Source: Deltaproteobacteria bacterium
Lineage (GTDB): Bacteria > Desulfobacterota > Desulfarculia > JACQYL01
Assembly (NCBI GenBank): GCA_016208165.1
Contig: JACQYL010000123.1
Location: 62,001 to 126,000, forward strand
Direction: 5' to 3'
DNA length: 64,000 nucleotides
Numbering within the stretch: the stretch's first letter is position 1; every line of letters begins with the position of its first letter. The position numbers and the translations under genes were made by a program. The notes under the pieces were generated by a model. That model was not told the origin of the DNA. It searched no databases and worked only from the letters and a program-made list of their open reading frames with translations. Below are positions 1-64,000 of the stretch, piece after piece.

Positions 1-1
1 C

Positions 2-874
2 CATTGGAACGACGAGCATCAGTCGACGCTTGGCTGGGACGGCGAATGGGGTGGGTACAGCTTCAGCACCATCGGCGATGACCTGGATTCGCGAAATATG
101 GCTGCTTACGCCAACGACGTGGTGTCTTTTGGTTCCATGACCGTTAACGCCGGATTGCGGTATGACGATAACTCGGAATTCGGGTCCCAGTTGAATCCGT
201 CGGGCGGGGTTGTATACCGTATTGCTTTTTGGCGCACGAGGTTACGCACGCAAGTAGCCAGGGGTTTCAGCGCACCTCCTCTGATCTGGCTAAACGATCC
301 CATGCGGGGAAATCCGGATTTGAAGCCTGAAACGGGTGTGGACATCGAAGCGGGATTCGATACCTTCCCAGTGAATGGGTTGCAGGTAAAAGTGAACGGC
401 TTTTTGGCCGAAGTGGATGACCTGATGGTGTTCAACTTCGAGCGGGATCGCTACGAGAACCTTTCCAAAGCACGCCGAAGCGGCTTTGAAACGCGGGTGG
501 GCGCGGATTTATTCTGGAATCTGGGATTGGACGCAGGAGTTACGTTTGTGGACGTGGTGGACAAGGAAACGGATAAGGTCGTCCAGAACATCCCCAGGCG
601 ATTCTGGGATATTCAGCTCCGGCATACCTGGAAGACCGTGTCTCAATCCTTGACCGGTCGCCGCGTATACTATAATTCGTCGATACCTGAAACCAAAGAC
701 CGTCGGTTCATCGTGGATTATCAGATCCGTATAAAGTTTCTCAACCTGGGCCCCTCACAGGAACTTCACGTGTTCGGCTACGTGTTGAACGTGTTTAACA
801 CCACGCAATTTCAGAATCCGAATTTTCCTCAACCGGATCGCTCTGTTCAGGTCGGTCTGTCCTGGCGTTTCTGA
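2..874 (+). CDS. TonB-dependent receptor, C-terminal part (5' end outside window)
   Basis: The frame is open from base 2, so this is the end of a longer gene whose signal peptide, plug and TonB box lie outside the window. The visible 290 residues look like the last strands of a 22-stranded outer-membrane barrel: alternating aromatic/polar strands, the family hallmark NPDLKPE about 100 residues in, and a terminal strand ending in aromatic Phe (SWRF), the usual BAM signal. Such receptors import ferric siderophores, cobalamin or other large ligands using TonB energy; the substrate cannot be read from this fragment. The next gene starts 62 bases downstream on the same strand and may be cotranscribed. 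Family assignment is firm, ligand unknown. Confidence 0.9.
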   Translation, partial: HWNDEHQSTLGWDGEWGGYSFSTIGDDLDSRNMAAYANDVVSFGSMTVNAGLRYDDNSEFGSQLNPSGGVVYRIAFWRTRLRTQVARGFSAPPLIWLNDPMRGNPDLKPETGVDIEAGFDTFPVNGLQVKVNGFLAEVDDLMVFNFERDRYENLSKARRSGFETRVGADLFWNLGLDAGVTFVDVVDKETDKVVQNIPRRFWDIQLRHTWKTVSQSLTGRRVYYNSSIPETKDRRFIVDYQIRIKFLNLGPSQELHVFGYVLNVFNTTQFQNPNFPQPDRSVQVGLSWRF

Positions 875-936
875 AACTCGATTCCAGTGCTTGAATCGAG
901 CAAAGCCGTCCATAAAGATCTTCGAGCCGCCTGCTG

Positions 937-3684
937 ATGAAAACGGTTCCGCATCAACGGTTTGCATGGGTTATTGTTGCTCTATGGTGCGTCCTTGCAC
1001 CGGGAGGGCCTCCTCTTTGCTCTGAATCGGTTTCACCACCCTTGAATGATTTAAGTTCCGGGTTCGAGCGCAATGTGGAACTGCTGAAGCACGGTGGCGA
1101 ACCGCAACGGATTGAGGCTGCATCGTGGATAGCGGATCAGGGACCGGGAATCCTGTCCATTGTTCGCAACCGGCTCGCACTGGAACGGAATCCCCTGTGT
1201 CTTAAAGTCCTCATGGGATGGGTCGCCCTGCGCCAGCAAAGCGAAGCGTGCCCGGAAATCCTCTCTTTGTTGGAATCCAGCGAACCCGAAGTCGCGGTGA
1301 CGGCCGCGTTGTGCGCCGGTAAACTGGCCTGTCCGGGCGCAACGGATCGCTTTCGGCGTGAGGCGGAACGCCCCGCGCTTCCCCTCGAGGTTCGCTTGGC
1401 CATGGTGCGTTCCCTTGGTTTCCAGGGAAGGGCATGGGCTGAAAGAGACCGGGATGCGGTTGAGGTGGAGGAAACGGAGCGCGCGCTGATCCGGCTGCTT
1501 CGTCTCTCCGTAGCCTCTCTGCAGGTCGAGGCCGCAGGCGCTCTGGTATTCATGAACGCCCGGAACGCGGAACGAGCCCTGGCGGAACTCGAATTCCCCT
1601 CTGACCCCTACGTTTCGTACTTCGCGCAGAGGGCTTGCAGGAAGCTCTATCCGACCGGTCTGAAACAAAACGGCGGGAAGTCCGCCGTGGTGGAAGAGGA
1701 CTTCGGTTTCTCACTGCCACTGGAGGATGTGTTCGACCGAAAGGCGACGGAAACCGTTTTGCCTGAAGCAGCGGATCCGTTTCAGCGAGCATCGACCATC
1801 TGGAACGTCGACCGGTCGGAGCTGATGGGGATGTGGCGCGCTTTCTACGGAACCGTTTTCGAATGTTCGTTGCCTCGGTATTACCTAGTGCTTCCGGACC
1901 GGGATCGACTTCCAATCGTGGAAGACTGGCTGGGGGATCCGTTGGAGGCGCCCGACAAGGCCTTGGAGCTGTGTGGAAAATTCTCGGACTTCTTTTCTCC
2001 AGCGGCTTCGCGAGGTGCTGTCTTCTCGGGCGAGTTCGCGCGCTTCGCTCGGGCGATTACCTTTCCAAGGTCCAAAGGGAGCCGGACGGAGTTCCCATCC
2101 CACTATCCTTCCCGACGGGCGCCGATGCTACCGGATCTGTTGTCCGAAGTTATGGATTCTTCGGAGAAGAACGTCTCTTCGAAATCCGACTCCATAAAAG
2201 AATTAAACCGCCTGCTGCCGGAATCGCTGTCGGCGTGTCTGGGGGATTTGCTGGCTTCCGTCCTCCGGCTTCAGGAGGCCTGGCAATCCACCCTCGATGG
2301 GCTTTCGGAAGCGGATCGAATCCGGCTGAGAAGGGCGTGTCTGGATTGGGCCGGAACGCAAAAGTTGTCCGGTTCATCGTTGAACTGGGTTTCGAAGACC
2401 ATCGCCGACCTCGATCTCGATGGTGTGTGGGAGGCCGAGGATCGGTTGCTGGAAGCGTTGGCTCGAACTTCGGGCGTATTAGGCAGATACAGGGAGTGGA
2501 CTCCGGAAGGCCGCCCGGATTGGGTTTGGAAAGCGAATACACCCTATGGCACGGTGGCCCTCTACGGAAATCGCGATCACCGGATCCGGCATGCCGGTTG
2601 CCTCATCGTGGATTTTGGAGGAAACGATGAGTGGGTTCGCGAGGAGCCGGACGACGGCGATCAGCCCATGGTGCAGGTTTATCTCGATCTTTCCGGGAAC
2701 GATTCATATCGCTCGACGGCGCCGGCCGGCTTTGGCGGAGCCGTCATGGGAACGGGACTGCTGCTGGATCTGGACGGTGATGACCAATACAGGTGCGAAG
2801 GGGTGGGTCTGGGCGCCGCGATCCTCGGAACCGGCTTTCTGCTGGACGCTTCGGGCGACGACTCCTATTCGGGCGGGCGTTTCTGCCAGGGGGCTGCGGC
2901 ATATGGAATTGGGATATTGGCGGATTTGGCCGGTAGGGATAGGTACAAAGCCGTTGCAGGCTCTCATGGGTATGGAGAAACCAGGGGGCTCGGAGGTTTG
3001 TTGGAATTCTCGGGAAATGATGTGTTCTCACTCGATCCGGATGCTTCGGGAGATGCAAAGGACGCTGCTCGGGATGGTTCCCTTGGCCAGGGATGCGGCA
3101 AGGGCTTTCGGTCCGACCCCGGGGAGGCTCTCTCCGGCGGGGTTGGACTGCTCTGCGACCTCGAGGGAGACGATGTATATAGGGCCGGGAGCCTGGCCCA
3201 GGGAACGGGCTATTGGTACGCCGTCGGAGCGCTGGTCGATTCCGGAGGAAACGACTCGTACACGCTCGACAATTACGGGCAGGGGGCAGGGATTCACGCC
3301 GGCATGGGGCTCCTTCTGGATGTGGCGGGATCGGACCGCTATCTCGGCCGTCACCATGCGGCGGGCTGCGGACTGGACCGTGGGGGAGGAATTCTGTTCG
3401 ACGTTGCGGGAAACGACGAATACCTGAACGAATCCGACGTCCAGGGGGCCGGAGTCAAACCCCTCGGATTCGGCGTTTTGGTGGATCATGAAGGAAACGA
3501 CCGATACCGCGCCCGGGTCGGAAGGGGTTATTGCAGGCTGCCCGATTTCTGGCCCAGCCTGTGGGCGACGGGCCTGTTCTATGATCGAAGCGGGACGGAT
3601 TCGTACGAGGGAGGCGTGGACATGGGCGGAAATCGCAGGATCCGGACACAAAACCGATACGGATTCGGGGTGGATGCGGAATGA
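937..3684 (+). CDS. Large exported protein with HEAT-like N-terminus and tandem GxDxY repeats
   Basis: The 915-residue product starts with a probable signal peptide (hydrophobic residues about 10-22). Residues about 35-240 are short amphipathic helices resembling HEAT repeats, followed by a helical region to about 545. From about 553 to 905 there are roughly twelve tandem repeats of 24-35 residues, each with a hydrophobic strand ending in Leu/Val-x-Asp, then Gly-[Asn/Asp/Ser/Arg]-Asp-x-Tyr, then a Gly/Gln-rich turn (QGAG-like). This regularity suggests a beta-solenoid, possibly calcium-binding through the repeated Asp residues; that is inference. I do not recognise a named family and propose no enzymatic role. 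The preceding gene encodes a TonB receptor. No strong ribosome-binding site precedes the ATG, so the start is likely but not certain. Confidence 0.8.
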   Translation: MKTVPHQRFAWVIVALWCVLAPGGPPLCSESVSPPLNDLSSGFERNVELLKHGGEPQRIEAASWIADQGPGILSIVRNRLALERNPLCLKVLMGWVALRQQSEACPEILSLLESSEPEVAVTAALCAGKLACPGATDRFRREAERPALPLEVRLAMVRSLGFQGRAWAERDRDAVEVEETERALIRLLRLSVASLQVEAAGALVFMNARNAERALAELEFPSDPYVSYFAQRACRKLYPTGLKQNGGKSAVVEEDFGFSLPLEDVFDRKATETVLPEAADPFQRASTIWNVDRSELMGMWRAFYGTVFECSLPRYYLVLPDRDRLPIVEDWLGDPLEAPDKALELCGKFSDFFSPAASRGAVFSGEFARFARAITFPRSKGSRTEFPSHYPSRRAPMLPDLLSEVMDSSEKNVSSKSDSIKELNRLLPESLSACLGDLLASVLRLQEAWQSTLDGLSEADRIRLRRACLDWAGTQKLSGSSLNWVSKTIADLDLDGVWEAEDRLLEALARTSGVLGRYREWTPEGRPDWVWKANTPYGTVALYGNRDHRIRHAGCLIVDFGGNDEWVREEPDDGDQPMVQVYLDLSGNDSYRSTAPAGFGGAVMGTGLLLDLDGDDQYRCEGVGLGAAILGTGFLLDASGDDSYSGGRFCQGAAAYGIGILADLAGRDRYKAVAGSHGYGETRGLGGLLEFSGNDVFSLDPDASGDAKDAARDGSLGQGCGKGFRSDPGEALSGGVGLLCDLEGDDVYRAGSLAQGTGYWYAVGALVDSGGNDSYTLDNYGQGAGIHAGMGLLLDVAGSDRYLGRHHAAGCGLDRGGGILFDVAGNDEYLNESDVQGAGVKPLGFGVLVDHEGNDRYRARVGRGYCRLPDFWPSLWATGLFYDRSGTDSYEGGVDMGGNRRIRTQNRYGFGVDAE

Positions 3685-4046
3685 TCTAAGAAGCCGTTCG
3701 AGAAGTTGCACGATCGGGGGCATAAATCCGAATAGGCCCCATCACCCTCGTGGGGGGGGAGCCGCCAGTATGGATTGGCTTTCGCTCCATAACCCAATCC
3801 GTACTCTCAGGGTCTTGAGGGGGTGGCCAAAGCATCATTTTGCAGGTTGGGTTGAGCGCAGCAAAACCCAACAATATAAGTCGGTTACGCCACAAACGCT
3901 GTCGCTGTGCGACGTGGGAAACTTGGCGGCTGATATAACTTGCAAAGCCGCTCGTACGCGAGCGGCCGCCCATGATCCTGCCCTATTTGGCTGGTTATCC
4001 CCGAAAAAAACCGATCGTCTTCGGCTTCGCATGCTGTTTAGGCGGC
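3685..4046. other. Intergenic region between convergent genes, contains an inverted repeat
   Basis: This 362-base stretch lies between two converging genes. I see no credible coding sequence. It carries the 8-bp dyad listed at 3846-3872 but no clear intrinsic terminator. Confidence 0.5.
3846..3872. repeat. Inverted repeat GTTGGGTT / AACCCAAC
   Basis: Perfect 8-bp arms flank an 11-base loop (gagcgcagcaa). Elements of this appearance are often dispersed in bacterial chromosomes between genes. I see only one copy in the window, so calling it a dispersed repeat is inference. It lacks a T-tract and is not an obvious terminator. Confidence 0.4.
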
Positions 4047-5570
4047 TCAGCATTGTCCTCCGTGATCCTTTTTCACACGTTCCCGGTCTATTTCTCCGTC
4101 GGCTTTCTTGGGGAGACGATCCGTGAACACCACGTACCTGGGTTTCTTGTATCTTGCGATTTTGGACGCCACGTACTCGATCAGCTCTTCGGGCTTCAAT
4201 TGCGCCCCCGGTTCGAGGACACACACGGCCTTCACGGCTTCGCCCCAGTCTTTGTCCGGTACGCCGATGACGCACGTTTCCCTCACGGAGTCGTGGGTAA
4301 GGATCGCCTTCTCGACCTCGGATGGATAGACGTTTTCTCCTCCGGTCTTGATCAGCTCTTTCTCGGCTTTTCTCTTGACGTACCAGAGATAGCCGTCTTC
4401 GTCGAAACGTCCGATATCGCCCGTATGGTGCCAATTGTTTCGGAACGTGTGTCGGGTTTGCTCGTCGAGGCCCCAGTATCCCCGGAATACGTTGGCCGAT
4501 CGGACGCAGATTTCCCCCGGCGCGCCCGTGGGCGCCTCCCTGTCGTAATCGTCGAAAAGGGCCACTCGGGCCGTGGGATAAGGGATGCCGGCGCTTCCGG
4601 GTTTTTCATTATAGGGTGCGGTGGTCACGCAAAGGGCCTCGGCCTGAGCAAACAACGACCAGAACGAGGCTCCGGGCGCCCATTTTTGAAACCGAAGAAT
4701 ATTTTCCGCCTGGTCGAGCCCCACCACCATCCGGATACTCGAGATATCTCGCTTTTCTTCGTCGTTGGCGTCCATCAATGACTTGAGAATCGGGGCGAAG
4801 TCGAAGAAAATGGTGCTCTTTTCGGTTTCGATTAACTTCAGAGCGGTCTTTGCATCGAAACGATCCATAATCACGTTTTTGCCCCCGGCGTGCATAACGG
4901 CCATGGCGAGGCCGAAACCCGCTATATGGAACAACGGTATCAGGCAGACGTGGGCGTCTCCCGGTCCTATGCCGTACCTCTGCATAATCATCAGATTCCC
5001 GGCGGTCACTCCTCCCTGGCTGACCAATGCGCCTCTGGGGCGTCCTTCGACCGCAGCCGTATGGATGATCGCGTATCCGGATTCCGTGGATACGTCGAAA
5101 TCACGATCGGCGTCGTTTTCGGAATAGAGGGCCTCGAAGGGTTGGAACCGGTCTGAAGTCCCATGGCCCCCTATGGAATAGAAGCCCTGGATGGTATCGA
5201 TCCCTCCGGCGGCCTCGACCGCAGACGCCTGATACTCCGGGCCGGCGAACAGTACCTTGGGTGCGCCGTCTTCGAGCACGTACTTCACCTCATTCGACTG
5301 AAAGCGCCAATTCACCGGCAAAACAATGGCCCCCAATTTCGACGCCGCGCCGTACAGGATCAGATATTCGTCACTGTTCTGGGCAACAACGGCAATTCGG
5401 TCGCCCTTCCCGACGCCTGCATTCGCCAGCCCGCCGGCGAGCCGGTCGCAATGATGTTTGAACTGAATGTGGGTAAGCCGCCTGTCGTTGAACACCACGG
5501 AGACGTTGTCGGCATGAGTCCGGGCATTCCGGCGGATCATGTCATAAATCGTGAAGTCATGAACTCCCAT
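4047..5570 (-). CDS. Acyl-CoA synthetase / AMP-binding protein with variant core motifs
   Basis: The 507-residue protein has the full length and order of ANL-superfamily adenylating enzymes, which activate a carboxylate as acyl-AMP and transfer it to CoA. The A8 region HHTGDIGRFDEDGYLWYVKR (about 379) and the following GGENVYPSEVE are well conserved. Two catalytic motifs are altered: the P-loop (A3) reads HTAAVEGRPRG instead of TSGTTGxPKG, and the A10 segment reads LPKKADGEIDR, with Glu where the adenylation Lys normally lies. The substrate is unknown; fatty or aromatic acids are plausible in an anaerobe. The ATG at 5570 was chosen because AAGGAGAGGG precedes it; the frame extends upstream without family similarity. 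Confidence 0.85.
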   Translation of the reverse strand: MGVHDFTIYDMIRRNARTHADNVSVVFNDRRLTHIQFKHHCDRLAGGLANAGVGKGDRIAVVAQNSDEYLILYGAASKLGAIVLPVNWRFQSNEVKYVLEDGAPKVLFAGPEYQASAVEAAGGIDTIQGFYSIGGHGTSDRFQPFEALYSENDADRDFDVSTESGYAIIHTAAVEGRPRGALVSQGGVTAGNLMIMQRYGIGPGDAHVCLIPLFHIAGFGLAMAVMHAGGKNVIMDRFDAKTALKLIETEKSTIFFDFAPILKSLMDANDEEKRDISSIRMVVGLDQAENILRFQKWAPGASFWSLFAQAEALCVTTAPYNEKPGSAGIPYPTARVALFDDYDREAPTGAPGEICVRSANVFRGYWGLDEQTRHTFRNNWHHTGDIGRFDEDGYLWYVKRKAEKELIKTGGENVYPSEVEKAILTHDSVRETCVIGVPDKDWGEAVKAVCVLEPGAQLKPEELIEYVASKIARYKKPRYVVFTDRLPKKADGEIDRERVKKDHGGQC

Positions 5571-6046
5571 GGATAAAGCCCTCTCCTTGTGTTTTGATGT
5601 GGCTTTCGGATGGCGCCCACGGCCGGCGACCAAGGCCTCGCTTAAAGCCTGCCCGTGAAACCGTGCCTCTGCTTCTCGCCGTTTCGAGGAGGGATCTGTT
5701 CCAAGCTCCTGACGGGTCTCCAGCGCGCCGTTGGACTTCGTTATTGTCAGTTCATTCTTACTCCATGCGAAAAGACGATTCAAGCGTCGAGTCTTCGATG
5801 AAATGTTGAAATAGGGAATGAACCGGTCCAGAATATAAGAGGATTGGGGAAGAGGGTTTTGGGGCTGCCTTGAGACTGAGGGTTAGGTAAGCGATGCAGG
5901 CGCGGGTTTCAAACCCACCCCTACGCGACCGGGGATTCTTCCTACGCCGGGGAGGTCCTGGGCAAGCGGTGTTAAAATTCAGCATGGTTTCGGTAGGCTT
6001 CGACGCTTCCGCAGTCTGATGTTTCCATCCCGAGGAGGGCGCCTAT
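5571..6046. other. Intergenic region between divergent genes
   Basis: This 476-base region separates the minus-strand acyl-CoA ligase from the plus-strand HAD gene and should hold both promoters, but I find no convincing -35/-10 pair. A short GGGTTT-c-AAACCC hairpin at 5904-5916 lies in a stretch resembling a dispersed intergenic repeat. No gene is supported. Confidence 0.5.
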
Positions 6047-6667
6047 ATGATTCAAGCCGTATTGTTCGATTTCGGCGGAGTACTGGCGGAAGAAGGCTTT
6101 CGCCACGGAATGATGGCGATTGCAGCACAAAACCGGATCGATCCGGATGCCTTTTATGCCAGTGTAGAGCAAGTGATATACCACGGGGGGTACGTGCTTG
6201 GAAGAACCTCGGAAGCGACTTTTTGGGAGACCTTGAGAAAGAAATGGCGCCTGTCGGGTTCCGATGCGGACCTCCGGCGGGAAATTCTCAGCCGGTTCAA
6301 GGTCCGGCCGGGCATGATTGAACTCGCCCGTAAGACCAAGAACTTGGGGATGGTAACAGCCATTCTCAGCGATCAAACGAATTGGCTGGATGAACTGAAT
6401 CTGCGCGACGGCATTTACGAGGCGTTCGACCGCGTGTTCAATTCCTATTACCTCCACCAAAGTAAGCGGATGAAGGAAACGTTTCTTCGAGCATGCGCGG
6501 AACTCGGCGTATCGCCCGGGGCAACGGTCTTTGTCGATGATCATGCCGAAAACTGTGAGAATGCACTTTCGGCCGGCTTGATCCCTGTCGCATTCGTCTC
6601 CGAATCCCAGATTCGTGAACAGCTCGGACGGCTCTTTCGCGATAACGGTTTGAGCGGGATCGACTGA
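6047..6667 (+). CDS. HAD-superfamily hydrolase (subfamily IA phosphatase)
   Basis: The 206-residue protein has the HAD core: motif I FDFGG at residues 7-11 (nucleophile Asp8; the second Asp of DxD is Gly, as in the DFGGVL group of subfamily IA), motif II Ser in LSDQTN near 108, a Lys in the SKRMK stretch near 141, and motif III VDDHAEN near 162. The segment between motifs I and II is helical, fitting a C1 cap. Such enzymes dephosphorylate small phosphometabolites or haloacids; the substrate is not predictable. GAGGAGGG lies seven bases before the ATG. The gene converges with the epimerase gene 46 bases downstream. Confidence 0.85.
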   Translation: MIQAVLFDFGGVLAEEGFRHGMMAIAAQNRIDPDAFYASVEQVIYHGGYVLGRTSEATFWETLRKKWRLSGSDADLRREILSRFKVRPGMIELARKTKNLGMVTAILSDQTNWLDELNLRDGIYEAFDRVFNSYYLHQSKRMKETFLRACAELGVSPGATVFVDDHAENCENALSAGLIPVAFVSESQIREQLGRLFRDNGLSGID

Positions 6668-6713
6668 ACTCCCGGCCCCTCATGCCAACCGTCTTCCGCG
6701 GGCCGAAAGCCGA

Positions 6714-7742
6714 TCATGATATATGGTAATACGCTCGGTACCACTCGATGAACCGGGCGACGCCTTCCTCGATACTCGTGCTGGGTCGGAACCCCACGGC
6801 GCTTTCCAGGAGAGCGATGTCCGCGTACGTGGCGGGCACGTCGCCGAGCTGCAGGGGCAAATAGTTTTTTTTGGCCCGTTTGTTTAACGCTTTCTCGATG
6901 GCTTCAATAAACTGTTCCAGCTCTACCGGTTGATTGTTTCCTATGTTGTAGATTCTGTACGGAGCGCTGCTGGTGGCGGGATCCGGCGTGGAACCGCTCC
7001 AGTTGGGGTCCGCTGCCGGCGTTTGGTGCAGCACCCGTGTCACGCCCTCCACGATATCGTCTATGTAAGTAAAATCTCTTTTCATCTTCCCATAGTTGAA
7101 CACGTCGATGGGACGGTCTTCAAGAATGGCCTTTGTGAACAGGAACAAAGCCATGTCAGGACGTCCCCAGGGGCCATAGACCGTGAAAAAGCGTAGGCCC
7201 GTGACCGGGAGTCCGTAGAGATGACTGTAAGCGTGAGCCATCAATTCGTTGGACTTTTTCGTGGCCGCATATAGAGAAACCGGATGGTCCACGTTGTCAT
7301 GAACCGAAAAGGGAAGCTGTGTGTTGGCTCCATACACGGAACTGGAAGAAGCGAAGACCAGATGTTGGACCCGGGAATGGCGGCAGCCTTCCAGAATATT
7401 CGAAAATCCGACCAAATTGGAATCCACATAGGCGTATGGGTTTTCTATGGAATAACGAACACCGGCCTGTGCCGCAAGGTGGATTACTCTATGGGGACGC
7501 CGCTCGTTAAACAGATCCGACATGGCCTTCCGGTCCCCCACGTCTTGTTGGACAAAATGGAAGTCGGGCTTCGACCGGAGCTGTTTCAGGCGGGCGTTTT
7601 TCAAACCCACGTCATAGTAATCGTTTAGATTGTCAATTCCCAGTACCGAAACGCCTTGCTCCAGGAGCCGTTTTGACAGGTGAAAGCCTATGAATCCGGC
7701 TGCTCCGGTAACCCAGACGAGCTTCGAGTTGTCGTTTTTCAT
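6714..7742 (-). CDS. NAD-dependent epimerase, UDP-glucuronate 4-epimerase-like
   Basis: The 342-residue protein is an extended short-chain dehydrogenase: NAD-binding GAAGFIG at residues 13-19, SSSVYG near 132, the YAATK catalytic Tyr/Lys near 158, and a length typical of the family. The overall pattern ([43 protein letters not shown]) closely matches bacterial UDP-glucuronate 4-epimerases, which make UDP-galacturonate for capsule or LPS. A related 4-epimerase cannot be excluded. No glycosyltransferases lie nearby, so it stands apart from a polysaccharide locus. It is transcribed like the molybdenum module upstream, but the 42-base gap and unrelated function leave cotranscription open. Confidence 0.9.
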
Positions 7743-7784
7743 GAATAATAGCCTCTGCGGGTGCGAGATGGAATTGGTGAAAGG

Positions 7785-8597
7785 TCACTGGTTGAATCGA
7801 TTCAAGATGGCCTCTGTCACGGATCCGGATATATTCCTCGCCTTATCGGAAATCGTGCTAAGGTAGCCGATATCGCCTCTCGGATCAACGTCCCCAACCT
7901 TCATCCCTTTGCTTACGCGGATTCCCGGGCGGATGAGGCCTCGAAGAACGCCGCTCACAGCCGATGTGACGGGTTTTCCCGCGACCTCGGCCACTTCCTG
8001 ACCCTGCTCTACACGATCCCCGAGCCGGACGTTCGACATAAATATTCCTTCCGCCGGCGACCGCAACACCCGCTCTTTGTCGTACCCGGCGATACTTCCG
8101 GGAACTCCCGTGTCCGGATCGGCGGTTCCCTCGAATATCAGTCGTCCCAGGTTGTGACCTCTGTTGGTCTCAACTACGACGTGTACATCATTGCCCGCTG
8201 TAAATCCGGGTCCCAGTGCGATGACCATTGAGGCGTCGTCCATTGTCAGGCCAAAATTATGCTTACGCAGGGTGGCGTCGATGATCACATCCGGTCTGAA
8301 AGGGGGCGGATCGTAAGGGCCTTGCACGAGAATCGGCAGGCGGCCACTGTCCCGGATCTTTTGCGCATCTTCGATACGGTCAATGCGCACCGCGGTCACG
8401 CCCTCCACTGTCTGAGAACCTTCATACACGGCCTCGCAGAAACTAACGGCTCTCCGGACAGCCAGGGGCTCCTCGATTTCCGTCAGCAGAAGTTTGAAAT
8501 GGCATCTGAATAACCGGTGCGCCGTTGCCGAAGCCATTTCACCGGCTCCGAGAACCAGGATAACGAGGTCTTTCAGAGGTTTTTTCCGGGCATTCAC
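7785..8597 (-). CDS. yqeB: YqeB-type molybdenum hydroxylase accessory protein
   Basis: The 270-residue protein matches the EF2563/YqeB family linked to selenium-dependent molybdenum hydroxylases. It has an N-terminal Rossmann segment (LGAGEMAS, about 16-23), a central VVIDATLRK/ALGPGF region, and a C-terminal beta-rich part (GKPVTSAVSGVLRGLIRPG) resembling a biotinyl/lipoyl-like fold. The family is thought to act in late maturation or cofactor sulfuration; its exact reaction is not established. I chose the GTG at 8597 because it overlaps the stop of the preceding CoxE-like gene (GTGA) and has GAAGGA upstream; a start at 8666 would overlap that gene by 73 bases. It is the last gene of the module. 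Confidence 0.8.
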   Translation of the reverse strand: MNARKKPLKDLVILVLGAGEMASATAHRLFRCHFKLLLTEIEEPLAVRRAVSFCEAVYEGSQTVEGVTAVRIDRIEDAQKIRDSGRLPILVQGPYDPPPFRPDVIIDATLRKHNFGLTMDDASMVIALGPGFTAGNDVHVVVETNRGHNLGRLIFEGTADPDTGVPGSIAGYDKERVLRSPAEGIFMSNVRLGDRVEQGQEVAEVAGKPVTSAVSGVLRGLIRPGIRVSKGMKVGDVDPRGDIGYLSTISDKARNISGSVTEAILNRFNQ

Positions 8598-9787
8598 GAA
8601 TACATCCTTCGTGTTTGAGCCTCGATGGCCCGGACTTCCGTTTCGAGCAGCCTCAAAACCTTCCACAACGTGATCACATTATAGAAAGGGAGAAGCGCGT
8701 CCACGTAAGGCAGCACGGTGCGGATTCCCAGACAGGTCGGAGTATATCCGGGAAAGGCCATCAGAGGATTCAGCCAGAACAGCTTGTTGCAGCTTCGTTT
8801 CATCAGGGACATCTGGTTCTCGAGTTCCTCCGGATCCCCCCGATCCCAACCGTCCCCGGCAATGAACAGCTCGGTTCTCTCCCCACTGAAGCGGGTCGCG
8901 TAGTTCCGGTTGAAATAGCGAAAACAGTTTCCCATATCGGTGCCGCCGCCCCAGTTGAACTCGGAAGACGTCATTTTGTTGAAAATCCGAGGCCATTCCG
9001 AATCCCTGAAGAGCGAGGTCACCTCGGTCAGGCGGGTGGAAAACACAAAGACTCGAGTTCTTGGAACGGACCGAGCCAAAGCGTGACCAAACAGCAAAAA
9101 GAAGCGCCCATAGGCGTCCATCGAGCCGCTGATGTCGAGCAGCAGGTGAATGCGGGTCTTGCGACGCTTCCTGCGCTTGAACTTCAGTTCCACGGGTTCT
9201 CCCCAGGATCGGAAAGACTTGCGCATGGTGCGGGCAAAGTCGAGTTTTCCGGGCTTGGCCGAGCATCGGCTCCTTCGGCTTATTCGGGTTCCTATGACGC
9301 GGGCGAGTTGCTTCACCGCCTGCTCGACAGAAAACAGTTCCTCCGCTGAAAGATCCTGAAACGGTTTTTCCGCCGTGTTTTCTTCCAACCCGGCCCGAAA
9401 AAGAGCTAGCTGAAGCTGATCGGAGTCCTGGGGCGCCACCCCCAAAATCTCGGGGAACACGGGGGTGCGAGGCTTCGCTTCGGCGCCCTTTTCAGCATCG
9501 GATTCGTCCGAGTCGTCCGGAGGTCGACGGCGCCAGTAAGCATCGAAGAGTCTGTAAAACAGCTCCAAATCCCGGCGATTGGAGACGAGAACGCACGCCA
9601 GCAGTTCTTTGAATTGGGCCCGCCGGCCTATTTCTACATGCTCCAGTCCTTGAATGGCGTCTACAACGCGACCCGTGGTCACGGGAATGCCGTGAGAGCG
9701 CAACACCCGTCCGAATTGAATCACACGGGTCGTCAGTCCTGATTCAATCGAATGCTGTTGCGGTTCTTTCGATACCGGTGAAGCCAT
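8594..9787 (-). CDS. CoxE-like VWA-domain protein
   Basis: The 397-residue soluble protein has a charged N-terminal half and a C-terminal von Willebrand A domain. The MIDAS metal site is seen as DISGSMD near residue 218 and the conserved Thr in GGGTDMG near 285. This layout matches CoxE, which works with a MoxR-type AAA+ ATPase (CoxD) in maturing the molybdenum/copper site of CO dehydrogenase and related hydroxylases. The MoxR gene lies immediately upstream (63-base gap), and the downstream yqeB start overlaps its stop codon, so the three are probably cotranscribed. The target enzyme is not in the window. Confidence 0.85.
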   Translation of the reverse strand: MASPVSKEPQQHSIESGLTTRVIQFGRVLRSHGIPVTTGRVVDAIQGLEHVEIGRRAQFKELLACVLVSNRRDLELFYRLFDAYWRRRPPDDSDESDAEKGAEAKPRTPVFPEILGVAPQDSDQLQLALFRAGLEENTAEKPFQDLSAEELFSVEQAVKQLARVIGTRISRRSRCSAKPGKLDFARTMRKSFRSWGEPVELKFKRRKRRKTRIHLLLDISGSMDAYGRFFLLFGHALARSVPRTRVFVFSTRLTEVTSLFRDSEWPRIFNKMTSSEFNWGGGTDMGNCFRYFNRNYATRFSGERTELFIAGDGWDRGDPEELENQMSLMKRSCNKLFWLNPLMAFPGYTPTCLGIRTVLPYVDALLPFYNVITLWKVLRLLETEVRAIEAQTRRMYS

Positions 9788-9850
9788 TAGAAAAGGAATG
9801 CTCCAACGAGTCAGGCGGGTCGCTTCCCGCTTGACGCCTGCGGCCTGAAT

Positions 9851-10747
9851 CTAACCGGCGGAAGTCGGGCTAGGGTCCGACATGATTTCGGTGACGCACT
9901 GGTCGAAACGCTGGAGGTCTTCCCGGTATTTGAATACACAGGCCAGAGTCTCGGATACGGTTTTTGCGTCCAGGTGCTCTCGATGCAGGGTGACAAGCGC
10001 TTCCGCCCAGTCCAGCGATTCCGCCACGCCCGGACGTTTGATGAAGTCCATGGATCGGACTTTCTTCATAAATTCGGAAATCTGCCGCGCCAAATGCTCG
10101 TTCACGTGGGGTAGCCGTAACCGGATAATTTCCATTTCTTTTTCCAGCGTCGGATACTCGATCCAGTGATAGAGGCAGCGCCGTTTCAGTGCTTCGTGCA
10201 CCTCGCGGGTGCGGTTCGAAGTGATAACCACCAGCGGGGAGTCCTTGGCTCGAATGGTTCCGATTTCCGGGATGGTCACCTGAAATTCCGACAGGAACTC
10301 GAGCAGAAATGCTTCGAACTCGTCGTCCGCGCGGTCGATCTCATCGATCAGAAGCACGGGAGGCTCGCCTCGGGCGCCGCTCTGAACCGCATCCAGCAAG
10401 GGACGACCGATCAGAAAGTCGGGGGTGAAAATATCGGTCCAATCGCCGGGCCCGCATCGTTTTTCCTGATCCATCCTTACCTGAAGCAACTGTTTGGGGT
10501 AGTTCCATTCGTACAGAGCGCTGCTCTGATCCAGCCCTTCATAACATTGGAGCCGAATCAGCCTTCGCTTCAAAGCCTCGGATAATACCTTACCCACTTC
10601 CGTTTTGCCGACCCCTGTTTCTCCTTCGAGAAAAAGGGGTTTCTTCAATTTCAAAGAAAGGTAGATCACTGTGGCGAGGCGTTCATCGGCCACATACAGG
10701 TGGGAACTCAACAGCGTTTGCACTTGCTCGATGGATTCCATCCGCAT
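9851..10747 (-). CDS. MoxR/CoxD-type AAA+ ATPase
   Basis: The 298-residue protein carries Walker A GETGVGKT (about 42-49), Walker B LLIDEID (about 131) and a sensor-1 region VVITSNRTRE (about 174), as in MoxR-family ATPases. These act with VWA-domain partners as chaperones that insert or remodel metal cofactors; the adjacent CoxE-like gene fits that pairing. The ATG at 10747 lies four bases after the stop of the upstream MoeA-like gene, with GGAAAG seven bases before it, so translation is probably coupled; a longer reading frame to 10813 would overlap that gene. Its family is clear; assignment as CoxD rests on context. Confidence 0.88.
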   Translation of the reverse strand: MRMESIEQVQTLLSSHLYVADERLATVIYLSLKLKKPLFLEGETGVGKTEVGKVLSEALKRRLIRLQCYEGLDQSSALYEWNYPKQLLQVRMDQEKRCGPGDWTDIFTPDFLIGRPLLDAVQSGARGEPPVLLIDEIDRADDEFEAFLLEFLSEFQVTIPEIGTIRAKDSPLVVITSNRTREVHEALKRRCLYHWIEYPTLEKEMEIIRLRLPHVNEHLARQISEFMKKVRSMDFIKRPGVAESLDWAEALVTLHREHLDAKTVSETLACVFKYREDLQRFDQCVTEIMSDPSPTSAG

Positions 10748-10751
10748 AGGG

Positions 10752-11771
10752 TTACTTTCCAAAGCCACACACCGGATAACGGCATTCTTCACAATTCCTG
10801 CAGTACCCCCCATGACCGAGCGCAGCTACCTGTTCCTTCTTTATGTTTTCTCCGGCCAGAATGCGAGGGAAAAACACATCGAAGGCCGTGGTCTTATGGA
10901 AAAAAACGCACGCCGGCAATCCCAGAATAGCCGTTTCTCCCAATCGGGCGTATAGGAACATGGCTCCGGGCAAAATGGGGGTGCCGTAAAAGACGACCTG
11001 GGCCCCAGCTTGTTTCACCCCCATAACCGTCGCATCGTCCGGGTCCACGGACAGACCGGCGGTTATCAGAATGATGTCCATGCCGTGCTCTTTCAGCCGT
11101 CGGATGTTGGAGGAGATCTCCTCCGGATCGTCTCGAGCCATACGCTTTTCCAGAACCACCTGTCCGTATCCGCCGACCTTCGCACCCACGGACTCATCGA
11201 AGCCGTCCCTGATCCGGCCTTCAACGATCTCGGTCCCCGTGACAAGCGCCCCTACGTGCTTATGCAAGTAAGGCATCACTCGGATAATCTTATCCTCCCT
11301 TGCGCAGGTTGTCTCAATCTCGGAGATGACGGTTTCAGGTATGGTCAGAGGGATAATCCGTGTGGCTCCTACTTGCTCATCGGGTTTGACCGGCGTGTAG
11401 GTGTGGAGCGTGGACAACATCACGTCTTCTGTCAGGTTGATTCTCGTCAACGCGTCAACGCGAATTTTCAGTAAGCCGTTTACACGGCTCACGAAAGTGA
11501 CTTTACCCTCTTTCGGACCCACAAGATCAATGTCCTCCGCTGCAAAGGCCCGTGCAAGTCTTACCCCTGCTTCGTCTTCGTGGATATAGCCTTCGGGCAT
11601 TTCCATCACATAGATGGAATATTTGCCGATGGAGAGAAGTTCCTCGACATCCTGTTCGGAAATAATGTGGCCTTTTCGGAAAGCCACACCCTTGAATGAG
11701 CCGGGAATGATCTTGGTTACATCATGCCCGAGAGGTCTTCCCACTGCGTCCTGCGTAGCTATCTTTCGCAT
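10752..11771 (-). CDS. Molybdopterin-binding (MoeA/MoaB-like) protein with C-terminal Cys cluster
   Basis: The 339-residue protein has a MoCF-biosynthesis (MoeA/MogA-type) fold in its second half: TGTEIVEGRIRDGF near 175, the alternating strand/helix pattern, and ITAGLSVDPDDAT near 236 in place of the usual TGG-S-D motif. The N-terminal half (GHDVTKIIPGSFKG) resembles MoeA-like proteins that accompany xanthine-dehydrogenase-type enzymes. The C-terminus carries four cysteines in C-x2-C-x2-C-x4-C (residues 324, 327, 330, 335), suggesting metal or Fe-S binding; that is inference. It heads the module. AGGGGGA lies about 11 bases before the ATG. It most likely binds molybdopterin for hydroxylase maturation. 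Confidence 0.82.
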   Translation of the reverse strand: MRKIATQDAVGRPLGHDVTKIIPGSFKGVAFRKGHIISEQDVEELLSIGKYSIYVMEMPEGYIHEDEAGVRLARAFAAEDIDLVGPKEGKVTFVSRVNGLLKIRVDALTRINLTEDVMLSTLHTYTPVKPDEQVGATRIIPLTIPETVISEIETTCAREDKIIRVMPYLHKHVGALVTGTEIVEGRIRDGFDESVGAKVGGYGQVVLEKRMARDDPEEISSNIRRLKEHGMDIILITAGLSVDPDDATVMGVKQAGAQVVFYGTPILPGAMFLYARLGETAILGLPACVFFHKTTAFDVFFPRILAGENIKKEQVAALGHGGYCRNCEECRYPVCGFGK

Positions 11772-12001
11772 TTCAAATGTTATCCCCCTTGATCAGAGCT
11801 GAAACGGAAAATCCGAATGAAGGATGTCGGACCGTCATGGCCGGAGCCGGAGTTTTGCTTAATGGGAGGCCTCGAAAGACTCTGACCAGGATGTCTCCGG
11901 ATCCTGTCAGAATCATGCGAGGGGACCGCGCGACTCCACTCCGCGAACATCTTTCGGCCTGCCGGACGTTCGCAGACGGCGTCGTTCATGCTAAATACGT
12001 C

Positions 12002-12022
12002 CAAAAAGTGCGTGACTTTTTG
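12002..12022. repeat. Dyad CAAAAAGT-N5-ACTTTTTG
   Basis: A perfect 8-bp inverted repeat with a 5-base spacer lies about 230 bases upstream of the molybdenum module and 80 bases upstream of the tRNA promoter. It could be an operator or a weak hairpin; nothing in the sequence decides. Confidence 0.4.
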
Positions 12023-12100
12023 TCCGTATCGGTTTATATCCCACCAGCTTAAAAAAGAACGATCGGACTTTCGCGCTCGAAATTTCCCGGATTTTCGCGA

Positions 12101-12129
12101 TTGAGAAAATGCGGTACTTGGGGTAAGAT
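12101..12129 (+). promoter_or_regulatory. Sigma-70-type promoter of tRNA-Pro
   Basis: TTGAGA (12101-12106) and TAAGAT (12124-12129) are separated by 17 bases. Transcription would start near 12136, about 30 bases before the mature tRNA, as expected for a short 5' leader removed by RNase P. Confidence 0.7.
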
Positions 12130-12165
12130 CAAAAAACCTTTCGGCATAGAAGGCCGCTTTCGTTT

Positions 12166-12242
12166 CGGGGTGTAGCTCAGTCTGGTAGAGCACCGTCTTC
12201 GGGAGGCGGGAGTCGCTGGTTCAAGTCCAGTCACCCCGACCA
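12166..12242 (+). tRNA. tRNA-Pro (anticodon CGG)
   Basis: The 77-base sequence folds as a cloverleaf. The acceptor stem CGGGGTG pairs with CACCCCG, followed by A and an encoded CCA. The D arm is AGCTCAGTCTGGTAGAGC. The anticodon stem CCGTC/GGCGG holds the loop TTCGGGA, giving anticodon CGG, which reads CCG. The T arm contains GGTTCAAGTCC. The C1-G72 pair and sequence match bacterial tRNA-Pro. Confidence 0.97.
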
Positions 12243-12677
12243 TATCCTTTATGGATGAGCAAAGGCCGGTATCCGCATCGGGATTTCCGGCCGTGTCGCT
12301 AATGCCCGTAGTAAAGTCCTCTCAGCCCTTTACTCCAGAGTCCGCTTTCTTTTTCCGTGTAGCACCCAATCCTATCCAAATCAAGCACCTTACACCCGGT
12401 ACTCCCATTGGTCACGATTCGGGCGAAGCGGCTCTTTCAACCCTCCGCAACCGTTCACGAATCGAGCCCTGAGGAAAGAAAGCCATACCGCCGGTCATCC
12501 TCGTCCGTACGCGCCCTTCTCGCGAGAGATCTGATGTGCCGGGCGAGTCTTTTCCTGATCCAATCTTGACTGTTGCTATGATCTCATTTCATTATGTCGT
12601 TCGAGATTTGCCGCTTTCTCCATATTGGGTGACCCATCGCACAGGAAACCGTCCATCCGAACCAACCGGGAGCCACC
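12243..12677. other. Intergenic region downstream of tRNA-Pro
   Basis: A strong hairpin follows the tRNA (12264-12292: GGCCGG, an internal ATCC/GGAT pairing, CCGGCC) but has no T-tract, so it may limit transcription or be a processing signal. The remaining sequence shows no gene or recognisable repeat. Confidence 0.45.
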
Positions 12678-13655
12678 GTGTTCAGCTCGAGAGCCTCGCG
12701 CAAAAGAGGGCCTGGTCGCACGGGTATTCACCAGTTGCCGCCATTTCTGGATTCAGAGGAGGCGCTTGAGACCCTGGGCCGCCTGCTGGTCGAGTTTGAC
12801 GATTTTCGAGCCAAGTTGCCCATGGGGAATCCGGGGGGACGGGTCAGGGATCACGCGCAAGCCCGCCGCCTGCTGGACGACGTGATGAAAACGGCTCGAG
12901 ATGTCCTGGACATCGATGAAACACGAATTCCACCGCCGGAGGTCGTGCTAAGCCACATCTTGCATTCCTTAAGAAATAAGACGACCGTTCTCGCGTTTAT
13001 TTATGTTCCGGTGGCCGTATTGTTTCTCGCGTACACATTTGGGGTCTCCGAAAGCGGTCCGGCTCTGTGGCTCGCCCGTGGGGCGGCGTGTTTTCTTTTG
13101 GCCGCACCGTTTCTAATTGTGCGGAGAACGCGCATTTATGCGGAACACCTGGGAGGCTATGCCAGAAATCGGGGACATGGGCCCGCTATTGTCATCGAGC
13201 AACTGCCGGAGGTGCAGTTCCAGTCCTATCTGTCTTACGGCTACGCCTGCCATATTTACTACTACCTGGCGAAAGACGAAGATCGAAAAGAGCTGCGCGA
13301 GGGCTGGGCGCGGCTGGTGCAGTGGAAAATCGCCCAGGAGCTGTATCGTCGCGACGGGAAATCCGCTCACCTGGCCTATCCTCTGGATCAAATCCTAGGT
13401 GAGCTTAAGTTCGTTTATACCCTTGTGAGCAAAGGCTTGGGCCGATCGAATCCTGCTCGCATCCGATCCATCCGGACCATGTACATTCGTAATCCCGTTG
13501 TGCGGTTGCTCACCGGGTGGCCCGGGTTTATTGCCATGAGCCTGGTGGAGCATGGAATCGGCGCCGCCGTCTATTTCCTGTCCGATCGACACACTGCGGT
13601 TCTGCGACCCTTGCCGGCAGGCGTTCTTGACAAGGATGCGGGCGCTTCAACTTGA
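12678..13655 (+). CDS. Uncharacterised protein with two membrane helices
   Basis: The 325-residue product is not recognised. It has a basic N-terminus and helical residues about 30-95. Two adjacent hydrophobic segments follow, about 107-127 (LAFIYVPVAVLFLAYTF) and 136-155 (WLARGAACFLLAAPFLIV), and then a cytoplasmic-looking domain rich in Tyr, Arg and charged helices (YGYACHIYYYLAKDED near 190). The C-terminal part contains a weaker hydrophobic stretch near 285. The GTG start is supported by GGGAG five bases upstream. It stands alone between the tRNA and a converging gene, so context gives no hint of function. Confidence 0.65.
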   Translation: MFSSRASRKRGPGRTGIHQLPPFLDSEEALETLGRLLVEFDDFRAKLPMGNPGGRVRDHAQARRLLDDVMKTARDVLDIDETRIPPPEVVLSHILHSLRNKTTVLAFIYVPVAVLFLAYTFGVSESGPALWLARGAACFLLAAPFLIVRRTRIYAEHLGGYARNRGHGPAIVIEQLPEVQFQSYLSYGYACHIYYYLAKDEDRKELREGWARLVQWKIAQELYRRDGKSAHLAYPLDQILGELKFVYTLVSKGLGRSNPARIRSIRTMYIRNPVVRLLTGWPGFIAMSLVEHGIGAAVYFLSDRHTAVLRPLPAGVLDKDAGAST

Positions 13656-13824
13656 GCCTCATCGGCATGGACCAGAGGTGCATCAGGGATATGAAAGCCG
13701 GACGGGGCCGAATCGCCTTCCGCAAACGGGCAGGAGGGAGATACCTCTGCTACGGAGTTCCCCCGGCGCTTGCGAATTGCATCGTTGGGCCGCTCTTTTT
13801 GCCGGCAACACAGCCCTAAAGCCC

Positions 13825-16422
13825 TCATTCCATTTTGATGTGCAAGGTGACTTCCAGTGAGCCGTAGTCGGCTTCGAAAGGGCGGCTCTCGGTGACGATC
13901 CCTGGAAGTCCCTGAATGATGCAAGCGTCCGTGTCCCGTTCTCCGCTGCCTTGCGAAATCGTCGCCCCAATTACTGTGCCGTACCCGTCGACTTCGACCC
14001 TGAACGTCAGCGCTGCGGGAGAAGAGGCGCATCGTTCTGCGGCGGGCCGGACGGAGTCTCGGACGGCCTTCTCTAACGCCGTCGGATTTTCCAGGTTATT
14101 TGAGGTAAATAGAAAAAACGTTTCCACGACCTTTGGCGTTTCTCGTACGGCCTCGTCCGCAGGCGGCTCGCCGGTAAGCTCCGACGTCTCCTGAGCCTGC
14201 TGCCGGATGCTGCCGGCTATCGCCGCGACTTCAGGCGACAAAGGCTTGCGTGTCTTTGAAGATGGAAACTGATCTTTGATACCGCTTTCAGGCTCCGATT
14301 GTGACGGTCTTCGAGACGACGGGAGGGTTTGCTTCATCGGCTGGGTGCTTCCGTCTGCGTGTCCCATTTGGTAGTCAGCCGCCATCAACCGGGTAACAGT
14401 CGCAGGCAGATCATGGCAAAGGCCTAATCGGGTTACAGCCTCCTCGAGTTCCTTCACATGCGGCAACAAGAGGTACTGATCCTCGAGGAGTTCCAGCCAC
14501 TTCCGGGCCCACAGTTCCACAATGGGAGCGTTTTCCGGTCCGGCAATGAACGGAGAAGCTTCGAGACTTTCCAGGTAGCGTTCTTCTCCCGTGAAACCCG
14601 AGATTCGGACACGTCCGGAGGGTGCACCGCGGTATTTTGCGATAACTACAATGGGTCTTTGGGCCATCAAATCGGGTAACTTCATCGGAATTTGATCGTG
14701 GACATCGAACCCTTCGAACGTCACGGAGGCCTGTGTGAGCACCGGGTTCTTGATGTAGGCCCTGAACTTTTCCGCTTCGGCCGCCGCCTGATCCGAACTC
14801 AATGCAACAAAAGGCTTTCCCTGCCCCGCGCGGGCCAAACTTCCTACCAGAGCGCGATTCACGCTCACTCCGATCCCGAAAACGAAAAGATTCGCCTCGT
14901 CGAGATGTTCCCGCACGAACTTGAATACCTGGGCCTCCGCGTCCACGTAACCGTCCGTAATGACCACGAGGGATCGGGAGACGTGACTCTCGGGTCGCGG
15001 GATGGAGTATGCCGCCCGGAGCGCGGTCATGAGGCCTGTTCCATCGTCTCCTGAGGGGCCATCGAGCAAGGATATGGCTTGACGAATGTTTTCTTCGGTC
15101 GCGTTGACCGATCCGCTCGAATTCAAGACCGCCGAGTTTCCCGCGAAAAGCACGACGTTAAGCAAATCTGACGCCTTAAGGTCCATAAGGAGCCGCTCCA
15201 TCAGCACCTTTGCCGTCTCCAGCGGAAATCCCTTCATGGATTCGGACACGTCTATCACGAATATGAATTCGCGGGAAGGAATACGAAAGCCGGAGGGACG
15301 CTCGGGGGGTTCCATAAAAACCGCAATATAGTTCTCCTCCGCCCCTTGATACATCATGACACCGCTCTCGATTTGTACTCCCGCCAACGTATATCGAAGG
15401 ACAAAGTCCTTGTTTCCTTTTCGTTCCTGGTCGAGATGAATCCGCGCGCTGTTCTGGGAACGATAGAACACGGATATTCTGTGGGAAGGAGACGAAATGG
15501 TTTTGATTGGAACCGCGGTGAGTAGTTGCACGGCGATATCGAAATCGTAGGGAACGCTTTCTCCCTTAATAGCATAGCGATTTGGAATCCCTCGCTCACG
15601 GATCGGATCCAGCCTTCCTTCGCGCTCGGATTCGGGCACGGCGGGGAGGGTGAACTCGTACACCTCATTTTGAGGAAAGACGGGTTCGGAATAGTTCAGC
15701 TCCACCTGAACCGAATCACCCGGCATGATATGAACTACGTTCATCAGGAACACGTTCGGCCATTCCTGCTCGATGAAGGAAACGGTTCTATTCTTGGATT
15801 CAGCCTGCTCGAATTGCATGCCGGCTTGATCCCGCTTCTGCATTCGCGCTTCAATGAATCGCTCACCGATGCGCACCCGAACTTCATGAACGGCGGCGCC
15901 TGCGGACGCCGGAAACAGGTAGTCCGCGTCGACGGCATTGGCGCCCGTATTCTGGAACACCTGATGCAACTTGACCTGAGCGATGGGACCCACAATCCGT
16001 ACTTCAGCGTCCATTTTTTTCAGCAGGAGCGAACCTGTTCCCGGATCGCTCCCGCGAGGGAACAGGTTCGGGGCCAATGAAGGTTCGGCCTTTCTACTCT
16101 TCCGATCCACCAGAGAATAGGGGAACCGGACTAGTGATTCTCCCAGTCGAGCATCGGTTCTTTCCAATAACTCGTGTAGATCGTCCGAGTCATTGCATGC
16201 GGATGAGGATTCCGTTCGTTCCGGGATGAAAACCGAGGCGGTAGGGACAGGCATCGACGCTTCCGGGGAAGTCGTTACTTCAAGGCACAGGCCGCGAACC
16301 ACCCAGCCTGTCGATGCCAGAAAGGCCATAAGAAGCCAGACGGCCCAAAGAACGCGTCCGGACATCCACGAACTTGGGCCGGAGCCTCGGTCCGTGTGTT
16401 TCCCGCGGGACACATCACACAT
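13825..16422 (-). CDS. VIT- and VWA-domain membrane-anchored protein with TonB-like C-terminus
   Basis: The 865-residue product has an N-terminal membrane or signal segment (WAVWLLMAFLASTGWVV, about 24-40). A VIT domain follows, about 125-245 (KLHQVFQNTG, ADYLFPASAGAAVHEV, QAESKNRTVSFIEQEWPNVF). A VWA domain begins near 386 (FIFVIDVSESM, a DxSxS MIDAS site). A Pro/Ser-rich linker leads to about 80 C-terminal residues (FRVEVDGYGTVIGATI, ending EVTLHIKME) resembling a TonB/AgmX C-terminal domain. VIT-VWA proteins are surface or periplasmic proteins of unclear role. The start at 16422 has GGAGG six bases upstream and does not overlap znuA; the frame extends further upstream into it. It lies 88 bases after znuA on the same strand. 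Confidence 0.82.
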   Translation of the reverse strand: MCDVSRGKHTDRGSGPSSWMSGRVLWAVWLLMAFLASTGWVVRGLCLEVTTSPEASMPVPTASVFIPERTESSSACNDSDDLHELLERTDARLGESLVRFPYSLVDRKSRKAEPSLAPNLFPRGSDPGTGSLLLKKMDAEVRIVGPIAQVKLHQVFQNTGANAVDADYLFPASAGAAVHEVRVRIGERFIEARMQKRDQAGMQFEQAESKNRTVSFIEQEWPNVFLMNVVHIMPGDSVQVELNYSEPVFPQNEVYEFTLPAVPESEREGRLDPIRERGIPNRYAIKGESVPYDFDIAVQLLTAVPIKTISSPSHRISVFYRSQNSARIHLDQERKGNKDFVLRYTLAGVQIESGVMMYQGAEENYIAVFMEPPERPSGFRIPSREFIFVIDVSESMKGFPLETAKVLMERLLMDLKASDLLNVVLFAGNSAVLNSSGSVNATEENIRQAISLLDGPSGDDGTGLMTALRAAYSIPRPESHVSRSLVVITDGYVDAEAQVFKFVREHLDEANLFVFGIGVSVNRALVGSLARAGQGKPFVALSSDQAAAEAEKFRAYIKNPVLTQASVTFEGFDVHDQIPMKLPDLMAQRPIVVIAKYRGAPSGRVRISGFTGEERYLESLEASPFIAGPENAPIVELWARKWLELLEDQYLLLPHVKELEEAVTRLGLCHDLPATVTRLMAADYQMGHADGSTQPMKQTLPSSRRPSQSEPESGIKDQFPSSKTRKPLSPEVAAIAGSIRQQAQETSELTGEPPADEAVRETPKVVETFFLFTSNNLENPTALEKAVRDSVRPAAERCASSPAALTFRVEVDGYGTVIGATISQGSGERDTDACIIQGLPGIVTESRPFEADYGSLEVTLHIKME

Positions 16423-16510
16423 ATCCGGCCTCCGGTGGATGCAACAGGACGCGGGGCCAGTCGGAAGGGGCTTTTGTGTCGTCAAGCCGCCCCGAGGTTC
16501 CAACATAACG

Positions 16511-17449
16511 CTATCGAAGTTCGGACTCAAATTTTACCGCCAGATCCCTAAGATTTTTCGCCCAGTCGGAGGCAAGAGGATCCGCAAACGCCACGTGTCC
16601 TCCCAGGGCGTTGGCAATCGTATCCGCGCTTCGGGTCGAAAACTGCGGCTGGACGAATACGACCTTGATGTTCTTTGCTTTTGCGCGTTCAATTAATTCC
16701 TTGAGCTGCAACGGCTTAGGTTCTTTGCCTTCAACTTCGACGGGAATCTGCTCCAAGCCGTAGGCCCGGGCGAAATATCCCCAGGCCGGATGGAACACCA
16801 TAAACTCTATTTTTCTCTGTTTTCCAACAAATATGTTTCTGATTTCAGCGTCCAGATCGAGGATTTCAACGGACAGACGCCGGTAGTTGGCCTCGTATGT
16901 GTCTCTATGAGCAGGATCTTCAGCAACCAGCGCGCAAACGATGGCCCGGGACTGGAGAAGGGCCAAAGGGGGGGAGAGCCATGTATGCGGATCGCTGACG
17001 CCATGAGTATGCTGTTGGTCATGGGTCGTTTTCGGAGCTTCCATTGAAGGCCCGCCGGTGCGGTCCTCTTTTTCATCATGCGGGTGGTGTTCCTCTTCCA
17101 TGGGGAACTTGCGGATGTCGGCGTCCGTGTGAACGATCTTCATGTCCGGGTTGACGGCCTGGAACCGATCGAGCCAAACGGTTTCAAATTCGATGCCCAC
17201 AGCGAAATAGATCTTGGCCCTGGAAAGAGCGATCATCTGTTTCGGCTTGGGCTCGTAAGTATGGGGTTGGGCGCCGGGCTCGACCATCACCCAGGTTTCA
17301 ACGAGCCCTTCGCCTATCTTGTTCACAAAATAGGCCTGGGGAGCAATGCTGACAAATACGGGCATCCGTTGAGCCGCCCCCGTTATTGTGGGAGACGCTA
17401 AAATAAGTAATAACGCAGCTGTGTTCATCGCCAAGCGAATCCGTCTCAT
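16511..17449 (-). CDS. Zinc/manganese ABC transporter substrate-binding protein (ZnuA-like)
   Basis: The 312-residue protein has a signal peptide (about 1-26) and the cluster A-I solute-binding fold. Metal ligands are His63 (QPHTYEP), a His in DPHTWLSP, a His in FHPAWGYFARAYG, and an Asp in FADPL near the C-terminus. A His/Asp/Glu-rich loop near residues 115-150 (EEEHHPHDEK, HDQQHTHG) is typical of zinc-specific ZnuA. It would bind zinc in the periplasm and pass it to an ABC permease, but no permease or ATPase genes lie next to it, so it is an orphan here. GAGGAGGG lies seven bases before the ATG; a Zur-like dyad lies at 17523-17539. Confidence 0.88.
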   Translation of the reverse strand: MRRIRLAMNTAALLLILASPTITGAAQRMPVFVSIAPQAYFVNKIGEGLVETWVMVEPGAQPHTYEPKPKQMIALSRAKIYFAVGIEFETVWLDRFQAVNPDMKIVHTDADIRKFPMEEEHHPHDEKEDRTGGPSMEAPKTTHDQQHTHGVSDPHTWLSPPLALLQSRAIVCALVAEDPAHRDTYEANYRRLSVEILDLDAEIRNIFVGKQRKIEFMVFHPAWGYFARAYGLEQIPVEVEGKEPKPLQLKELIERAKAKNIKVVFVQPQFSTRSADTIANALGGHVAFADPLASDWAKNLRDLAVKFESELR

Positions 17450-17522
17450 CGTTGTTCCCTCCTCATTGTTTCCGAATTCCCATTTTGAACTATTCCGGTC
17501 ATACCGGCAATACCTGAATCCA

Positions 17523-17539
17523 CTGAAATGCATTTTCAG
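17523..17539. promoter_or_regulatory. Candidate metal-regulator operator upstream of znuA
   Basis: CTGAAA-TGCAT-TTTCAG forms a near-perfect dyad about 75 bases upstream of the znuA start. Its AT-rich, TGAAAT-like arms are reminiscent of Fur/Zur-family boxes. No promoter is clearly visible beside it, so this is a candidate only. Confidence 0.35.
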
Positions 17540-17766
17540 GCTGGAAGGCCGGCGCCCTGGAAGCCGGCCGATAGAATCGCCTCGCCCGGTCGACTTGAAA
17601 GAGGAGGTTCTCAAGGTGGATTCGAGTCGTCGGTTTTGATATGTTGGTTTCAGTGAGCTAGGCGCTCAAACGGTTGCGATGTCAACGTCCCGATCAACCC
17701 GGGCCCGAGACGCTTTTAAGCGGTCTGACCCAGCCTCCCGGAAAGCAAAGGACACTCGATAGCGTC

Positions 17767-19449
17767 GTGAACATTCTCCTCATCTATCCTTATCCTCTCG
17801 AAGACCGGCTCCAGGCCGACGATGTCAATGTCGTTCCCATCGGCCTCTGGTACATTGCCGCCGTTTTGAAGGAAAGAGGGCACCAGATCGAAGTGCTGAA
17901 TTGGTTTGACATGAAAAACCGGGCATCCGACATCGAGCGGGAGTTGATCCGCAGAAAGCCGGACATCATCGGATGCTCGATATTGAACGCCAACCGCTGG
18001 GGCGGTATTGAAATCGCGCGCATAGCCAAGAAGATCGATCCCAACGTCAAGGTTGTTTTCGGTGGACCAACGCCCACCTGCCTGTGGGAGCATTTTCTCA
18101 CTCATTTTTCTGAAATCGATCTGGTCGTAATAGGCGAAGGCGAGCGATCGTTTCTGAACCTGATCGAGCACCTTTCCGCCGGTGACTCTGAAGGAATGGA
18201 AAGCGTCAGCGGTATCGCCTTCAGAAAGGAAGGAAGATGCGTTCGCACGAAGGATGCCGACCGCATCGAGCTTTTGGACGAGCTGCCTATTCCGTCCCGG
18301 TATTTTCGCTACCAACATGTGGCATCTTCTCGCGGCTGTGTGAACAAGTGCACTTTTTGCGCGTCGCCTTCCTCCTGGGACAGGAGAATCCGGACTCATT
18401 CGCCGGACTATTTTGTCGATCAGATCGAACTCCTCGTACAAAAGGGCGTTTCGTTTTTCTATGTATCGGATGATACGTTTACCATCCATCGAGACCGTGT
18501 TATCGCCATCTGCAAGATGATCCTCGAACGAAACCTGAAGATCTCCTGGTACGCCATATCCCATGTCGGATACGTGGACGTAGAAATTCTGTACTGGATG
18601 CGAAAAGCGGGTTGCATACAGATCAGCTATGGTGTTGAAAGCGGATCCGAAAAGATCCGGAAACAGCTTCAAAAGCATATCACCAACGATCAGATCCGGA
18701 GAGCTTTCAAGCTCACCACCCAATACGGCATCCTTGCCCGCGCCTACCTGATTTATGGGTGTCCGGGCGAGACATGGGAGACCATACAGGAAACCATCGA
18801 TCTGATTCACGACATCAAGCCACTCAGCGTTGTTTTTTATATTCTGGATATCTTCCCGGGAACGGCTCTCTACAACGATATGATCCGACGGCTAGACCTC
18901 AGCGACGATATCTGGCTGGAGGAGATCGAGGATATCATGTACTGGGAAACCGATCCCGCTCTGTCGAAGGACCTGGTGCTGTCTTTCGGACAGAAACTGC
19001 GATCGGATTACCATCGCCACCTCTCGGATTTTGCGGACGCGGTCGAACTCGTAGACGATCCGGAGCTGTATACCACGCATGCCGAGTTTCTCTCGAGGCT
19101 GGGTTTGACGTTCACCCACGGGGATTATGCCGGAATCGAGGCGATTCCCGAGAAAGAAGCCACGGCCGCGAGGCTGTTCGAACGCTCTCTGGCTTACCGT
19201 CCCAACGCAAGAGCCTATCTTGGGTTGGGAACGATCCTACAGAAACGCGGTGAACACAGGGAATCGATTCGCCTGCTGGCGGAGGGCGCGGCAAGGCTCC
19301 CGGACATCGCCGAACTCAATATCTGTCTTGGGGTCAGCTATATGAATCTGGGTCGTTTCAAAGAAGGACTCGAGTGCTTCTCGAAATTTCCGAACGATCC
19401 CCAGGCTCGACGCCACATGGAAACATGCCTTCGGGCGCTCGGGAAGTGA
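17767..19449 (+). CDS. B12-binding radical SAM protein with C-terminal TPR-like region
   Basis: The 560-residue product has an N-terminal cobalamin-binding domain (about 1-145: NILLIYPYP, IGLWYIAAVLKERGHQIEVL, VVFGGPTPT, VIGEGE). The radical SAM domain carries the C-x3-C-x2-C cluster motif (CVNKCTFC, about 192-199) and partner motifs YVSDDTF and YGVESGSEKI. Residues about 460-555 look like TPR repeats (ARAYLGLGTILQKRGEHRES). Class-B radical SAM enzymes methylate or rearrange carbon centres; the substrate is unknown. I prefer the GTG at 17767 because the domain begins immediately there; a TTG 93 bases upstream is possible. The gene is monocistronic between znuA (divergent) and a converging operon. 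Confidence 0.85.
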   Translation: MNILLIYPYPLEDRLQADDVNVVPIGLWYIAAVLKERGHQIEVLNWFDMKNRASDIERELIRRKPDIIGCSILNANRWGGIEIARIAKKIDPNVKVVFGGPTPTCLWEHFLTHFSEIDLVVIGEGERSFLNLIEHLSAGDSEGMESVSGIAFRKEGRCVRTKDADRIELLDELPIPSRYFRYQHVASSRGCVNKCTFCASPSSWDRRIRTHSPDYFVDQIELLVQKGVSFFYVSDDTFTIHRDRVIAICKMILERNLKISWYAISHVGYVDVEILYWMRKAGCIQISYGVESGSEKIRKQLQKHITNDQIRRAFKLTTQYGILARAYLIYGCPGETWETIQETIDLIHDIKPLSVVFYILDIFPGTALYNDMIRRLDLSDDIWLEEIEDIMYWETDPALSKDLVLSFGQKLRSDYHRHLSDFADAVELVDDPELYTTHAEFLSRLGLTFTHGDYAGIEAIPEKEATAARLFERSLAYRPNARAYLGLGTILQKRGEHRESIRLLAEGAARLPDIAELNICLGVSYMNLGRFKEGLECFSKFPNDPQARRHMETCLRALGK

Positions 19450-19514
19450 TGGAGGAATACGATAGTTCGACGCAGGCTTGGCTTAAGGCATACGGGAGGT
19501 TTGAACCGCTATGC

Positions 19515-19542
19515 GGGGAAGCCCGTCAGGATGGACTTCCCC
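19515..19542. terminator. Possible hairpin between convergent genes
   Basis: GGGGAAG (19515-19521) pairs with CTTCCCC (19536-19542) in the 145-base gap between converging genes. A short T run (cttttg) follows about 10 bases later on the plus strand, so terminator function is weakly supported. Confidence 0.3.
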
Positions 19543-19594
19543 GGAGGTACTTTTGAAACATGAATCGCGTGCGGCAGGAAAAAAATGACCCGGG

Positions 19595-20023
19595 CTAGTG
19601 CAAGCCGACAATACCCACCATGGCCAGGGCGACGAGGGCCCCGACCCAGAGCGACAGCACCACGTAGAGATAGACTCTTTCCCTGAAGTACGCGATGGCG
19701 GTGCCGATCAAGCCCCATAAGGCGACGCTGCACCCCAAGGCCAGTCCGAATTGCGTAAACCCGTCGCCCTTGGTCAGATGGTCAAAATAGAAATGCCCTC
19801 CCGGGAATGCGCCGCCGACCTCCTTCCAGACGACATCTGAGCTATTGCCCTTCCAAATAGAGGCAAAGAGATAGTGAGGATTCATAACGTTGTTGTCAGG
19901 GAACGCTATGGATAGCAACGGTCCGACCGTACAGATGAGGCAGGACAGGACGGTTATCCAGTATACGATCTCTCCAAAGACAATCTGTGCAACCGGCATT
20001 TTCGGTCTTGCTTCAATGCTCAT
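19595..20023 (-). CDS. Small membrane protein paired with TSUP exporter
   Basis: The 142-residue product has about three to four membrane helices: 15-40 (VFGEIVYWITVLSCLICTVG), 90-110 (FGLALGCSVALWGLIGTAIAY) and 117-140 (YLYVVLSLWVGALVALAMVG), with a hydrophilic loop near 45-85. I do not recognise a named family. It begins 15 bases after the stop of the TauE/SafE-type exporter with AAGGAG nine bases before the ATG, so the two are very probably cotranscribed and may form one transport unit. The same order, exporter then small membrane protein, recurs at 37.0-38.8 kb, though the partner proteins do not look closely alike. Confidence 0.78.
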   Translation of the reverse strand: MSIEARPKMPVAQIVFGEIVYWITVLSCLICTVGPLLSIAFPDNNVMNPHYLFASIWKGNSSDVVWKEVGGAFPGGHFYFDHLTKGDGFTQFGLALGCSVALWGLIGTAIAYFRERVYLYVVLSLWVGALVALAMVGIVGLH

Positions 20024-20038
20024 TTCCCACTTCTCCTT

Positions 20039-21133
20039 TTACGCTTCGGACTTGGTGTATCGGATGATGGATCGGGTGATGATCCCAAAAATAATGACGA
20101 AGGCTACACCGGTGGCCCAGAGCGGAACCGGTCCGATGACTCCCAGCATGTACAGTCCTTTGCTCAGCAGCCCAAAGCACCCGAAAAACATGAAGCCGAT
20201 CAGGAGGTACCTGACAAATCCGGCTCTGACTTTGATGAGTATCAGCGCCCCCAGCAACCCTCCCAACACCTGACCGACGAGCCAGGGAGCCGCGAACATG
20301 GGGATAATGGCTCCCATTAGAAGGTAGGGCCACACGGCTATGCAGTCCCCCATGCCGAGGAGAACGCCGCTATTGGCCGCCGCCACTTTGAGGGGAACAG
20401 CCATGATCAGGTTCTGCGCGGGAACGATGGCCCAACCGGCGCCCAAACCGAAAAAACCGGAGAGCAAACCGACCCCCAGGATGGCTGCGAGAACGCCCCC
20501 GGCTCTTGTAAGGGGGTAATCGATCACTTTACCTAGAGAAAATTCATAATAGGGCTGGGACAGCTTCAGCCATTTAGTGAAGCCGTCCACTTTCTTCACT
20601 TGGGGCCATTCTATTTTTTTCCCCCCTACCACAAAGTATACGGCAAGGGACAGGAGGATAATGCCGAGAGCAAGCCTGATAGCACCCTCGCCGGCCTCCC
20701 CCAAATTCTTGGCCACATAGATGGCTCCTTGGGCCCCCGTAAAGGCGCCGACCCCATAGGCGGCCGCGCAAAAGATGCAGACTCTGAGGCTGGCCAAACC
20801 TCCCCGCATGAAGGGGCCTGTGGATATCAGACCGCTGAACATGGCTACGATGAGTCCTGTAGCTCTCACGATCAGGCTGTCAACGGGCGTGAACGCCAAC
20901 ATGAAGGGCGTAAACAGGACCCCTCCTCCAATGCCTCCGATCACGGCGACCAGCGCGATGCCGAAGCTTAGGAGAAAGAACCCGAACAGCCATAGCCATA
21001 TGGTTCCTCCGGACATACCGCCGGCAGGGGTTTCCGCCCCCCAGGATATGATCGCCATCGCTCCGTAGCAGATAATGAGCACCGCCAACATGACGTTCAC
21101 TTCCAGCCAAGGGGATTTAAGCAACCTTCTCAT
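20039..21133 (-). CDS. TauE/SafE-family (TSUP) anion exporter
   Basis: The 364-residue polytopic membrane protein has about nine or ten hydrophobic helices and the duplicated glycine-rich TSUP signature (GGIGGGVLFTPFMLAF near 66 and SGFFGLGAGWAIVPAQNLIMAV near 225). The family exports sulfite, sulfoacetate and related C1/sulfur anions, or imports sulfate or acetate. In a likely sulfate-reducing organism a sulfur anion is a reasonable guess, but no residue decides. A purine-rich sequence (GAGAGGAAAAAGAG) directly precedes the ATG. It leads a two-gene operon with the small membrane protein downstream. Confidence 0.88.
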   Translation of the reverse strand: MRRLLKSPWLEVNVMLAVLIICYGAMAIISWGAETPAGGMSGGTIWLWLFGFFLLSFGIALVAVIGGIGGGVLFTPFMLAFTPVDSLIVRATGLIVAMFSGLISTGPFMRGGLASLRVCIFCAAAYGVGAFTGAQGAIYVAKNLGEAGEGAIRLALGIILLSLAVYFVVGGKKIEWPQVKKVDGFTKWLKLSQPYYEFSLGKVIDYPLTRAGGVLAAILGVGLLSGFFGLGAGWAIVPAQNLIMAVPLKVAAANSGVLLGMGDCIAVWPYLLMGAIIPMFAAPWLVGQVLGGLLGALILIKVRAGFVRYLLIGFMFFGCFGLLSKGLYMLGVIGPVPLWATGVAFVIIFGIITRSIIRYTKSEA

Positions 21134-21237
21134 CTCTTTTTCCTCTCAGTGAATTTTAGCGCGCCTTTTATGTGAAACTTTGCTCAAGCTACGTAGCATA
21201 ATGCAACATCGATGTCAATCCTGACTTTTTGGGGGAT

Positions 21238-21266
21238 TTGAAAAGGCGGCTCTTGTGTGCGATAAT
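21238..21266 (+). promoter_or_regulatory. Promoter of the PAS histidine kinase gene
   Basis: TTGAAA (21238-21243) and GATAAT (21261-21266) with a 17-base spacer form a good sigma-70-type promoter, about 45 bases upstream of the ATG at 21317. Confidence 0.65.
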
Positions 21267-21316
21267 TTATACATTAGCTATTCCAAACTTATCAATGCAC
21301 ATTTCAGGACCCTGTC

Positions 21317-23644
21317 ATGGACACTCGAGACGGCGCATCCGACAACCTGGTCACAACGCCCAAGCCTGAATCCATTGCCATCCGTAGAGGGACGCAGGCC
21401 CGTGTGCCTTCGAAAGCCGCGATTATTGGGGGAGGAAAAGCCTGCGACGATCTTCTGACCTTCTTGGCGGACGGCCGATTGGCGCGATTGGGAATGGAGA
21501 TTTTGGGAGTCGCCGATCCGGATACGAACGCCCCCGGTATCAGGCGCGCCCGGGCAATGGAAATATTCACAACCCAAGATTTTTCCCAGTTGTTTACCCT
21601 TCCCGGTCTCAACCTCATCATCGAACTCACAGGTTCCACCAAGGTGCGAGAACAAGTGATCCAGAGCAGGCCGCTCCATGTGAGCTGTATCGACCACCGC
21701 GGCGCCCGGCTTCTGTGGGACTTGATCCAAATTGAGACCGAAAAGCAAATCTTGCAGAGAGAGGCGGAAGAAACGATACGAAGAGAGCGAGACTGGTTTC
21801 AGAAGTTGATCGATTCTCTGCCCGACAGCATCTTGATCCTGAACGACGATCGCACCATCAAGGGCGTTAACAAGACTTTTCTGGCGGAAAGAGGACTTCC
21901 CGAGGACTACGTGATTGGCCGCCGTTGCTATGAGGTGACTCACGGGCGATCCGAGGAGTGCCGGGGACCCGGTTTGACGTGTCCCTTCGATGGAGTCATG
22001 AGAACGAAAGAAAGTTGCTCGACCATTCATCCCCACGTTACTCCGGAAGGTGAATACTGTTACCACGAGATCACGTGCGCTCCCATACTGGGGGATTCGG
22101 GGGAGATCGCGCAGGTGATCGAAGGCATTCGCAACGTGACGAGACGGATCATGCTCGAGCGGGAACTGAGGGAATCCGAACGGAAGCTGCGTCAGTTTCT
22201 GGACTCGACGCACGATATCATCTGTATCAAGGATACGCGCGGACACTATCTGTACATCAATCCCGCCGGAGCTGAGACCATGGGATTGTCTCCGGGCGAG
22301 GTGGTCGGTCGTACGGATTTCGACCTCTTCCCTCCGCACATCGCCGCTGTCATGGCCGCTCGCGATGCGGAGGTGCTCAGCCAACATACCACGCGCACTT
22401 TCCAGGGGCGGATGAGGACGGAGTCCAAAGTGCACCAGTTTCACACCGTGCGCTTTCCCATTCCGGGCGATGGGGGACAGGCCGAAGCGTTATGCGTGGT
22501 TGCCAGGGATATGACGGATGAGGTGGCCCTTCAGGAAGAAGTACGAAAAAATGAAGAATACCTCGAGAACGTCCTCAATCACTCTTCCGATATGATTATT
22601 ACGACCAACTTCGACGGTTTTATCGTGACCTTTAACCCCGCGGCGGAAAAGCTTCTGGGGTACAAGAAGGAGGAAATGCTGGGCTCCCATGTCGAGGGCC
22701 TTTGGAAAAAGCCGGAAGAACGTCGAGAACTGATGGAAGAAGTCGGCCGGTTGGGAGCCGTCAACAACTATCCCGCCGTGCTCATCGCCAAAGATGGTAC
22801 GGAAGTGGAGATCAGCTTGTCCCTTTCTCAATTACGGGATCGCAGGGGACGAGTGCTCGGAACCGTCGGGGTAAGCAAAGACGTCACCGAAGAGAATCGG
22901 ATGCGTCGTAAACTGCTCGAACAAGAAAGGCTGGTCGCCATCGGCGAGACCATCGCCGGAATCACCCATTGCATCAAGAACCTGCTCAACGGACTGAAAG
23001 GAGGAGTGTATATCTTAAATACGGGTCTGAAGAGAGACGATCCGGCTTTGGTGAAAGAAGGCTGGAAGAGTGTGCAAAGAGGGATCGAACGTATTGGCAA
23101 GCTCAGCCTAGACATGCTCACCTACTGCCGCGACCGCACACCATCCCTGACTCCGATGGATCCGCTTGTTCTTCTGCGGGAAACCGTCGAAGTGGTATCG
23201 AAATCGGCGGTGCAGGAAGGGATCGATATCCTGGCGGCGGGAGATGAGGGGCCTCCTGTCGCTTTAGACTCGGATTCCATGTCCCGTGCGCTCCTGAATC
23301 TCCTCTCCAACGCGGTGGACGCATGCCGGGGTAAATCTTACGGAGAGAACGAAAGACCGCTCATAGAGGCTCGAGTTCAGCGGAAAGAAGGAGAAATCGC
23401 CTTTCTGGTGAAAGACAATGGGGAAGGAATGACCGAAGAGACAAAATTCAGGCTTTTCAAACGTTTTTTCAGCACAAAGGAAGCGAAAGGAACCGGATTG
23501 GGGCTGTGTGTAACTCAAAAGATCGTCGACGAACATGGAGGGAGAATCGAGGTTGAGTCACTGCCGGGACGTGGATCTACTTTCATGATCGTGCTGCCGA
23601 CGGATGCGCGTCACGAACCGGCGGGAGACACTTCGAAACAGTAG
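21317..23644 (+). CDS. PAS-domain histidine kinase with N-terminal Rossmann-like domain
   Basis: The 775-residue protein has no membrane segment. Residues about 30-140 resemble a dinucleotide-binding fold (KAAIIGGGKACDDLL, EILGVADPDTNAPG, LNLIIELTGS). Three PAS domains follow at about 155-275, 285-405 and 410-525; the first has cysteines in RRCYEVTHGRSEEC. The HisKA segment has the phospho-acceptor in GITHCIKNLLNGL (about His550). The HATPase region carries LLNLLSNAVDAC, DNGEGM and GTGLGL. It probably senses a cytoplasmic redox or metabolite signal and phosphorylates the response regulator encoded downstream at 24.4 kb. AGGA lies seven bases before the ATG. The Rossmann-like domain is unusual for this class. 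Confidence 0.9.
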   Translation: MDTRDGASDNLVTTPKPESIAIRRGTQARVPSKAAIIGGGKACDDLLTFLADGRLARLGMEILGVADPDTNAPGIRRARAMEIFTTQDFSQLFTLPGLNLIIELTGSTKVREQVIQSRPLHVSCIDHRGARLLWDLIQIETEKQILQREAEETIRRERDWFQKLIDSLPDSILILNDDRTIKGVNKTFLAERGLPEDYVIGRRCYEVTHGRSEECRGPGLTCPFDGVMRTKESCSTIHPHVTPEGEYCYHEITCAPILGDSGEIAQVIEGIRNVTRRIMLERELRESERKLRQFLDSTHDIICIKDTRGHYLYINPAGAETMGLSPGEVVGRTDFDLFPPHIAAVMAARDAEVLSQHTTRTFQGRMRTESKVHQFHTVRFPIPGDGGQAEALCVVARDMTDEVALQEEVRKNEEYLENVLNHSSDMIITTNFDGFIVTFNPAAEKLLGYKKEEMLGSHVEGLWKKPEERRELMEEVGRLGAVNNYPAVLIAKDGTEVEISLSLSQLRDRRGRVLGTVGVSKDVTEENRMRRKLLEQERLVAIGETIAGITHCIKNLLNGLKGGVYILNTGLKRDDPALVKEGWKSVQRGIERIGKLSLDMLTYCRDRTPSLTPMDPLVLLRETVEVVSKSAVQEGIDILAAGDEGPPVALDSDSMSRALLNLLSNAVDACRGKSYGENERPLIEARVQRKEGEIAFLVKDNGEGMTEETKFRLFKRFFSTKEAKGTGLGLCVTQKIVDEHGGRIEVESLPGRGSTFMIVLPTDARHEPAGDTSKQ

Positions 23645-23895
23645 CTGCTATCCATAGGCTGGATCACCAGACCTTCCACTCTGGAATTGCGGGCCACCCA
23701 AAAGAGATAGGCGCGCCCCGTCCCGTCGACGGCGCTCGCCCACGCGTTCATCTTCTTCTTCAACGCGGAACCGCACTCGGGGGCGAGGAAAAGCACGTTA
23801 CCCGTATGCCAGGCCGTGTCCACGCGCAATCCGTCAACCTCCAAATTGAATACCTTGTCAACTCTAACCTTGATAATTGGGTATGCGAGAGTCAT
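23611..23895 (-). CDS. Doubtful small protein, convergent with kinase gene
   Basis: A 94-residue frame (GLRVDTAWHTGNVLFLAPE, AYLFWVARNSRVEGLVI) overlaps the last 34 bases of the kinase gene on the opposite strand. Its composition reads like protein, with a plausible strand/helix pattern, but there is only a distant AAGG before the ATG and no recognised family. It could be a real small gene, a remnant, or chance. Confidence 0.3.
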   Translation of the reverse strand: MTLAYPIIKVRVDKVFNLEVDGLRVDTAWHTGNVLFLAPECGSALKKKMNAWASAVDGTGRAYLFWVARNSRVEGLVIQPMDSSYCFEVSPAGS

Positions 23896-24404
23896 AACTC
23901 AGCAAGGCCTTGAGCGGGAGGCGACCGGTTCTTCCTCTTCTGCCGAATTCGCAGTCAAGGTTCGCTTCGCGCATGAGGAAAACGGTGTCTTTTCCGCCTG
24001 GGTCCCGGTGTCCGGGCAGTTCAGCGGCCTCACCCCCGGACGCTTCCTGGTTGAAGGCATTGTATACGATTGCAGCAAACGTAGCTTAGTTTATGGTGTG
24101 TTGTCAATGAAGCGACGAGCCCGGCGTTCCCGAACACAGGGTTCTCTTTCCCTTAAAACGCGGGAGCACGGGCGCCGGCGCTCGATCGTTTGGACGCAAG
24201 TCGGATTTTGATTTGTGCGATCAGCTATTCGCATGATATAATTAAATAAATGGTTTCTGAAAGATAAAAGCGGAGCCGTTGCTTCCGGATATCTCGAACG
24301 AAAAGCAAGGCAAGGCGCTGGTTTCAAAGAAGTCAGACGCTGCTCGTTTTCATGGTTTCGATAGGCGAATTTGCCGGCGTGAAACTTCAACGAAGGAGGA
24401 GCTT
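23896..24404. other. Intergenic region upstream of the response regulator
   Basis: I find no convincing gene in these 509 bases; a plus-strand frame through 24211 lacks a ribosome-binding site and ends in low-complexity Arg-rich sequence. The response-regulator promoter lies at its right side (24213-24242). Confidence 0.45.
24213..24242 (+). promoter_or_regulatory. Promoter of the response-regulator gene
   Basis: TTGTGC (24213-24218), an 18-base spacer and a perfect TATAAT (24237-24242) lie about 160 bases upstream of the start codon, implying a long 5' leader. Confidence 0.5.
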
Positions 24405-25220
24405 ATGACCGACACCAGAGTATTAATCATCGATGACGAGAAAGAGAACGTACGTTACCTGACAACAGTCCTCGAAGAAAACGGATTCAAAGACATTCAT
24501 GCGGCGTTTGACGGAGTAGAGGGAGTCGAAAAAATATGGAAATTGGATCCCGGGCTCATTCTCCTGGATCTCAGAATGCCTAGAAAGGGAGGCATCTACG
24601 TATTCAATGAAGTAAAGAAGAGCGAGAAGCACAGGAATATCCCCATCGTCATATTGACCGGCGAGGGGGGATTCCTTCGACACTTGGCCGAAATGCGCGA
24701 TTTTCACGAAGATCATGACACCATAGGAGACGTGTCCACGGAAGAGGTCTTGAATCGATTCATAGATACCCGGCCGGATGCGTTCCTGGAGAAGCCTGTT
24801 GAACCCGACCAGCTTATGAGTGTGATCAGAAATGTGTTGATCACCTTGGACGGGATCAAAGAAAAACGATGCAGGGAAATCAATGCACTTCTCAACCGAA
24901 AGACGGAAGGCGGCGTGTCTTTCAAAGGAGATCTGTTCGACAGCGACCAACGAACTCGGGTCTTCCTGACCGGCTTGGCTTTGACGCTCACCTCGGGCCG
25001 TTCCGCCGGTGCGGACAAGGTGGTAATACGTTCTTCGGATGCCGGCAATGTGGCGCTGGAGACGGATGCGTTTCTCGCTTTTTATCGCGGAATGATTAAT
25101 TGGCTGCACGACAACCTCAAGGCCTCGTGGCGGCACACGGACGCCGTGAACGCCCTGACCCGCATCGGGGATGTAGAGGAATACAATATTTACGAAGGTT
25201 GGCCGGATAACAGGCTGTAG
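24405..25220 (+). CDS. Response regulator with unrecognised C-terminal domain
   Basis: The 271-residue protein begins with a receiver domain: acidic pair Asp10/Asp11, phospho-acceptor Asp55 (LILLDLRMP), Thr in VILTGEGG near 87, and Lys in FLEKPVEP near 131. Between the Thr and Lys motifs there is about 25 residues more than in canonical receivers (HLAEMRDFHEDHDTIGDVST). The last 120 residues are not a recognised DNA-binding or enzymatic domain; they contain a helical pair and a YRGMINWLHDNLKASW segment. GGAGGA lies directly before the ATG, so I used this start rather than upstream ones. It is probably a partner of the PAS kinase gene just upstream. Confidence 0.85.
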   Translation: MTDTRVLIIDDEKENVRYLTTVLEENGFKDIHAAFDGVEGVEKIWKLDPGLILLDLRMPRKGGIYVFNEVKKSEKHRNIPIVILTGEGGFLRHLAEMRDFHEDHDTIGDVSTEEVLNRFIDTRPDAFLEKPVEPDQLMSVIRNVLITLDGIKEKRCREINALLNRKTEGGVSFKGDLFDSDQRTRVFLTGLALTLTSGRSAGADKVVIRSSDAGNVALETDAFLAFYRGMINWLHDNLKASWRHTDAVNALTRIGDVEEYNIYEGWPDNRL

Positions 25221-25266
25221 ACCTCGGGGCGAGTGATTTACAGGAAGGTCTTGGTCCATGCGTTGC

Positions 25267-25304
25267 AAGGGGAAAGGCGCTTGAGGGGGCTTTCCCCTTT
25301 TTTT
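25267..25304 (+). terminator. Intrinsic terminator after response regulator
   Basis: A perfect 10-bp stem AAGGGGAAAG / CTTTCCCCTT is followed by a run of T (to 25304), about 50 bases after the response-regulator stop codon. Confidence 0.85.
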
Positions 25305-25420
25305 CGAAAACAAAACCGCGCGTACGGTGCTTTGCCGGAGAAAGCGGGCAGAAGTCAAGTGTTTGCTGAAAATGCGCAAGGATCCCTTTTCGAGGCCGGA
25401 AAACGGCCTTGGGCGTCACC

Positions 25421-25615
25421 TTAGTTTCCCAAGAGCTTCTTCGAAACAGTGCTCGCGGACGAAAGACGTGCTATAAAAGCGCCTCCGTCTTCTTCGAGGG
25501 CTTTAGCCACGCGCAAAGCGAGGTGATGTCCGCCGCATGTCTGGTCTTTGCAGTCTTTGCAGGCGTGGTGATAAGGGTCGTCTACGTGGTTTTCATGCGG
25601 ACATCGGTGTTCCAT
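25421..25615 (-). CDS. Small Cys/His-rich protein
   Basis: The 64-residue product begins MEHRCPHENHVDDPYHHAC, followed by KDCKDQTCGGHH. Four Cys and seven His in the first 31 residues suggest a metal-binding (zinc or Fe-S) knob, followed by an amphipathic helix (ALRVAKALEEDGG). GGAGG lies nine bases before the ATG. It is on the same strand as lptF, 98 bases downstream. I do not recognise a family. Composition and ribosome-binding site favour a real gene; no homologue check was possible. Confidence 0.55.
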   Translation of the reverse strand: MEHRCPHENHVDDPYHHACKDCKDQTCGGHHLALRVAKALEEDGGAFIARLSSASTVSKKLLGN

Positions 25616-25713
25616 TCAGGAATCCCTCCAACCGCGTAATGGAAATGTCCAATATCTGCCCGATCTCTGAAAGAAAGGTTCCCGATTGCCGTTTGCTAAG
25701 CGGAACCGCGTCT

Positions 25714-26910
25714 CTATTTCCCAAACCAAGGCCATCCCCGGCGAGCTTTGCCGCCCAGGTTGGACAGCGAGATCAACATCCTGTTCACCCACTCGATGCG
25801 TCGTTCACGCGCCGTCTGGATCAGCATGTAGATTCCCGCGGAGCCGAAAAGCACATTAGGCATCCACGTGCCCGCCACAACAGGTACGTTGTCACCTTCT
25901 CCCAAGCTTCTTGTGGCGCTCAGTAGAATAAAGTACACAAAGAACACAGCCAAGGCGATGACCATGCCGAGGGCCTTCTTCGTACCGGAAAACTGGACGC
26001 CCAGGCTGACACCCAGCAGGGACATGACCAGGCAGGCCACGGGCAATGCAAATCGCTGGTGATACTCCATCAGAGCCATCTGGTGACGCTCGGATCCCGG
26101 CTTGCCCGTCCGGATCACGTTATTCAGCTGCGCCATGTTCATGGCCATGGGCTCCATGGAATCCGCATTTTCCTCCTGGAATCTTTTGTAAGCCTGGATG
26201 GGGAGATTGAGGTCGTAGCGAGTGAAAGACACGATCTGGCTGGACTCGAAGTTGGGGTCCACGCGAGTAATTACGCCATCATACAAACGAAAGGAGATCA
26301 CATTACCATCGATGTTCGGGACCAGTCTGCCTTGCCTGGCCACAATGGTGTTCCGCATTTGGGGGTCCCTCTCGTCGGAAATCAGCACGTCCTCCATGAG
26401 CTTTTCTTTTGGCGCGTAACGTCTCATATAAATGACGGCCTTGCCCGCGACTTCGTTAAAAACACCTTCCTTCATCACGACATCGGCATTTGCGTGGAGG
26501 ATTTTCCCGAGCGTTTCCTGTGTCGACCGAATTCCCCAGGGTAACAGGGATAAGGACAGGAAAAGGGTGCAAAAGTAGCTGAACAGCGATATGGCCGCCA
26601 CGGGGGGCAGCATCTGGTAAAGACTAACGCCGGCGTTCTTTATGGCCGTGATTTCGTTGTCCGACGACATGCGGAGGAACGCCATAAGGACGGCCATGAG
26701 CGTGGCCATGGGTAGTATAAAGACCAGAAAATATGGAAGAATGGATCCGATCAATGTGAGTATGTCTACGAACGACACGCCCCGATTCACCATCATATCG
26801 ATGAGTTGCATAATCCGTCCCAAGATAAGGACCATGGTGAATACCAGGATGCTCACCCAGAATGGGCCCTGCATTTCTTTCAATATATAAAGGAAGAGAC
26901 GCTTGTGCAT
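25714..26910 (-). CDS. LPS export permease LptF/LptG (YjgP/YjgQ family)
   Basis: The 398-residue protein has the YjgP/YjgQ layout: three N-terminal membrane helices (about 15-35, 50-75, 95-120), a large periplasmic beta-jellyroll domain (about 125-270), and further helices near 295-350. Characteristic phrases are ILKEMQGPFWVSILVFTMV and LPVACLVMSLLGVSLG. With LptB it extracts lipopolysaccharide from the inner membrane. Only one such gene is present here, whereas lptF and lptG are often adjacent, so the partner must be elsewhere. I took the ATG at 26910; another ATG 18 bases upstream is equally possible because neither has a good ribosome-binding site. Confidence 0.88.
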   Translation of the reverse strand: MHKRLFLYILKEMQGPFWVSILVFTMVLILGRIMQLIDMMVNRGVSFVDILTLIGSILPYFLVFILPMATLMAVLMAFLRMSSDNEITAIKNAGVSLYQMLPPVAAISLFSYFCTLFLSLSLLPWGIRSTQETLGKILHANADVVMKEGVFNEVAGKAVIYMRRYAPKEKLMEDVLISDERDPQMRNTIVARQGRLVPNIDGNVISFRLYDGVITRVDPNFESSQIVSFTRYDLNLPIQAYKRFQEENADSMEPMAMNMAQLNNVIRTGKPGSERHQMALMEYHQRFALPVACLVMSLLGVSLGVQFSGTKKALGMVIALAVFFVYFILLSATRSLGEGDNVPVVAGTWMPNVLFGSAGIYMLIQTARERRIEWVNRMLISLSNLGGKARRGWPWFGK

Positions 26911-27084
26911 AGGTGAGAAACAATACACGGGTTATCGATGTTTTCGTTATTCTCTCGGCGTCGACGCAACAGCATGGATTCGAATTCCCGAGTGGGACTC
27001 ACGGGGCCACTCGTTCCCTGAGTAACCGCTCTTCAGAGATTACTCCGGATGAAACAGGTTGTCGAATTCGCCAGGGGAGTCGTA

Positions 27085-28089
27085 TCAGCAGATTCTTGGC
27101 AACTGTTCGCCGGTCAGCATTTCCACGATACGCCTGCCGCCGATTCGAGTCCGCATCACGACTCTCCCGGGATGCTCCGATACGACTTCTCCGATACGAC
27201 GGGCCTCCCTTCCATCCGGATGGTTTTTCATTGCAGCCAGCACCATGTTGACTTCATCTTTGGTGACGAACACCAGCATCTTTCCCTCGTTGGCCAGGAA
27301 GAGCAGATCAAGTCCCAGGATTTCGCAAGCGCTCGACACCGCTTCCTTGAAGGGTATGGCGTCCTCCTGGATTTCGATGCCCAATTCCGACTGGAGAGCA
27401 ATTTCGTTCAGGGTGGTGGCTACCCCGCCCCGTGTCGGGTCTCGCATAACCCGAATGTCGGCCCCGGTGTCCAGTATGGTTTTCGTTAAATCCCAAAGGG
27501 GTGTGGAATCGCTCAACACGGGGGTCTCGAAAGCCAAACCTTCCCTGGAGGAGAGAATCGCAACCCCATGATCTCCCACCGTACCGGAAATCAGAATCTG
27601 ATCTCCCGGAAGCGCAAACTGTCCCCCGAAGGTCCGTCCCCTTTTCACGACACCGACTCCCGTGGTGTTGATGAAGAGCTTGTCCGCCTTCCCTTTGGGT
27701 ACGACTTTAGTATCCCCGGCCACTAAATCGACTCCGGCTTTTCGCGCCGTTCTTGCCATGGATTCGACAATCCGACGCAAGTCCGCCATCGGAAGGCCTT
27801 CTTCCAGGATAAAGGCCGTCGTCAGCCACAGGGGTCGCGCACCGGCCATGGACAGGTCGTTCACCGTACCGCACACGGCAAGGTGTCCGATATCGCCTCC
27901 GGGAAAGAAGATCGGGTCCACAACGAACGAATCCGTGGTGATGGCCAGGCCGGTGTTATCGATTTCGACATTGGCGCTGTCGTTCAACTGATGCGGGTCC
28001 CCCTTTCCCAGGAGGGGCAGAAAACAGGTCTGTACGAGTTCATGGGAAAGTTTTCCTCCGCTTCCGTGATCCAGAAGTATGCGTTCCAC
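27085..28089 (-). CDS. hypE: Hydrogenase maturation protein HypE
   Basis: The 334-residue protein is the carbamoyl-dehydrating enzyme that converts the carbamoyl group from HypF into the cyanide ligand of [NiFe]-hydrogenases. It has the AIR-synthase/PurM fold (ILLDHGSGGK at the N-terminus, GDIGHLAVCGTVNDLSMAGA, RDPTRGGVATTLNEIA) and ends in the diagnostic PRIC with the acceptor Cys last. The reading frame extends upstream through hypD, but family similarity begins at the GTG at 28089, 44 bases after hypD; that start gives the usual length. It is the last gene of the hyp cluster. Confidence 0.92.
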   Translation of the reverse strand: MERILLDHGSGGKLSHELVQTCFLPLLGKGDPHQLNDSANVEIDNTGLAITTDSFVVDPIFFPGGDIGHLAVCGTVNDLSMAGARPLWLTTAFILEEGLPMADLRRIVESMARTARKAGVDLVAGDTKVVPKGKADKLFINTTGVGVVKRGRTFGGQFALPGDQILISGTVGDHGVAILSSREGLAFETPVLSDSTPLWDLTKTILDTGADIRVMRDPTRGGVATTLNEIALQSELGIEIQEDAIPFKEAVSSACEILGLDLLFLANEGKMLVFVTKDEVNMVLAAMKNHPDGREARRIGEVVSEHPGRVVMRTRIGGRRIVEMLTGEQLPRIC

Positions 28090-28132
28090 TTTCAAAAGGT
28101 GTTCCCCATCGTGTTTGAATTGGACGATTGCT

Positions 28133-29215
28133 CTAAACCCGGTACTTGTAATAAGCGGCGCACGTGCCTTCGGTCGAGACCATACAGGGTCCAACCGGTT
28201 CTTCCGGAGTACATTTTGAGGCGAAGAAAGGGCAGTCAAGGGGTGTTTTCAGACCTCTGATCACCTCGCTGCAGGCGCAGCCTTTCGGATCCACGGGCGC
28301 GGGCACTTCCACATCGAAGGACTGCGCGGCGTCGTGGATGGAGAAGGAGTCGCGAATTTTGAGGCCGCTTTCGGGAATCACTCCAAGCCCCCGCCAAGCC
28401 GCTTGAGCGGGTTCAAAGACCGTGTGGAGTAAATGCATGGCCTTGATGTTACCTTCAGGTGTAACGGCGCGTTTGTACTGGATTTCGACTCCGGCTTCAT
28501 TCTTCTCCAACAGGCGGATCAGGCGATACAACCCCTCCAGTATGTCCGTCGGCTCGAAGCCAACGACTACGCAGGGAGTTCCATGCTGCCGGACTACCGC
28601 TTCGTAGGCGCTTGTACCGATAATGACGCTGACATGGCCGGGGCAGATGAATCCGTCGATCCTGGATTCGCCTCCGGAGAGAAGGGCCTCCATGGCCGGC
28701 GGCAGCAGCTTATGCATGGAAAGCACACTGAAGTTTCTCAGGCCTTCGCGGTGGGCGGTCATGATGGCTGCGGCGATGGTCGGGGCCGTTGTTTCGAATC
28801 CGATGCCCAGAAACACCACCTTGCGATCAGGGTGATTGCGGGCGACGCTAAGAGCGTCGAACGTGCTGTAGACGGTCCGCACATCCGCTCCTTCCGCCTT
28901 TTCCCTCGCCAGGGACGATCCGCTTCCCGGAACGCGCACCAGATCGCCGAATGTCGTCACGATGACATCGGGGATCCGGGCCAGTTTTATGGATCGGTCG
29001 ATGTCGACCTGGGCTGTCACACACACAGGGCAACCGGGTCCTGAAACCAGAACGAGGTTTTCCGGCAAGACGGAACGGATACCGTGTCGAAAAATGGCGA
29101 CCGTATGTGTTCCGCAGATCTCCATCAATCGTACCGGTTTCCGGCTGAGGCTCTTTATCCGCTGGATCAAACCAGCGGCGAGCTCGGGATCTCTATATTC
29201 ATCTAGATATTTCAT
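28133..29215 (-). CDS. hypD: Hydrogenase maturation protein HypD
   Basis: The 360-residue iron-sulfur protein acts with HypC as the scaffold where Fe(CN)2CO is assembled. The conserved CGTH (Cys34), GPGCPVC (Cys62 and Cys65) and GFETTAPT motifs are intact. The C-terminal cysteines (GCACSEVI, CPFFASKC, CMVSTEGTC) fit its [4Fe-4S] cluster and redox pair. It lies 34 bases after hypF; that gap, where hypC often sits, is too short to hold it. Confidence 0.96.
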   Translation of the reverse strand: MKYLDEYRDPELAAGLIQRIKSLSRKPVRLMEICGTHTVAIFRHGIRSVLPENLVLVSGPGCPVCVTAQVDIDRSIKLARIPDVIVTTFGDLVRVPGSGSSLAREKAEGADVRTVYSTFDALSVARNHPDRKVVFLGIGFETTAPTIAAAIMTAHREGLRNFSVLSMHKLLPPAMEALLSGGESRIDGFICPGHVSVIIGTSAYEAVVRQHGTPCVVVGFEPTDILEGLYRLIRLLEKNEAGVEIQYKRAVTPEGNIKAMHLLHTVFEPAQAAWRGLGVIPESGLKIRDSFSIHDAAQSFDVEVPAPVDPKGCACSEVIRGLKTPLDCPFFASKCTPEEPVGPCMVSTEGTCAAYYKYRV

Positions 29216-29249
29216 ACTCGTCTGCTTTAACTGTCCGGAATCCGGACGA

Positions 29250-31550
29250 TTAGCTCGGTTTGTCCGATGCTCGAAGCTTGGCGTCGGCTACCACGGCCTG
29301 GCCGAAACTGATACAGGCATCGTTGGTTGGAAGCTTCTCGTGCACATAGACTTCGAATTCCCAGTCCGCCAATCTCTGCACAGCCGTCTCGAACAGAAAT
29401 CGGTTCTGGAACACGCCGCCGCTCAATACCACCTGGTTGACGCCGCTTTCCTCTCTTGCCCGGTTGCATAACTCGGCCCAGGCCGAAATGAGGGTATGAT
29501 GGAAACGGGATCCAATCGTCCCCCTATGAACTCCGTTCAGCACGTCCATAACCAGGGGCCCGAACAAGGATTCCGACTTGAGGACAACGGTTCCGTTCTC
29601 CCGGACAATGTCGAAAGGATACTCGTCGGATTCCCTAAAATCGGAAAGCGCCTCGAGTTCGATCGCTGCTTGTCCCTCATACGTTACCAAATCCCGAATT
29701 CCGACAAGACTAGAGACCGCGTCGAACAGGCGCCCGCAACTGGAGGTCCGGGGCGTATGTATTCCCTTGTCCATCATTTGAACAAGAACATCGATTTTGC
29801 CCTCGTCGATCCTTTGCCATAAATCCAGATTCAACGACCTCATCCCTTCGCCGAAGGTACGGTACAAAAGACTTACCGCCATGCGCCAGGGTTCTTTAAT
29901 TGCCTTTTCTCCGCCCGGCATGAGTTGATTGGCAAAATGCCCCCACCGCTCGTAGCGGTCCATATGGGACAGCAGGACCTCCCCTCCCCAGACGGTTCCG
30001 TCCTCACCGTATCCCGTCCCGTCCATGGCCAGTCCTATCACAGGTCCTTGAAGCCCATGCTCTCCCATGCAGCTCGCAATATGCGCGTGATGATGTTGCA
30101 CGGCGATTCTTCTTTCAAACCGATGTTCCTCTTCTTTAGCGAAGACGGTGGTCATGTAATCGGGATGCAGATCGTGAGCCAGGATACGGGGACTGATCTC
30201 CAGAATACCCTCCAGATGGTCAATCGTGGCTTTGAAGAATTCGAACGTTTCCAGATTCTCCATATCCCCGATGTGTTGGCTGACGAAGGCCCGGTTCTCT
30301 TTTGTGAGACACACGGTGTTTTTCAACTCGCCCCCCGTAGCCAACGTTTCCACCGTGCTCTCTCCCAGGAAGATCGGCATGGGGACGTATCCGCGAGATC
30401 GTCGAAGGATACGTGGCTTTCCGCCTAGCACGCGCGTAACCGAGTCGTCGCATCGCTGATGGATCTTCCGGTTGTGCATCAAAAAAGCGTCCACAAACAC
30501 GCCGAGTCTTTGAAACGCCTCCTCATTCCCCGAGACGATGGGTTCCTCGCTCAAGTTGCCGCTGGTCATTACCAACGGTTTTCCGACGGCGTCCAGTAGC
30601 AGGTAATGCAGCGGAGTATATGGGAGCAGGACGCCGAAGTTGGGATTCAATGGAGCCACCTGCTCCGCTATATATCGAGTGTTCTTCTTCGACAAGAGCA
30701 CGATTGGACGCTGAGGGGATTCCAGAAGTGAAGCTTCTTCCGGATCCACCTTGGCAAACGCCCGAGCGTCCTCCACGTCCTTTACCATAATTGCCAGAGG
30801 TTTCTCGAACCGTTGCTTCCTGGTGCGCAGAAGCGTCACGGAATCGTTGCGTGTGGCGTCGACCGCCAGATGGAAGCCACCCAAACCCTTTACAGCGAGA
30901 ATGCGACCTTCGAGCAGGAGGTCGGCCGCCTTACGGATCGGATCCCCTGTCGGAATGGGATTGCCTTCCGCATCCCAGAGGGACAGTGAGGGTCCGCAGG
31001 ACCAGCATGCGTCGGGCTGAGCGTGGAATCGCCGGTCTTCCGGGTCCGTGTATTCTTCCAGACACTGCGGACACATGTCGAACTCGGACATGGTGGTCTT
31101 CGGGCGGTCGTAGGGAATGTCGCGGATAATCGTGTACCGGGGACCACAGTTTGTGCAATTGATAAAAGGATATCTGAACCGCCGATCGCCGGGATCGTAG
31201 AGTTCTGAAAGGCAGTCCTTACACACGCAGACGTCCGGTGATACAAGGGCTGAACGCTGCTCGCCGCCACGGCTGTGCTCTATTGAAAACCCGTCAATCG
31301 AGGCGAAAGGAAGCTCTTCCACTCGAACGTCGGTAATGTAAGCCAGTCTGGGAGGGTTCTTCTTTACGAGCGAAACAAACTCATCGATGTCACCGCTGGT
31401 CCCTGAAACCTCTATCTCGACGCCGCCGGCCGTATTGATCACAAAGCCGCCCAGGTTGAGTCTTCTTGCCAGGTTGTAGATAAACGGCCGGAATCCGACT
31501 CCTTGCACGATTCCAGAAACCAGCATTCGGATTCGACGATTGAGCGTCAA
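29250..31550 (-). CDS. hypF: Hydrogenase maturation carbamoyltransferase HypF
   Basis: The 766-residue protein makes the carbamoyl group that HypE turns into cyanide. In order it has an acylphosphatase domain (SGIVQGVGFRPFIYNLARR near residue 11), two zinc-finger CxxC pairs (CVCKDC...CTNC and CPQC...CWSC, about 90-185), a YrdC-like domain (about 200-390) and a Kae1-like domain (HHHAHIASCMGEHG near 480, GYGEDGTVWGGE, LSGGVFQNR near 725). The frame continues upstream into hypB; a TTG at 31550 overlaps the hypB stop codon, giving the usual N-terminus and coupled translation. An ATG at 31526 is an alternative. Confidence 0.93.
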   Translation of the reverse strand: MTLNRRIRMLVSGIVQGVGFRPFIYNLARRLNLGGFVINTAGGVEIEVSGTSGDIDEFVSLVKKNPPRLAYITDVRVEELPFASIDGFSIEHSRGGEQRSALVSPDVCVCKDCLSELYDPGDRRFRYPFINCTNCGPRYTIIRDIPYDRPKTTMSEFDMCPQCLEEYTDPEDRRFHAQPDACWSCGPSLSLWDAEGNPIPTGDPIRKAADLLLEGRILAVKGLGGFHLAVDATRNDSVTLLRTRKQRFEKPLAIMVKDVEDARAFAKVDPEEASLLESPQRPIVLLSKKNTRYIAEQVAPLNPNFGVLLPYTPLHYLLLDAVGKPLVMTSGNLSEEPIVSGNEEAFQRLGVFVDAFLMHNRKIHQRCDDSVTRVLGGKPRILRRSRGYVPMPIFLGESTVETLATGGELKNTVCLTKENRAFVSQHIGDMENLETFEFFKATIDHLEGILEISPRILAHDLHPDYMTTVFAKEEEHRFERRIAVQHHHAHIASCMGEHGLQGPVIGLAMDGTGYGEDGTVWGGEVLLSHMDRYERWGHFANQLMPGGEKAIKEPWRMAVSLLYRTFGEGMRSLNLDLWQRIDEGKIDVLVQMMDKGIHTPRTSSCGRLFDAVSSLVGIRDLVTYEGQAAIELEALSDFRESDEYPFDIVRENGTVVLKSESLFGPLVMDVLNGVHRGTIGSRFHHTLISAWAELCNRAREESGVNQVVLSGGVFQNRFLFETAVQRLADWEFEVYVHEKLPTNDACISFGQAVVADAKLRASDKPS

Positions 31551-32209
31551 TCCGTTCCCCGGATTTGTCGGATCTGTTCCTCCAACCAATTCGTCCACAG
31601 AGGAAGGCCTTCTCCCGTCGTAGCGGAGATTTCCAGCACCTTCAGATTGGGGTTAATCTCCGCGGATGCCCGGCGTATCACCTCGATTCGGCAGTTGATA
31701 TAGGGCAGAAGGTCAATCTTGTTGACCAGCAGCACACTGGACTCCTGAAACATCAAAGGGTATTTCTTGGGTTTGTCATCCCCTTCCGTTGTGCTCAGGA
31801 TCATCACTTTGTGGTGTTCGCCAACATCGAACTCCGCCGGGCAGACCAGATTACCTACATTCTCCACCACGAGCAGGTCCAAGGCGTCGAGATCCAACTG
31901 GGTCAGGGCTTCCCGAATCATGTTTCCATCCAAATGGCAAGCCCCGTCCGTATTGATTTGAACGACCTGGACGCCGTGCCCGGCAATGCGCTCCGCGTCC
32001 GTAGAGGTCTGAATGTCCCCTTCAATGACACCGATGCGGAACCGATCCTTCAACAAGTCGATGGTCTTTTCCAGAAGTGTGGTTTTGCCGGCGCCCGGGG
32101 AACTCATCAGGTTCAGGACCAGGATCCTCTTCGAACCAAAGAGCGTACGGTTCTCGTCGGCGATTCTCTTGTTGGCCTCTAAAATGTTTCTGACGACAGG
32201 TACTTTCAG
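31547..32209 (-). CDS. hypB: Hydrogenase maturation GTPase HypB, probable CTG start
   Basis: This is the nickel-inserting SIMIBI GTPase. The P-loop SSPGAGKTT (about 36-44), the metal-site region GACHLDG, ENVGNLVCPAEFD, and NKIDLLPY are intact. The first ATG (32107) lies directly before the P-loop and would delete the first beta strand. The upstream frame is open back to a TAG and encodes the conserved HypB N-terminus (VVRNILEANKRIADENR) without any ATG, GTG or TTG. A CTG at 32209-32207 sits seven bases after GGAGGG and gives 220 residues, the usual length, so I annotate that start. No His-rich nickel-storage stretch is present. Confidence 0.88.
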   Translation of the reverse strand: MKVPVVRNILEANKRIADENRTLFGSKRILVLNLMSSPGAGKTTLLEKTIDLLKDRFRIGVIEGDIQTSTDAERIAGHGVQVVQINTDGACHLDGNMIREALTQLDLDALDLLVVENVGNLVCPAEFDVGEHHKVMILSTTEGDDKPKKYPLMFQESSVLLVNKIDLLPYINCRIEVIRRASAEINPNLKVLEISATTGEGLPLWTNWLEEQIRQIRGTD

Positions 32210-32357
32210 GGTCCGGCCCTCCTATGAATAGGGGTGATTCCCAGCTTGCCGGGTACTCCCGGGATAGAGCAGGATGCGTTAGAAGAACAAGCAGTTCGGA
32301 CAAGTGCACGGCGCTTATTGAGGTCCTTCCCCAACGCCGCCGACATTTTGGTAATCT

Positions 32358-32705
32358 TCAAAAATCCGGCGTCTCGAAATCCTGGATCTGCAACTCCTTC
32401 CCGGAAAGAATGGCCAGATCTCCGCTCCCGCATTTCGGGCAGACATATACGTAGTTCTGAACGAAAAAGACGGAGTCGCAAGCGAGGCATCTGGCCTCTA
32501 TGGGAAGGGAGACGATGTCCAGGCGTGACCCCTCCGCCGGTGTGTCTTTGGTGACGATGCTCCAGCAAAAGGTCAGGGATTCGGGGACTACAGCGCTCAT
32601 TTCCCCGATCTTCAGACGAACGGAGACGATCCGTTCCACATGATGCCTCCGCATCTCCTCGGTTATGATATCCAGAATGCTTTGGGCGATGGAAAGCTCG
32701 TGCAT
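32358..32705 (-). CDS. hypA: Hydrogenase/urease nickel insertion protein HypA
   Basis: The 115-residue protein starts MHELSIAQSI, whose His2 and Glu3 belong to the nickel site, and has the zinc pairs CLAC and CPKC about 15 residues apart. It partners HypB in nickel delivery to [NiFe]-hydrogenase. The frame extends 25 codons upstream, but the family always begins at MHEL. It leads the order hypA-hypB-hypF-hypD-hypE; 148 bases separate it from the hypB start. Confidence 0.95.
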   Translation of the reverse strand: MHELSIAQSILDIITEEMRRHHVERIVSVRLKIGEMSAVVPESLTFCWSIVTKDTPAEGSRLDIVSLPIEARCLACDSVFFVQNYVYVCPKCGSGDLAILSGKELQIQDFETPDF

Positions 32706-33166
32706 CCCTTGAAACTCGGCTATGGCAAGCGGTTGTTCGAAAAACGCGGTGGCATGTTCCTTTTGTGAACTCCGGGCCATTATAACCGACTTCTTGTACT
32801 TTGCAAGCTCTATGCAATCTGCATCCGATCGGCGTTCCGCTTGGCGGGGACTTCGGGGTCACGGGTACGCGACGGTCGTCTGCCGTGTTTCCGGATCCCG
32901 GGTGGGCCTCCGTTGGGCGCCGATATCGCTGAGATTCGGAAGTGGGCATCCGTCTTTGGGTGATGCCACCAATGTTCGGTCTTCTCCCGATTCGGTCGGT
33001 TACTTCTCATTGTTGGCAGCTTGGACGCCATACGGGTTTAAAGAGAATGAGCGTTTTTGCGTTTTGCAGGCCGCGCGGTGACTCTTCGGCCTGAACCGCT
33101 TGACTGGCGGTATTACCGGTGATAAGCAGGACCAAACCGACTTTCGGAACATGGAGGGAACCGACG
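32706..33166. other. Divergent intergenic region (hypA / FG-GAP protein)
   Basis: These 461 bases must hold the promoters of the hyp cluster and of the plus-strand exported protein. I see no confident promoter pair and no gene. Confidence 0.4.
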
Positions 33167-34876
33167 TTGAAGCGAAATTACGTGAGTCTGCTCGCCGTCC
33201 TGTTGCTACTCGTGAGTCTGAACGGGCATGCAGCGGCGCCAAAGAGCATCCTGATTCTTCCTTTCAATATTCATTCGGAGAAAGACCTGTCTTTCTTGCA
33301 GGCGGGCATACAAGACATGCTTTCGACTCGGCTGGCCGAAAAGGGCCAGGTTACGGTGATAGACAAGGTGAAAGCAGCGGAGGCATATCGGGAGTTGCAG
33401 GGAGAGTTTACCTCGGATCGCCTCCAGGAGACCGGGAAGAAGTACGCTGCAGACTATGTGCTCTATGGCAGCCTAACGGTATTGGGTGAGAGCGTCAGTC
33501 TGGACGCCCAGGTGCTGGACGTAACCGCGGGCGCCCTGCCGGAAACGTTGAGCCGGCAGATCGCCGGCATGGACGGACTTATTCCGGAGATCAACGATTT
33601 TGCCCGCAGTGTGAAAGAGAAAGTGTTCAACCTCGGCGAACCGATCTCGAGTTCGGGGGAATCGGAAGCTTCCTCCGCTTCCGGGCCTCAGGAAGGCGTT
33701 CCTCAGGCCAAATCAAACCTTTCGCCCGGCTATTTCATGACGCCCCAGGATCGAATCCAGGTTTCGTCCTTGGGCCCCAACATTATCGAACGCGGTCAAT
33801 ATGGAAAACCGCTGTTGTGGAAAAGTCATGCCTTCCCCATTCACATCAAAGGGTTCGACATCGGTGACATCGATGGAAACGGGAAGAATGAGCTGGTGCT
33901 CATCACGGAAAGAGAAGTGCGGGCCTACAAATGGACGGATCCCGGGGGGCTCGGGGAAATCGCCAAGTTCGACATAGGCGCGTTCAACATGCTGGTGACC
34001 GTGGACGTCGCCGATCTGAACAATGACGGGGTCGCGGAAATTTATGTGGTCAACGAAGTCGGGACCATGGGCGAAACGAGTTCGTTTGTCTTGGAAATGC
34101 GTTCCGGCCGCCTAATTCCCGTGATTCAGAACATACCCTGGAATTTCAGGGTGATTCTTGATCCGGAAACGTCCGAGCCCATGCTCGTAGGCCAACGGAA
34201 AACGGCGGAAGGCCTGCAGGCGGGGATCTACGTGTTGAAGCGTTCGGCCGCCCAAATCACCGAAGGAAAGCAGCTGACGGTCCCGGTGGGAGCGACCGCC
34301 TTTAACTTCTCGCTGGCGGATCTGAACAACGACGGCAAAATACTGGTTGTTCTCATCAACGGCGACGATTATCTGGAGGTGGAGACGCGCTCGGGTGACT
34401 CTCTCTGGGAGAGTGAATACTATTTTGGCGGCACGATGAATTATCTGACGGTTAAACAAGATAACGCTTTTACTTCTGAAGCCTCGGAGAGGTTATACGT
34501 TCCGGCCCGAATCGTCATTGCAGATATGAACGAAGACGGCGTACCGGAGGTCCTGGTGAATCGGAATAAGTCGGCCACCTTTCGTCTTACCAGCAGGTAC
34601 CGGTTTTTCTCCGGGTGCCACATCGTCTCTCTCACCTGGAAAGGAATCGGCTTGATGGAGGATTGGACCACTACACGTATTCCCGGATATGTATCCGATT
34701 TTCAACTCAAGGATTTGGATGGAGACGGGAAGAAGGATCTTGTGGCGGCCATGGTCAAGCTGGATCCCTCGGGCATAAAAGAGCCAAGAAGCATCTTTGT
34801 TTCCTTTCAACTGGCCCAAGCATCAAATAGCGGTCAACCCAACAGCGGTCAACCGTCGGAATGGAGCAGTGAATGA
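33167..34876 (+). CDS. Exported FG-GAP/VCBS-repeat protein with FlgT/CsgG-like N-terminus
   Basis: The 569-residue product has a signal peptide (about 1-22, ending NGHAAA). Residues about 25-150 form an alpha/beta domain (SILILPFNIHSEKDLSFLQ, MLSTRLAEKGQVTVIDK, ADYVLYGSLTVLG) like the TolB-N/FlgT-M/CsgG family. From about 210 on there are at least five calcium-binding FG-GAP/VCBS-type loops: DIGDIDGNGKNELVL, DVADLNNDGVAEIYV, SLADLNNDGKILVVL, VIADMNEDGVPEVLV and QLKDLDGDGKKDLVA. This predicts a beta-propeller at the cell surface or in the periplasm. The TTG start is supported by GGAGGG eight bases upstream. Function unknown. Confidence 0.83.
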   Translation: MKRNYVSLLAVLLLLVSLNGHAAAPKSILILPFNIHSEKDLSFLQAGIQDMLSTRLAEKGQVTVIDKVKAAEAYRELQGEFTSDRLQETGKKYAADYVLYGSLTVLGESVSLDAQVLDVTAGALPETLSRQIAGMDGLIPEINDFARSVKEKVFNLGEPISSSGESEASSASGPQEGVPQAKSNLSPGYFMTPQDRIQVSSLGPNIIERGQYGKPLLWKSHAFPIHIKGFDIGDIDGNGKNELVLITEREVRAYKWTDPGGLGEIAKFDIGAFNMLVTVDVADLNNDGVAEIYVVNEVGTMGETSSFVLEMRSGRLIPVIQNIPWNFRVILDPETSEPMLVGQRKTAEGLQAGIYVLKRSAAQITEGKQLTVPVGATAFNFSLADLNNDGKILVVLINGDDYLEVETRSGDSLWESEYYFGGTMNYLTVKQDNAFTSEASERLYVPARIVIADMNEDGVPEVLVNRNKSATFRLTSRYRFFSGCHIVSLTWKGIGLMEDWTTTRIPGYVSDFQLKDLDGDGKKDLVAAMVKLDPSGIKEPRSIFVSFQLAQASNSGQPNSGQPSEWSSE

Positions 34877-35571
34877 AACGATGTTCCAATCGGCGGATGA
34901 ATCTTAAGCCCCCTCCCTCCCGGTGGAGTAAAACGCCATCGCCGCACGGAGGAGCCGTCTTTTCGCAGCCCGGTTTGGGGTTGGGGCTGTCACCGAAGGC
35001 GCGTTGGAAAGTCTGCAATCGGCGTCTTTGGCCGGCAGACGACTCCCGAGTCCGGCCCCTCCCGCTGTCGGCGTCCGTTAGGCTCGGAGAAACCTCGGAT
35101 ACCGCCTGTGTCGTCTAACGTTTGAACCCACCGGAACCATGACACGGGACCCATGCCCCTGAACACACCTGTATTGCGTGGCGCCGTCCGTCCGGTACGA
35201 GTCATCGCGGGCGGGGTGTTGATAAACTCGTAAGAAGTCGAAAACGGCCATCTTCCGTCGCTCCGGCGAAAGCCGGAAGCGGGCAATTTGAGCTACTTCG
35301 AGATGCCGGATCAGGTCCGGCATGACGACCTGGGAACTTTTTACGAAGGCTTCAATCCTCTATGTTGTTTTCCGTCACGGTTTCCTGATGGGCTGAAGTC
35401 GGGGCGGGTGTTCGCTCGTCGGTTCGAAGTCACGCTTCAGGGTTCTTCTCTTTCTTTTTTCACCTGGGTTTCCGGATAATCGTTTGAAATGGACAAGCCG
35501 TGGGGCAATCGCTTGCTGCTCCCTGTTCAGTAGTTCCTGCTGAAGGCTCCGATGCGTTTGAGCCGGAATAA
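34877..35571. other. Non-coding region with dispersed-repeat-like hairpins
   Basis: I see no gene here. Frames present lack ribosome-binding sites and are Pro/Arg-rich. The section 35220-35345 looks like an intergenic repeat unit and is listed separately. Confidence 0.5.
35220..35345. repeat. Intergenic repeat unit with two GC-rich hairpins
   Basis: Two perfect hairpins occur close together: TCCGGC-gaaa-GCCGGA (35262-35277) and TGCCGGA-tcagg-TCCGGCA (35304-35322). They are followed by a CATGACGACC-type tail. This arrangement resembles REP-like repeats scattered between genes in Desulfobacterota and other bacteria. I see one copy in the window, so genome-wide dispersion is inference. Confidence 0.5.
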
Positions 35572-35603
35572 GAAAGCCCCGTCACTTGCGAGACGGGGCT
35601 TTC
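35572..35603 (-). terminator. Intrinsic terminator of the porin gene
   Basis: A perfect 12-bp stem GAAAGCCCCGTC / GACGGGGCTTTC surrounds an 8-base loop. Read on the minus strand it is followed by TTTCTTATT and lies 21 bases after the porin stop codon. Confidence 0.85.
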
Positions 35604-35624
35604 GTCTATCCGAAGCAAATCAGA

Positions 35625-36773
35625 CTAAAAAACGAACTGGAACTGCACACCGGCGAGCCACTCGGCGCCGAGGTCTTTGGTTCCGCCTGCGGCGACATTG
35701 ATGTCATCGCCGTATTCATAGTAGCCGACTTCCGGGCTGAGGGTAAAGCTTCCGGTGATCGAGTAGGGAATTCGGACGACGGCGGCATAGCGCGTATTGG
35801 AGTCGTCGTTCTCCCAGAGGTCGTTTTCTACGTGCTGTACGCCACCGATGAGGTGAACGGCCAGAGGCTTGCCACCGAAAGAAACGTCGAAGTAACCGCC
35901 CCAGCAGAGCGTGTCTTCAACTTCGCCATCGGCTGTGACCTGCACATTACCATTGGCATTCTGTCCGATGTAGCTCAGGTTGTAGAAACGGGAGTACACG
36001 GTACCGACGTTGTATCCCCAGTGACCGGACAGGTTCACGCCGAACATGCCGGCTTTGATGGAAACGGGCACTTCGATGACCCACGCATAAGCGGAGCTGT
36101 CCTTGTTCGTGGTGTCTTCGCCTTCAGCATGCTCGAAGGTGACGTTGGGCAGAATGGAGAAGGAAGCCGTGTTGACACCGGCCTGGAGATGAATGCGCGG
36201 TACGTAGTTGTACTCTTCGCCATCGCCGTCGAAGATGCCGAAGCGGTTGTTGGTGGAAAGACCGGCGGCGGCATAGAAAGCACCACCCTGGAAAATCAGG
36301 TTCGCCTGAGCGGCGCGGTCATAGATGTTGCCCCAGCCGGCCAAGATGATGTGAAGCGCACGACCCAAGCCGAACAACTGGGTGGGGTTGTAACGGGAGG
36401 CGCCGATCGGTTCCGTGTGACCGGCCTCAAAGCGGAAGTTGCCGAAATCGTACCAGCCGTACAGTTTACGGAAGTTGGCGTTTGCGAAGCCAACGCTGGT
36501 TTCGGTATCACTGCCGACACCAAGCTCGAAGTAGCCACCGCAGTCCTCGGTGGTGCACTTGGAGTACAAACGGGAATGATGTGGCTGGTCGATGAACACA
36601 TCGCCCACGCCGCCGTCCACCGTCGGATTTTGGGTCTTCATACGCTCGGTATCGCGGTAGTAGTAACCCAAGTCCGTATACGCCATCATACCAACGACAA
36701 AGTCCGCCTTCGCCGGCATCGCAATGCATAACGCAACGGTAAGCGCGGCGGCAAAAATAAACAACCTTTTCAT
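35625..36773 (-). CDS. Outer-membrane porin-like beta-barrel protein
   Basis: The 382-residue product has a clear signal peptide (MKRLFIFAAALTVALC, cut after AKA near 23). The mature part is made of alternating beta strands rich in Tyr, Phe and Gly, including YGWYDFGNFRFEAGHTEPIG and FGVNLSGHWGYNVG, and ends in Phe (QFQFVF), the BAM recognition feature. It resembles the medium-size porins common in sulfate-reducing Desulfobacterota. The start is preceded by AGGAGGAGAG. A perfect TTGACA lies about 185 bases upstream and a strong terminator follows, so it is a single-gene unit, possibly highly expressed. Substrate unknown. Confidence 0.85.
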   Translation of the reverse strand: MKRLFIFAAALTVALCIAMPAKADFVVGMMAYTDLGYYYRDTERMKTQNPTVDGGVGDVFIDQPHHSRLYSKCTTEDCGGYFELGVGSDTETSVGFANANFRKLYGWYDFGNFRFEAGHTEPIGASRYNPTQLFGLGRALHIILAGWGNIYDRAAQANLIFQGGAFYAAAGLSTNNRFGIFDGDGEEYNYVPRIHLQAGVNTASFSILPNVTFEHAEGEDTTNKDSSAYAWVIEVPVSIKAGMFGVNLSGHWGYNVGTVYSRFYNLSYIGQNANGNVQVTADGEVEDTLCWGGYFDVSFGGKPLAVHLIGGVQHVENDLWENDDSNTRYAAVVRIPYSITGSFTLSPEVGYYEYGDDINVAAGGTKDLGAEWLAGVQFQFVF

Positions 36774-36914
36774 TTTCTCTCCTCCTAAAAGATCCTTACA
36801 AAGGTAACTACAAAACAAACCCTCTCAAATAACCCTTTCAATTCCTACTTCCGACTCACCTCCTTTGGCTTGAAATGTCGAACAACCTCTCCGTCTAGAA
36901 GCCGGAAACCTGCA

Positions 36915-36935
36915 TTCCAGACGCAGTCTCTGGAA
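36915..36935. promoter_or_regulatory. Perfect dyad next to porin promoter
   Basis: TTCCAGA-cgcagtc-TCTGGAA is a perfect 7-bp dyad whose right arm touches the proposed -10 element. It would lie at or just after the transcription start, so it could be an operator or a 5'-leader hairpin. Confidence 0.45.
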
Positions 36936-36963
36936 CGCTATCATCAGGCCATAACGGTGTCAA
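36935..36963 (-). promoter_or_regulatory. Promoter of the porin gene
   Basis: On the minus strand a perfect TTGACA (36963-36958) is followed after 17 bases by TAGCGT (36940-36935), a weak -10. The leader to the start codon would be about 155 bases. Confidence 0.5.
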
Positions 36964-37017
36964 GGATTTTTTGCAAAAAATAAGCATAATATCTAGACGT
37001 TAGCTCTTCCAACGAGG

Positions 37018-37599
37018 TCACCCGTCGCCCCGGCCAAATCCCGGAAAAGACCTATAGGCGGGGATTTTCGCCTTCTCCTCTAAAAGACTTCGGTGAAACC
37101 GGCCAAAATAAGGCATTTTGTGCCGAATGCTTTTGAAACCGATTCGCGCCAAAACATAGAAAAGAAGGAACATGAAGGCGTATGACACATGGTCGCCAAC
37201 AGCCGGTACCGACAGAGGCATCGGAAACTCCACCGCGCCGAATCGCTTTCCCATCCAGTGCAAAGCCCACGGCACAGGCCACAATGTGGCGGCCGCCAAC
37301 GCTATCTGCATGAAGAAGGCCCGGCCAAAGGCTTCGTTCGCCACTTTGTTGCAGGCCTTGTAACCGGGCTCGTCGCCAACCTCAAGTGCACGAACCGAAA
37401 GGTTATGCATGGCGACCATGTCCCTGCTGTCGCCCGTAATCTTCCGCCGGTTGACGAGGTACCCGAGGGAAAGAGTGAATTCTCCGGCCAGCACGCAAAG
37501 AAGCGCCAGGACCGAGGTGCCCAAGCAGAATCCGGCCCAGGGGTTTTGGGGAATCCGGTACCAGAAAATCAAGAATGCATCGATGAATGCGGGCCACAT
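37018..37599 (-). CDS. Membrane protein paired with second TSUP exporter
   Basis: The 193-residue product has three clear membrane segments: about 21-48 (WAGFCLGTSVLALLCVLAGE), 94-116 (FFMQIALAAATLWPVPWALH) and 138-155 (YAFMFLLFYVLARIGF). A charged helical hairpin lies between the first two (RKITGDSRDMVAMHNLSV, YKACNKVANEAFGR). This topology is reminiscent of EMC3/TMCO1/DUF106-type proteins of the YidC superfamily, but the resemblance is weak. It begins 98 bases downstream of the TSUP exporter gene on the same strand, with AAAGG before the ATG. Function unknown; likely a transport accessory by context. Confidence 0.75.
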   Translation of the reverse strand: MWPAFIDAFLIFWYRIPQNPWAGFCLGTSVLALLCVLAGEFTLSLGYLVNRRKITGDSRDMVAMHNLSVRALEVGDEPGYKACNKVANEAFGRAFFMQIALAAATLWPVPWALHWMGKRFGAVEFPMPLSVPAVGDHVSYAFMFLLFYVLARIGFKSIRHKMPYFGRFHRSLLEEKAKIPAYRSFPGFGRGDG

Positions 37600-37697
37600 G
37601 ACCGGAGCCTTTCAAGGCTTCCCTGTGGAATAATGCATGGTGAAGCGGGTCACGCCGCACCTTTTCATTCTCCAGGTACGGAATGCCCGGCCGCTGA

Positions 37698-38846
37698 TCA
37701 GAACGGCGGCAACCAACTCCGTCCGAAGAAACCTTTTGTCGTATAGAGAATGCCCACGTACAAGGCCAGCAAAACGAAAATACGCTTGAGCCAGATGTCG
37801 GGGATGTACTTGGACGTTCGCGGTCCGATCATGGAACCGACGAAGATGCCGATGAGTTCAATGCCGATCAGCCCCCAGTCAACGATCACTTCCTGGGTAA
37901 CCATATAGGTAAAGATGGACACGATCATGCCGATCAGCACCGTCAGCGCCGATGTGCCGGCCACGAGGAACATCGGGAGCCCGGCAATGGAGGTCAGGAA
38001 CGGAACAAACAGAAAGCCGCCGCCCACACCGATAAACGAGGCCACCGCCGCAATGGCAAAACCTCCGATGACCGGAACGATGGGACTGAAACTGAATTCG
38101 ACCCCGTAAAAGCTGAATCGAATCCTGGAAACGCCCCAATTACTGACTTTCACGCCCGCCGGAACCTGTCGCCCTTCGCCCTTGTCTTTGATGGATTTCT
38201 CGAAGGCCGTCGCCGCGGCTTTGGCTTCCTTTTTCCGCGCCTGCCCTCTGGGAGTGGTCTCGTAGAACAGAAAACCGCCGATGATGAAAACGACAACTCC
38301 GAAATAACCTAAGTAAGCGCTGAGGTTGATCTTACCGGCAGTGAGATACGGCACCAGATAGGAGCCGAGGATCGAACCTATGGCCAGGCACACGCCGAGG
38401 GGAAGCACCAGGCGGCCCATGCGATAGTAATTCAGAGAACTGATGAATGCGCTCAGCCCCACCAGCCACTGGTTGGATACGCGAATGGAGTCGGTGATCG
38501 CCTTATTGAGAAGGTCCCCCTTGCCGAAGGATTTGGCGTAGTCTCCGAGCCCGAACACGGTAATGTGGCCCACGCCCGCCATAATGCCGCCAAAGGCGCC
38601 GACGCTGGAGAATATCCAGCCCACCCAAATGGCCCATAGGAAACCGATGATGTAGCTCACATCGGACCCGCCGGGAATCCCTAAATAACCGGGTTTCGCC
38701 CCGGCATCGATTTTGCCCTCGGTAATCGCTTTTTGAATGGCGTCGCTCAGGGCGTCCGCCAGCGCGTTTCCGGAGAGCAAAAACAATATCAACGGCACGA
38801 ATACAAGAATGAAACAAACGGCAAACACAGGTGTTCGAGACTTCAT
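37698..38846 (-). CDS. TauE/SafE-family (TSUP) anion exporter
   Basis: The 382-residue protein has a signal-anchor-like first helix (residues about 7-27), then about eight more membrane helices and the TSUP glycine signature FIGVGGGFLFVPFLTSIAG near 275. A hydrophilic cytoplasmic loop of about 60 residues (about 195-250, Lys/Glu-rich) separates the two halves, a feature the other TSUP protein at 20.0-21.1 kb shows less strongly. Sulfite, sulfoacetate or another small anion is the likely substrate. GGGAGG precedes the ATG at 38846; the 18 upstream codons are not needed. The small membrane protein gene downstream is probably cotranscribed. Confidence 0.87.
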   Translation of the reverse strand: MKSRTPVFAVCFILVFVPLILFLLSGNALADALSDAIQKAITEGKIDAGAKPGYLGIPGGSDVSYIIGFLWAIWVGWIFSSVGAFGGIMAGVGHITVFGLGDYAKSFGKGDLLNKAITDSIRVSNQWLVGLSAFISSLNYYRMGRLVLPLGVCLAIGSILGSYLVPYLTAGKINLSAYLGYFGVVVFIIGGFLFYETTPRGQARKKEAKAAATAFEKSIKDKGEGRQVPAGVKVSNWGVSRIRFSFYGVEFSFSPIVPVIGGFAIAAVASFIGVGGGFLFVPFLTSIAGLPMFLVAGTSALTVLIGMIVSIFTYMVTQEVIVDWGLIGIELIGIFVGSMIGPRTSKYIPDIWLKRIFVLLALYVGILYTTKGFFGRSWLPPF

Positions 38847-39055
38847 AGGGCACCTCCCAAAATTGGGGTGAAGCAAATATGCAAAAGCCGATCCCTCCAC
38901 TGATCCAGGGCGGCGATATTTACAGCGTCCGGATACGCGTTCGCGTCCCGATGATCCACGCGATTCGACTGAATGCTGTCCATAATACTTCTAAGACGGA
39001 CTCGATGCAACGGTTCTTTGGGAGTGAACGACCGTGTCCGAAGCAATGCCGGATG

Positions 39056-39937
39056 TCACTTCCCCGGATCGGGTCCGGGTTTCTTCCGGCCTTCTTCCGC
39101 AAACTCGAGAATTCGGCTCAGCATGACTTCATACGCTTGAACCGTCGGCGAATCCGGATTGCGTTCGACGAGCGGCACGCCTTCGTCTCCCGAAAGCACC
39201 AACTCCGGGTCCAGGGGAATACGTCCCAAAAAAGGTACGCCGGCCATAGCGGCCAGGCGTTCGCCTCCACCGCTCTTGAAAAGATCTATAACCCCCCCGC
39301 AGTGCGGACAGTTCAAGCCGCTCATGTTCTCGACAATTCCCGCAACCTGCATATTCAACTGTCGGCAGAAACGAACGGATTTACGAACGTCCGCGAGGGA
39401 GATTTCCTGCGGCGTGGTTACGATCACAGCGGCGGCATCCGGGACGGTCTGAGCCACGGTCAGCGGCTCGTCACCGGTTCCGGGCGGAGCGTCCATTACC
39501 AGAGCATCCAGGTTCCCCCAAGGCACGTCCGAAATAAACTGGCGAATCATATTCGCTTTCAGCGGCCCTCTCCAAATGACGGATGCGTCCTTGTCTCGCA
39601 GGAGGGATTCGAGAGAAACCACTTCAAATCCCTCTCGGTACATGATGGGTTCGATGGTCTGGTCCTTGTGAATCTCCGCGATCCGGTCTTTGATGCCCAA
39701 CAGTCCCGGTATGCTGGGGCCATGGAGATCGACGTCGAGAAGGCCGACCGAAAAGCCTCTTTTGTAAAAGGCCATAGCCAGGTTCACGGCCACCGTGCTC
39801 TTACCCACTCCGCCTTTGCCACTCGTAACGAGTAATTTGAGTCGAATGCGTTCCAGGGCGCGCCTGATTATTTCGTCCTGAACCGCCTTGATCGCTCCGC
39901 GGCAAGATTTCTTTTTTGTATCGGATTCTTTTTCCAA
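39056..39937 (-). CDS. Mrp/ApbC-type P-loop ATPase (Fe-S carrier)
   Basis: The 293-residue protein carries the deviant Walker A SGKGGVGKST, switch motifs DVDLHGPSIPGLLG and DAPPGTGDEPL, and the C-terminal CPHC pair that binds the bridging Fe-S cluster, all typical of Mrp/ApbC/Nbp35 proteins that load clusters onto apoproteins. The TTG at 39937 was chosen because GGGGGG lies just upstream and because the longer frame would overlap the radical SAM gene by 64 bases. It lies at the end of a run of genes whose products need several Fe-S clusters (a radical SAM protein; HdrABC further upstream), which may be its clients. Confidence 0.87.
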   Translation of the reverse strand: MEKESDTKKKSCRGAIKAVQDEIIRRALERIRLKLLVTSGKGGVGKSTVAVNLAMAFYKRGFSVGLLDVDLHGPSIPGLLGIKDRIAEIHKDQTIEPIMYREGFEVVSLESLLRDKDASVIWRGPLKANMIRQFISDVPWGNLDALVMDAPPGTGDEPLTVAQTVPDAAAVIVTTPQEISLADVRKSVRFCRQLNMQVAGIVENMSGLNCPHCGGVIDLFKSGGGERLAAMAGVPFLGRIPLDPELVLSGDEGVPLVERNPDSPTVQAYEVMLSRILEFAEEGRKKPGPDPGK

Positions 39938-39981
39938 TTTTTCCCCCCGCAAATTCGCGGTGGAGACGACGCCCCGAGCCG

Positions 39982-41127
39982 CTACACGTCGCCTCCCGCT
40001 CTCAGGCGCGATCCGAGGGACGATGATGAAGTGCTTTCGTCCCACCTGCGGTCTTTCTCGGATGGGCGTTGAGGTTCTCGACAGCCGGCACTCTCCAAAA
40101 CGGCGGATCTGACTTTCGCCATTTCCTCATCGTTCGGGAGATACGGGTAGTTCCACTGACGTACGCCCGGCAGGCAGTTGCCGAACGGACGGTTGCACGC
40201 CGGAGCGCCTTCCGGTCCCGGGCAGCCGGACGTCATAAACGGAACGCGTTCATCGACCAGGTCTGAAAGCTGTTCCTTCCCGAGCCCGAATCCGATGATG
40301 CGGCCTTCATCGTCGAATTCGAACTCCCCTGCGCTGCGGATCTCCTTTTCCACGAGCCAGCGAGCCAGTTGAAGACGTAAATAGGTGCTCCATGGAGGTT
40401 GCGGCAGATGAGCGAGCGCGGATGCGGATTCAGCGAAAAAACTGAAAAGATGGATCAGAGCGCCTTCATCGTGCACGCGCTGGAATACGTATGCGAGATC
40501 GCGTTCACTTTCTCCCAATCCCACCATCAAGTGCACGCTGACGCTTCCTTTTCCGAAAAGAGAAACCGCTGTTCGGACCGTGTCCCAGTAATGGTCCCAT
40601 TTGTGAGGTCCCCGAACTCCTGATCCCCGGTACCGGCTGAAGAGATCCGGGTGGGCCGTATCTACGGCCACGCCGAGCATTTGAATGCCCGCGTCCCGAT
40701 AGTTCTCCAGTTGACTTCCGGACAGGATCGTGGGAGCGCACAAGACGGAAATCGGGAGGGACACACGGCTCCGAAACTGAGCGGCCACGAGAAGAGTATC
40801 GGCAACGGCCCTCGGATTGGTTACCATCGAGATGCAGACCCTTCCCAGGTGTTTCTGCTTCTCCCGGACGCGGTCCGCAATGTCGCTCACTTTCCCGGCC
40901 GGCCATTCCACCTTGATAAAACTCTTGTCAGCGAAATTTCCGGGTCGTTTACGAGCCAGACCGCAATAAGCGCAATTGGCGAAACACCCTTCCCGATAGT
41001 TCAGCAACAGATTGACGCACAAGTTGCGGGCCTGCCGGTAAAATCTTCCCCGGACGAACCCCAGTTCCATGGCCGTAGCCGTGCTCATTCTGACGTATTC
41101 AGGACTTTCACAGGATTCTTGAGGCAT
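39982..41127 (-). CDS. Radical SAM protein, candidate lipoyl-synthase-type enzyme
   Basis: The 381-residue protein has the radical SAM cluster motif C-x3-C-x2-C in REGCFANCAYCGLARKR (about 47-63), followed by strand/helix units of a partial TIM barrel (VCISMVTNP, LPISVLCAPT, QMLGVAVDTA, VSVHLMVGLGE). The C-terminal region has extra cysteines (TSGCPGPEGAPACNRPFGNC, near 300-320) that could bind an auxiliary cluster. It lies 60 bases after the lipoate ligase gene and 45 bases before mrp. LipS-type radical SAM enzymes make lipoate on carrier proteins near LbpA genes, so a sulfur-insertion role is plausible; that is inference. LipS enzymes usually come as a pair and I see only one. Confidence 0.82.
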   Translation of the reverse strand: MPQESCESPEYVRMSTATAMELGFVRGRFYRQARNLCVNLLLNYREGCFANCAYCGLARKRPGNFADKSFIKVEWPAGKVSDIADRVREKQKHLGRVCISMVTNPRAVADTLLVAAQFRSRVSLPISVLCAPTILSGSQLENYRDAGIQMLGVAVDTAHPDLFSRYRGSGVRGPHKWDHYWDTVRTAVSLFGKGSVSVHLMVGLGESERDLAYVFQRVHDEGALIHLFSFFAESASALAHLPQPPWSTYLRLQLARWLVEKEIRSAGEFEFDDEGRIIGFGLGKEQLSDLVDERVPFMTSGCPGPEGAPACNRPFGNCLPGVRQWNYPYLPNDEEMAKVRSAVLESAGCREPQRPSEKDRRWDESTSSSSLGSRLRAGGDV

Positions 41128-41187
41128 CGTTGCTCACCATGCGTGAAATGAGACCGGGAGCCGGTGCAGGAGCATCCGGGGATGGGA

Positions 41188-42306
41188 TTATGCCCTTCCA
41201 TGAGGCGCCCGATCGGAGTATGGAGGACCCTGGGCTTTGTCGCAAACGGTCTTGGCGGCCACGATCGCATCTCGAAGGGCCTCGGGGGAGACACCGTATA
41301 TCAGATCCGGCTCCCAGACTTCCCTGATGGCCTGCAGAATCCGATCCGGCTCCGCAAGGGTCCATTTCAGCGCCGACTCGAGCCGGTTGAGTTGCTCGGT
41401 TGTCGAAAAGAAATCTCCCGTGATGATAACCTGGTCGATGGCATGACCTGCGGTGGACAGGTAGACCTGGAGCAGTCCGCCCGGCGTCTTCACCAGGGCT
41501 TCTCCCATGTTCGACGGGGGATGTCTGTGGGAAAAAATCCAATGTTCGTCGCAATAGCGTCCCTTCTCAAGATCAGCCGCCTTTTCCCGCTCGGGCGGTG
41601 TCAACTCGCTCTGAACGAAGCGGATGCCGAACGACTCTTCAAACGAAGATCGGATTGCATGAATGGCTTCATCCATGGTGACATCGCGGTGCGTTTCCTT
41701 GCGTATCGTAGTCAGCCGTTCACTGAAGCAGCTGTACCCTTTGTCGTAGATCTTTTGCGCCGGTGTGTTCATAATGTCCAGCATCAAGTTCACATCGAAA
41801 TCCACTAGAATGCTGGCGTGGAAAAGGACGCAATCTCCGACTTCCGCGGACGCCGACAAGCCGGCAAGCTTTTTCCCCGCAACTTCGAGATCGTTCTTTG
41901 GCCTGAAACTCGCCGACACGCCCAAGCGTTCCAATGCACGAACCAAAACACCGCTCATGACGCGAAACACTCCGCCGACGCCACTTCCGATCCGTTTATC
42001 CCGAAGGGAAATGCCAAAGCCCAGCGCCACCACGTCCGGCCCCATAATAACGGTTCCGCCGCCGGTACTGCGCCGGTTGAAAGCAACTCCGCGCTCGCGG
42101 CATCGGTCCAGCTTCAGAGCCGCGTGGATATCCTGGTATTTCCCCACGATGGCTGCCGGCTCGAACGTATACAGATGGAGGATCGGCGGCGATCCGAAGT
42201 CCGATATGGAATAGGCTAAAAGGTCGTCTACAGCCAATCCACCGGCCGCCGGCACCAGTCGCCGCCAATCTTCCAGCAATCTCCATTTCTCGGCCTTCTC
42301 TGTCAC
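41188..42306 (-). CDS. Lipoate-protein ligase
   Basis: The 372-residue protein has the biotin/lipoate ligase fold: NRRSTGGGTVIMGPD (about 80-94, substrate and adenylate binding) and KNDLEVAGKKLAGLSAS (about 136-152), including the catalytic Lys. A C-terminal accessory domain follows (LEKGRYCDEHWIFSHR, MVKT-like strand, helix to the end), as in LplA/LplAB proteins. It transfers lipoyl-AMP or octanoyl-AMP to a Lys of a carrier. The GTG start overlaps the stop of the upstream GcvH-like gene (GTGA), which strongly suggests that protein is its substrate; the frame further upstream overlaps that gene and was not used. Confidence 0.9.
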   Translation of the reverse strand: MTEKAEKWRLLEDWRRLVPAAGGLAVDDLLAYSISDFGSPPILHLYTFEPAAIVGKYQDIHAALKLDRCRERGVAFNRRSTGGGTVIMGPDVVALGFGISLRDKRIGSGVGGVFRVMSGVLVRALERLGVSASFRPKNDLEVAGKKLAGLSASAEVGDCVLFHASILVDFDVNLMLDIMNTPAQKIYDKGYSCFSERLTTIRKETHRDVTMDEAIHAIRSSFEESFGIRFVQSELTPPEREKAADLEKGRYCDEHWIFSHRHPPSNMGEALVKTPGGLLQVYLSTAGHAIDQVIITGDFFSTTEQLNRLESALKWTLAEPDRILQAIREVWEPDLIYGVSPEALRDAIVAAKTVCDKAQGPPYSDRAPHGRA

Positions 42307-42743
42307 GACGATTTTGCCTTTTCCTCCTCGGCTTTGGCGATTTCCTCGGAAATCCATGGGCCCACGCTTTCCCCGTGGTACAGATTGGCCTTTTCCTCCT
42401 CCAGGTTAGCCGCTTTCATCTTGAATATCCAACCCGCTCCATAGGGGTCCGTGTTAACGAGAGTAACTTCGTCTTCCAGCTCTTCGTTGATCTCGAAAAT
42501 CTCACCTGAAAGAGGGGTGCAGAGCTTTCCAATCCATTTTCTGCTCTGAATCTTGCCGCACACTTCGCCCTGTTCGACTTCCTCGTCCACTTCAGGCATA
42601 TCGACAAATACAATGTCGCCCGCTTCCTTTTGAAAGAAGTCGTTCATGCCTACTGTGACCGTTCCGTCTTTCTCTATACGGGCCCAGCTATGTTCCTCGT
42701 GATAGTACAGTTCGTCCGGCAGTACATACCCTTCAAGCTCCAT
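42303..42743 (-). CDS. GcvH-like lipoate-binding carrier protein (LbpA-type)
   Basis: The 146-residue protein is a single lipoyl domain of the GcvH family: YYHEEHSWARIEKDGTVTVG at the N-terminus, AGDIVFVDMPEVDEEVEQGE, then the lipoyl-lysine hairpin GKIQSRKWIGKLCTPLSGEI (about 70-89) and a C-terminal helix with WIFKM. Glycine-cleavage GcvH typically has a SVKAAS-like lysine turn; the IQS-x-KW form here is like the lipoate-binding LbpA proteins tied to sHdr sulfur oxidation. No glycine-cleavage P or T genes lie nearby. GGAGAGG precedes the ATG. The downstream ligase gene overlaps its stop codon. Confidence 0.88.
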   Translation of the reverse strand: MELEGYVLPDELYYHEEHSWARIEKDGTVTVGMNDFFQKEAGDIVFVDMPEVDEEVEQGEVCGKIQSRKWIGKLCTPLSGEIFEINEELEDEVTLVNTDPYGAGWIFKMKAANLEEEKANLYHGESVGPWISEEIAKAEEEKAKSS

Positions 42744-43598
42744 GAGACCCTCTCCTCTCCGATTCAGACGGTTAGATTCGCTTGTCCTCTCGTCGGGCAT
42801 CCCCTGCAACGGCGGCGCGGCTGAGAGAAAGACGCCGGAAGGGCGTCACCTTGATGTTGTCGCGGCCCAAAAAGTACACTCCAACGATCGGTTGACGACG
42901 TCTTCCGGGGTCGGCGGATTGTCTGTCGCATGTTATTTCCTCGAGCGATCCAAGAGTTCTTGTGCTTCGTTGACAAACAGCCGAATCTCGTACACGTTTT
43001 CACATCCCTGCAACTGTCCTTCCACACTCCGGGTTCGGAGTTGCCCCACGTCGGGATGGGCGTACTCCAGACTTCCTACACAGATACTGCCTCCACGGTT
43101 ATGGCAAACCCGTCGGCCCGGATACAGCGGCTCGCCGGGGGTGAGTGTTTCACGACAGCCCCGGTGCTCCCAATACTTCCTTTTTGAAGTCATCGTTCTG
43201 ATCCAATTTCGAAGAGTTACAGCGAAATCACGTTGAATGGCCCCCGATTGACGCAGTTGGTCCGCATACGCGTCTCAACCTGGTTTTTTCCCCATTGAAC
43301 AGGAGAAAACGCCGGATCCGCAGGAACGGCTTTGAAACCCCCTTCTGCGCATTTTCGTGTCGTTTTGCAGGGGCGGTTCGCGACCAGGCTTCGTCACGCC
43401 CAGGGCGTGACTATGCCGTGGCGCGACCGACCCTACATACAATCACGCTTCCGCTCCTGTCGCTCCCCTGGGAACGCCGAGCCCCCGCTCGGCAAAAACC
43501 GCCCTACGTCTCATCCTCGGCCCCGTTCATTCGTACACCACAAAGGGGCACGGCACGGGGATGTGCATCCAGTCTTCGTCCGACATGGCCCTACGGTC
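42744..43598. other. 855-base gap between hdrA and the lipoate-carrier gene
   Basis: It holds one doubtful small frame (42933-43193, minus) and two hairpins in the part next to hdrA: the perfect palindrome GTCACGCCC-a-GGGCGTGAC (43393-43411) and GCCGAG-cccccg-CTCGGC (43475-43492). The sequence 43350-43520 looks like intergenic repeat DNA. Whether hdrA and the carrier gene share a transcript is therefore open. Confidence 0.5.
42933..43193 (-). CDS. Doubtful small protein between hdrA and lipoate carrier
   Basis: The 86-residue frame starts MTSKRKYWEHRGCRE and ends YEIRLFVNEAQELLDRSRK. It contains four Cys and a plausible C-terminal helix and lies in the same orientation as its neighbours. The ribosome-binding site is poor (GGA, ten bases upstream). 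I do not recognise it; it may be a real small gene or the remnant of one. Confidence 0.38.
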   Translation of the reverse strand: MTSKRKYWEHRGCRETLTPGEPLYPGRRVCHNRGGSICVGSLEYAHPDVGQLRTRSVEGQLQGCENVYEIRLFVNEAQELLDRSRK

Positions 43599-46394
43599 TC
43601 ACGAGGCCAGAAGAGCGGATATCTGTGCTGAAAGGTCTTTGTTCGAAGTGGAATCCATGGAGATCGCTTCCGCAGGGCACTCGCTTACGCAGACACCGCA
43701 CGCGCGACAGAGGACCGGGTCGATATGACTTTTTCCCCGTTCTTTCGCCGCGGGAGCGCCGTAAGGACATACCCGAACGCACGCCAGACAAACCCTGCAC
43801 AGGTCTTCATTCACCACCGCACTATAACGCGTCCGCTGGAAATTTCGAAGCCAGGCGACGGCTCTCCCCGCAGCCGCCTGCGCCTGAACGATCGCTTCGT
43901 CAACGGATTTGGGAGACTGGGCCATTCCTGCAACATACACGCCTCCGACGCCTAAATCGACACTACTCATGGGCATTGAGGCCTCTTTCAGAAATCCGTA
44001 CTCATCCGGCTCACATCCTTCGACGCCTTCCCAGAACCTGGATACGACCGGTTGGATGGCCGAAGCCAGGACCAGTCGATCCGCACGGATTTGAAGCTCG
44101 GCTTTCAGCAGCTCGTCCCTGACGGTCACCTGTATACGGCCGTCCCGAATTTCGACGGCGGGTTTGCGTTCAGGGTGGAACCGCACAAAGAAAACGCCCT
44201 TTTCGCGAGCTTCCCTGTAAAGATCCTCCCGCAAACCATAGGTCCGTATGTCCCTATATAAAATGAAGATGCGGGATTCGGGATTCACGCGCTTGACGGC
44301 CAGGGCGCTCTTGATGGAATGCGTGCAACAAACGCGGCTGCAATAGGGGCGTCCGGGTTCTCTCGAACCCACGCATTGTATGAATATCAGGGTGTTCGGG
44401 TCCCGCAGTTCCACGTTCTCGTTCCGGACAAGATCGTCGAACTCCAGGTGCGTCATAATAGAAGGATGTTCGCCGAACTTGTATTCCTCAGGAATCGTCT
44501 CCTCGGCCCCGGTCGTAATGAGCAGGACACCATGTTCCATGGTCCTGCTCCGGCCGGAACCGTCTTTGAGCACAGAGGTGAAGTCGCCGCGCCGGCCCCG
44601 GACCTCCTCGACGGTGGTGTTCCGGACCAGCTCCAGAAGTTCCTCGCGCCCGGCCTGTGCGACCAGATCTTTTATGAAAGAGCCGACGGGCTGACCCGAC
44701 CAACTCGAGACCAGGCGGCGCGCATTCCCGCCCCACTCACCGGACTGCTCCACCAGAGTGGTGCGAACCCCCAGGCGGCACAATTCCAAGGAGGCGTATA
44801 AACCGGTCACACCGCCCCCCACGACCAGGGCGTTGTCCCGGCAGGCGACAGCCGTACCTTCTGAAACGGTTCTGTGAGCCACGGACGTTACCGCGCCTAT
44901 GATCTGTCTGACGGCCTTCTCCCGAGCCGAGTTCCCGGCGCCCTGGTGCACCCAGGCGCACTGCTCCCGCAGGTTGGCCATTTCAACAAAGCGGGCCGGA
45001 AGTCCGGCGTCGATACAACTGTTCTCGAAGAGTCGGCCAAGGACCCGGCTCGAACAGGCCGCTACGACGATGCGATTCAATCGTTCCGATTCGATACGGG
45101 AGCGGATCTGCGATCGAGATGCATCGGAGCATGCAAACATCATTTCTTCGGCGTGCACGACTCCGGGTAGTTTCCCCGCCGCCTCTGCGATCTCTCGAAG
45201 GTCCAGTACTTTCCCCATGTTGAGCCCGCAGTGGCAAACAAACACTCCGATCCGGGCTACGCCGGGATCCTCCCTGGAAATCGTGGAGACATCGAACTTC
45301 GTCGCAGCCGGCGTACCCAGGTCACGAACACAGGCCGCCGCCGCCGCGGATGCCTGGACGAGACTTTCGGCCACGTCTTTGGGGCCTTGAAACGAGCCGC
45401 AAACGTAAATCCCCCGCCTTGAAGTCTCGACCGGAGAGAAATCGTACGTGCGGCAAAAACCATAGCGATCGAGTCCCACGTCCAACAGGCGGGCCGTGCG
45501 TTGCGCCTCCTCGGAAGGTCCCAGACCTACGCTGAGCACCACCAGGTCGAACTCCTCGTCCCTGTAGATTCCGCCTTCGGACTCGCAGACCAGGCGGAGG
45601 TTCCCGGATCCCCCCACTTCTTCGACGGCGGCGACCCTGGCGTACTCGAAGGCCAAATTGTGCCGCTCCCGCGCGTGCTCGAAATAGTCGTCCAACCCTT
45701 TATCATGAGCCCGAACGTCCATGAAAAACAGGGTTGATTTGACGTCCGGAGCAAGTTCATGCGCCGATATGGCTTCCTTGACGGCGAAGGCGCAGCAGAC
45801 GGACGAGCAATATCCGCGCCCGCAGGTCTCGTCCCGGGATCCTACGCACTGCAGGAACGCTATGTTCCGAGGCGCCTTTTCATCGGAAGGGCGGAGCAAC
45901 CCTCGGGTACGCGTTCTGCCCGGACGCATCCATTGCTCGAATTCCAAGCCGGTTACGACGTTGGGAAAGCGTCCGTAGCCCCACTCGGGTTTAAGGGACG
46001 CATCGAAGGCCTCGCAACCCGTCGCCAATATGACGGCGCCGACGCGCACCGTTTCTTCAACGGTTGCGCCATCGGGGGGTGCAACCGCAAAGGTCGCTTG
46101 AAATGCTCCCGCCTCGCCGGAAACCGATAAAAGGCGTGCATTAGGCACAATTCGTATTCGCGGCCGAAGCGCAACATCTTCCAAACGTCCTGAAAGCACG
46201 CAATCCGCACAGTCGTTGGTGGGGAAGAGTTTATCCAGTCTATTCAATAGGCCGCCTGCCTCGGCTTCATGCTCCAGAATGATGGACGCCACGCCGAATT
46301 CGTCCAGATCCAGCGCTGCCTGGAGTCCGGCGATACCGCTTCCCAGAATCAGGACCGCAGGTTGTAAAGTGTTGAAAGCGTTCATGTCCGTCAT
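43599..46394 (-). CDS. hdrA: HdrA-like flavoprotein with two FAD modules
   Basis: The 931-residue protein is a duplicated HdrA. Module 1 (about 1-370) has an FAD motif (LILGSGIAGLQAALDL), the DCADCVLSG segment and FLQCVGSRDETCGRGYC. Module 2 starts near 378 with the HdrA iron-sulfur domain (VFVCHCGLNMGKVLDL, FACSDASRSQI), then a second FAD motif (LVVGGGVTGLYASLEL, near 535), FIQCVGSREPGRPYCSRVCC, and ends in two [4Fe-4S] ferredoxin motifs (Cys866/869/872/876 and 896/899/902/906). HdrA proteins bifurcate or relay electrons between low-potential donors and HdrBC. It lies 77 bases downstream of hdrB. The double architecture is also seen in other anaerobes; its donor is not evident. Confidence 0.92.
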   Translation of the reverse strand: MTDMNAFNTLQPAVLILGSGIAGLQAALDLDEFGVASIILEHEAEAGGLLNRLDKLFPTNDCADCVLSGRLEDVALRPRIRIVPNARLLSVSGEAGAFQATFAVAPPDGATVEETVRVGAVILATGCEAFDASLKPEWGYGRFPNVVTGLEFEQWMRPGRTRTRGLLRPSDEKAPRNIAFLQCVGSRDETCGRGYCSSVCCAFAVKEAISAHELAPDVKSTLFFMDVRAHDKGLDDYFEHARERHNLAFEYARVAAVEEVGGSGNLRLVCESEGGIYRDEEFDLVVLSVGLGPSEEAQRTARLLDVGLDRYGFCRTYDFSPVETSRRGIYVCGSFQGPKDVAESLVQASAAAAACVRDLGTPAATKFDVSTISREDPGVARIGVFVCHCGLNMGKVLDLREIAEAAGKLPGVVHAEEMMFACSDASRSQIRSRIESERLNRIVVAACSSRVLGRLFENSCIDAGLPARFVEMANLREQCAWVHQGAGNSAREKAVRQIIGAVTSVAHRTVSEGTAVACRDNALVVGGGVTGLYASLELCRLGVRTTLVEQSGEWGGNARRLVSSWSGQPVGSFIKDLVAQAGREELLELVRNTTVEEVRGRRGDFTSVLKDGSGRSRTMEHGVLLITTGAEETIPEEYKFGEHPSIMTHLEFDDLVRNENVELRDPNTLIFIQCVGSREPGRPYCSRVCCTHSIKSALAVKRVNPESRIFILYRDIRTYGLREDLYREAREKGVFFVRFHPERKPAVEIRDGRIQVTVRDELLKAELQIRADRLVLASAIQPVVSRFWEGVEGCEPDEYGFLKEASMPMSSVDLGVGGVYVAGMAQSPKSVDEAIVQAQAAAGRAVAWLRNFQRTRYSAVVNEDLCRVCLACVRVCPYGAPAAKERGKSHIDPVLCRACGVCVSECPAEAISMDSTSNKDLSAQISALLAS

Positions 46395-46471
46395 TTGAAC
46401 CTGCGCGACTCTGAATGTGCAATAACAAAGAAAGATTTCAAAACGGCTCCCGGAACTTCGCCGTTCCGACC

Positions 46472-47344
46472 CTATAATCCCAGCTTGGCGAGCAGGGCCT
46501 TTGGCTTAATCACGTTCTGTTTGAATCCCAGGTCTTTGGGACTCAATCCCATTCCCAGCCCGAGCACTTGCGTGATGAACAGGACCGGAAGCTCGACGCG
46601 ATGACCCGACTCGCTGTCCGCTCCGATCTGATTCGATTCGTACATGACCGAACAGAAGGGACACGCCAGGGTCAACGCATCCACTTGCACGTCCGCGAGG
46701 GCGTTCAGCTTGCCGTGGGCCACAGCCACGGCTGTGTCCGGGTCGGACGCCATGACCGGTCCGCCGCAACACTTGGTCTTTCCGGGGTAGTTCACCGGCT
46801 CGGCCGAGGTGAGCGCCGTCAACCGATCCAGGGAACGCGGCGCCTCGACTTCGTCGAAGTGATGTATCTCCGAGGGCTTCAGAAAATGACATCCGTGATG
46901 CGAAGCGATGCGCAGCGCCGAAAGATCCGTAACCATCTTCTTACCGATGGTTTCCAGACCCACTTCTTCGTGAAGCACGTGAACGATGTGACGTACCTTC
47001 ACGCCTCCTCCGTAGCTCAGTCCGATACGCGCCAGCTTGATATTGACGCGCTCTCTGAGAGGGACGTTTTCCTGCAAAAGCTTGGCGGCTTCCGCCAGCG
47101 AGGATCCGCAGGAACTGCACAGCGTAAGAACATCAAGCCCTTCGCGCAGCGCCAACGCCAGATTGAAGGCGGAAAGTGTGAGCGCCTCTTCCGAATCCAT
47201 GGACTTGATCGGAAATCCGCAGCAGGCAAACTGGGGAATGTCCACTAGCCGGAGGCCAAGCGCCCCACACACTTGTCGTGCCGAGGCCTCGTAGTTCCGG
47301 CTTCGAGCCGGGATGGTGCAACCCAGAAAAAGAGCATAAGCCAT
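46472..47344 (-). CDS. hdrB: HdrB-like heterodisulfide reductase subunit
   Basis: The 290-residue protein has the two CCG-type cysteine motifs that bind the noncubane [4Fe-4S] clusters of HdrB: FLGC followed by FACCGFP and CSSCG in the first half, and HHGCHF, TKCCGGP and CPFC in the second. In methanogens this subunit reduces the CoM-S-S-CoB disulfide; in bacteria the substrate is unknown and could be another disulfide or a lipoamide. The start is ATG at 47344, with AGGT six bases upstream; an overlapping GTG precedes it. It is 51 bases after hdrC. Confidence 0.92.
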   Translation of the reverse strand: MAYALFLGCTIPARSRNYEASARQVCGALGLRLVDIPQFACCGFPIKSMDSEEALTLSAFNLALALREGLDVLTLCSSCGSSLAEAAKLLQENVPLRERVNIKLARIGLSYGGGVKVRHIVHVLHEEVGLETIGKKMVTDLSALRIASHHGCHFLKPSEIHHFDEVEAPRSLDRLTALTSAEPVNYPGKTKCCGGPVMASDPDTAVAVAHGKLNALADVQVDALTLACPFCSVMYESNQIGADSESGHRVELPVLFITQVLGLGMGLSPKDLGFKQNVIKPKALLAKLGL

Positions 47345-47395
47345 CACACTACCTGTACCATAGGATTGACTACACGTTGCCGCCCCATCGGTGGG

Positions 47396-47869
47396 CTAAT
47401 CTTCCGCCAGCAGCACACCCACGTTTTCGATACAGGTAGGCAGTTCCGGCAAGTCCAGTTTTTGGCGTTTCTTATTGTCGAATTCGCTGATTTCGTAAAT
47501 GCGCCCCATTTGGAGGATTCGTTCTTTCTGCGTCCGGACGCCTTGCGGAACGTTACCGTACCGATAGGCCATGTTCTTCAGCACGCGCATAAGCTCGGCA
47601 ATGTGAATTCCCTGGGGGCATCTTTCCTGGCAGGCGTAACAGTTCGAACACAACCAGACGAAATCGCTTTGCAGCACCTCCTGCTTCATACCCAGAAGGC
47701 ACATGCGTATCAAACGACGGGGATTAAAGGCTTCGTTTACTTCTCGGACGGGGCAACTCATGGTGCACGTTCCGCAGGCAAAACAGCGACGGATCCCCTC
47801 GCCGCCGGGCTGCGCAATGATCTCTTCAGCAAAATCCGGATGAAGTTCGTCTACGGAGATGATCCGCAC
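47396..47869 (-). CDS. hdrC: HdrC-like iron-sulfur subunit
   Basis: The 157-residue protein has two [4Fe-4S] binding motifs, CFACGTCTMSCP (about 29-40) and CSNCYACQERCP (about 74-85), and a helical C-terminus (ERILQMGRIYEISEFD), the standard HdrC pattern for wiring HdrA to HdrB. It has no membrane helices. The GTG start has GGAGG five bases upstream. It leads the hdrC-hdrB-hdrA operon. Confidence 0.92.
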   Translation of the reverse strand: MRIISVDELHPDFAEEIIAQPGGEGIRRCFACGTCTMSCPVREVNEAFNPRRLIRMCLLGMKQEVLQSDFVWLCSNCYACQERCPQGIHIAELMRVLKNMAYRYGNVPQGVRTQKERILQMGRIYEISEFDNKKRQKLDLPELPTCIENVGVLLAED

Positions 47870-47983
47870 GATTTCCTCCCTGCAAACAGCAGAAATCAGC
47901 TTTCTCCTGCGGAAAGCCCGAAGGCTATTCTTAACCGGGGCTCGAGAGATGTGTCAAGATCAAAGGAAGGCGCAGTCCGTACG

Positions 47984-48514
47984 TCAAACGATGCGTTTCA
48001 GCACTTCCGCATACCTGTCGTACGTGGACTCACCAAAGAGAACGAAGCGAACGAGGGCAATCTCCGGATGCTCCTTCAGGTATTCGATCACAGTGGAGAG
48101 AGCCACCTCGGCCGCCTCTTCCAGGGGATATCCGTAAGCGCCCGTGCTGATGGACGGAAATGACACGCTCTCCAACCGGTGTTCGGAAGCCAGTTTCAGA
48201 CTTTCGCGATATGCCCCGGCCAGAAGACGGGCTTCATTCCGGCTCCCGCCCGACCAAATGGGGCCCACGGCATGGATGACCCGCTTTGCTTTCAGCTTCC
48301 CTGCTCGAGTAATGACGGCGCTGCCGGTAGGGCATCCCCCGATCCGACGGCATTCCTCCATAATGGAAGGACCTCCTTTTCGGTGGATGGCTCCGTCCAC
48401 GCCCCCCCCTCCGCGGAGGCCTGAATTGGCCGCATTGACGATGGCGTCGGTTTCCTCCTCGGTGATGTCCCCGTTGATCAGGGATAGTTTGGATTGATGA
48501 ATGGTCACTTCCAT
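47984..48514 (-). CDS. Macrodomain protein (ADP-ribose-derivative deacylase family)
   Basis: The 176-residue protein is a complete macrodomain: DAIVNAANSGLRGGGGVDGAIH (the phosphate and ribose loop), GPSIMEECRRIGGCPTGSAV, AKRVIHAVGP, and SFPSISTGAYGYPLEEAAEVAL. This matches YmdB/TTHA-type enzymes that hydrolyse O-acetyl-ADP-ribose or remove ADP-ribose from acidic residues. GGAGGG lies before the ATG. It sits alone between hdrC and plsY, and no ADP-ribosyltransferase gene is nearby, so a toxin-antitoxin role is not indicated. Confidence 0.92.
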   Translation of the reverse strand: MEVTIHQSKLSLINGDITEEETDAIVNAANSGLRGGGGVDGAIHRKGGPSIMEECRRIGGCPTGSAVITRAGKLKAKRVIHAVGPIWSGGSRNEARLLAGAYRESLKLASEHRLESVSFPSISTGAYGYPLEEAAEVALSTVIEYLKEHPEIALVRFVLFGESTYDRYAEVLKRIV

Positions 48515-48568
48515 GGTCTCCCTCCTTTAAATGGCCCTTTCCGCGGCCGAAGCGGCGATACTCGGAAG

Positions 48569-49213
48569 TCAGCTTCCTCCGCCGATGTGGGTTTCGTTTC
48601 GAGGTTCATTCCACCTGGACTCTTCCCCCTTCAAGATGCGGCGGATGTTTTCATGGTGTTTTAGAATGATCGATAGGCAGATGAAACAGCTCATCCAGAA
48701 AAAAGGCCCGGCGCCGTATTTCCAGAGCGCGAGTATCGGCAAGCTCACGGCGCCGAGAATCGAGCCCATGGATACGTATCGCGTGGTGACGGCTCCGGCC
48801 AGAAATACGGCCAGGCACCCCGCCAAGACAAAAGGCGCCGCGGCCAGGTACACTCCCAAAGCCGTGGCGACTCCTTTTCCGCCTCGGCCCAGAAGATACA
48901 AAGGGAAGAGATGTCCTGTGAAAGCCGCTGCGCCGACGGCCGCAATCCACCATTGGGAGGCGGCTTGGTCGGCGCCGACCACGGCGGTCATTGCCCAGAC
49001 AGGCAAGGCTCCCTTGGCTACGTCTCCCAGAAGTGTGAGTAGACCCGCCTTTTTTCCGACCACGCGCGTAACGTTCGTGGCCCCGATATTCCTGCTTCCC
49101 TGGGTTTGGATGTCCACTCTCGCGAACAATCGAGCGATGATTACACCCGTTGGTATGGATCCTATCAGATAGGACCCCACAATCATGCCTATTTCAAGAA
49201 TCATAACGTCCAT
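48569..49213 (-). CDS. plsY: Acyl-phosphate:glycerol-3-phosphate acyltransferase PlsY
   Basis: The 214-residue membrane protein has five or more hydrophobic helices and the three PlsY motifs: SYLIGSIPTGVI and GSRNIGATNVTRVVGKKAG near the N-terminus, GHLFPLYLLGRGGKGVATALG in the middle, and a C-terminal KHHENIRRIL. It transfers the acyl group of acyl-phosphate to glycerol-3-phosphate, the first step of phospholipid synthesis; PlsX is not in the window. An ATG at 49204 has a slightly better ribosome-binding site and may be the true start. The macrodomain gene follows 54 bases downstream. Confidence 0.93.
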   Translation of the reverse strand: MDVMILEIGMIVGSYLIGSIPTGVIIARLFARVDIQTQGSRNIGATNVTRVVGKKAGLLTLLGDVAKGALPVWAMTAVVGADQAASQWWIAAVGAAAFTGHLFPLYLLGRGGKGVATALGVYLAAAPFVLAGCLAVFLAGAVTTRYVSMGSILGAVSLPILALWKYGAGPFFWMSCFICLSIILKHHENIRRILKGEESRWNEPRNETHIGGGS

Positions 49214-49668
49214 CCGAGTCCAAATTCAGTTGCGAGCGATCGACATCCTGTGCGAGCTTCGACCGGTTCAGCACATCCATACCGAGTCGGCGCGTATGCA
49301 CAGGATCGAACCGGGCCTCCGACCTCCGGAGAGCGCCTCCGCTTTGCGGTATATTTTAAGGAGTAGATTGGCGTTCGAGGAGCATCAAGAGTCGTCGGCC
49401 AAAGGGTGAACTATCCCTTTCTCCCGTTAGCGTTAGAATAAGAAGAAAGATGGAAAAATCAAGAAAAACCATGGAAAGTGTTGGCGTGAAAGTCCGCCGT
49501 GCAGGCCCTCGACGATGGGGCGTGCATGATCAGTGCGTTTTTCGCTTGCCATGCAATGGGTTTTGGAATAAATAAGAGGGATATAGAAGAGGTTAGCGAC
49601 CTCGCCCTGTTGTGGAATGAATGAGGGCGCAACGGGGCGTATGGACAACACGCGTAGAAGGGGGCAAT
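49214..49668. other. Intergenic region upstream of the small membrane protein
   Basis: No gene is supported in these 455 bases. It carries the candidate promoter at 49546-49574. Confidence 0.45.
49546..49574 (+). promoter_or_regulatory. Candidate promoter of the 48-residue membrane protein
   Basis: TTGCCA (49546-49551) and TAAATA (49569-49574) with a 17-base spacer lie about 95 bases before the start codon. Confidence 0.45.
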
Positions 49669-49815
49669 ATGGCTTCTGGGACCCATTCAAGGCGTGGCGG
49701 TCACCAGCCTGAACTCGATGGAAGGACCGAATTCATGGCCCGGATGTACCGGGTGCTGATCGTAGGTTTCGCACTAATGGTGGCGGCTGCAATATTGAAC
49801 GCCGTGGGCGGGTAA
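49669..49815 (+). CDS. Small single-helix membrane protein
   Basis: The 48-residue product has a basic, polar N-terminus (MASGTHSRRGGHQPELDGR) and one membrane helix near the C-terminus (VLIVGFALMVAAAILNAVGG), predicted with the N-terminus inside. AAGGGGGC lies just before the ATG. A candidate promoter lies upstream and a strong terminator 29 bases after the stop, so it forms a complete single-gene unit. I do not recognise a family. Confidence 0.65.
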   Translation: MASGTHSRRGGHQPELDGRTEFMARMYRVLIVGFALMVAAAILNAVGG

Positions 49816-49843
49816 CATCAACTGGTTACATAGTATGTTATCG

Positions 49844-49873
49844 AAAAAGGGGGCTTATTGCCCCCTTTTTTTT
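49844..49873 (+). terminator. Intrinsic terminator
   Basis: AAAAAGGGGGC pairs with GCCCCCTTTTT around ttatt, followed by further T. It ends the 48-residue protein's transcript and would also work on the minus strand. Confidence 0.9.
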
Positions 49874-50925
49874 GGGGCGATTGCCCCTCTGGAACGCCTC
49901 CATAAACCGCCCCGCCTGATGGCTCCGAGTCTGATTCAGGGACCCGGCTTGATTCCAACGGCCGCGATTGCCGGATTTGATTAGATGGAATCGACAATTC
50001 CGGCCGAAAGGAGGAGATACCATGGCGGAGGACAAACTTGAACGAAGATGATTATTTGCGGGAGAAGACTCCGGAAGACGTGTTTTCCGCATACCCTTTC
50101 AAAACCATACACGCGGACGTGCGAAGGGCGTAGCTGCGGAGAGGAGGTCTGTCGGCTCGATGCGGGGGTGGGAAGAACGGGAATTATGAACGCGACGGGA
50201 TCGGGAACGGCTCTGCCGACAAGTATAGGGTGGCCGTCCCTTGTCCGAGGCGAACCACCACATACGGTAGTGTATTGATAGATTTCATGCTACATATAGT
50301 GTCATTGCTTTGTTGTTTTATGTTATACTCTCTTACTTCCGGTGTGCTTCCTTATTGTATGATGAAAAGGGGAACGTGGTTCGAGCGGGAAGGATATCCG
50401 TGGCGCAAAGCCTATTCAAGTTACCAAAGGATCAGTTCTTCACTTTAGGGAAGGGCTGAATCTTCTCTTCTGAAGTTTCTCTAGTTTTACTCCAAAGACA
50501 AAAATACTACTCACGTAAGAACTGAAGTGTAGATTGAAAGAGCACCCATTCAGATAAGGTGTTTCTCGAAACGTTAGTCTAAGAATGAACAAAGTGCCTA
50601 TTTTATCCATTAATATGCCTTCGAAACAGACATTTAACTTGAAAACGCCTTAGATTGTATTCTAAACTACACCCGAGAAATATAGTACGCCGCAAAGATG
50701 CATAAGCCGGTCCGCGTTTGCTCAATCTTACTATAGGTCACCGAAGGGGGCGGGCGAATGTCTCGCGAGGTGGAACGATCATGGCGGCCCTTACGATTGA
50801 GATTCGATCCGGGGGCATGCCCGAGGCCCGAAGGATTCGCTTCAGAGCCGTCGGCGGCAAGTGATTCGATGAATCCGGGCTCTGTAACCGGCGGTTGAAT
50901 GCCCAACGGGGAATAGATCAGATTC
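49874..50925. other. Largely non-coding region with an AT-rich patch
   Basis: About 1.05 kb without a secure gene. It contains a frameshifted small frame at 50022-50133 (listed separately) and, from about 50270 to 50690, a stretch clearly richer in A and T than its surroundings with no recognisable gene or repeat ends. Confidence 0.5.
50022..50133 (+). pseudogene. Possible 36-residue protein split by a one-base shift
   Basis: AAAGGAGGAG is followed five bases later by ATG and nine codons (MAEDKLERR, stop at 50051). An overlapping frame one base ahead continues as NEDDYLREKTPEDVF and SAYPFKTIHADVRRA to a stop at 50133. Joined by a +1 shift at the CTT-G of the sixth codon they give a coherent acidic 36-residue protein. 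This may be a decayed gene, a programmed frameshift, or a sequence error. Confidence 0.35.
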
Positions 50926-53091
50926 ATGTTTGCCGAGAGGTCGCAGCCAGACATCCCACTCATCGATAGAATCGTTTCATCCAAAGACCTTCCGACGCTG
51001 CCGGGTCTTTTGATCAAACTGATAGAAATCTGCAATCTGGAAGATACCAGCTTCCGTGATGTGGCGGAGATCATTGAAAAAGACCCATCCCTGTGTTCGA
51101 AAGTCCTAAAGCTGGTGAATTCGGCTTACACGGGTCTCTATCGAAATGTGGAGTCCATAGAGAGCGGGATTCTCGTGCTTGGGATGGACGCCATAAAGAA
51201 CATCGCTGTTTCCACCGGGGTCTACCAGGCGTTCAAGCGACTCGACGGCAATGCGACGTTCAATCTGAAAGCCTTTTGGTGGCATTCGCTCATGTGCGCC
51301 GTCACGGCTCGGCTCATCGCCAATCGAGTACGTTACGGGGCTCCGGAGGATGCGTTCCTGTCCGGACTGGTCCACGATTTGGGTAAGTTGGCTATTTGGG
51401 CCAATTGCCCGCAGGAGTACAGCAGCATCCTCGAGACGGCGGGAGGCGATCCCGAAGCGCTTCTCTCTGAAGAGGAGGCACTGGGTGGAGCCCATACCGT
51501 GGTGGGATCGTGGCTGCTTCATCAGTGGAAGCTCCCCACGTTCATGGCGGACGCCGTACTGTATCACCACGAACTTCCCAAACGCATTTTGCATTCCCTT
51601 CCGCTGGTGAGGATCATCTTTCTCGCCAATTTGATATCCACTCCCGCAACGAGCCTCGAGAAGAAGTTGAAGGTTGCCAAAGAACTCTTCGGTTTCTCGA
51701 GTTCCGACGTAGAAGCATTGTTTTCCAAGGCTGAAAAAGAAGTGGTCGACGTAGCCGGTTCCATGGAAATCGAGATCGAGGCGGACAAAGGACTGGCCGA
51801 TCGGGACTCGAAGCAGGACCTGGACCAGGCCAAGACCATGGCCCGGAAAATCCGCGATATTTCGCTGTTATACGGCACGGCCCGCCATTTTCTCGAAGCG
51901 CACAGCGAAACTGAAATCCTGAGAGTCGCTCGACAGGGTTTGCAGATCCTGTTCGACGTGCACGACCTTTTCCTGTTTATCTATGACGAGAGTACAAATC
52001 TGCTGGTGGGAGCGGATGGACGTGAAGGGCGGGAGAACTTGAAGTTCGATCTGGTCGTTCCTTTCGAGGAACAGACGAGCCTTCCGGCGAAGTGTCTGGC
52101 ATCCCGAAGGCCCACGGACTCTTTCAGCCCGGAAAACGAAACGTCGGCGACGATTGCGGACGAGCAGCTGATTCGCGCCACCGGCAGGGAAGGTATTCTA
52201 TGCCTTCCGATGACCGCGCACAAAAAGCCCGTGGGAGCCATCGTCCTCGGCGTGAACAGAAGCGAGTTCGGGCGCCTTTCGGAAAGAACCAACCTGCTGA
52301 ACATGTTCGCATGCCAGGCGGCCGCTGCCGTCTATGCATATCAACTGAGGGAGGCTCAATCTCAGTTGGTGCAAACGGAGCGCCTCGCCGCCGCAACGGC
52401 GGTCGCCAGAAGGGTGGTCCATGAGGCGAACAATCCGTTGGGCATCATAAAAAACTACTTACAGATCTTGAGAACGAAATTCGACGAGGAACATCCGGCC
52501 CATGAAGATCTGAGGATCATCAAAGACGAGATCGATCGCGTTGTCCAGATAATAGGCCAGCTATCCGACTTTTCCGCCGTTCGACGTCCACACAAAGATC
52601 AGGTGGATCTGAATTCGCTCCTGGCCGACCTCGCGAGGCTGACGGGGGAATCGCTCAAGCAGCTTAGAAATATCGGCCTGGAGCTGGACCTGGACCCGTC
52701 CCTGCCGGTGATGCGCAGTGACAAAGCGGCTTTGAAGCAGGTATTCATCAATTTGATGAAGAACGCCGTGGAAGCCGTTTCAGCCGGAGGAAACATCAGT
52801 ATCAGGACCCGCTGTGTCCCTCCGCGCTCAGAAATAATTGCCGACAGACTCGAGGACTCTTATCCGATCTACGCGGAAATTACGTTCGCTGACAACGGCC
52901 CCGGTGTTCCGGATGAACTCAAGGCGCGAATTTTCGAGCCTTACGTCACCACCAAGAGCAAGGGGCATGGTGGTTTGGGTTTGTCCATTGTCCACAATCT
53001 GGTCAGCGAACTCAAAGGCGCCATTCGCTTCGAAAGCGACAAAGAGACGGGTACGACCTTCAAGATCCTACTGCCGATTCCTAAGGGGTAG
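50926..53091 (+). CDS. HDOD-GAF sensor histidine kinase
   Basis: The 721-residue soluble protein starts with an HDOD domain (about 10-280: DLPTLPGLLIKLIEIC, DPSLCSKVLKLVNSAY, FLSGLVHDLGKLAIW), then a GAF-like domain (about 320-470), then a kinase core: H-box ARRVVHEANNPLGIIKNYLQ (His near 502), N-box KQVFINLMKNAVEAV, ADNGPGV and GGLGLSIVHNL. HDOD domains are regulatory modules related to HD phosphohydrolases. The hybrid kinase gene follows 23 bases downstream, so the two likely form one signalling unit. The ATG has only a distant GGGGAA upstream. Confidence 0.9.
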   Translation: MFAERSQPDIPLIDRIVSSKDLPTLPGLLIKLIEICNLEDTSFRDVAEIIEKDPSLCSKVLKLVNSAYTGLYRNVESIESGILVLGMDAIKNIAVSTGVYQAFKRLDGNATFNLKAFWWHSLMCAVTARLIANRVRYGAPEDAFLSGLVHDLGKLAIWANCPQEYSSILETAGGDPEALLSEEEALGGAHTVVGSWLLHQWKLPTFMADAVLYHHELPKRILHSLPLVRIIFLANLISTPATSLEKKLKVAKELFGFSSSDVEALFSKAEKEVVDVAGSMEIEIEADKGLADRDSKQDLDQAKTMARKIRDISLLYGTARHFLEAHSETEILRVARQGLQILFDVHDLFLFIYDESTNLLVGADGREGRENLKFDLVVPFEEQTSLPAKCLASRRPTDSFSPENETSATIADEQLIRATGREGILCLPMTAHKKPVGAIVLGVNRSEFGRLSERTNLLNMFACQAAAAVYAYQLREAQSQLVQTERLAAATAVARRVVHEANNPLGIIKNYLQILRTKFDEEHPAHEDLRIIKDEIDRVVQIIGQLSDFSAVRRPHKDQVDLNSLLADLARLTGESLKQLRNIGLELDLDPSLPVMRSDKAALKQVFINLMKNAVEAVSAGGNISIRTRCVPPRSEIIADRLEDSYPIYAEITFADNGPGVPDELKARIFEPYVTTKSKGHGGLGLSIVHNLVSELKGAIRFESDKETGTTFKILLPIPKG

Positions 53092-53114
53092 TTTAGACTC
53101 GATAGGAGTATCGA

Positions 53115-55082
53115 ATGGCTTCGCCGCCAAGAATTCTCATTGTCGATGACGAGAAAATGATGTGCGACAGCCTGCACTACCTGTTGAACAGGGAGCCGTA
53201 CGAAGTATTCAAGGCGTATGACGGAGAGCAGGCCATCAGGATGTTTTCGGAGGACATCTATGATCTGGTTCTCCTGGATGTCGTCCTGCCGGACATGGAT
53301 GGCTATGCAGTGATGGATGCCCTCTCACGTCGCAGCTCAGAGACGCTTATCATCATCATGACCGGCTACGCGACCATGGATTCGGCCATCGACGCCATAC
53401 GCAGAGGTGCTTACGACTATCTCAGGAAGCCCTTCGAGCATCAGGAACTGCTTCGCACGATTGAAAACGCCCTCAATCATAAGCGCCTCAAAGCCGAGAA
53501 AAAAGCGTTGGACGGGATGCTCGAGCTGTCCGAAGAGCGCTACCGGTATCTGGTGCAGAATTCACCCGACATCATTTACGCTCTGGATAAGAACGGTCGG
53601 TTCACGTTCATCAACTCCGTAGTCGAGAAGTCATTGGGATACCTCACCGACGATCTCATTGGGCGGCACTATTCTTCCATTGTGTACGAGGAGGATCTCG
53701 AGAAGGCCCGAGATCTGTTCGAGGAACCGGGCACATCCGGCCCTACCCGCAATGGAGAAGTCATTCGGCTTAAAGCTGAGAACGGCGCGGTCCTTGCGAA
53801 GCATTTCGAGATCCGAAATGTAGCGATGGATCTGCCCGTCTTTCCGGACACGTCGCCCCATTCCAAATACTCCGGGGGACGGGCGGTGACCCATGGAGTC
53901 GCCAGGGATGTGAGCCGGCGAAAACAGCTCGAGAAACAGCTCCAGCAGGCGGATAAAATGAAAGCCATCGGTACTCTGGCCGGAGGCCTCGCCCATGACT
54001 TCAACAACATTCTAATGGGCATACAAGCCTATACTTCCCTGATCCTGCTCAATAACGAAGTGGACAGCCCGGATTACGAACGAGCACAGCTCATCGATCG
54101 GCAGGTCCGAAGCGGGGCGGAACTCACCCGGCAGCTCCTGGATCTGGCCAAAGGCAGCACCAAGAAAGCGCGGTCTATAGACCTGAATGAACTGGTTCAG
54201 CAATCGTCGCGCATGTTCGGGCGCACCAAGAAAGAAATCACGATCCATGAGAACTACCAGGAAGCCGTCTGGAACATCGACGCGGAACCTGGGCAGATCG
54301 AGCAAGCGCTGCTGAACCTTTACGTTAATGCATGGCAGGCCATGGAAGGCGGGGGAGACCTCACCCTCGAGACAAAAAACGTATCCGTGGACGCAACGCA
54401 GGCTAAATCGCTGGGAGTGAAAACCGGTGATTACGTTACCATCTCGGTTTCCGACACGGGCGTCGGGATGGATGAGCATACGCAAAAGCGTGTTTTCGAA
54501 CCCTTTTTTACGACGAAAGGTCCCGGCCAAGGTACCGGGCTGGGTCTGGCTTCCGTTTACGGTATCATGCAATATCATTCCGGCGCTGTTACCGTGAACA
54601 GCGTCGAACACGAAGGGTCAACGTTTCGGCTCTATTTGCCTGCCTCCAAGGAGGCGGCTACGCGTTCGGAACGTTCTTCTTCAAAACTGCTTAAAGGGAC
54701 CGAAACGGTTCTGGTTGTGGACGATGAGGAGATGGTGGTCAACGCCGAAGAAGAAATGCTGAAGGCGTTGGGCTACGACGTACTGACGGCCCGCAGTGGT
54801 TTCGATGCGGCTGAAATCTACCGGCGACGACAACACGATATCGCTCTCGTTGTCCTGGACATGATTATGCCGGGCATTGGGGGCGTCCAAACCTTTAATC
54901 TGCTGAGGAGCATCGATCCAAACATACGGGTGATGATCGCAACCGGATTCAGCGACGACGATGAAGTGAGCGGCCTCATGCAGCAGGGATGCAGGGGATT
55001 CCTGCAAAAACCTTTCAACATAGAACGGTTGTCTCACAAGCTTAGGGAAGTGCTGGACACCCAACCCGCTCGTCCTGCCTGA
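53115..55082 (+). CDS. Hybrid sensor kinase with receiver, PAS, kinase and receiver domains
   Basis: The 655-residue protein has an N-terminal receiver (ILIVDDEKM, acceptor Asp in LVLLDVVLPDMDG near 56, Lys in YLRKPFEH), a PAS domain (about 140-275), a kinase core with H-box LAGGLAHDFNNILMG (His near 294), N-box LLNLYVNAWQAM, SDTGVGM and GTGLGLASV, and a C-terminal receiver (VLVVDDEEM, Asp in LVVLDMIMPGIGG near 584, Lys in FLQKPFNI). Receiver-first kinases take phosphate from a partner; the HDOD kinase upstream is the obvious candidate. AGGAG lies six bases before the ATG. No DNA-binding output is encoded nearby. Confidence 0.92.
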   Translation: MASPPRILIVDDEKMMCDSLHYLLNREPYEVFKAYDGEQAIRMFSEDIYDLVLLDVVLPDMDGYAVMDALSRRSSETLIIIMTGYATMDSAIDAIRRGAYDYLRKPFEHQELLRTIENALNHKRLKAEKKALDGMLELSEERYRYLVQNSPDIIYALDKNGRFTFINSVVEKSLGYLTDDLIGRHYSSIVYEEDLEKARDLFEEPGTSGPTRNGEVIRLKAENGAVLAKHFEIRNVAMDLPVFPDTSPHSKYSGGRAVTHGVARDVSRRKQLEKQLQQADKMKAIGTLAGGLAHDFNNILMGIQAYTSLILLNNEVDSPDYERAQLIDRQVRSGAELTRQLLDLAKGSTKKARSIDLNELVQQSSRMFGRTKKEITIHENYQEAVWNIDAEPGQIEQALLNLYVNAWQAMEGGGDLTLETKNVSVDATQAKSLGVKTGDYVTISVSDTGVGMDEHTQKRVFEPFFTTKGPGQGTGLGLASVYGIMQYHSGAVTVNSVEHEGSTFRLYLPASKEAATRSERSSSKLLKGTETVLVVDDEEMVVNAEEEMLKALGYDVLTARSGFDAAEIYRRRQHDIALVVLDMIMPGIGGVQTFNLLRSIDPNIRVMIATGFSDDDEVSGLMQQGCRGFLQKPFNIERLSHKLREVLDTQPARPA

Positions 55083-55242
55083 ACGGGGTATTCCGGAGAA
55101 TACCCGGCGCGCGAAACAGGATCAGACAGCACCGTTCTTCTTTTTGGGTGACTCTTCCAGCGCCATGGCGGGCGACCTCATCGCTTGCCGCATCGGAGAG
55201 ACCGGCCCGGGCGCGGACCGTATTCGCAGATGGGAAAAAGCG

Positions 55243-56208
55243 CTACAGCCATTTCTTCTTCTTGAACATGAACAGCATGGCCAATGCCAAAGCGACAAGA
55301 AGCCCCAAAAACAGGAAATACGCATAGGGAACTTTCAATTCAGGGATGTTCTCGAAATTCGTTCCATAAATACCCGCCAACAACGAGAGCGGCATCATGA
55401 TCGTTGCAATGATGGTGAGCACCTTCATGGAGCTGTTGATCTGCTGGGACAGCAACGAGTTGTATCCTGCCAGCGTTGCGTGCACGCGCTCTTGCAGGGA
55501 ATCGATGGTTGCTCCAAGACTGTCCATATGATCGAAAATCCCGCGGAGATATTTGTGCGCTTCATCGTGGATCAATTCCAATTTGGCCGCCACCAGATGA
55601 CGCATGGAGCGTTGCATGGGAGAGAGGCTGTTCTTGAGTGAACGAACCATCTGTTTGGCGCCGAGTATTTCGTCCAATATTCCCTCGGGCTTGTCTCCCT
55701 TCAGATAGGCCACTTCCAGTTGCTCCAGCCTTTCATCGATGCTGAATACTTGAGGCAGGAAGCCGTCCACCATGGCGTCCCAGAACAGGAAATAAATGAA
55801 TCCCGGAGTCCTTCCCACGGACTTGAACGATTCCTCGTAGGTATACAAAACCCTTTCAACGTAGGTTGAAGGCCCGCGATGCGCGGTGACGATGGCTCGG
55901 TCGTTCATGGCGATTACCAAGGGAGTGCAGCCAATCGTGTCTCCTTCTTTCTGACAGACTTGCACGAGGTCGATGAGATACTTCTGGTGGTGGCGGTAAT
56001 AGAAGGGCTCTCCCGGATATAAGGCGTTCCGGACGATTTCTTCCGGGATACCGAGAGAGCAAATAAAAGAGGTTACATCATATGAATCCTCGAGGTCGAA
56101 ATTCAACCATGCGAAGTTTGAGGGATCCAGTGACTCCATGGACACGGCTTCGGGTTTTAAGAGCTCGAACGTTTTGTCTGTGTTATGAAAAAGAATACTG
56201 AAACTCAT
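55243..56208 (-). CDS. corA: CorA-family magnesium/divalent cation transporter
   Basis: The 321-residue protein has the CorA layout: a large N-terminal cytoplasmic alpha/beta funnel domain, a long stalk helix (about 195-265) and two C-terminal membrane helices (about 258-282 and 296-313). The selectivity loop between them reads YGTNFENIPEL, that is GTN instead of the canonical GMN; GxN variants exist in the wider family and may change ion preference. A basic tail (FKKKKWL) follows. The ATG at 56208 has GGAG seven bases upstream; an earlier in-frame start at 56232 is less likely. Confidence 0.9.
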   Translation of the reverse strand: MSFSILFHNTDKTFELLKPEAVSMESLDPSNFAWLNFDLEDSYDVTSFICSLGIPEEIVRNALYPGEPFYYRHHQKYLIDLVQVCQKEGDTIGCTPLVIAMNDRAIVTAHRGPSTYVERVLYTYEESFKSVGRTPGFIYFLFWDAMVDGFLPQVFSIDERLEQLEVAYLKGDKPEGILDEILGAKQMVRSLKNSLSPMQRSMRHLVAAKLELIHDEAHKYLRGIFDHMDSLGATIDSLQERVHATLAGYNSLLSQQINSSMKVLTIIATIMMPLSLLAGIYGTNFENIPELKVPYAYFLFLGLLVALALAMLFMFKKKKWL

Positions 56209-56760
56209 CGCTAAACTCCACAGGAAGACCAAGGGAACCTTTCACACCGGACAGGTTTCGGGCGGGGCGGCTTCAAAGCGGAAAAAGACAAGAAAAAAAA
56301 CCCATCACCGGAGTGGATCCTGAAAACAATGAATGAAACCACTCCCGGTTTCTCTCGGCATGTTTTGCTCCAGTCAAAGGAATGCATCGCTGGAGTATCC
56401 GCTTCAAGGCTATGCGAGCCCCTTTTGGCTGTCAAGCGATTTCAACACCCTCAAAAGAGGACCCTCTCCTACGGCGTTATTCTGCGGACTGGTTATGCAT
56501 GGCGGTGTTTCGTTTCCGACAGGGAATGATGGGTAGAGAGAGAACGCTCGATCGGTTTGCCGCGGTCGACTCTACAACTCGCCGGGCGCGTGTGGTGACG
56601 CAGGTCCCCGGATAAGGTTCTACCATGTCGACCGTCCATCCGGGTCTGGATGATTTCTCCATCCATCCCGGTCGCAACGATCCGGCCCCAGGGTGGTGTC
56701 TCACGTTCGCGTTTCGAGGCCGGCATGCTCACAAAAAAATGCCCGAGTCCCAAAAAAACC

Positions 56761-56790
56761 TTGACTCGGGCCGTTCGTTCTATCTAATAT
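56761..56790 (+). promoter_or_regulatory. Promoter of the Rrf2-cydAB unit
   Basis: TTGACT (56761-56766) and TAATAT (56785-56790) with an 18-base spacer lie about 40 bases before the start codon of the Rrf2 gene. The -35 box overlaps the right arm of a hairpin. Confidence 0.75.
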
Positions 56791-56821
56791 AAGACAAACA
56801 AGATCATATTTATCCTATATT
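56786..56821. promoter_or_regulatory. Candidate Rrf2 operator
   Basis: AATATAAGA and TCCTATATT form an inverted repeat (8 of 9 positions match) spaced by 18 bases, overlapping the -10 box and transcription start. Rrf2 regulators often bind such AT-rich dyads at their own promoter, so autoregulation is plausible. Confidence 0.4.
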
Positions 56822-56830
56822 GGAGGCCGC

Positions 56831-57268
56831 ATGAGACTTACGCGATCCGGAGAATACGCCGTTCGTTGCATTCTTTACCTCTGTTCCCAACGGACCGGCG
56901 AGGTTTGCAGCCGCAAGCAAATCGCCCGGGAAATGGATATTCCTTACGAATTCCTGGGAAAGATCGCCCAGGATCTGGCGCGTCACGGCCTTGTCGAGCT
57001 AGTGCAGGGGTCCAAAGGAGGGTTGAGGCTCTTGCACTCTCCCCATGAGATCACGCTGCTGGACGTCGTCGAAGCCATCAACGGAGAAATCGGACTGAAC
57101 GATTGTGTGGTGCGTCCGGATTCCTGTCGGCGAAGCCCGACATGCACCGTGCATCGTGTGTGGCTGGAGGCTCGGTCGCAGGTTCGAGATACGCTACGCC
57201 GAGCCACTTTCGCTCGACTTCTCGACCAGGGGACCTGTCTGGCATCCCCGGAAGATGGAAAGCCCTGA
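56831..57268 (+). CDS. Rrf2-family transcriptional regulator with Fe-S cysteines
   Basis: The 145-residue protein has the winged-helix Rrf2 N-terminus (RLTRSGEYAVRCILYL, REMDIPYEFLGKIAQDL, LVELVQGSKGGLRL) and three C-terminal cysteines in C-x6-C-x5-C (DCVVRPDSCRRSPTC, about 91-105) that bind a [2Fe-2S] or [4Fe-4S] cluster in IscR/NsrR-type members. The cluster usually senses oxygen, nitric oxide or redox state. It lies 54 bases upstream of cydA on the same strand, suggesting it controls the cytochrome bd oxidase. Confidence 0.93.
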   Translation: MRLTRSGEYAVRCILYLCSQRTGEVCSRKQIAREMDIPYEFLGKIAQDLARHGLVELVQGSKGGLRLLHSPHEITLLDVVEAINGEIGLNDCVVRPDSCRRSPTCTVHRVWLEARSQVRDTLRRATFARLLDQGTCLASPEDGKP

Positions 57269-57322
57269 CACTAGTTTACACCCAAGTCGGTTGTCATACC
57301 CCATAAAAAGAGGAGAAACGTG

Positions 57323-58633
57323 ATGGATGTGTTGATGCTTTCCAGACTGCAGTTCGCCGCAGCCGCCTTCTACCACTTCTTGTTTGTGCCGCTGACGCTG
57401 GGACTATCCGTGATGGTGGCGCTGATGGAAACCAAGTACGCGCGTACGGGGGACGAGACGTACCTGAGAATGACCAGGTTTTGGGGAAAGGTCTTCCTCA
57501 TCAATTTCGTCATGGGCATCGTTACGGGGATAACGCTCGAATTCCAGTTTGGAACCAACTGGTCGAGATATTCGGAGTTCATGGGCGACATTTTCGGTTC
57601 CTTGTTGGCCATCGAGGCGTTGGGCTTCTTCTTCCTGGAGTCGACGATGATCGGCGTATGGATATTCGGCTGGAAGAAACTGTCCAGGAAAGCTCACGCG
57701 TTCGTCATGTGGCTCGTGGCGTTTGCATCCACCGGTTCGGCCGTATGGATACTGACGGCCAATTCATGGATGCAGCACCCCGTGGGTTATGTGATTCGCA
57801 ACAACCGGGCGGAATTGGCCGACTTCTTTGCCGTTGCTTCCAACCCGTACGCCATCCTCATGTTTTTTCATGTCATTGCCGCCGCATACCTGTTGAGTTC
57901 GTTCTTCGTCATGGGCGTAAGCGCCTATCATCTTCTCAGAAAAAAGAACCTGGAGTTTTTCACCAGATCCTTCCGAATGGCTCTGACCTTCGGTCTCGTC
58001 GTTTCCGTATTTTTAGTCATTGAAGGGCACTACCATGCGGCGGATCTGGCCCATACGCAGCCGGCCAAACTGGCGGCCATGGAATCCCACTGGAAAACGG
58101 AATCCAACGCACCCATGTACATGTTGGTCTGGCCGGATGCGGACAACGAGGGAAATTCCGTCGAGGCTCTACCCATTCCGGGCTTCCTGAGTTGGATGGC
58201 GTTCCACGACAGCAAGGCCGAGGTGAAGGGACTCATGGACTTCCCCAGAGACGAACGTCCTCCGGTGGCTCCCACGTTCTTTTCATTCAAGATCATGGCA
58301 TTCCTTGGATTTTACTTCGTTCTTCTCATGGTCGTCGGCTGGTTAAAACGGAACAGGCTGACGGAAAGCCCCGGCTATTTGAAACTGATGCTCTATTCCA
58401 TGTTCCTTCCATACGTAGCCATTGAGCTCGGTTGGATGGTGGCGGAAATCGGGCGTCAGCCGTGGCTGGTGTACGGCCTGATGAAAACCTCCGATGCGGT
58501 ATCCCATATATCCGTTTCCCAGGCCGCCGGCACGTTAATCGGATTTATCGTTATCTACAGCCTGCTGGCTTGCGCCGCGGGGTATCTCTTGGTCCGATTT
58601 ATCAAAGCGGGACCTCAGCCAAAGACTGCTTGA
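57323..58633 (+). CDS. cydA: Cytochrome bd ubiquinol oxidase subunit I
   Basis: The 436-residue membrane protein carries the haem ligand His18 (FYHFLFVPLTLG), the second His in EGHYHAADLAHTQPAKLAAM, and the family hallmark EIGRQPWLVYG near the C-terminus. At this length it is a short-Q-loop type. With CydB it reduces oxygen to water at high affinity, in an anaerobe typically as oxygen defence. ATG at 57323 has AGGAG seven bases upstream; a GTG directly before it is the alternative. Confidence 0.96.
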   Translation: MDVLMLSRLQFAAAAFYHFLFVPLTLGLSVMVALMETKYARTGDETYLRMTRFWGKVFLINFVMGIVTGITLEFQFGTNWSRYSEFMGDIFGSLLAIEALGFFFLESTMIGVWIFGWKKLSRKAHAFVMWLVAFASTGSAVWILTANSWMQHPVGYVIRNNRAELADFFAVASNPYAILMFFHVIAAAYLLSSFFVMGVSAYHLLRKKNLEFFTRSFRMALTFGLVVSVFLVIEGHYHAADLAHTQPAKLAAMESHWKTESNAPMYMLVWPDADNEGNSVEALPIPGFLSWMAFHDSKAEVKGLMDFPRDERPPVAPTFFSFKIMAFLGFYFVLLMVVGWLKRNRLTESPGYLKLMLYSMFLPYVAIELGWMVAEIGRQPWLVYGLMKTSDAVSHISVSQAAGTLIGFIVIYSLLACAAGYLLVRFIKAGPQPKTA

Positions 58634-58691
58634 GGGATCATTGGTTAAAGCAAAAGGTTGAAACGAGGAACACCGGAAGGAGGAAAATAGC

Positions 58692-59717
58692 ATGGATTTG
58701 CCAACGATTTGGTTTTTGCTCTGGGGACTGTTGTGGGCTGTCTACTTTGTAACGGACGGATTCGACCTGGGGATCGGCACGCTTCTGCCGTTCATGGGTA
58801 AAAGCGATACCGAGCGAAGGATTATGTACGATGTTATGGGCCCCCTGTGGGACGGAAACGAGGTATGGCTCATAACCGCAGGCGGGGTCACCTTTGCCGC
58901 GTTTCCCAAAACCTACGCGGTCATGTTCAGTTCCCTTTACACGCCTCTGATGCTGTTGCTGTTCGCTCTGATTCTACGGGGCGTTTCCTTCGAGTTTCGC
59001 AGCAAAGTGGAAAACCCGACCTGGCGGAAAATGTGGGACGGGTTCGCGTTCCTGGGAAGTCTCGTCCCGGCACTGTTGCTCGGGGTGGCGTTCGCCAATA
59101 TTTTCAAAGGAATCGCCATTGACGGGATGGGAATCTATCAGGGAACGTTGTTCACGCTACTCAACCCTTACGGCTTGCTCGGGGGCGTCTTTTTTCTGAC
59201 GTTTTTTCTGGTGCATGGAAGCATATGGCTCGCTGTGAAAACCGAGGGAGATTTGCACGATCGGGCGCTCAAAACGGCTCATGGACTCTGGTGGGTGCTT
59301 TTGGGCGCGGCCGTGGCTCTAATCCTGGCCGGCGCTTTCGCCACACGACTCTATGACAACTATCTGGCCCATCCGGCTCTGTTTCTGGTGCTTGCGTTCA
59401 CCGTAGTGTGCCTGCTGGGAGTCAAGTTCTATCTTGCAAAGGGCCGGCTGTGGAAGGCCTGGTTCTCCTCGGCCCTGACCATTGTTGGAGCTACGTTCTA
59501 CGGAATCGTCGGATTGTATCCCAATATGCTCCCGTCCAGCATCGATCCGGCATACAATGTCACTGTGTACAACGCCGCCTCGAGCCCAAAGACTCTCACG
59601 ATCATGTTCGTCCTGGCCGTGATCTTCACGCCGGTCGTGCTGCTTTACCAATTTTGGGCGTACAGGTTGTTCAAGGCCAAGGTTACGGAAGAGGATCTGA
59701 CGTACGATGAAGCGTGA
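58692..59717 (+). CDS. cydB: Cytochrome bd oxidase subunit II
   Basis: The 341-residue polytopic protein shows the CydB signature near the N-terminus (WAVYFVTDGFDLGIGTLLPF), then GPLWDGNEVWLITAGGVTFAAFPKTYA and the RGVSFEFRSK loop, with eight or nine membrane helices. It supports the haem subunit CydA and lies 58 bases downstream of cydA with AAGGAGG before the ATG, so the pair is cotranscribed. No CydX-like small subunit and no cydCD exporter genes follow. Confidence 0.95.
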   Translation: MDLPTIWFLLWGLLWAVYFVTDGFDLGIGTLLPFMGKSDTERRIMYDVMGPLWDGNEVWLITAGGVTFAAFPKTYAVMFSSLYTPLMLLLFALILRGVSFEFRSKVENPTWRKMWDGFAFLGSLVPALLLGVAFANIFKGIAIDGMGIYQGTLFTLLNPYGLLGGVFFLTFFLVHGSIWLAVKTEGDLHDRALKTAHGLWWVLLGAAVALILAGAFATRLYDNYLAHPALFLVLAFTVVCLLGVKFYLAKGRLWKAWFSSALTIVGATFYGIVGLYPNMLPSSIDPAYNVTVYNAASSPKTLTIMFVLAVIFTPVVLLYQFWAYRLFKAKVTEEDLTYDEA

Positions 59718-60200
59718 TTCCATGGAGTGGATCGCTTCAGATGCCCTGAAAAGGAAGACCGGTTGAACGAGAAAGAACACTTGACCGAAAGAGAGGAGCT
59801 TGCTTAATATAGGACTCGATGTTCCTATTCGTGACTTTTTTCTCGGACGGATACGAGCATGCGTTCCACGCGGATGTAACAAAACAAAGCCCCGGAGACG
59901 AAGATGTCTCTCGAGGGCTTTTCTTATTGCGACGAACACATAACCGAGGACCACGGAAGGGACTGCGAATTCAGGTAGGCAGTGAAATCGATCGGCCCGT
60001 GCCGTTATCCGATCGATGACCGGGCGCCGATTCGGCTGTAACGGGATCGTTGTTCGGAAGGCGTTGAACAGGTTCGGTTTCAGTTATATAAGTTGGAAGT
60101 CGCATTTCTTTTACGATGAGGCCTTGTCTTTTCAAACAGAGTTCAGGGGCAAAAATGCCGGCCTGGAGCCTCAGCGATCACCTCTAGAAGGGTAAGCGCC
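59718..60200. other. Intergenic region after cydB
   Basis: No gene is supported in these 483 bases. It contains the terminator at 59887-59927 and, at the right end, the ribosome-binding site (AAGGG) of the truncated chemotaxis-receptor gene. Confidence 0.45.
59887..59927 (+). terminator. Intrinsic terminator after cydAB
   Basis: AAGCCC pairs with GGGCTT, with an inner GAGAC/GTCTC stem, followed by ttcttatt. It lies about 170 bases after cydB. Confidence 0.7.
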
Positions 60201-60479
60201 ATGGCGAAAAGCCATATCTTCTATGATAAATATGCAAAGACAAAGAGACGGCTCTTTGTGGCTTTTTTGGTTATGACATTTGTATCGTTAGGCGCCGGGT
60301 TAGGGATTTTGAAGCTGAGTAATCTGAAAACGGTGGGAATGGGGCTCGAAACGGTTTATGAAGATCGAGTCAAACCGTTAAAACACCTAAAGAAGCTCTC
60401 TGATATATATGGAATAGATATCGTCGATACCGCGAATAAGGAATCTGACTTAATCACGATATCCCACGCCGGCCGGTGA
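60201..60479 (+). pseudogene. Truncated methyl-accepting chemotaxis protein (N-terminal fragment)
   Basis: The 92-residue frame has a good ribosome-binding site and reads like the start of a chemotaxis receptor: a basic N-tail, one membrane helix (LFVAFLVMTFVSLGAGLGIL, about 18-37) and the beginning of a four-helix-bundle sensor domain (VYEDRVKPLKHLKKLSDIY, IVDTANK). After residue about 80 the similarity stops, and a stop codon follows at 60477-60479. The rest of the sensor, HAMP and signalling domains are absent. The frame runs 26 bases into the end of the opposing EamA gene, so a deletion or rearrangement at about 60440-60455 probably removed the remainder. Confidence 0.7.
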
Positions 60480-61371
60480 TACCCATATAGATGGCTCCTA
60501 TGGCCAGCGCCGCCCCCAAGCCTTCCACCGGCGTCGTTGGCCGATCGAAAAACAGAACGTCCCAGACAAACGACAAGGTCGGTTGCAGCAAAAGAATCAG
60601 TCCGGCCAGAGAAGTCCGCGTTCTCGAGAGTCCTTTGGCGATCAGCATCCATCCCACGGCCTGGCAGAGGCAGCCGTAGGCAAGCAAGGCCAGCCAGGTT
60701 TGCGCGTCCGGAATGACCAGCGATTCGTGCCGGAAAGTGGATTCCAAAAAAAAGAGCAGCGCCGTGAATAATGAAATATAGGCCAGATTGGCCATGGCGG
60801 ACAGGGATCGCAGTTCATTCTGCGACTTTCGAAAAAGCAGGATATAGGCCGTGTACCAGACCGCGGTCATCAGTCCGAAGATAAGTCCGATCTTGTACTG
60901 AAAAGCCAGCCCCCCGAGATCGAGCCCCACGATCAGAGAAAGGCCCGTAATCGCTAAAGGGACAGCGGCCACGAACCGCCACGAGGGCTTCTCTCCGAAC
61001 AGGATTATGCCTATGATCGCCAGAAAGAACACCTGGAAATTGGCCAACAGGGTGGCCAGCCCCGGACCGATGTAATGAATGCTCCGGTGCCAGAACCAGA
61101 GGTCCAAAGCGAAAAACAAGCCGCATACGCCGCATAGAAAGATGGAGCGGCCTGATGGAACGAACTGTTCCCGCTTTAAGAGGGTCGCCAAAAGGAGAAG
61201 CAACCCGCCGAACAGGGTCCGGTACATACCCGACACGGAGGGCCCCACGTGGGCGACCTTGACGAACACCGCGGAAAAGCTGATCGCCGTGGCGCCAAGA
61301 CAGAGCTGAACGAGTCCGGGAATATTCGGATACGTGGGAGAGGAGACCGGTGGGTTACGGGTTGTGCCCAT
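60454..61371 (-). CDS. EamA-family (DMT superfamily) transporter
   Basis: The 305-residue protein has about ten membrane helices in two EamA repeats (VQLCLGATAISFSAVFVKVA near residue 21 and a second repeat from about 155, KIGLIFGLMTAVWYTAYILLF), with the typical helix-boundary motif GPGLATLLANFQVFFLAIIG. Members export amino acids, metabolites or nucleotide sugars; the substrate is unknown. I took the ATG at 61371, which overlaps nothing; a TTG four codons upstream is possible. It lies downstream of the transglutaminase gene on the same strand and may be cotranscribed. Confidence 0.88.
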   Translation of the reverse strand: MGTTRNPPVSSPTYPNIPGLVQLCLGATAISFSAVFVKVAHVGPSVSGMYRTLFGGLLLLLATLLKREQFVPSGRSIFLCGVCGLFFALDLWFWHRSIHYIGPGLATLLANFQVFFLAIIGIILFGEKPSWRFVAAVPLAITGLSLIVGLDLGGLAFQYKIGLIFGLMTAVWYTAYILLFRKSQNELRSLSAMANLAYISLFTALLFFLESTFRHESLVIPDAQTWLALLAYGCLCQAVGWMLIAKGLSRTRTSLAGLILLLQPTLSFVWDVLFFDRPTTPVEGLGAALAIGAIYMGITGRRGIS

Positions 61372-61385
61372 AGCCTTTCGCAAGG

Positions 61386-63374
61386 TTAGTGTTCCTCGAG
61401 ATTCTCGATCCAGGAACGGACCCCTTCTTCGAGCGCCTTCCGTTCGCTCACAGTGATCCCTTTTGGATCGAACCGGTATCGGTAGTGAAGCTGAAGCACA
61501 GGTTTCAGAGCATCGGGGGAAACGCGGGAAGGAAGCTTGGCCTCGATGCGCTGCACCCAGGCTGCCGCCGATTCCCCCGGTTTCCGGCTATATCCCAATT
61601 CATTCAGTCGTTTTTCCACCAAGTAGTATTCGGAGTCGGCTCCGGGGCGAGGCGCTGGAACGTCCCGTCTCTTTTCGGTCCGGGCTTTGGAAGCGGCGCT
61701 CCTTTTTCGACGGACCAGGAAAAACAGCGGTATCGACAGCGGAACGACGGCCCACCCCAGACGAGCGCTTTTTTTCGGGATGACATCGGGCCATTCCCAC
61801 CGGGAGAGCCTGAGGGTCATCCAATACCACAGGTCTGTAACCGGCTCCCATCCGGAAGCGGCGGCGTCTTCGATGTCCGCCCATGCCGGTGGAGTTGCGT
61901 CGAATTCACGCCAGGCGTTCCCCACGTAGGCCTGGGTCCAGGCGTGAGCGTGTCTGGCTCGAACAACATACGCTTTTTCCAACGGACTGAATTCATGCAC
62001 CGCGTACCCGATGACATACCGCGCGGGAATCCCAGCTCTCCGCAGGAGCAATGCCGCCGCCGTGGCGAAATACTCACAATGACCTGAACGCGTCCGCAAC
62101 AGGAAATCGGACAAGGGCGTACTGTTGGGTTCGGGGCGCTTCAACGACAGGGAATAGTTGAAATGAGCCTGGAAAAAGCGCTGCATCCTGAAAAGGATCT
62201 CCCCGGCCGGCCCTGATTCAAGGTCGAGCAGGTCTAGAACCCTGTCGAGGCCCATGTATTCGGCCTGCGGGACCATCAGGTCGATTTCATTGGGAGGAGC
62301 GTTCATCAGGGCGGTAGGGCTGTACCGGACTCCGAAAGTGACCATTCCGGGGCCGCCCCGCGCCGTCACGGCGCCCAGCGTGTTCCGGTCGACGGCCTGC
62401 ACGGGCAGGTCGAACAGTCGGATCGTTCCGTTGGGAAGCGGCAACATGGACCGGTCGGCGGTCAGGTTCGCCGTGATGAGCAGCGATGGGCCCGGATCTC
62501 CCGATGGGAGCAGATTCCAGCCGGCGCCATCTTCCGACGATGCGATCGGGGCAAACTTTGAGTGTAAAGCCAGCCACGTCGAAGACCGGTAATAGTTATA
62601 ACACGATTCGCGGAGCAGCCTCGGATATTCGTCCTTGGCCTCCGCCGCCACTCTCAGCACCACGCGGCCGGACTGTTTGAGGGATCCCACATCGCCGATG
62701 GCCGTTTTCGTTTGTGTGGGGTCGGCGTCTCTCTCGAGACGATCGGCGAACCATTCCAAGGCCTTTCGTTCCAACTCGATCTGAAGCTGATGGAGACCTA
62801 CGTGCCCGGCGTACCCTACGACCGCGGCCACGGAAAACAGTCCCGCCCAGAGGACCGGCGAATATCGCTTCGAACGATGGCCCCACAGGGCCCAGGCGGA
62901 AAGCGCCAGCACCGCCAAGTAAAACGCCGGGGATCGATGGTTCGCCGCGCCGGCCGCGAGCACGCATAAGCACGCGTACGGGTAACTGAGATCCAGCACG
63001 GGAAGGACGGAGGTCCGATGCGGATCGTTCTTCTTTCTGTAGCGAAAGAAGAGAATTCGTATATCGATTCCGCCTGTTCCTCCGTAGGCCTGTGACAGCA
63101 GAAGAGGGAAAAAAATCACCGGAAACCACTGAATCACCATCAGGATCGCTCTGGTCGAGTCCAGGGAGGCATAAAAATACAGAGCCGCGCAGAAAAACAG
63201 TATGCCGCAAAAAGCGCTTATGTGTCGGTACCGGCTGAACGAAAGTTCCCAGCGCCATGCAATCCAGCGCGATCCCTCGAGGGTGAGCGCCATCACCAGA
63301 GCAGGAAGCCATAGCCCGGTCTGGAATCCCCAGAAAATGACGCAACTACCCGTGAAAAGAGGCGGCGTATTCAT
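61386..63374 (-). CDS. Membrane-anchored transglutaminase-like protein
   Basis: The 662-residue protein has several N-terminal membrane helices (about 1-195, DUF3488-like), a periplasmic region with the transglutaminase core (Cys in RTRSGHCEYFATAAALL near 430, His in RARHAHAWTQAYVG near 472, Asp in REFDATPP near 486), another membrane helix (LGWAVVPLSIPLFFLV, near 540) and a C-terminal cytoplasmic tail (DUF4129-like, YYLVEKRLNELGYSRKPGES). These proteins regularly sit beside DUF58 and MoxR genes; the DUF58 stop overlaps this start codon (ATGA). The peptide substrate is unknown. Confidence 0.9.
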   Translation of the reverse strand: MNTPPLFTGSCVIFWGFQTGLWLPALVMALTLEGSRWIAWRWELSFSRYRHISAFCGILFFCAALYFYASLDSTRAILMVIQWFPVIFFPLLLSQAYGGTGGIDIRILFFRYRKKNDPHRTSVLPVLDLSYPYACLCVLAAGAANHRSPAFYLAVLALSAWALWGHRSKRYSPVLWAGLFSVAAVVGYAGHVGLHQLQIELERKALEWFADRLERDADPTQTKTAIGDVGSLKQSGRVVLRVAAEAKDEYPRLLRESCYNYYRSSTWLALHSKFAPIASSEDGAGWNLLPSGDPGPSLLITANLTADRSMLPLPNGTIRLFDLPVQAVDRNTLGAVTARGGPGMVTFGVRYSPTALMNAPPNEIDLMVPQAEYMGLDRVLDLLDLESGPAGEILFRMQRFFQAHFNYSLSLKRPEPNSTPLSDFLLRTRSGHCEYFATAAALLLRRAGIPARYVIGYAVHEFSPLEKAYVVRARHAHAWTQAYVGNAWREFDATPPAWADIEDAAASGWEPVTDLWYWMTLRLSRWEWPDVIPKKSARLGWAVVPLSIPLFFLVRRKRSAASKARTEKRRDVPAPRPGADSEYYLVEKRLNELGYSRKPGESAAAWVQRIEAKLPSRVSPDALKPVLQLHYRYRFDPKGITVSERKALEEGVRSWIENLEEH

Positions 63375-64000
63375 AGGTCCACGAGTTCCTGCCGGATCTT
63401 ACCGACTTCGAGGCATCGGAAATGTTCGGGACGGTCGCTCATCGGACCCGGATCGAGCCGGTCCGTTTCCTCGCCGTCTACTACAATCAGCACCAACAAA
63501 GGGAGCCCCGACTCCTTGAGACGGCGTATGAACTCCTTTCTCTCTTCGTCCCAAGCCAGCAGAACGCAGATGCAACTGCTGATGAGCCGGTCTCGCTGAA
63601 ACACCGTGTTGCACAAGGATAGAAACGGCTTATCCCGGCACGGACCGACCGACGCGAGGATTTCCAGCATTTTCTCCGCCTGGGCGAGTCCTCTCCCGGA
63701 GGTAAAGGAATACGCCTCCGGTCCAACGAACATGAGGTCGAGGAGGGACTCCCGTGTATCGATGGCCCCGATCAGGGATGCGGCTATGGAGACGGCTTCC
63801 TCGAAAATCTCGCTGTACGCGTCTTGCTGAAAGGTGTCCAAGACCAGTGCATGGCGGACGAAAAACTCCTCTTGAAGCTCCTTGACGATGGGCTTGCCCG
63901 TCTTGGCCCAGCTCTTCCAGTGGATCCGGTGTATGGGATCGCCGGCCTGGTATTCACGCAGGGAAACGAATTCCTGGGAATCTCCGACGGAGGAAGCAAA
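63371..64000 (-). CDS. DUF58 protein, 5' end outside window
   Basis: The frame is open to the window edge, giving 209 residues of the C-terminal part. The family hallmark LREYQAGDPIHRIHWKSWAK is visible near its left end (about 63905-63964), followed by a VWA-like alpha/beta domain (VMDTFQQDAYSEIFEEAVS, LISSCICVLLAWDEER, LLVLIVVDGEE). DUF58 proteins pair with MoxR ATPases and transglutaminases; the ATPase gene may lie just beyond the window. The stop codon overlaps the transglutaminase start. Confidence 0.9.
   Translation of the reverse strand, partial: FASSVGDSQEFVSLREYQAGDPIHRIHWKSWAKTGKPIVKELQEEFFVRHALVLDTFQQDAYSEIFEEAVSIAASLIGAIDTRESLLDLMFVGPEAYSFTSGRGLAQAEKMLEILASVGPCRDKPFLSLCNTVFQRDRLISSCICVLLAWDEERKEFIRRLKESGLPLLVLIVVDGEETDRLDPGPMSDRPEHFRCLEVGKIRQELVDL

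Follow-up and report, generated by a model that had tools for sequence, protein, structure and literature searches.

A CoxD-CoxE-YqeB operon with a MoeA-fold partner as a candidate in trans maturation module for selenium-type molybdenum hydroxylases

In Oligotropha carboxidovorans a MoxR-type AAA+ ATPase, CoxD, and the VWA_CoxE protein encoded after it, CoxE, are tied to xanthine-oxidase-family enzymes. The same pairing of MoxR AAA+ ATPase and VWA protein occurs in NorQ/NorD, which is taken here as a mechanistic model (metal insertion), although its client, the heme-copper-type nitric oxide reductase, is not a molybdenum enzyme. YqeB comes from a different context, the selenium cofactor trait described by Haft and Self (2008), in which SelD, YqeB and YqeC go together with YgfJ, and YqeB is described in passages of PMC2276186 as confined to SelD-positive genomes. 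In a 2024 study on C. difficile a yqeB mutant behaves like selD mutants, and the way in which labile selenium enters molybdenum hydroxylases is presented as the least understood selenium pathway (PMC11448449).

In the window (the whole 64-kb stretch of DNA analysed) YqeB shares its operon with three other genes, for a MoeA-fold protein that ends in a Cys tail (MoeA4C), for a MoxR ATPase and for a VWA protein, and none of the three figures among the accessory proteins in the relevant passages of Haft and Self (2008). The operon and its motifs are arranged as follows:

10752..11771, minus strand: MoeA4C (MoeA fold, C-terminal four-Cys tail), 339 aa, operon gene 1
10767..10802, minus strand: Cys tail of MoeA4C, Cys 324, 327, 330 and 335 in GHGGYCRNCEECRYPVCGFGK
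9851..10747, minus strand: CoxD-like MoxR AAA+ ATPase; ORF up to 10813, likely ATG at 10747
10601..10624, minus strand: Walker A motif GETGVGKT of the CoxD-like ATPase, from the translation, conserved in a 14-row CoxD alignment
8594..9787, minus strand: CoxE-like VWA protein, 397 aa; PF05762 with E 2.7e-55
8852..9136, minus strand: VWA-domain stretch of the CoxE-like protein from D218-x-S220-x-S222 to D312, MIDAS-like residues, from a 12-row alignment
7785..8597, minus strand: YqeB; ORF up to 8666, likely GTG at 8597; TIGR03309

Gene content and tight junctions are direct observations. The four ORFs (10752-11771, 9851-10813, 8594-9787 and 7785-8666, all on the minus strand) lie where the original prediction had placed them, and the tight packing described there holds, with a 63-nt gap between CoxD and CoxE and one overlap of 4 nt (GTGA) between the CoxE stop and the YqeB start. 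Its gap of 3 between MoeA4C and CoxD, by contrast, becomes 4 nt when read to the likely ATG at 10747, which is preceded by GGAAAG. These values are taken from the junction sequences and likely start codons; the longer ORF overlaps (ends at 10813 and 8666) are start-codon artefacts. An Rfam gathering search of the window for a Moco or other riboswitch returned tRNA alone, and promoter and terminator scans stayed at chance level.

As predicted, the 64 kb contain no large, FAD or ferredoxin-like subunit detectable with local HMMs (large, FAD, Fe-S). The operon could accordingly be a decayed remnant whose enzyme was lost and which has fallen into disuse, but its four intact frames, tight junctions and conserved motifs, and the many candidate clients in the source genome, make this extremely improbable. 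Indeed, a genome search for xanthine-dehydrogenase-family subunits, as had been suggested, found 11 PF02738 large-subunit loci on 11 other contigs, so that the module is “without its enzyme” in the window alone, and the absence of any molybdenum hydroxylase from the genome, named beforehand as the observation that would demand another role, did not materialize; a missing enzyme is thereby ruled out. The large-subunit pieces on C23 and C60 are near-identical, lie at contig ends and may be one gene. Since none of the 11 loci has CoxD, CoxE, YqeB or XdhC nearby, the accessory proteins must act in trans, and the most plausible reading of the module is that of a maturation operon for enzymes encoded elsewhere. 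More specifically, we consider it probable that the operon serves the late maturation, in trans, of selenium-type molybdenum hydroxylases of the xanthine-oxidase family.

The source genome (G000) shares with the trait of Haft and Self (2008) YqeB, a fusion of a YgfJ-like domain with YqeC, SelD and molybdenum hydroxylases, but YqeC and SelD lie on contigs other than that of YqeB. YqeC (C67:22451-23098) reaches 178 bits against a cut-off of 73; the YgfJ-like domain, its N-terminal part, scores 150.3 bits with TIGR03310, under the cut-off of 186.45. SelD (C58:98453-99280; 362.5 bits, cut-off 125) bears out one half of the proposed check for selD and selenouridine genes, while the other half failed, as the selenouridine synthase YbbB was not found in the genome. 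SelA and XdhC are both present outside the operon. None of the source-genome large subunits tested passes any NCBIfam cut-off, including that of TIGR03311 (Se-dependent XDH).

Domain searches confirmed the predicted MoxR ATPase and CoxE-like VWA protein as adjacent genes, with AAA_5 (PF07728, MoxR-type) in the former and VWA_CoxE (PF05762) in the latter, in which D218, S220, S222, T283 and D312 are invariant in 12 of 12 rows. The best NCBIfam models for the pair are MadB and MadC (NF047784 and NF047783), which would be expected of a MadB/MadC-type system with another job that stands beside YqeB by chance. Both proteins fall far under the cut-offs (CoxD 273.9 of 475 bits, CoxE 80.9 of 600 bits), however, a closer MadB/MadC-like pair lies separately at C119 of the same genome, and MadC-like VWA proteins, unlike the CoxE type, show no link to YqeB (4 of 13 YqeB-positive, p 1), which leaves such a system improbable. 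The nearest characterised relatives are CoxD and CoxE, as given in part of PMC4240915, and by this likeness the pair could mature a CO dehydrogenase of the copper-molybdenum kind found in Oligotropha. The large subunits speak against this: no row passes a CODH cut-off. Furthermore, none of the 41 large-subunit rows carries the form I CoxL motif AYxCSFR; among them are the 11 rows from the source genome, of which two are truncated at a contig end and one is assembled across a frame break. The source genome thus differs from Oligotropha in that form I CoxL was not found, YqeB is the partner and XdhC is encoded elsewhere, and a CO dehydrogenase client is very improbable.

The first gene had been called “MoeA/MoaB-like”, which stands at the level of the fold but not for a standard MoeA. 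PF00994 (MoCF_biosynth) is its sole domain (60 bits), and the top Foldseek matches are MoeA, Cnx1E and the gephyrin E domain (E about 1e-7). The score with the MoeA model PRK10680 is, however, 22.3 bits, below the cut-off of 440, and the lysines of the KPGKP stretch of MoeA are replaced in 46 of 46 rows, with Lys never the main residue at positions 267 and 270. MoeA4C differs from MoeA also in the additional C-terminal cluster of four Cys, which was correctly predicted; each of these Cys recurs in 40 of 46 homologues.

The fourth gene is YqeB, as proposed (TIGR03309, 327 bits, cut-off 220). In its predicted structure (mean pLDDT 88) the C-terminal domain matches in its fold the biotin carrier 5gu9 over 65 residues (rmsd 1.2, Z 9.4), a likeness cautiously raised in part of PMC11448449. 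VIA-align 2 ranked GAPDH-like Rossmann enzymes as well; an XdhC chain is absent among the matches listed, which excludes nothing. A role of YqeB as a covalent carrier was considered and rejected, as Lys231, at a hairpin position assigned by eye, is not conserved (Q in 12, R in 7 and E in 7 of 51), nor is any Cys invariant, Cys77 being present in 31 of 49.

The union of CoxD/CoxE and YqeB from two contexts in one operon is borne out by the tight same-strand junctions and is no oddity of this genome, since the arrangement recurs. A scan that took CoxE as its only seed found YqeB beside CoxDE in 11 of 80 loci, in several gene orders and phyla, and 22 of 50 CoxE-set genomes contain YqeB over the cut-off, with adjacency in 10 compared to 0.11 expected. 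The order CoxD-CoxE-YqeB is found in the window, L065 and L068, YqeB-CoxD-CoxE-XdhC at nine loci, MoeA4C-YqeB-XdhC-CoxD at L044 and YqeB-YqeC-XdhC-CoxD-CoxE at L177 of Dehalococcoidia. One Dehalococcoidia contig carries a hydroxylase, YgfJ, YqeB, YqeC, XdhC, CoxD and CoxE in one row. Regarding conservation of the four-gene order, the gene set thus recurs in other orders, and the exact order of the window was seen nowhere else. On a quick CoxE tree YqeB adjacency takes 12 changes, at least 10 of them forced by starred branches; the count is an upper estimate, because contig ends hide some neighbours, and 97 of 500 shuffles are equally low. Literature linking YqeB to MoxR or CoxE was not found among the matches listed; the review PMC2997495 names them, in the parts concerned, but separately.

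Among 118 relatives, YqeB occurs in 40 and YqeC in 42, with both in 37 genomes (Fisher p 1e-21). YqeB is present in every genome that has a close CoxE (12 of 12, p 6.5e-7), and the link persists within the 74 genomes that have a molybdenum hydroxylase (p 2e-4). None of these p-values corrects for relatedness, and the limit for a close CoxE was placed once a gap in E-values had been seen. Co-occurrence and adjacency of CoxDE and YqeB are well above chance. SelD was discarded as a specific correlate of CoxE: of the 50 genomes that carry the CoxE loci 44 have it over the cut-off, but with 92 of 118 relatives also positive the background is so high that its co-occurrence adds little.

Linkage to a relative of a known selenium enzyme is likewise a direct observation. 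Nicotinate dehydrogenase of Eubacterium barkeri (3HRD) is the best PDB match of the split molybdenum subunits that stand beside CoxD-CoxE-YqeB at L068 and beside MoeA4C-YqeB at L041. In Desulfocarbo (L068) the CoxD-CoxE-YqeB trio comes after split molybdenum subunits, a linked set present in Desulfocarbo indianensis; the N-half matches 3HRD best, with 397 bits (next 318). In G117 split subunits at a MoeA4C-YqeB locus match best chains A and B of 3HRD. The matches at L068 and L041 belong to relatives and not to the source genome, in which the C23/C60 pieces are only the rows that come closest to the L068 enzyme, at a tree distance of 1.5; in the large-subunit tree C90 and C63 of the source genome fall among enzymes adjoining CoxDE or YqeB.

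CoxDE is widespread without YqeB (69 of 80 loci), and therefore the pair is not selenium-specific; YqeB lacks nearby CoxDE in 34 of 40 YqeB regions. CoxDE also occurs, without YqeB, together with form-II-like hydroxylases. CoxDE and YqeB could act in a general maturation of Mo=S hydroxylases in which selenium is uninvolved and YqeB is an XdhC-like insertase, in line with its treatment as an XdhC homologue in part of the review PMC2997495 and with three YqeB-positive CoxE-set genomes (those of loci L139, L166 and L193) without SelD over the cut-off, possibly MAG gaps. The reported confinement of YqeB to SelD-positive genomes and the selD-like phenotype of the C. difficile mutant point the other way, as do the company of YqeC, SelD and YgfJ in the source genome, the separate XdhC and the link to a nicotinate-dehydrogenase-like enzyme, so that a sulfur-type role is rather doubtful. 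The best reading remains that CoxDE is an ATP-driven remodeller for selenium-type molybdenum hydroxylases, and the partnership with YqeB in distant bacteria suggests how selenium might enter molybdenum enzymes.

For this selenium-type maturation we infer an order of steps, with ATP-driven opening and selenium as the inserted chalcogen. First, the MoeA-fold protein may hold or pass on molybdenum-pterin. Next, CoxD would pull or twist its VWA partner CoxE and so open the folded apo-hydroxylase, allowing the terminal sulfur or selenium to be set on molybdenum; the opening is modelled on proposals for CoxD in CO dehydrogenase sulfuration and for NorQ/NorD in metal insertion. In the third step YqeB, which combines a Rossmann fold with a domain resembling a biotin carrier, would be the selenium-specific factor, while SelD would provide selenophosphate and the YgfJ-YqeC fusion a cytidylated cofactor. 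That CoxD-CoxE carries out ATP-driven selenium insertion via YqeB, as the missing step of the third selenium pathway, is a tentative possibility. If true, CoxDE would be a chalcogen insertase in which the partner protein, either YqeB or one of the XdhC/CoxF type, sets the choice of sulfur or selenium. YqeB, with a genetic phenotype and lacking a mechanism, gains a concrete, testable partner from the recurrent MoxR/VWA operon link, which also connects the selenium pathway with CoxD and NorQD, two more thoroughly studied systems. CoxDE together with YqeB is a marker for finding further selenium-type hydroxylases, which might extend to anaerobes degrading aromatic and N-heterocyclic compounds.

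Selenocysteine in CoxE itself was rejected. In four CoxE relatives the genome search had picked up an in-frame TGA. Once aligned, three of these proved to be normal stops at the end of the gene; the fourth, in G031:C437, replaces a Trp codon in a single copy, and the twin contig keeps that codon intact.

The module comprises four minus-strand genes, lies downstream of a tRNA-Pro, and is given here in transcription order:

10752-11771, minus strand, first: MoeA-fold protein, 339 aa
9851-10813 (ORF), minus strand, second: MoxR-type AAA+ ATPase (CoxD)
8594-9787, minus strand, third: VWA protein of the CoxE family
7785-8666 (ORF), minus strand, fourth: YqeB

With start codons chosen by ribosome-binding sites and homologues, the gaps are 4 nt between the MoeA-like and CoxD genes and 63 nt between CoxD and CoxE, while CoxE and YqeB overlap by 4 nt (GTGA), an overlap that recurs in a relative (G031, locus L065). 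No riboswitch was found in the window. A few genes away, 13825-16530 encodes a 901 aa VIT and VWA domain protein, whose VWA type is unrelated as far as seen. The original prediction of a molybdenum hydroxylase maturation module lacking its enzyme was not borne out as to the enzyme: the window's own genome (G000; 5.69 Mb, 95.5% complete, 4.4% contaminated) matches the Mo-binding domain PF02738 above cut-off at 11 places, on 11 contigs other than the window's. Since the large-subunit pieces on contigs C23 and C60 are near-identical and lie at contig ends, these represent 10 or 11 genes. The 11 fetched loci have neither XdhC nor any of the module's four genes nearby. G000 encodes one XdhC, SelD, and one YqeC fused C-terminal to a YgfJ-like domain, so that, with the hydroxylases, components of the known selenium cofactor trait occur in it, dispersed, the window operon among them. 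Of the selenium genes to be sought according to the original prediction, SelD was thus found, and the selenouridine synthase YbbB had no match above threshold in G000. SelA (G000:C48:84608-85842) matches its model in two pieces (1-50 and 100-454), possibly reflecting a frame break in this gene, which selenocysteine requires. Most SelD genes of relatives carry one in-frame TGA and by appearance encode selenocysteine SelD; that of G000 has none. On contig C67 (L092:8256-11151) an 11-nt overlap joins the YgfJ-like/YqeC fusion to a fused AmmeMemoRadiSam system B/A protein; a cluster-mate (c61) of the latter is also near MoeA-like-YqeB-YqeC in L071, and a link of this uncharacterised system with the selenium trait is possible.

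Co-occurrence was assessed in 118 related genomes, G000 included, with Fisher p-values that ignore relatedness. YqeB is present in 40 genomes (after two weak matches were dropped) and YqeC in 42, with 37 in common (p 1e-21), while PF02738 occurs in 74, including 39 of the 40 with YqeB (p 1.5e-9). All 12 genomes with a close CoxE (E < 1e-45; next match at 1e-29) have YqeB (p 6.5e-7). G000 has a second MoxR/VWA pair, MadB/MadC-like, on contig C119 (L113:6677-8987; 313 bits against a cut-off of 475, and 139 against 600), and this MadC-like VWA type is not linked with YqeB among the relatives (4/13 genomes, p 1). Of the 118 genomes, 65 encode the MoeA-like protein, 34 of them together with YqeB (p 2e-6); genomes without a Mo hydroxylase also have it, which makes it more general. 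Among the 40 regions around YqeB, counting the window, 11 have the MoeA-like gene immediately next to YqeB, and six have CoxD or CoxE ≤3 kb from it (window, L042, L044, L048, L065, L068; contig ends truncate L042 and L044). As to conservation of the four-gene order, the gene set recurs in L044 (G080) in another order, with MoeA-like, YqeB, XdhC and CoxD in one row; elsewhere MoeA-like, YqeB, YqeC, XdhC is typical (L039, L040, L063). In L048 (G029), FAD, Fe-S and Mo subunits and CoxE are followed by CoxD and, back to back with it, YqeB-XdhC. The Cys-tail MoeA-like protein also adjoins Mop-type aldehyde oxidoreductases in L126:4166-7997 (NF045668, 1636 bits, cut-off 1100) and, as assigned by tree grouping, in L110, L112 and L133, and is near a tetrathionate-reductase-like enzyme in L116/L121, so that its role may extend to several classes of Mo enzyme.

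Beyond the relatives, a six-row CoxE alignment was scanned against 84,980 species genomes. In the top 80 of the 573 confirmed places, YqeB adjoins CoxDE in 11 loci: nine have YqeB-CoxD-CoxE-XdhC (L138, L139, L141, L149, L156, L166, L169, L172, L202; titled Deltaproteobacteria, Candidatus Binatia and Syntrophobacter), L142 (Desulfocarbo indianensis) has CoxD-CoxE-YqeB, and in L177 (Dehalococcoidia) YqeB is also beside CoxDE. YqeB scores above cut-off in 22 of 50 genomes behind these CoxE loci, 10 of these beside CoxDE versus 0.11 expected at random placement, and SelD in 44; the two YqeB proteins checked, of L138 and L177, exceed the NCBIfam cut-off (348 and 366 bits). In a quick CoxE tree (89 rows) YqeB-adjacent rows fall in separate parts, namely window/G031/G012, G029/G025, a Binatota-type clade, and L177. 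Eight Poribacteria CoxE loci lack CoxD in the fetched flank (L164, L181, L182, L195, L201, L206, L207, L214). L177 is the clearest single case for CoxDE working with selenium trait genes, as one strand carries, besides a partial large subunit, the FAD, large and Fe-S subunits, YgfJ (189.6 bits against a cut-off of 186.45), YqeB, YqeC (160.8 bits), XdhC, CoxD and CoxE.

Two relatives connect these genes to nicotinate dehydrogenase, which has a Mo-Se site, as cited in a passage of PMC11448449. The Desulfocarbo locus L068 encodes an FAD subunit, an Fe-S/Mo N-half and a separate Mo C-half ahead of 2-oxoacid oxidoreductase-like genes (assigned by cluster) and CoxD-CoxE-YqeB, and the best PDB match of its N-half is the large subunit of Eubacterium barkeri nicotinate dehydrogenase (3HRD_A, at 397 bits against 318 for the next, an aldehyde oxidoreductase). 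In G117 (L041) the separate halves lie beside MoeA-like-YqeB and best match 3HRD_A (245 bits against 185 for the next) and 3HRD_B (191 against 171). The Mo subunits of the two loci are split at one and the same model position, near 430. A FastTree tree built from 41 large subunits places C90 of G000 with enzymes whose genes adjoin CoxE or YqeB (G025, G029, G012, G082), C63 with CoxDE- or YqeB-adjacent enzymes of G081, G082, G025 and G041, and C23/C60 nearest to the split Desulfocarbo enzyme; these are predicted clients of the module. No scanned G000 large subunit (seven and one more) passed an NCBIfam cut-off. The C63 subunit (L085:299-2475) covers model positions up to 502 and then from 564, which is a frame break, from a pseudogene or assembly error, rather than a natural split.

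CoxD is reportedly required for the ATP-dependent Mo sulfuration that CO dehydrogenase undergoes as a folded apoenzyme (PMC4240915, in excerpt), and CoxDE shares its MoxR/VWA pairing with NorQ/NorD, which inserts metal by linker twisting according to part of PMC13036017. In C. difficile, yqeB deletion resembles selD mutants on xanthine and urate, with a small yqeC effect (excerpt of PMC11448449). Together with the gene linkage, these reports lead us to propose that CoxDE would open the hydroxylase and YqeB would direct selenium, each step beyond linkage being conjectural. The excerpted text of Haft and Self lists YqeB, YqeC, YgfJ and SelD and no MoxR or VWA proteins (PMC2276186), a comparative paper does not mention MoxR, VWA or CoxE (PMC5322559), and no link of YqeB to MoxR/CoxE was found in open-licence papers.

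The AlphaFold2 model of YqeB (mean pLDDT 88) combines a Rossmann part like GAPDH-type dehydrogenases with a 65-residue biotin-carrier-like domain. All 51 sequences compared share Lys135, Lys256 and Lys275; none of the Cys is invariant, and the lysine expected of a carrier is not conserved. YqeB is thus more likely to bind a nucleotide or the pterin than to carry selenium on a residue. The MoeA-like model (mean pLDDT 83, disordered Cys tail) has MoeA, Cnx1E and gephyrin E as nearest folds; the lysines of the MoeA KPGKP motif are absent from all 46 rows. Among CoxD, YqeB and CoxE, the only near-invariant thiols in the alignments compared are CoxD Cys90 (12/12) and Cys213 (14/14), counted over rows with a residue at the position and with the MadB-like paralogue among them, and CoxE keeps D218/S220/S222/T283/D312 in 12/12.

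Follow-up and report, generated by a model that had tools for sequence, protein, structure and literature searches.

Organization of the locus

The window, by which we mean the whole stretch of 64,000 nucleotides that was analysed, carries Hdr genes together with genes for a lipoyl carrier and its assembly. Open reading frames and family assignments bore out the gene order and strand given in the preliminary description: all seven described genes lie on the minus strand, in the order HdrC, HdrB, double HdrA, a gap of 855 bp, GcvH-like carrier, lipoate ligase, LipS2-type radical SAM protein and Mrp. They are listed here with two further genes, the last two lines, whose membership of the system is uncertain.

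47396..47869, minus strand: HdrC (TIGR03290, 3.9e-32), with two [4Fe-4S] motifs, CFACGTCTMSCP and CSNCYACQERCP
46472..47347, minus strand: HdrB (TIGR03288, 8.4e-74), member of the carrier-linked HdrB group
43599..46394, minus strand: double HdrA, 931 aa: a complete HdrA preceded by an FAD half at the N-terminus and followed by 2x[4Fe-4S] at the C-terminus
42744..43598: gap, no recognised gene
42303..42743, minus strand: GcvH-like lipoyl carrier, 146 aa (PF01597, 1.3e-38)
41188..42306, minus strand: lipoate/octanoate-protein ligase, LplA-B_cat plus C-terminal domain (PF21948, TIGR00545)
39982..41127, minus strand: LipS2-like lipoyl synthase, with radical SAM motif CFANCAYC and Cys-rich C-terminus CPGPEGAPACNRPFGNC
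39056..39900, minus strand: Mrp/NUBPL P-loop Fe-S carrier ATPase (PF10609, 7.8e-93)
37698..38900, minus strand: TauE/SafE-family anion permease, the next gene after Mrp
35625..36818, minus strand: outer-membrane beta-barrel-like ORF, no family match

The three Hdr proteins, which score below the NCBIfam equivalog cut-offs for the subunits, have the features of HdrABC: both Cys-rich CCG (non-cubane cluster) sites of HdrB are intact, HdrC has two [4Fe-4S] sites, and HdrA combines FAD and ferredoxin domains. The double HdrA is built as in 'type II' HdrA (PMC12054007), and its layout recurs, at 37-39% identity, in the HdrA of carrier-linked archaeal loci and of locus L186. The start codon of Mrp is uncertain, as homology starts only at about residue 64 in the frame of 329 aa, and the protein may serve in cluster supply. 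Homologues (37-46%) of the beta-barrel-like ORF also lie just downstream of the carrier in two other loci, L110 and L111. Within the annotated part of the window, between its left 29 kb and its right 8 kb, there is no GlcD gene, and no group 4 [NiFe]-hydrogenase, SdhA or CdhA is annotated next to the Hdr or carrier genes.

The HdrA stop codon and the carrier ATG are exactly 855 bp apart. This gap gave no Rfam match, no sigma-70-like promoter and no terminator above chance, and a structured RNA, promoter or terminator at this position was therefore rejected. Its only inverted repeat is a 31-nt imperfect palindrome (74%) at 43371-43433.

The carrier and its assembly genes

The carrier gene starts with an ATG at 42743, preceded by GGAGAGGAG, and its predicted lipoyl lysine, Lys69, lies within CGKIQSRKWIGK and is invariant. 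The predicted structure (pLDDT 91.9) has the lipoyl hammerhead fold, with the glycine cleavage H protein 3ab9 as the best PDB match (TM 0.83 by query and 0.96 by target, rmsd 1.0, 41% identity). The likeness to the H protein extends to fold and position of the lipoyl lysine, whereas the motif around this lysine is KWIGK instead of KAAx, and the carrier is linked to Hdr genes. The pattern KW[IVL][GA][KR] is present in every Hdr-adjacent carrier that has the lipoyl lysine; in a canonical GcvH from the same genome, the sequence is KAAV. The only cysteines of the window carrier are at positions -7 and +6 relative to the lipoyl lysine.

Glycine cleavage as the partner of the carrier was rejected, since the genome (G000; assembly 95.5% complete) has no match to the glycine decarboxylase GcvP (PF02347). 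In relatives, too, the carrier was not found beside glycine-cleavage genes. GcvP is present in 10 of the 16 genomes with the carrier-ligase cassette, with no match in G092, G433, G380, G240 and G162 either. The preliminary description had noted a lack of both glycine-cleavage and 2-oxoacid dehydrogenase genes. This holds for the window and, as regards GcvP, for the genome, but elsewhere in the genome four genes for 2-oxoacid dehydrogenase E2 subunits and four for lipoamide dehydrogenase score over the cut-off. The genome also has dsrA, consistent with an anaerobe.

The GTG start of the ligase at 42306 overlaps the TGA of the carrier as GTGA. This ligase forms a clade of its own, with members 53-59% identical in 14 further genomes and other ligases at 36% or less. 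The radical SAM protein has the CxxxCxxC motif and matches the LipS2 family best (NF053743), with 200 bits over the full model, which is below the cut-off of 270. A LipS1 candidate is encoded outside the window (G000:C88; 34% identity to the query used, E 1.7e-58), and the genome has a second ligase-LipT-LipS2 locus. The first, LipS2-based search of other genomes mostly returned the general LplA-LipS2 type, which is uninformative about Hdr.

Carrier genes in other genomes

The exact carrier motif was found at 81 loci. At 45 of these, all in Desulfobacterota, hisD adjoins the carrier and no Hdr genes are nearby. HisD was set aside as a functional partner, as these loci, which also contain Nudix, ChaN and UvrC genes, resemble conserved synteny. 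Ten of the hisD-type genomes were also found by the HdrB search described below and have the matching Hdr genes elsewhere in the genome.

At 27 of the 36 other loci, Hdr, GlcD or CCG genes lie no more than 9 kb from the carrier (Desulfobacterota, Thermoplasmatota and WOR-3); the 'HdrA' label at L113 is a small ferredoxin-like match and is not to be counted as Hdr. In Thermoplasmatota and WOR-3, the carrier family adjoins either HdrABC or GlcD plus CCG iron-sulfur proteins. The usual operon in relatives is HdrA-HdrA-(HdrC)-HdrB-carrier-GlcD, and the neighbours are GlcD, LarA (lactate racemase), LDH, hydrogenase, CoA ligase and 2-hydroxyacyl-CoA dehydratase, not sulfur genes. In two unrelated genomes, a single protein joins a receiver domain, a GcvH domain that lacks the lysine, and HdrC.

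Leaving the hisD type aside, the closest carriers, 69% identical, are those of L110 and L111. There HdrB, HdrC and the carrier follow one another directly, separated by about 15-30 bp, so that the two halves of the window do have a conserved neighbourhood elsewhere; these genomes (G067 and G103) keep the ligase at another place. It is very improbable that the two halves are unrelated operons which merely happen to lie 855 bp apart. The gap itself, a gene order unlike that of relatives and the separation of Hdr genes and cassette in several of them would fit such an arrangement, which is opposed by the adjacency in L110 and L111 and by the origin of the closest HdrB homologues, from genomes sharing the cassette.

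Search starting from HdrB

With the window HdrB alone as the query, 395 genomes of the phylum were searched, yielding 39 nearest HdrB loci and 20 next-tier loci that served as controls. A GcvH-like carrier lies within 6 kb in 24 of the 39 nearest loci and in none of the 20 controls (Fisher p = 2e-6), a contrast of clade against clade and not of 59 independent loci, because the control HdrBs form a single clade. Ten of the remaining 15 nearest loci are in genomes that have the window-type carrier-ligase cassette elsewhere. The top eight HdrB matches across the 395 genomes all belong to genomes in which the carrier or its ligase cassette is present. A control search with PlsY ranked no such genome within about the first 80, and species relatedness was therefore rejected as the cause of the shared best HdrB matches. 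In the HdrB tree, the window HdrB falls in a supported clade (98) with the HdrBs of six genomes sharing the carrier-ligase-LipS2 cassette, and the control HdrBs are all on one long branch. The HdrB-first test and the tree make a chance adjacency of carrier and Hdr genes unlikely. Together with the adjacency in several phyla, they give good support to the earlier suggestion that a lipoyl carrier works with an HdrABC of non-sHdr type having a double HdrA.

In Bacillus subtilis, GcvH acts as a relay that passes octanoyl or lipoyl groups to E2 subunits. The window carrier might likewise be only an assembly intermediate, supplying these groups to the E2s of the four 2-oxoacid dehydrogenases, as the four E2 and four Lpd genes, the adjoining ligase and synthase and the hisD-type loci without an obvious redox partner next door would allow. 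We nevertheless give this role a low probability: it does not explain why Hdr, CCG and GlcD genes adjoin the carrier in several phyla, nor the HdrB-first result or the HdrC fusions, and the genome has its second ligase-LipT-LipS2 locus.

Proposed role of the carrier

CoM-S-S-CoB is the disulfide substrate of HdrABC in methanogens, and flavin-based bifurcation is known chemistry. To our knowledge, HdrABC is widespread in anaerobes not known to make CoM or CoB, and in most of them it has no known disulfide partner. The carrier may well be this missing partner. Building on the observed genes, their order and recurrence, the motif, the fusions and the missing GcvP, we consider it reasonably likely, as far as sequence can tell, that the lipoyl disulfide of the carrier is the soluble two-electron substrate of HdrB, in the position that CoM-S-S-CoB has in methanogens, and links the complex to 2-hydroxyacid dehydrogenases. 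Counting against this role are the lack of a GlcD gene in the annotated part of the window, the 45 hisD-type loci, the LipS2 score below its cut-off, the 34% identity of the LipS1 candidate and the failure of free lipoate and dihydrolipoate to affect the methylene-THF reductase of Sporomusa ovata (PMC9430772).

The adjacent ligase would load octanoate or lipoate onto Lys69, and an octanoylated carrier would be sulfurated by LipS2 together with the LipS1 encoded elsewhere. The resulting lipoyl dithiol/disulfide could then serve as substrate for the non-cubane clusters of HdrB. The double HdrA would split or merge electron pairs, such that the complex may exchange electrons between ferredoxin plus a two-electron partner, which would be NADH, H2 or F420H2 according to lineage, and the lipoyl disulfide. 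A second enzyme would recycle the reduced or oxidised carrier; in relatives this is probably mostly the flavoprotein GlcD together with a CCG iron-sulfur protein resembling HdrD, oxidising 2-hydroxyacids such as lactate. The genome has a separate GlcD-CCG-carrier-CCG cluster on contig C104, which may be the second station here. What is inferred in this scheme is the lipoylation, the reaction of the carrier with HdrB and the direction of that reaction and, in this genome, the link to hydroxyacids.

More generally, KWxG carriers might replace CoM-S-S-CoB as the HdrB substrate in non-methanogenic anaerobes, both bacteria and archaea, and couple flavin-based bifurcation with the metabolism of 2-hydroxyacids, hydrogen and possibly methylene-THF, which we regard as plausible, if slightly doubtful. 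A lipoyl carrier recognisable by its motif and encoded beside HdrB in many lineages is a concrete and testable candidate for the HdrABC disulfide. If true, lipoate would have a part in anaerobic electron bifurcation as well as in acyl transfer and sulfur oxidation.

Relation to known systems

The sHdr-LbpA sulfur-oxidation system of Hyphomicrobium and Thioalkalivibrio (PMC6067878, PMC10332631) resembles the window in having a GcvH-like carrier outside glycine cleavage, a conserved lipoyl lysine, a dedicated LplA-type ligase, a LipS-type radical SAM synthase and an Hdr neighbourhood. Membership of sHdr was rejected, as neither the gene set nor the cysteine pattern agrees: the window has a single HdrC, a single HdrB and a double HdrA, in contrast to hdrC1B1A-hyp-hdrC2B2 with a small HdrA, and its carrier is without the N- and C-terminal cysteine pair reported for most LbpAs (and absent in some archaeal ones). 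Further differences are the KWIGK motif, the dsrA-containing, apparently anaerobic host and the GlcD/CCG, LarA and hydrogenase partners of relatives.

LbpA is an essential GcvH-like sHdr partner with a dedicated ligase (PMC6067878, PMC10332631). In a sulfur-transfer function, the dihydrolipoyl arm of the window carrier would bind sulfane-sulfur or sulfite, a role also proposed for LbpA in sulfur oxidation, HdrABC would oxidise or reduce the adduct and TauE would export the product. The TauE/SafE gene after Mrp on the same strand and the dsrA gene agree with it; the lack of a second HdrB/HdrC pair and of a small HdrA, the cysteine pattern and the neighbours in relatives speak against it, and we judge it unlikely. 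Of the lipoamide-linked disulfide or sulfur-transfer pathway put forward in the preliminary description, the sulfur half is weakly supported, by the downstream TauE gene; the surroundings in relatives indicate a 2-hydroxyacid dehydrogenase, lactate racemase and hydrogenase instead.

The lipoyl disulfide of GcvH as an HdrB substrate replacing CoM-S-S-CoB is an idea proposed once before, for one archaeal class, from the Ehe hydrogenase/HdrA2B2C2 cluster of Culexarchaeia (PMC9723716). There, too, a GcvH-like gene adjoins HdrABC, but that case concerns a single gene cluster with group 4 hydrogenase, SdhA and CdhA (PMC9723716). The window system has other partners and a dedicated ligase, and the case for it is statistical, phylogenetic and fusion-based across phyla. 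HdrABC-MvhAGD of methanogens and HdrA2B2C2 share the HdrA, HdrB and HdrC domains and an HdrB with two CCG sites; unlike in the methanogen complex, a CoM/CoB disulfide is not expected in this bacterium, the window HdrA is double and no MvhD is adjacent in the window.

The Hdr-type methylene-THF reductase MetVF-HdrABC-MvhD of Moorella and Sporomusa (PMC9430772) likewise has an HdrABC whose HdrA is large and holds two flavins and whose HdrB has no known partner, but no lipoyl carrier has been described there. Free lipoate and dihydrolipoate were without effect on the enzyme of Sporomusa ovata (PMC9430772). In our comparison, MetV-MetF genes adjoin the Hdr-carrier operon at two loci, L257 and L266.

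Results

The preliminary description had placed seven genes in the order HdrC, HdrB, double HdrA, carrier (a GcvH-like lipoyl protein), lipoate ligase, radical SAM protein and Mrp. Our analysis confirmed this set and order on the minus strand, and positions and family assignments were borne out. The HdrB keeps both CCG sites, the HdrC has two [4Fe-4S] motifs, and the 931-aa HdrA joins a FAD half to a complete HdrA, a double form already known as type II (PMC12054007). The carrier (42303-42743, minus strand) has its invariant lysine within CGKIQSRKWIGK, and its predicted structure is an H-protein fold of high confidence (pLDDT 91.9; TM 0.83/0.96 against PDB 3ab9). A possible ligase start, GTG at 42306, overlaps the carrier stop codon, and nothing recognisable was found in the 855-bp gap between HdrA and carrier. 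Downstream on the same strand are genes for a permease of the TauE family and for a protein that is likely an outer-membrane beta-barrel. This strand also encodes, at 29250-32107 of the window, the hydrogenase maturation proteins HypF and CobW/HypB-like.

The source genome, G000 (5.69 Mb in 142 contigs), contains six GcvH-like genes and dsrA; no GcvP was found in this 95.5% complete assembly. The earlier statement that 2-oxoacid dehydrogenases are absent holds for the window and has to be limited to it, because four genes for E2 and four for Lpd occur in the genome. A LipS1 candidate lies on contig C88, and two further loci of this genome are as follows (GlcD, flavoprotein oxidising 2-hydroxyacids; CCG protein, HdrD-like iron-sulfur protein).

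L061:3001-9584 (contig C104), second cluster: multihaem cytochrome, GlcD, CCG protein, carrier (SGKWLGK), CCG protein
L039:8787-12706 (contig C121), second lipoate locus: ligase with an extra C-terminal part (519 aa), LipT-like FAD protein, LipS2

Conserved carrier peptides, scanned across 84,980 species, gave 80 carrier loci; these fall in Desulfobacterota, Thermoplasmatota and WOR-3/Stahlbacteria, with a small number in other taxa. Including the window, the loci divide into 45 of the hisD type and 36 others; among the latter, HdrA/B/C, GlcD or CCG genes occur within 9 kb in 27, and HdrA/B/C themselves in 14. In two genomes (G067 and G103; contigs L110 and L111) the carriers, 69% identical, immediately follow HdrB-HdrC, with the ligase elsewhere in both genomes. 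Archaeal and WOR-3 layouts are exemplified by two loci.

L175, archaeal: GlcD-CCG-ligase-HdrC-HdrB-HdrA, opposite LipS1-LipS2-carrier
L171, WOR-3: LarA, two LDH/MDH genes, carrier, GlcD, CCG, ligase, HdrC, HdrB

A conserved hisD is the gene immediately upstream of the carrier in the 45 hisD-type loci (L112-L188 range), where genes for Nudix, ChaN and UvrC proteins also occur.

Among 395 genomes of the phylum, the window ligase belongs to a sharply bounded clade (14 genomes, 53-59% identity); the remaining ligases are at most 36% identical, the one exception being a 60-residue fragment where a G128 contig ends. Most genomes of the clade have the order hisD-carrier-ligase-LipS2 without Hdr. In G092 and G128 the carrier lies within HdrB-carrier-GlcD-CCG-hyp-ligase, preceded in G128 by HdrC.

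The window HdrB, searched against the same 395 genomes, provided a test with a starting point other than the carrier. Its eight best non-self matches all fall in genomes with the carrier or its cassette (carrier, ligase and LipS2-type genes). Of the 39 top loci, 24 have a GcvH-like gene no more than 6 kb from HdrB, against none of 20 control loci from the next similarity tier (38-42% identity; Fisher p = 2e-6), where the tier boundary was set from the ranking and the controls form one clade, so that p contrasts clades and not 59 independent draws. For 10 of the 15 top loci lacking such a neighbour, the genome carries the cassette at another site; two of the 15 are truncated at a contig end. 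In a quick-method HdrB tree the controls share a single long branch (support 100), and the window HdrB groups with six from cassette genomes (support 98). Genome kinship does not account for the shared matches, since a PlsY control search did not rank cassette genomes high.

Every Hdr-adjacent carrier with a lipoyl lysine has Lys-Trp-[IVL]-[GA]-[KR], as against Lys-Ala-Ala-Val in the canonical GcvH of G000 (contig C29). Two loci encode a receiver-like domain (assigned by reading the sequence), a lysine-less GcvH domain and HdrC in one polypeptide (L186:10450-11772; L245:10233 onward in G092, 450 aa). Both genes adjoin HdrB and HdrA, and in L186 an intact carrier precedes the fusion. The fusion argues for docking of the GcvH fold on HdrC/HdrB, and the receiver-containing form looks like phospho-regulated docking on Hdr. 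L245 also encodes two lysine-less receiver-like-GcvH proteins. Proteins of ~310 aa whose N-terminal part is rich in Cys and whose GcvH domain lacks the lipoyl lysine occur in G000 (contig C24, L063:9773-10708) and at L186:18288-19214.

Discussion

The carrier and Hdr are very probably functionally linked. Within the open-access literature, a scope outside which most subscription papers and all preprints fall, we found no report of this KWxG-type carrier family or its recurrence. A GcvH disulfide was earlier suggested as a possible HdrB substrate for Culexarchaeia (PMC9723716), and established HdrABC chemistry makes it moderately likely that the lipoyl disulfide of the carrier serves HdrB as a redox substrate, in which case GlcD-CCG would be the carrier's other station. 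A sulfur-transfer variant of the link is possible, if rather unlikely; LbpA with sHdr is established in sulfur oxidation (PMC6067878, PMC10332631).

The usual operons in relatives are HdrA-HdrA-(HdrC)-HdrB-carrier-GlcD or HdrC-HdrB-HdrA-MvhD-FrhB-like-Fer4-DHODb-like-GlcD; in the latter, carrier and CCG protein are encoded opposite. Genes for acyl-CoA ligase and for 2-hydroxyacyl-CoA dehydratase lie near these operons. For the redox role, lactate oxidation with NAD+ is uphill and needs confurcation, as in Ldh-EtfAB (PMC9232219), and it is therefore plausible that a ferredoxin-driven route leads from hydroxyacid to NADH or H2 by way of the carrier. MetV-MetF (methylene-THF reductase) genes lie near the Hdr-carrier operon in a few loci; an HdrB partner of Hdr-type methylene-THF reductase has been sought, and free lipoate failed (PMC9430772). 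In L257 (4474-6022) and L266 these genes adjoin HdrA-HdrA-HdrC-HdrB-carrier-GlcD.

A protein of 1569-1596 aa beside HdrB is conserved in cassette genomes (L228, L231, L232, L233, L241, L242). Its L228 copy had no NCBIfam match, and in some loci it adjoins genes for ABC transporters of the branched-chain amino acid type.
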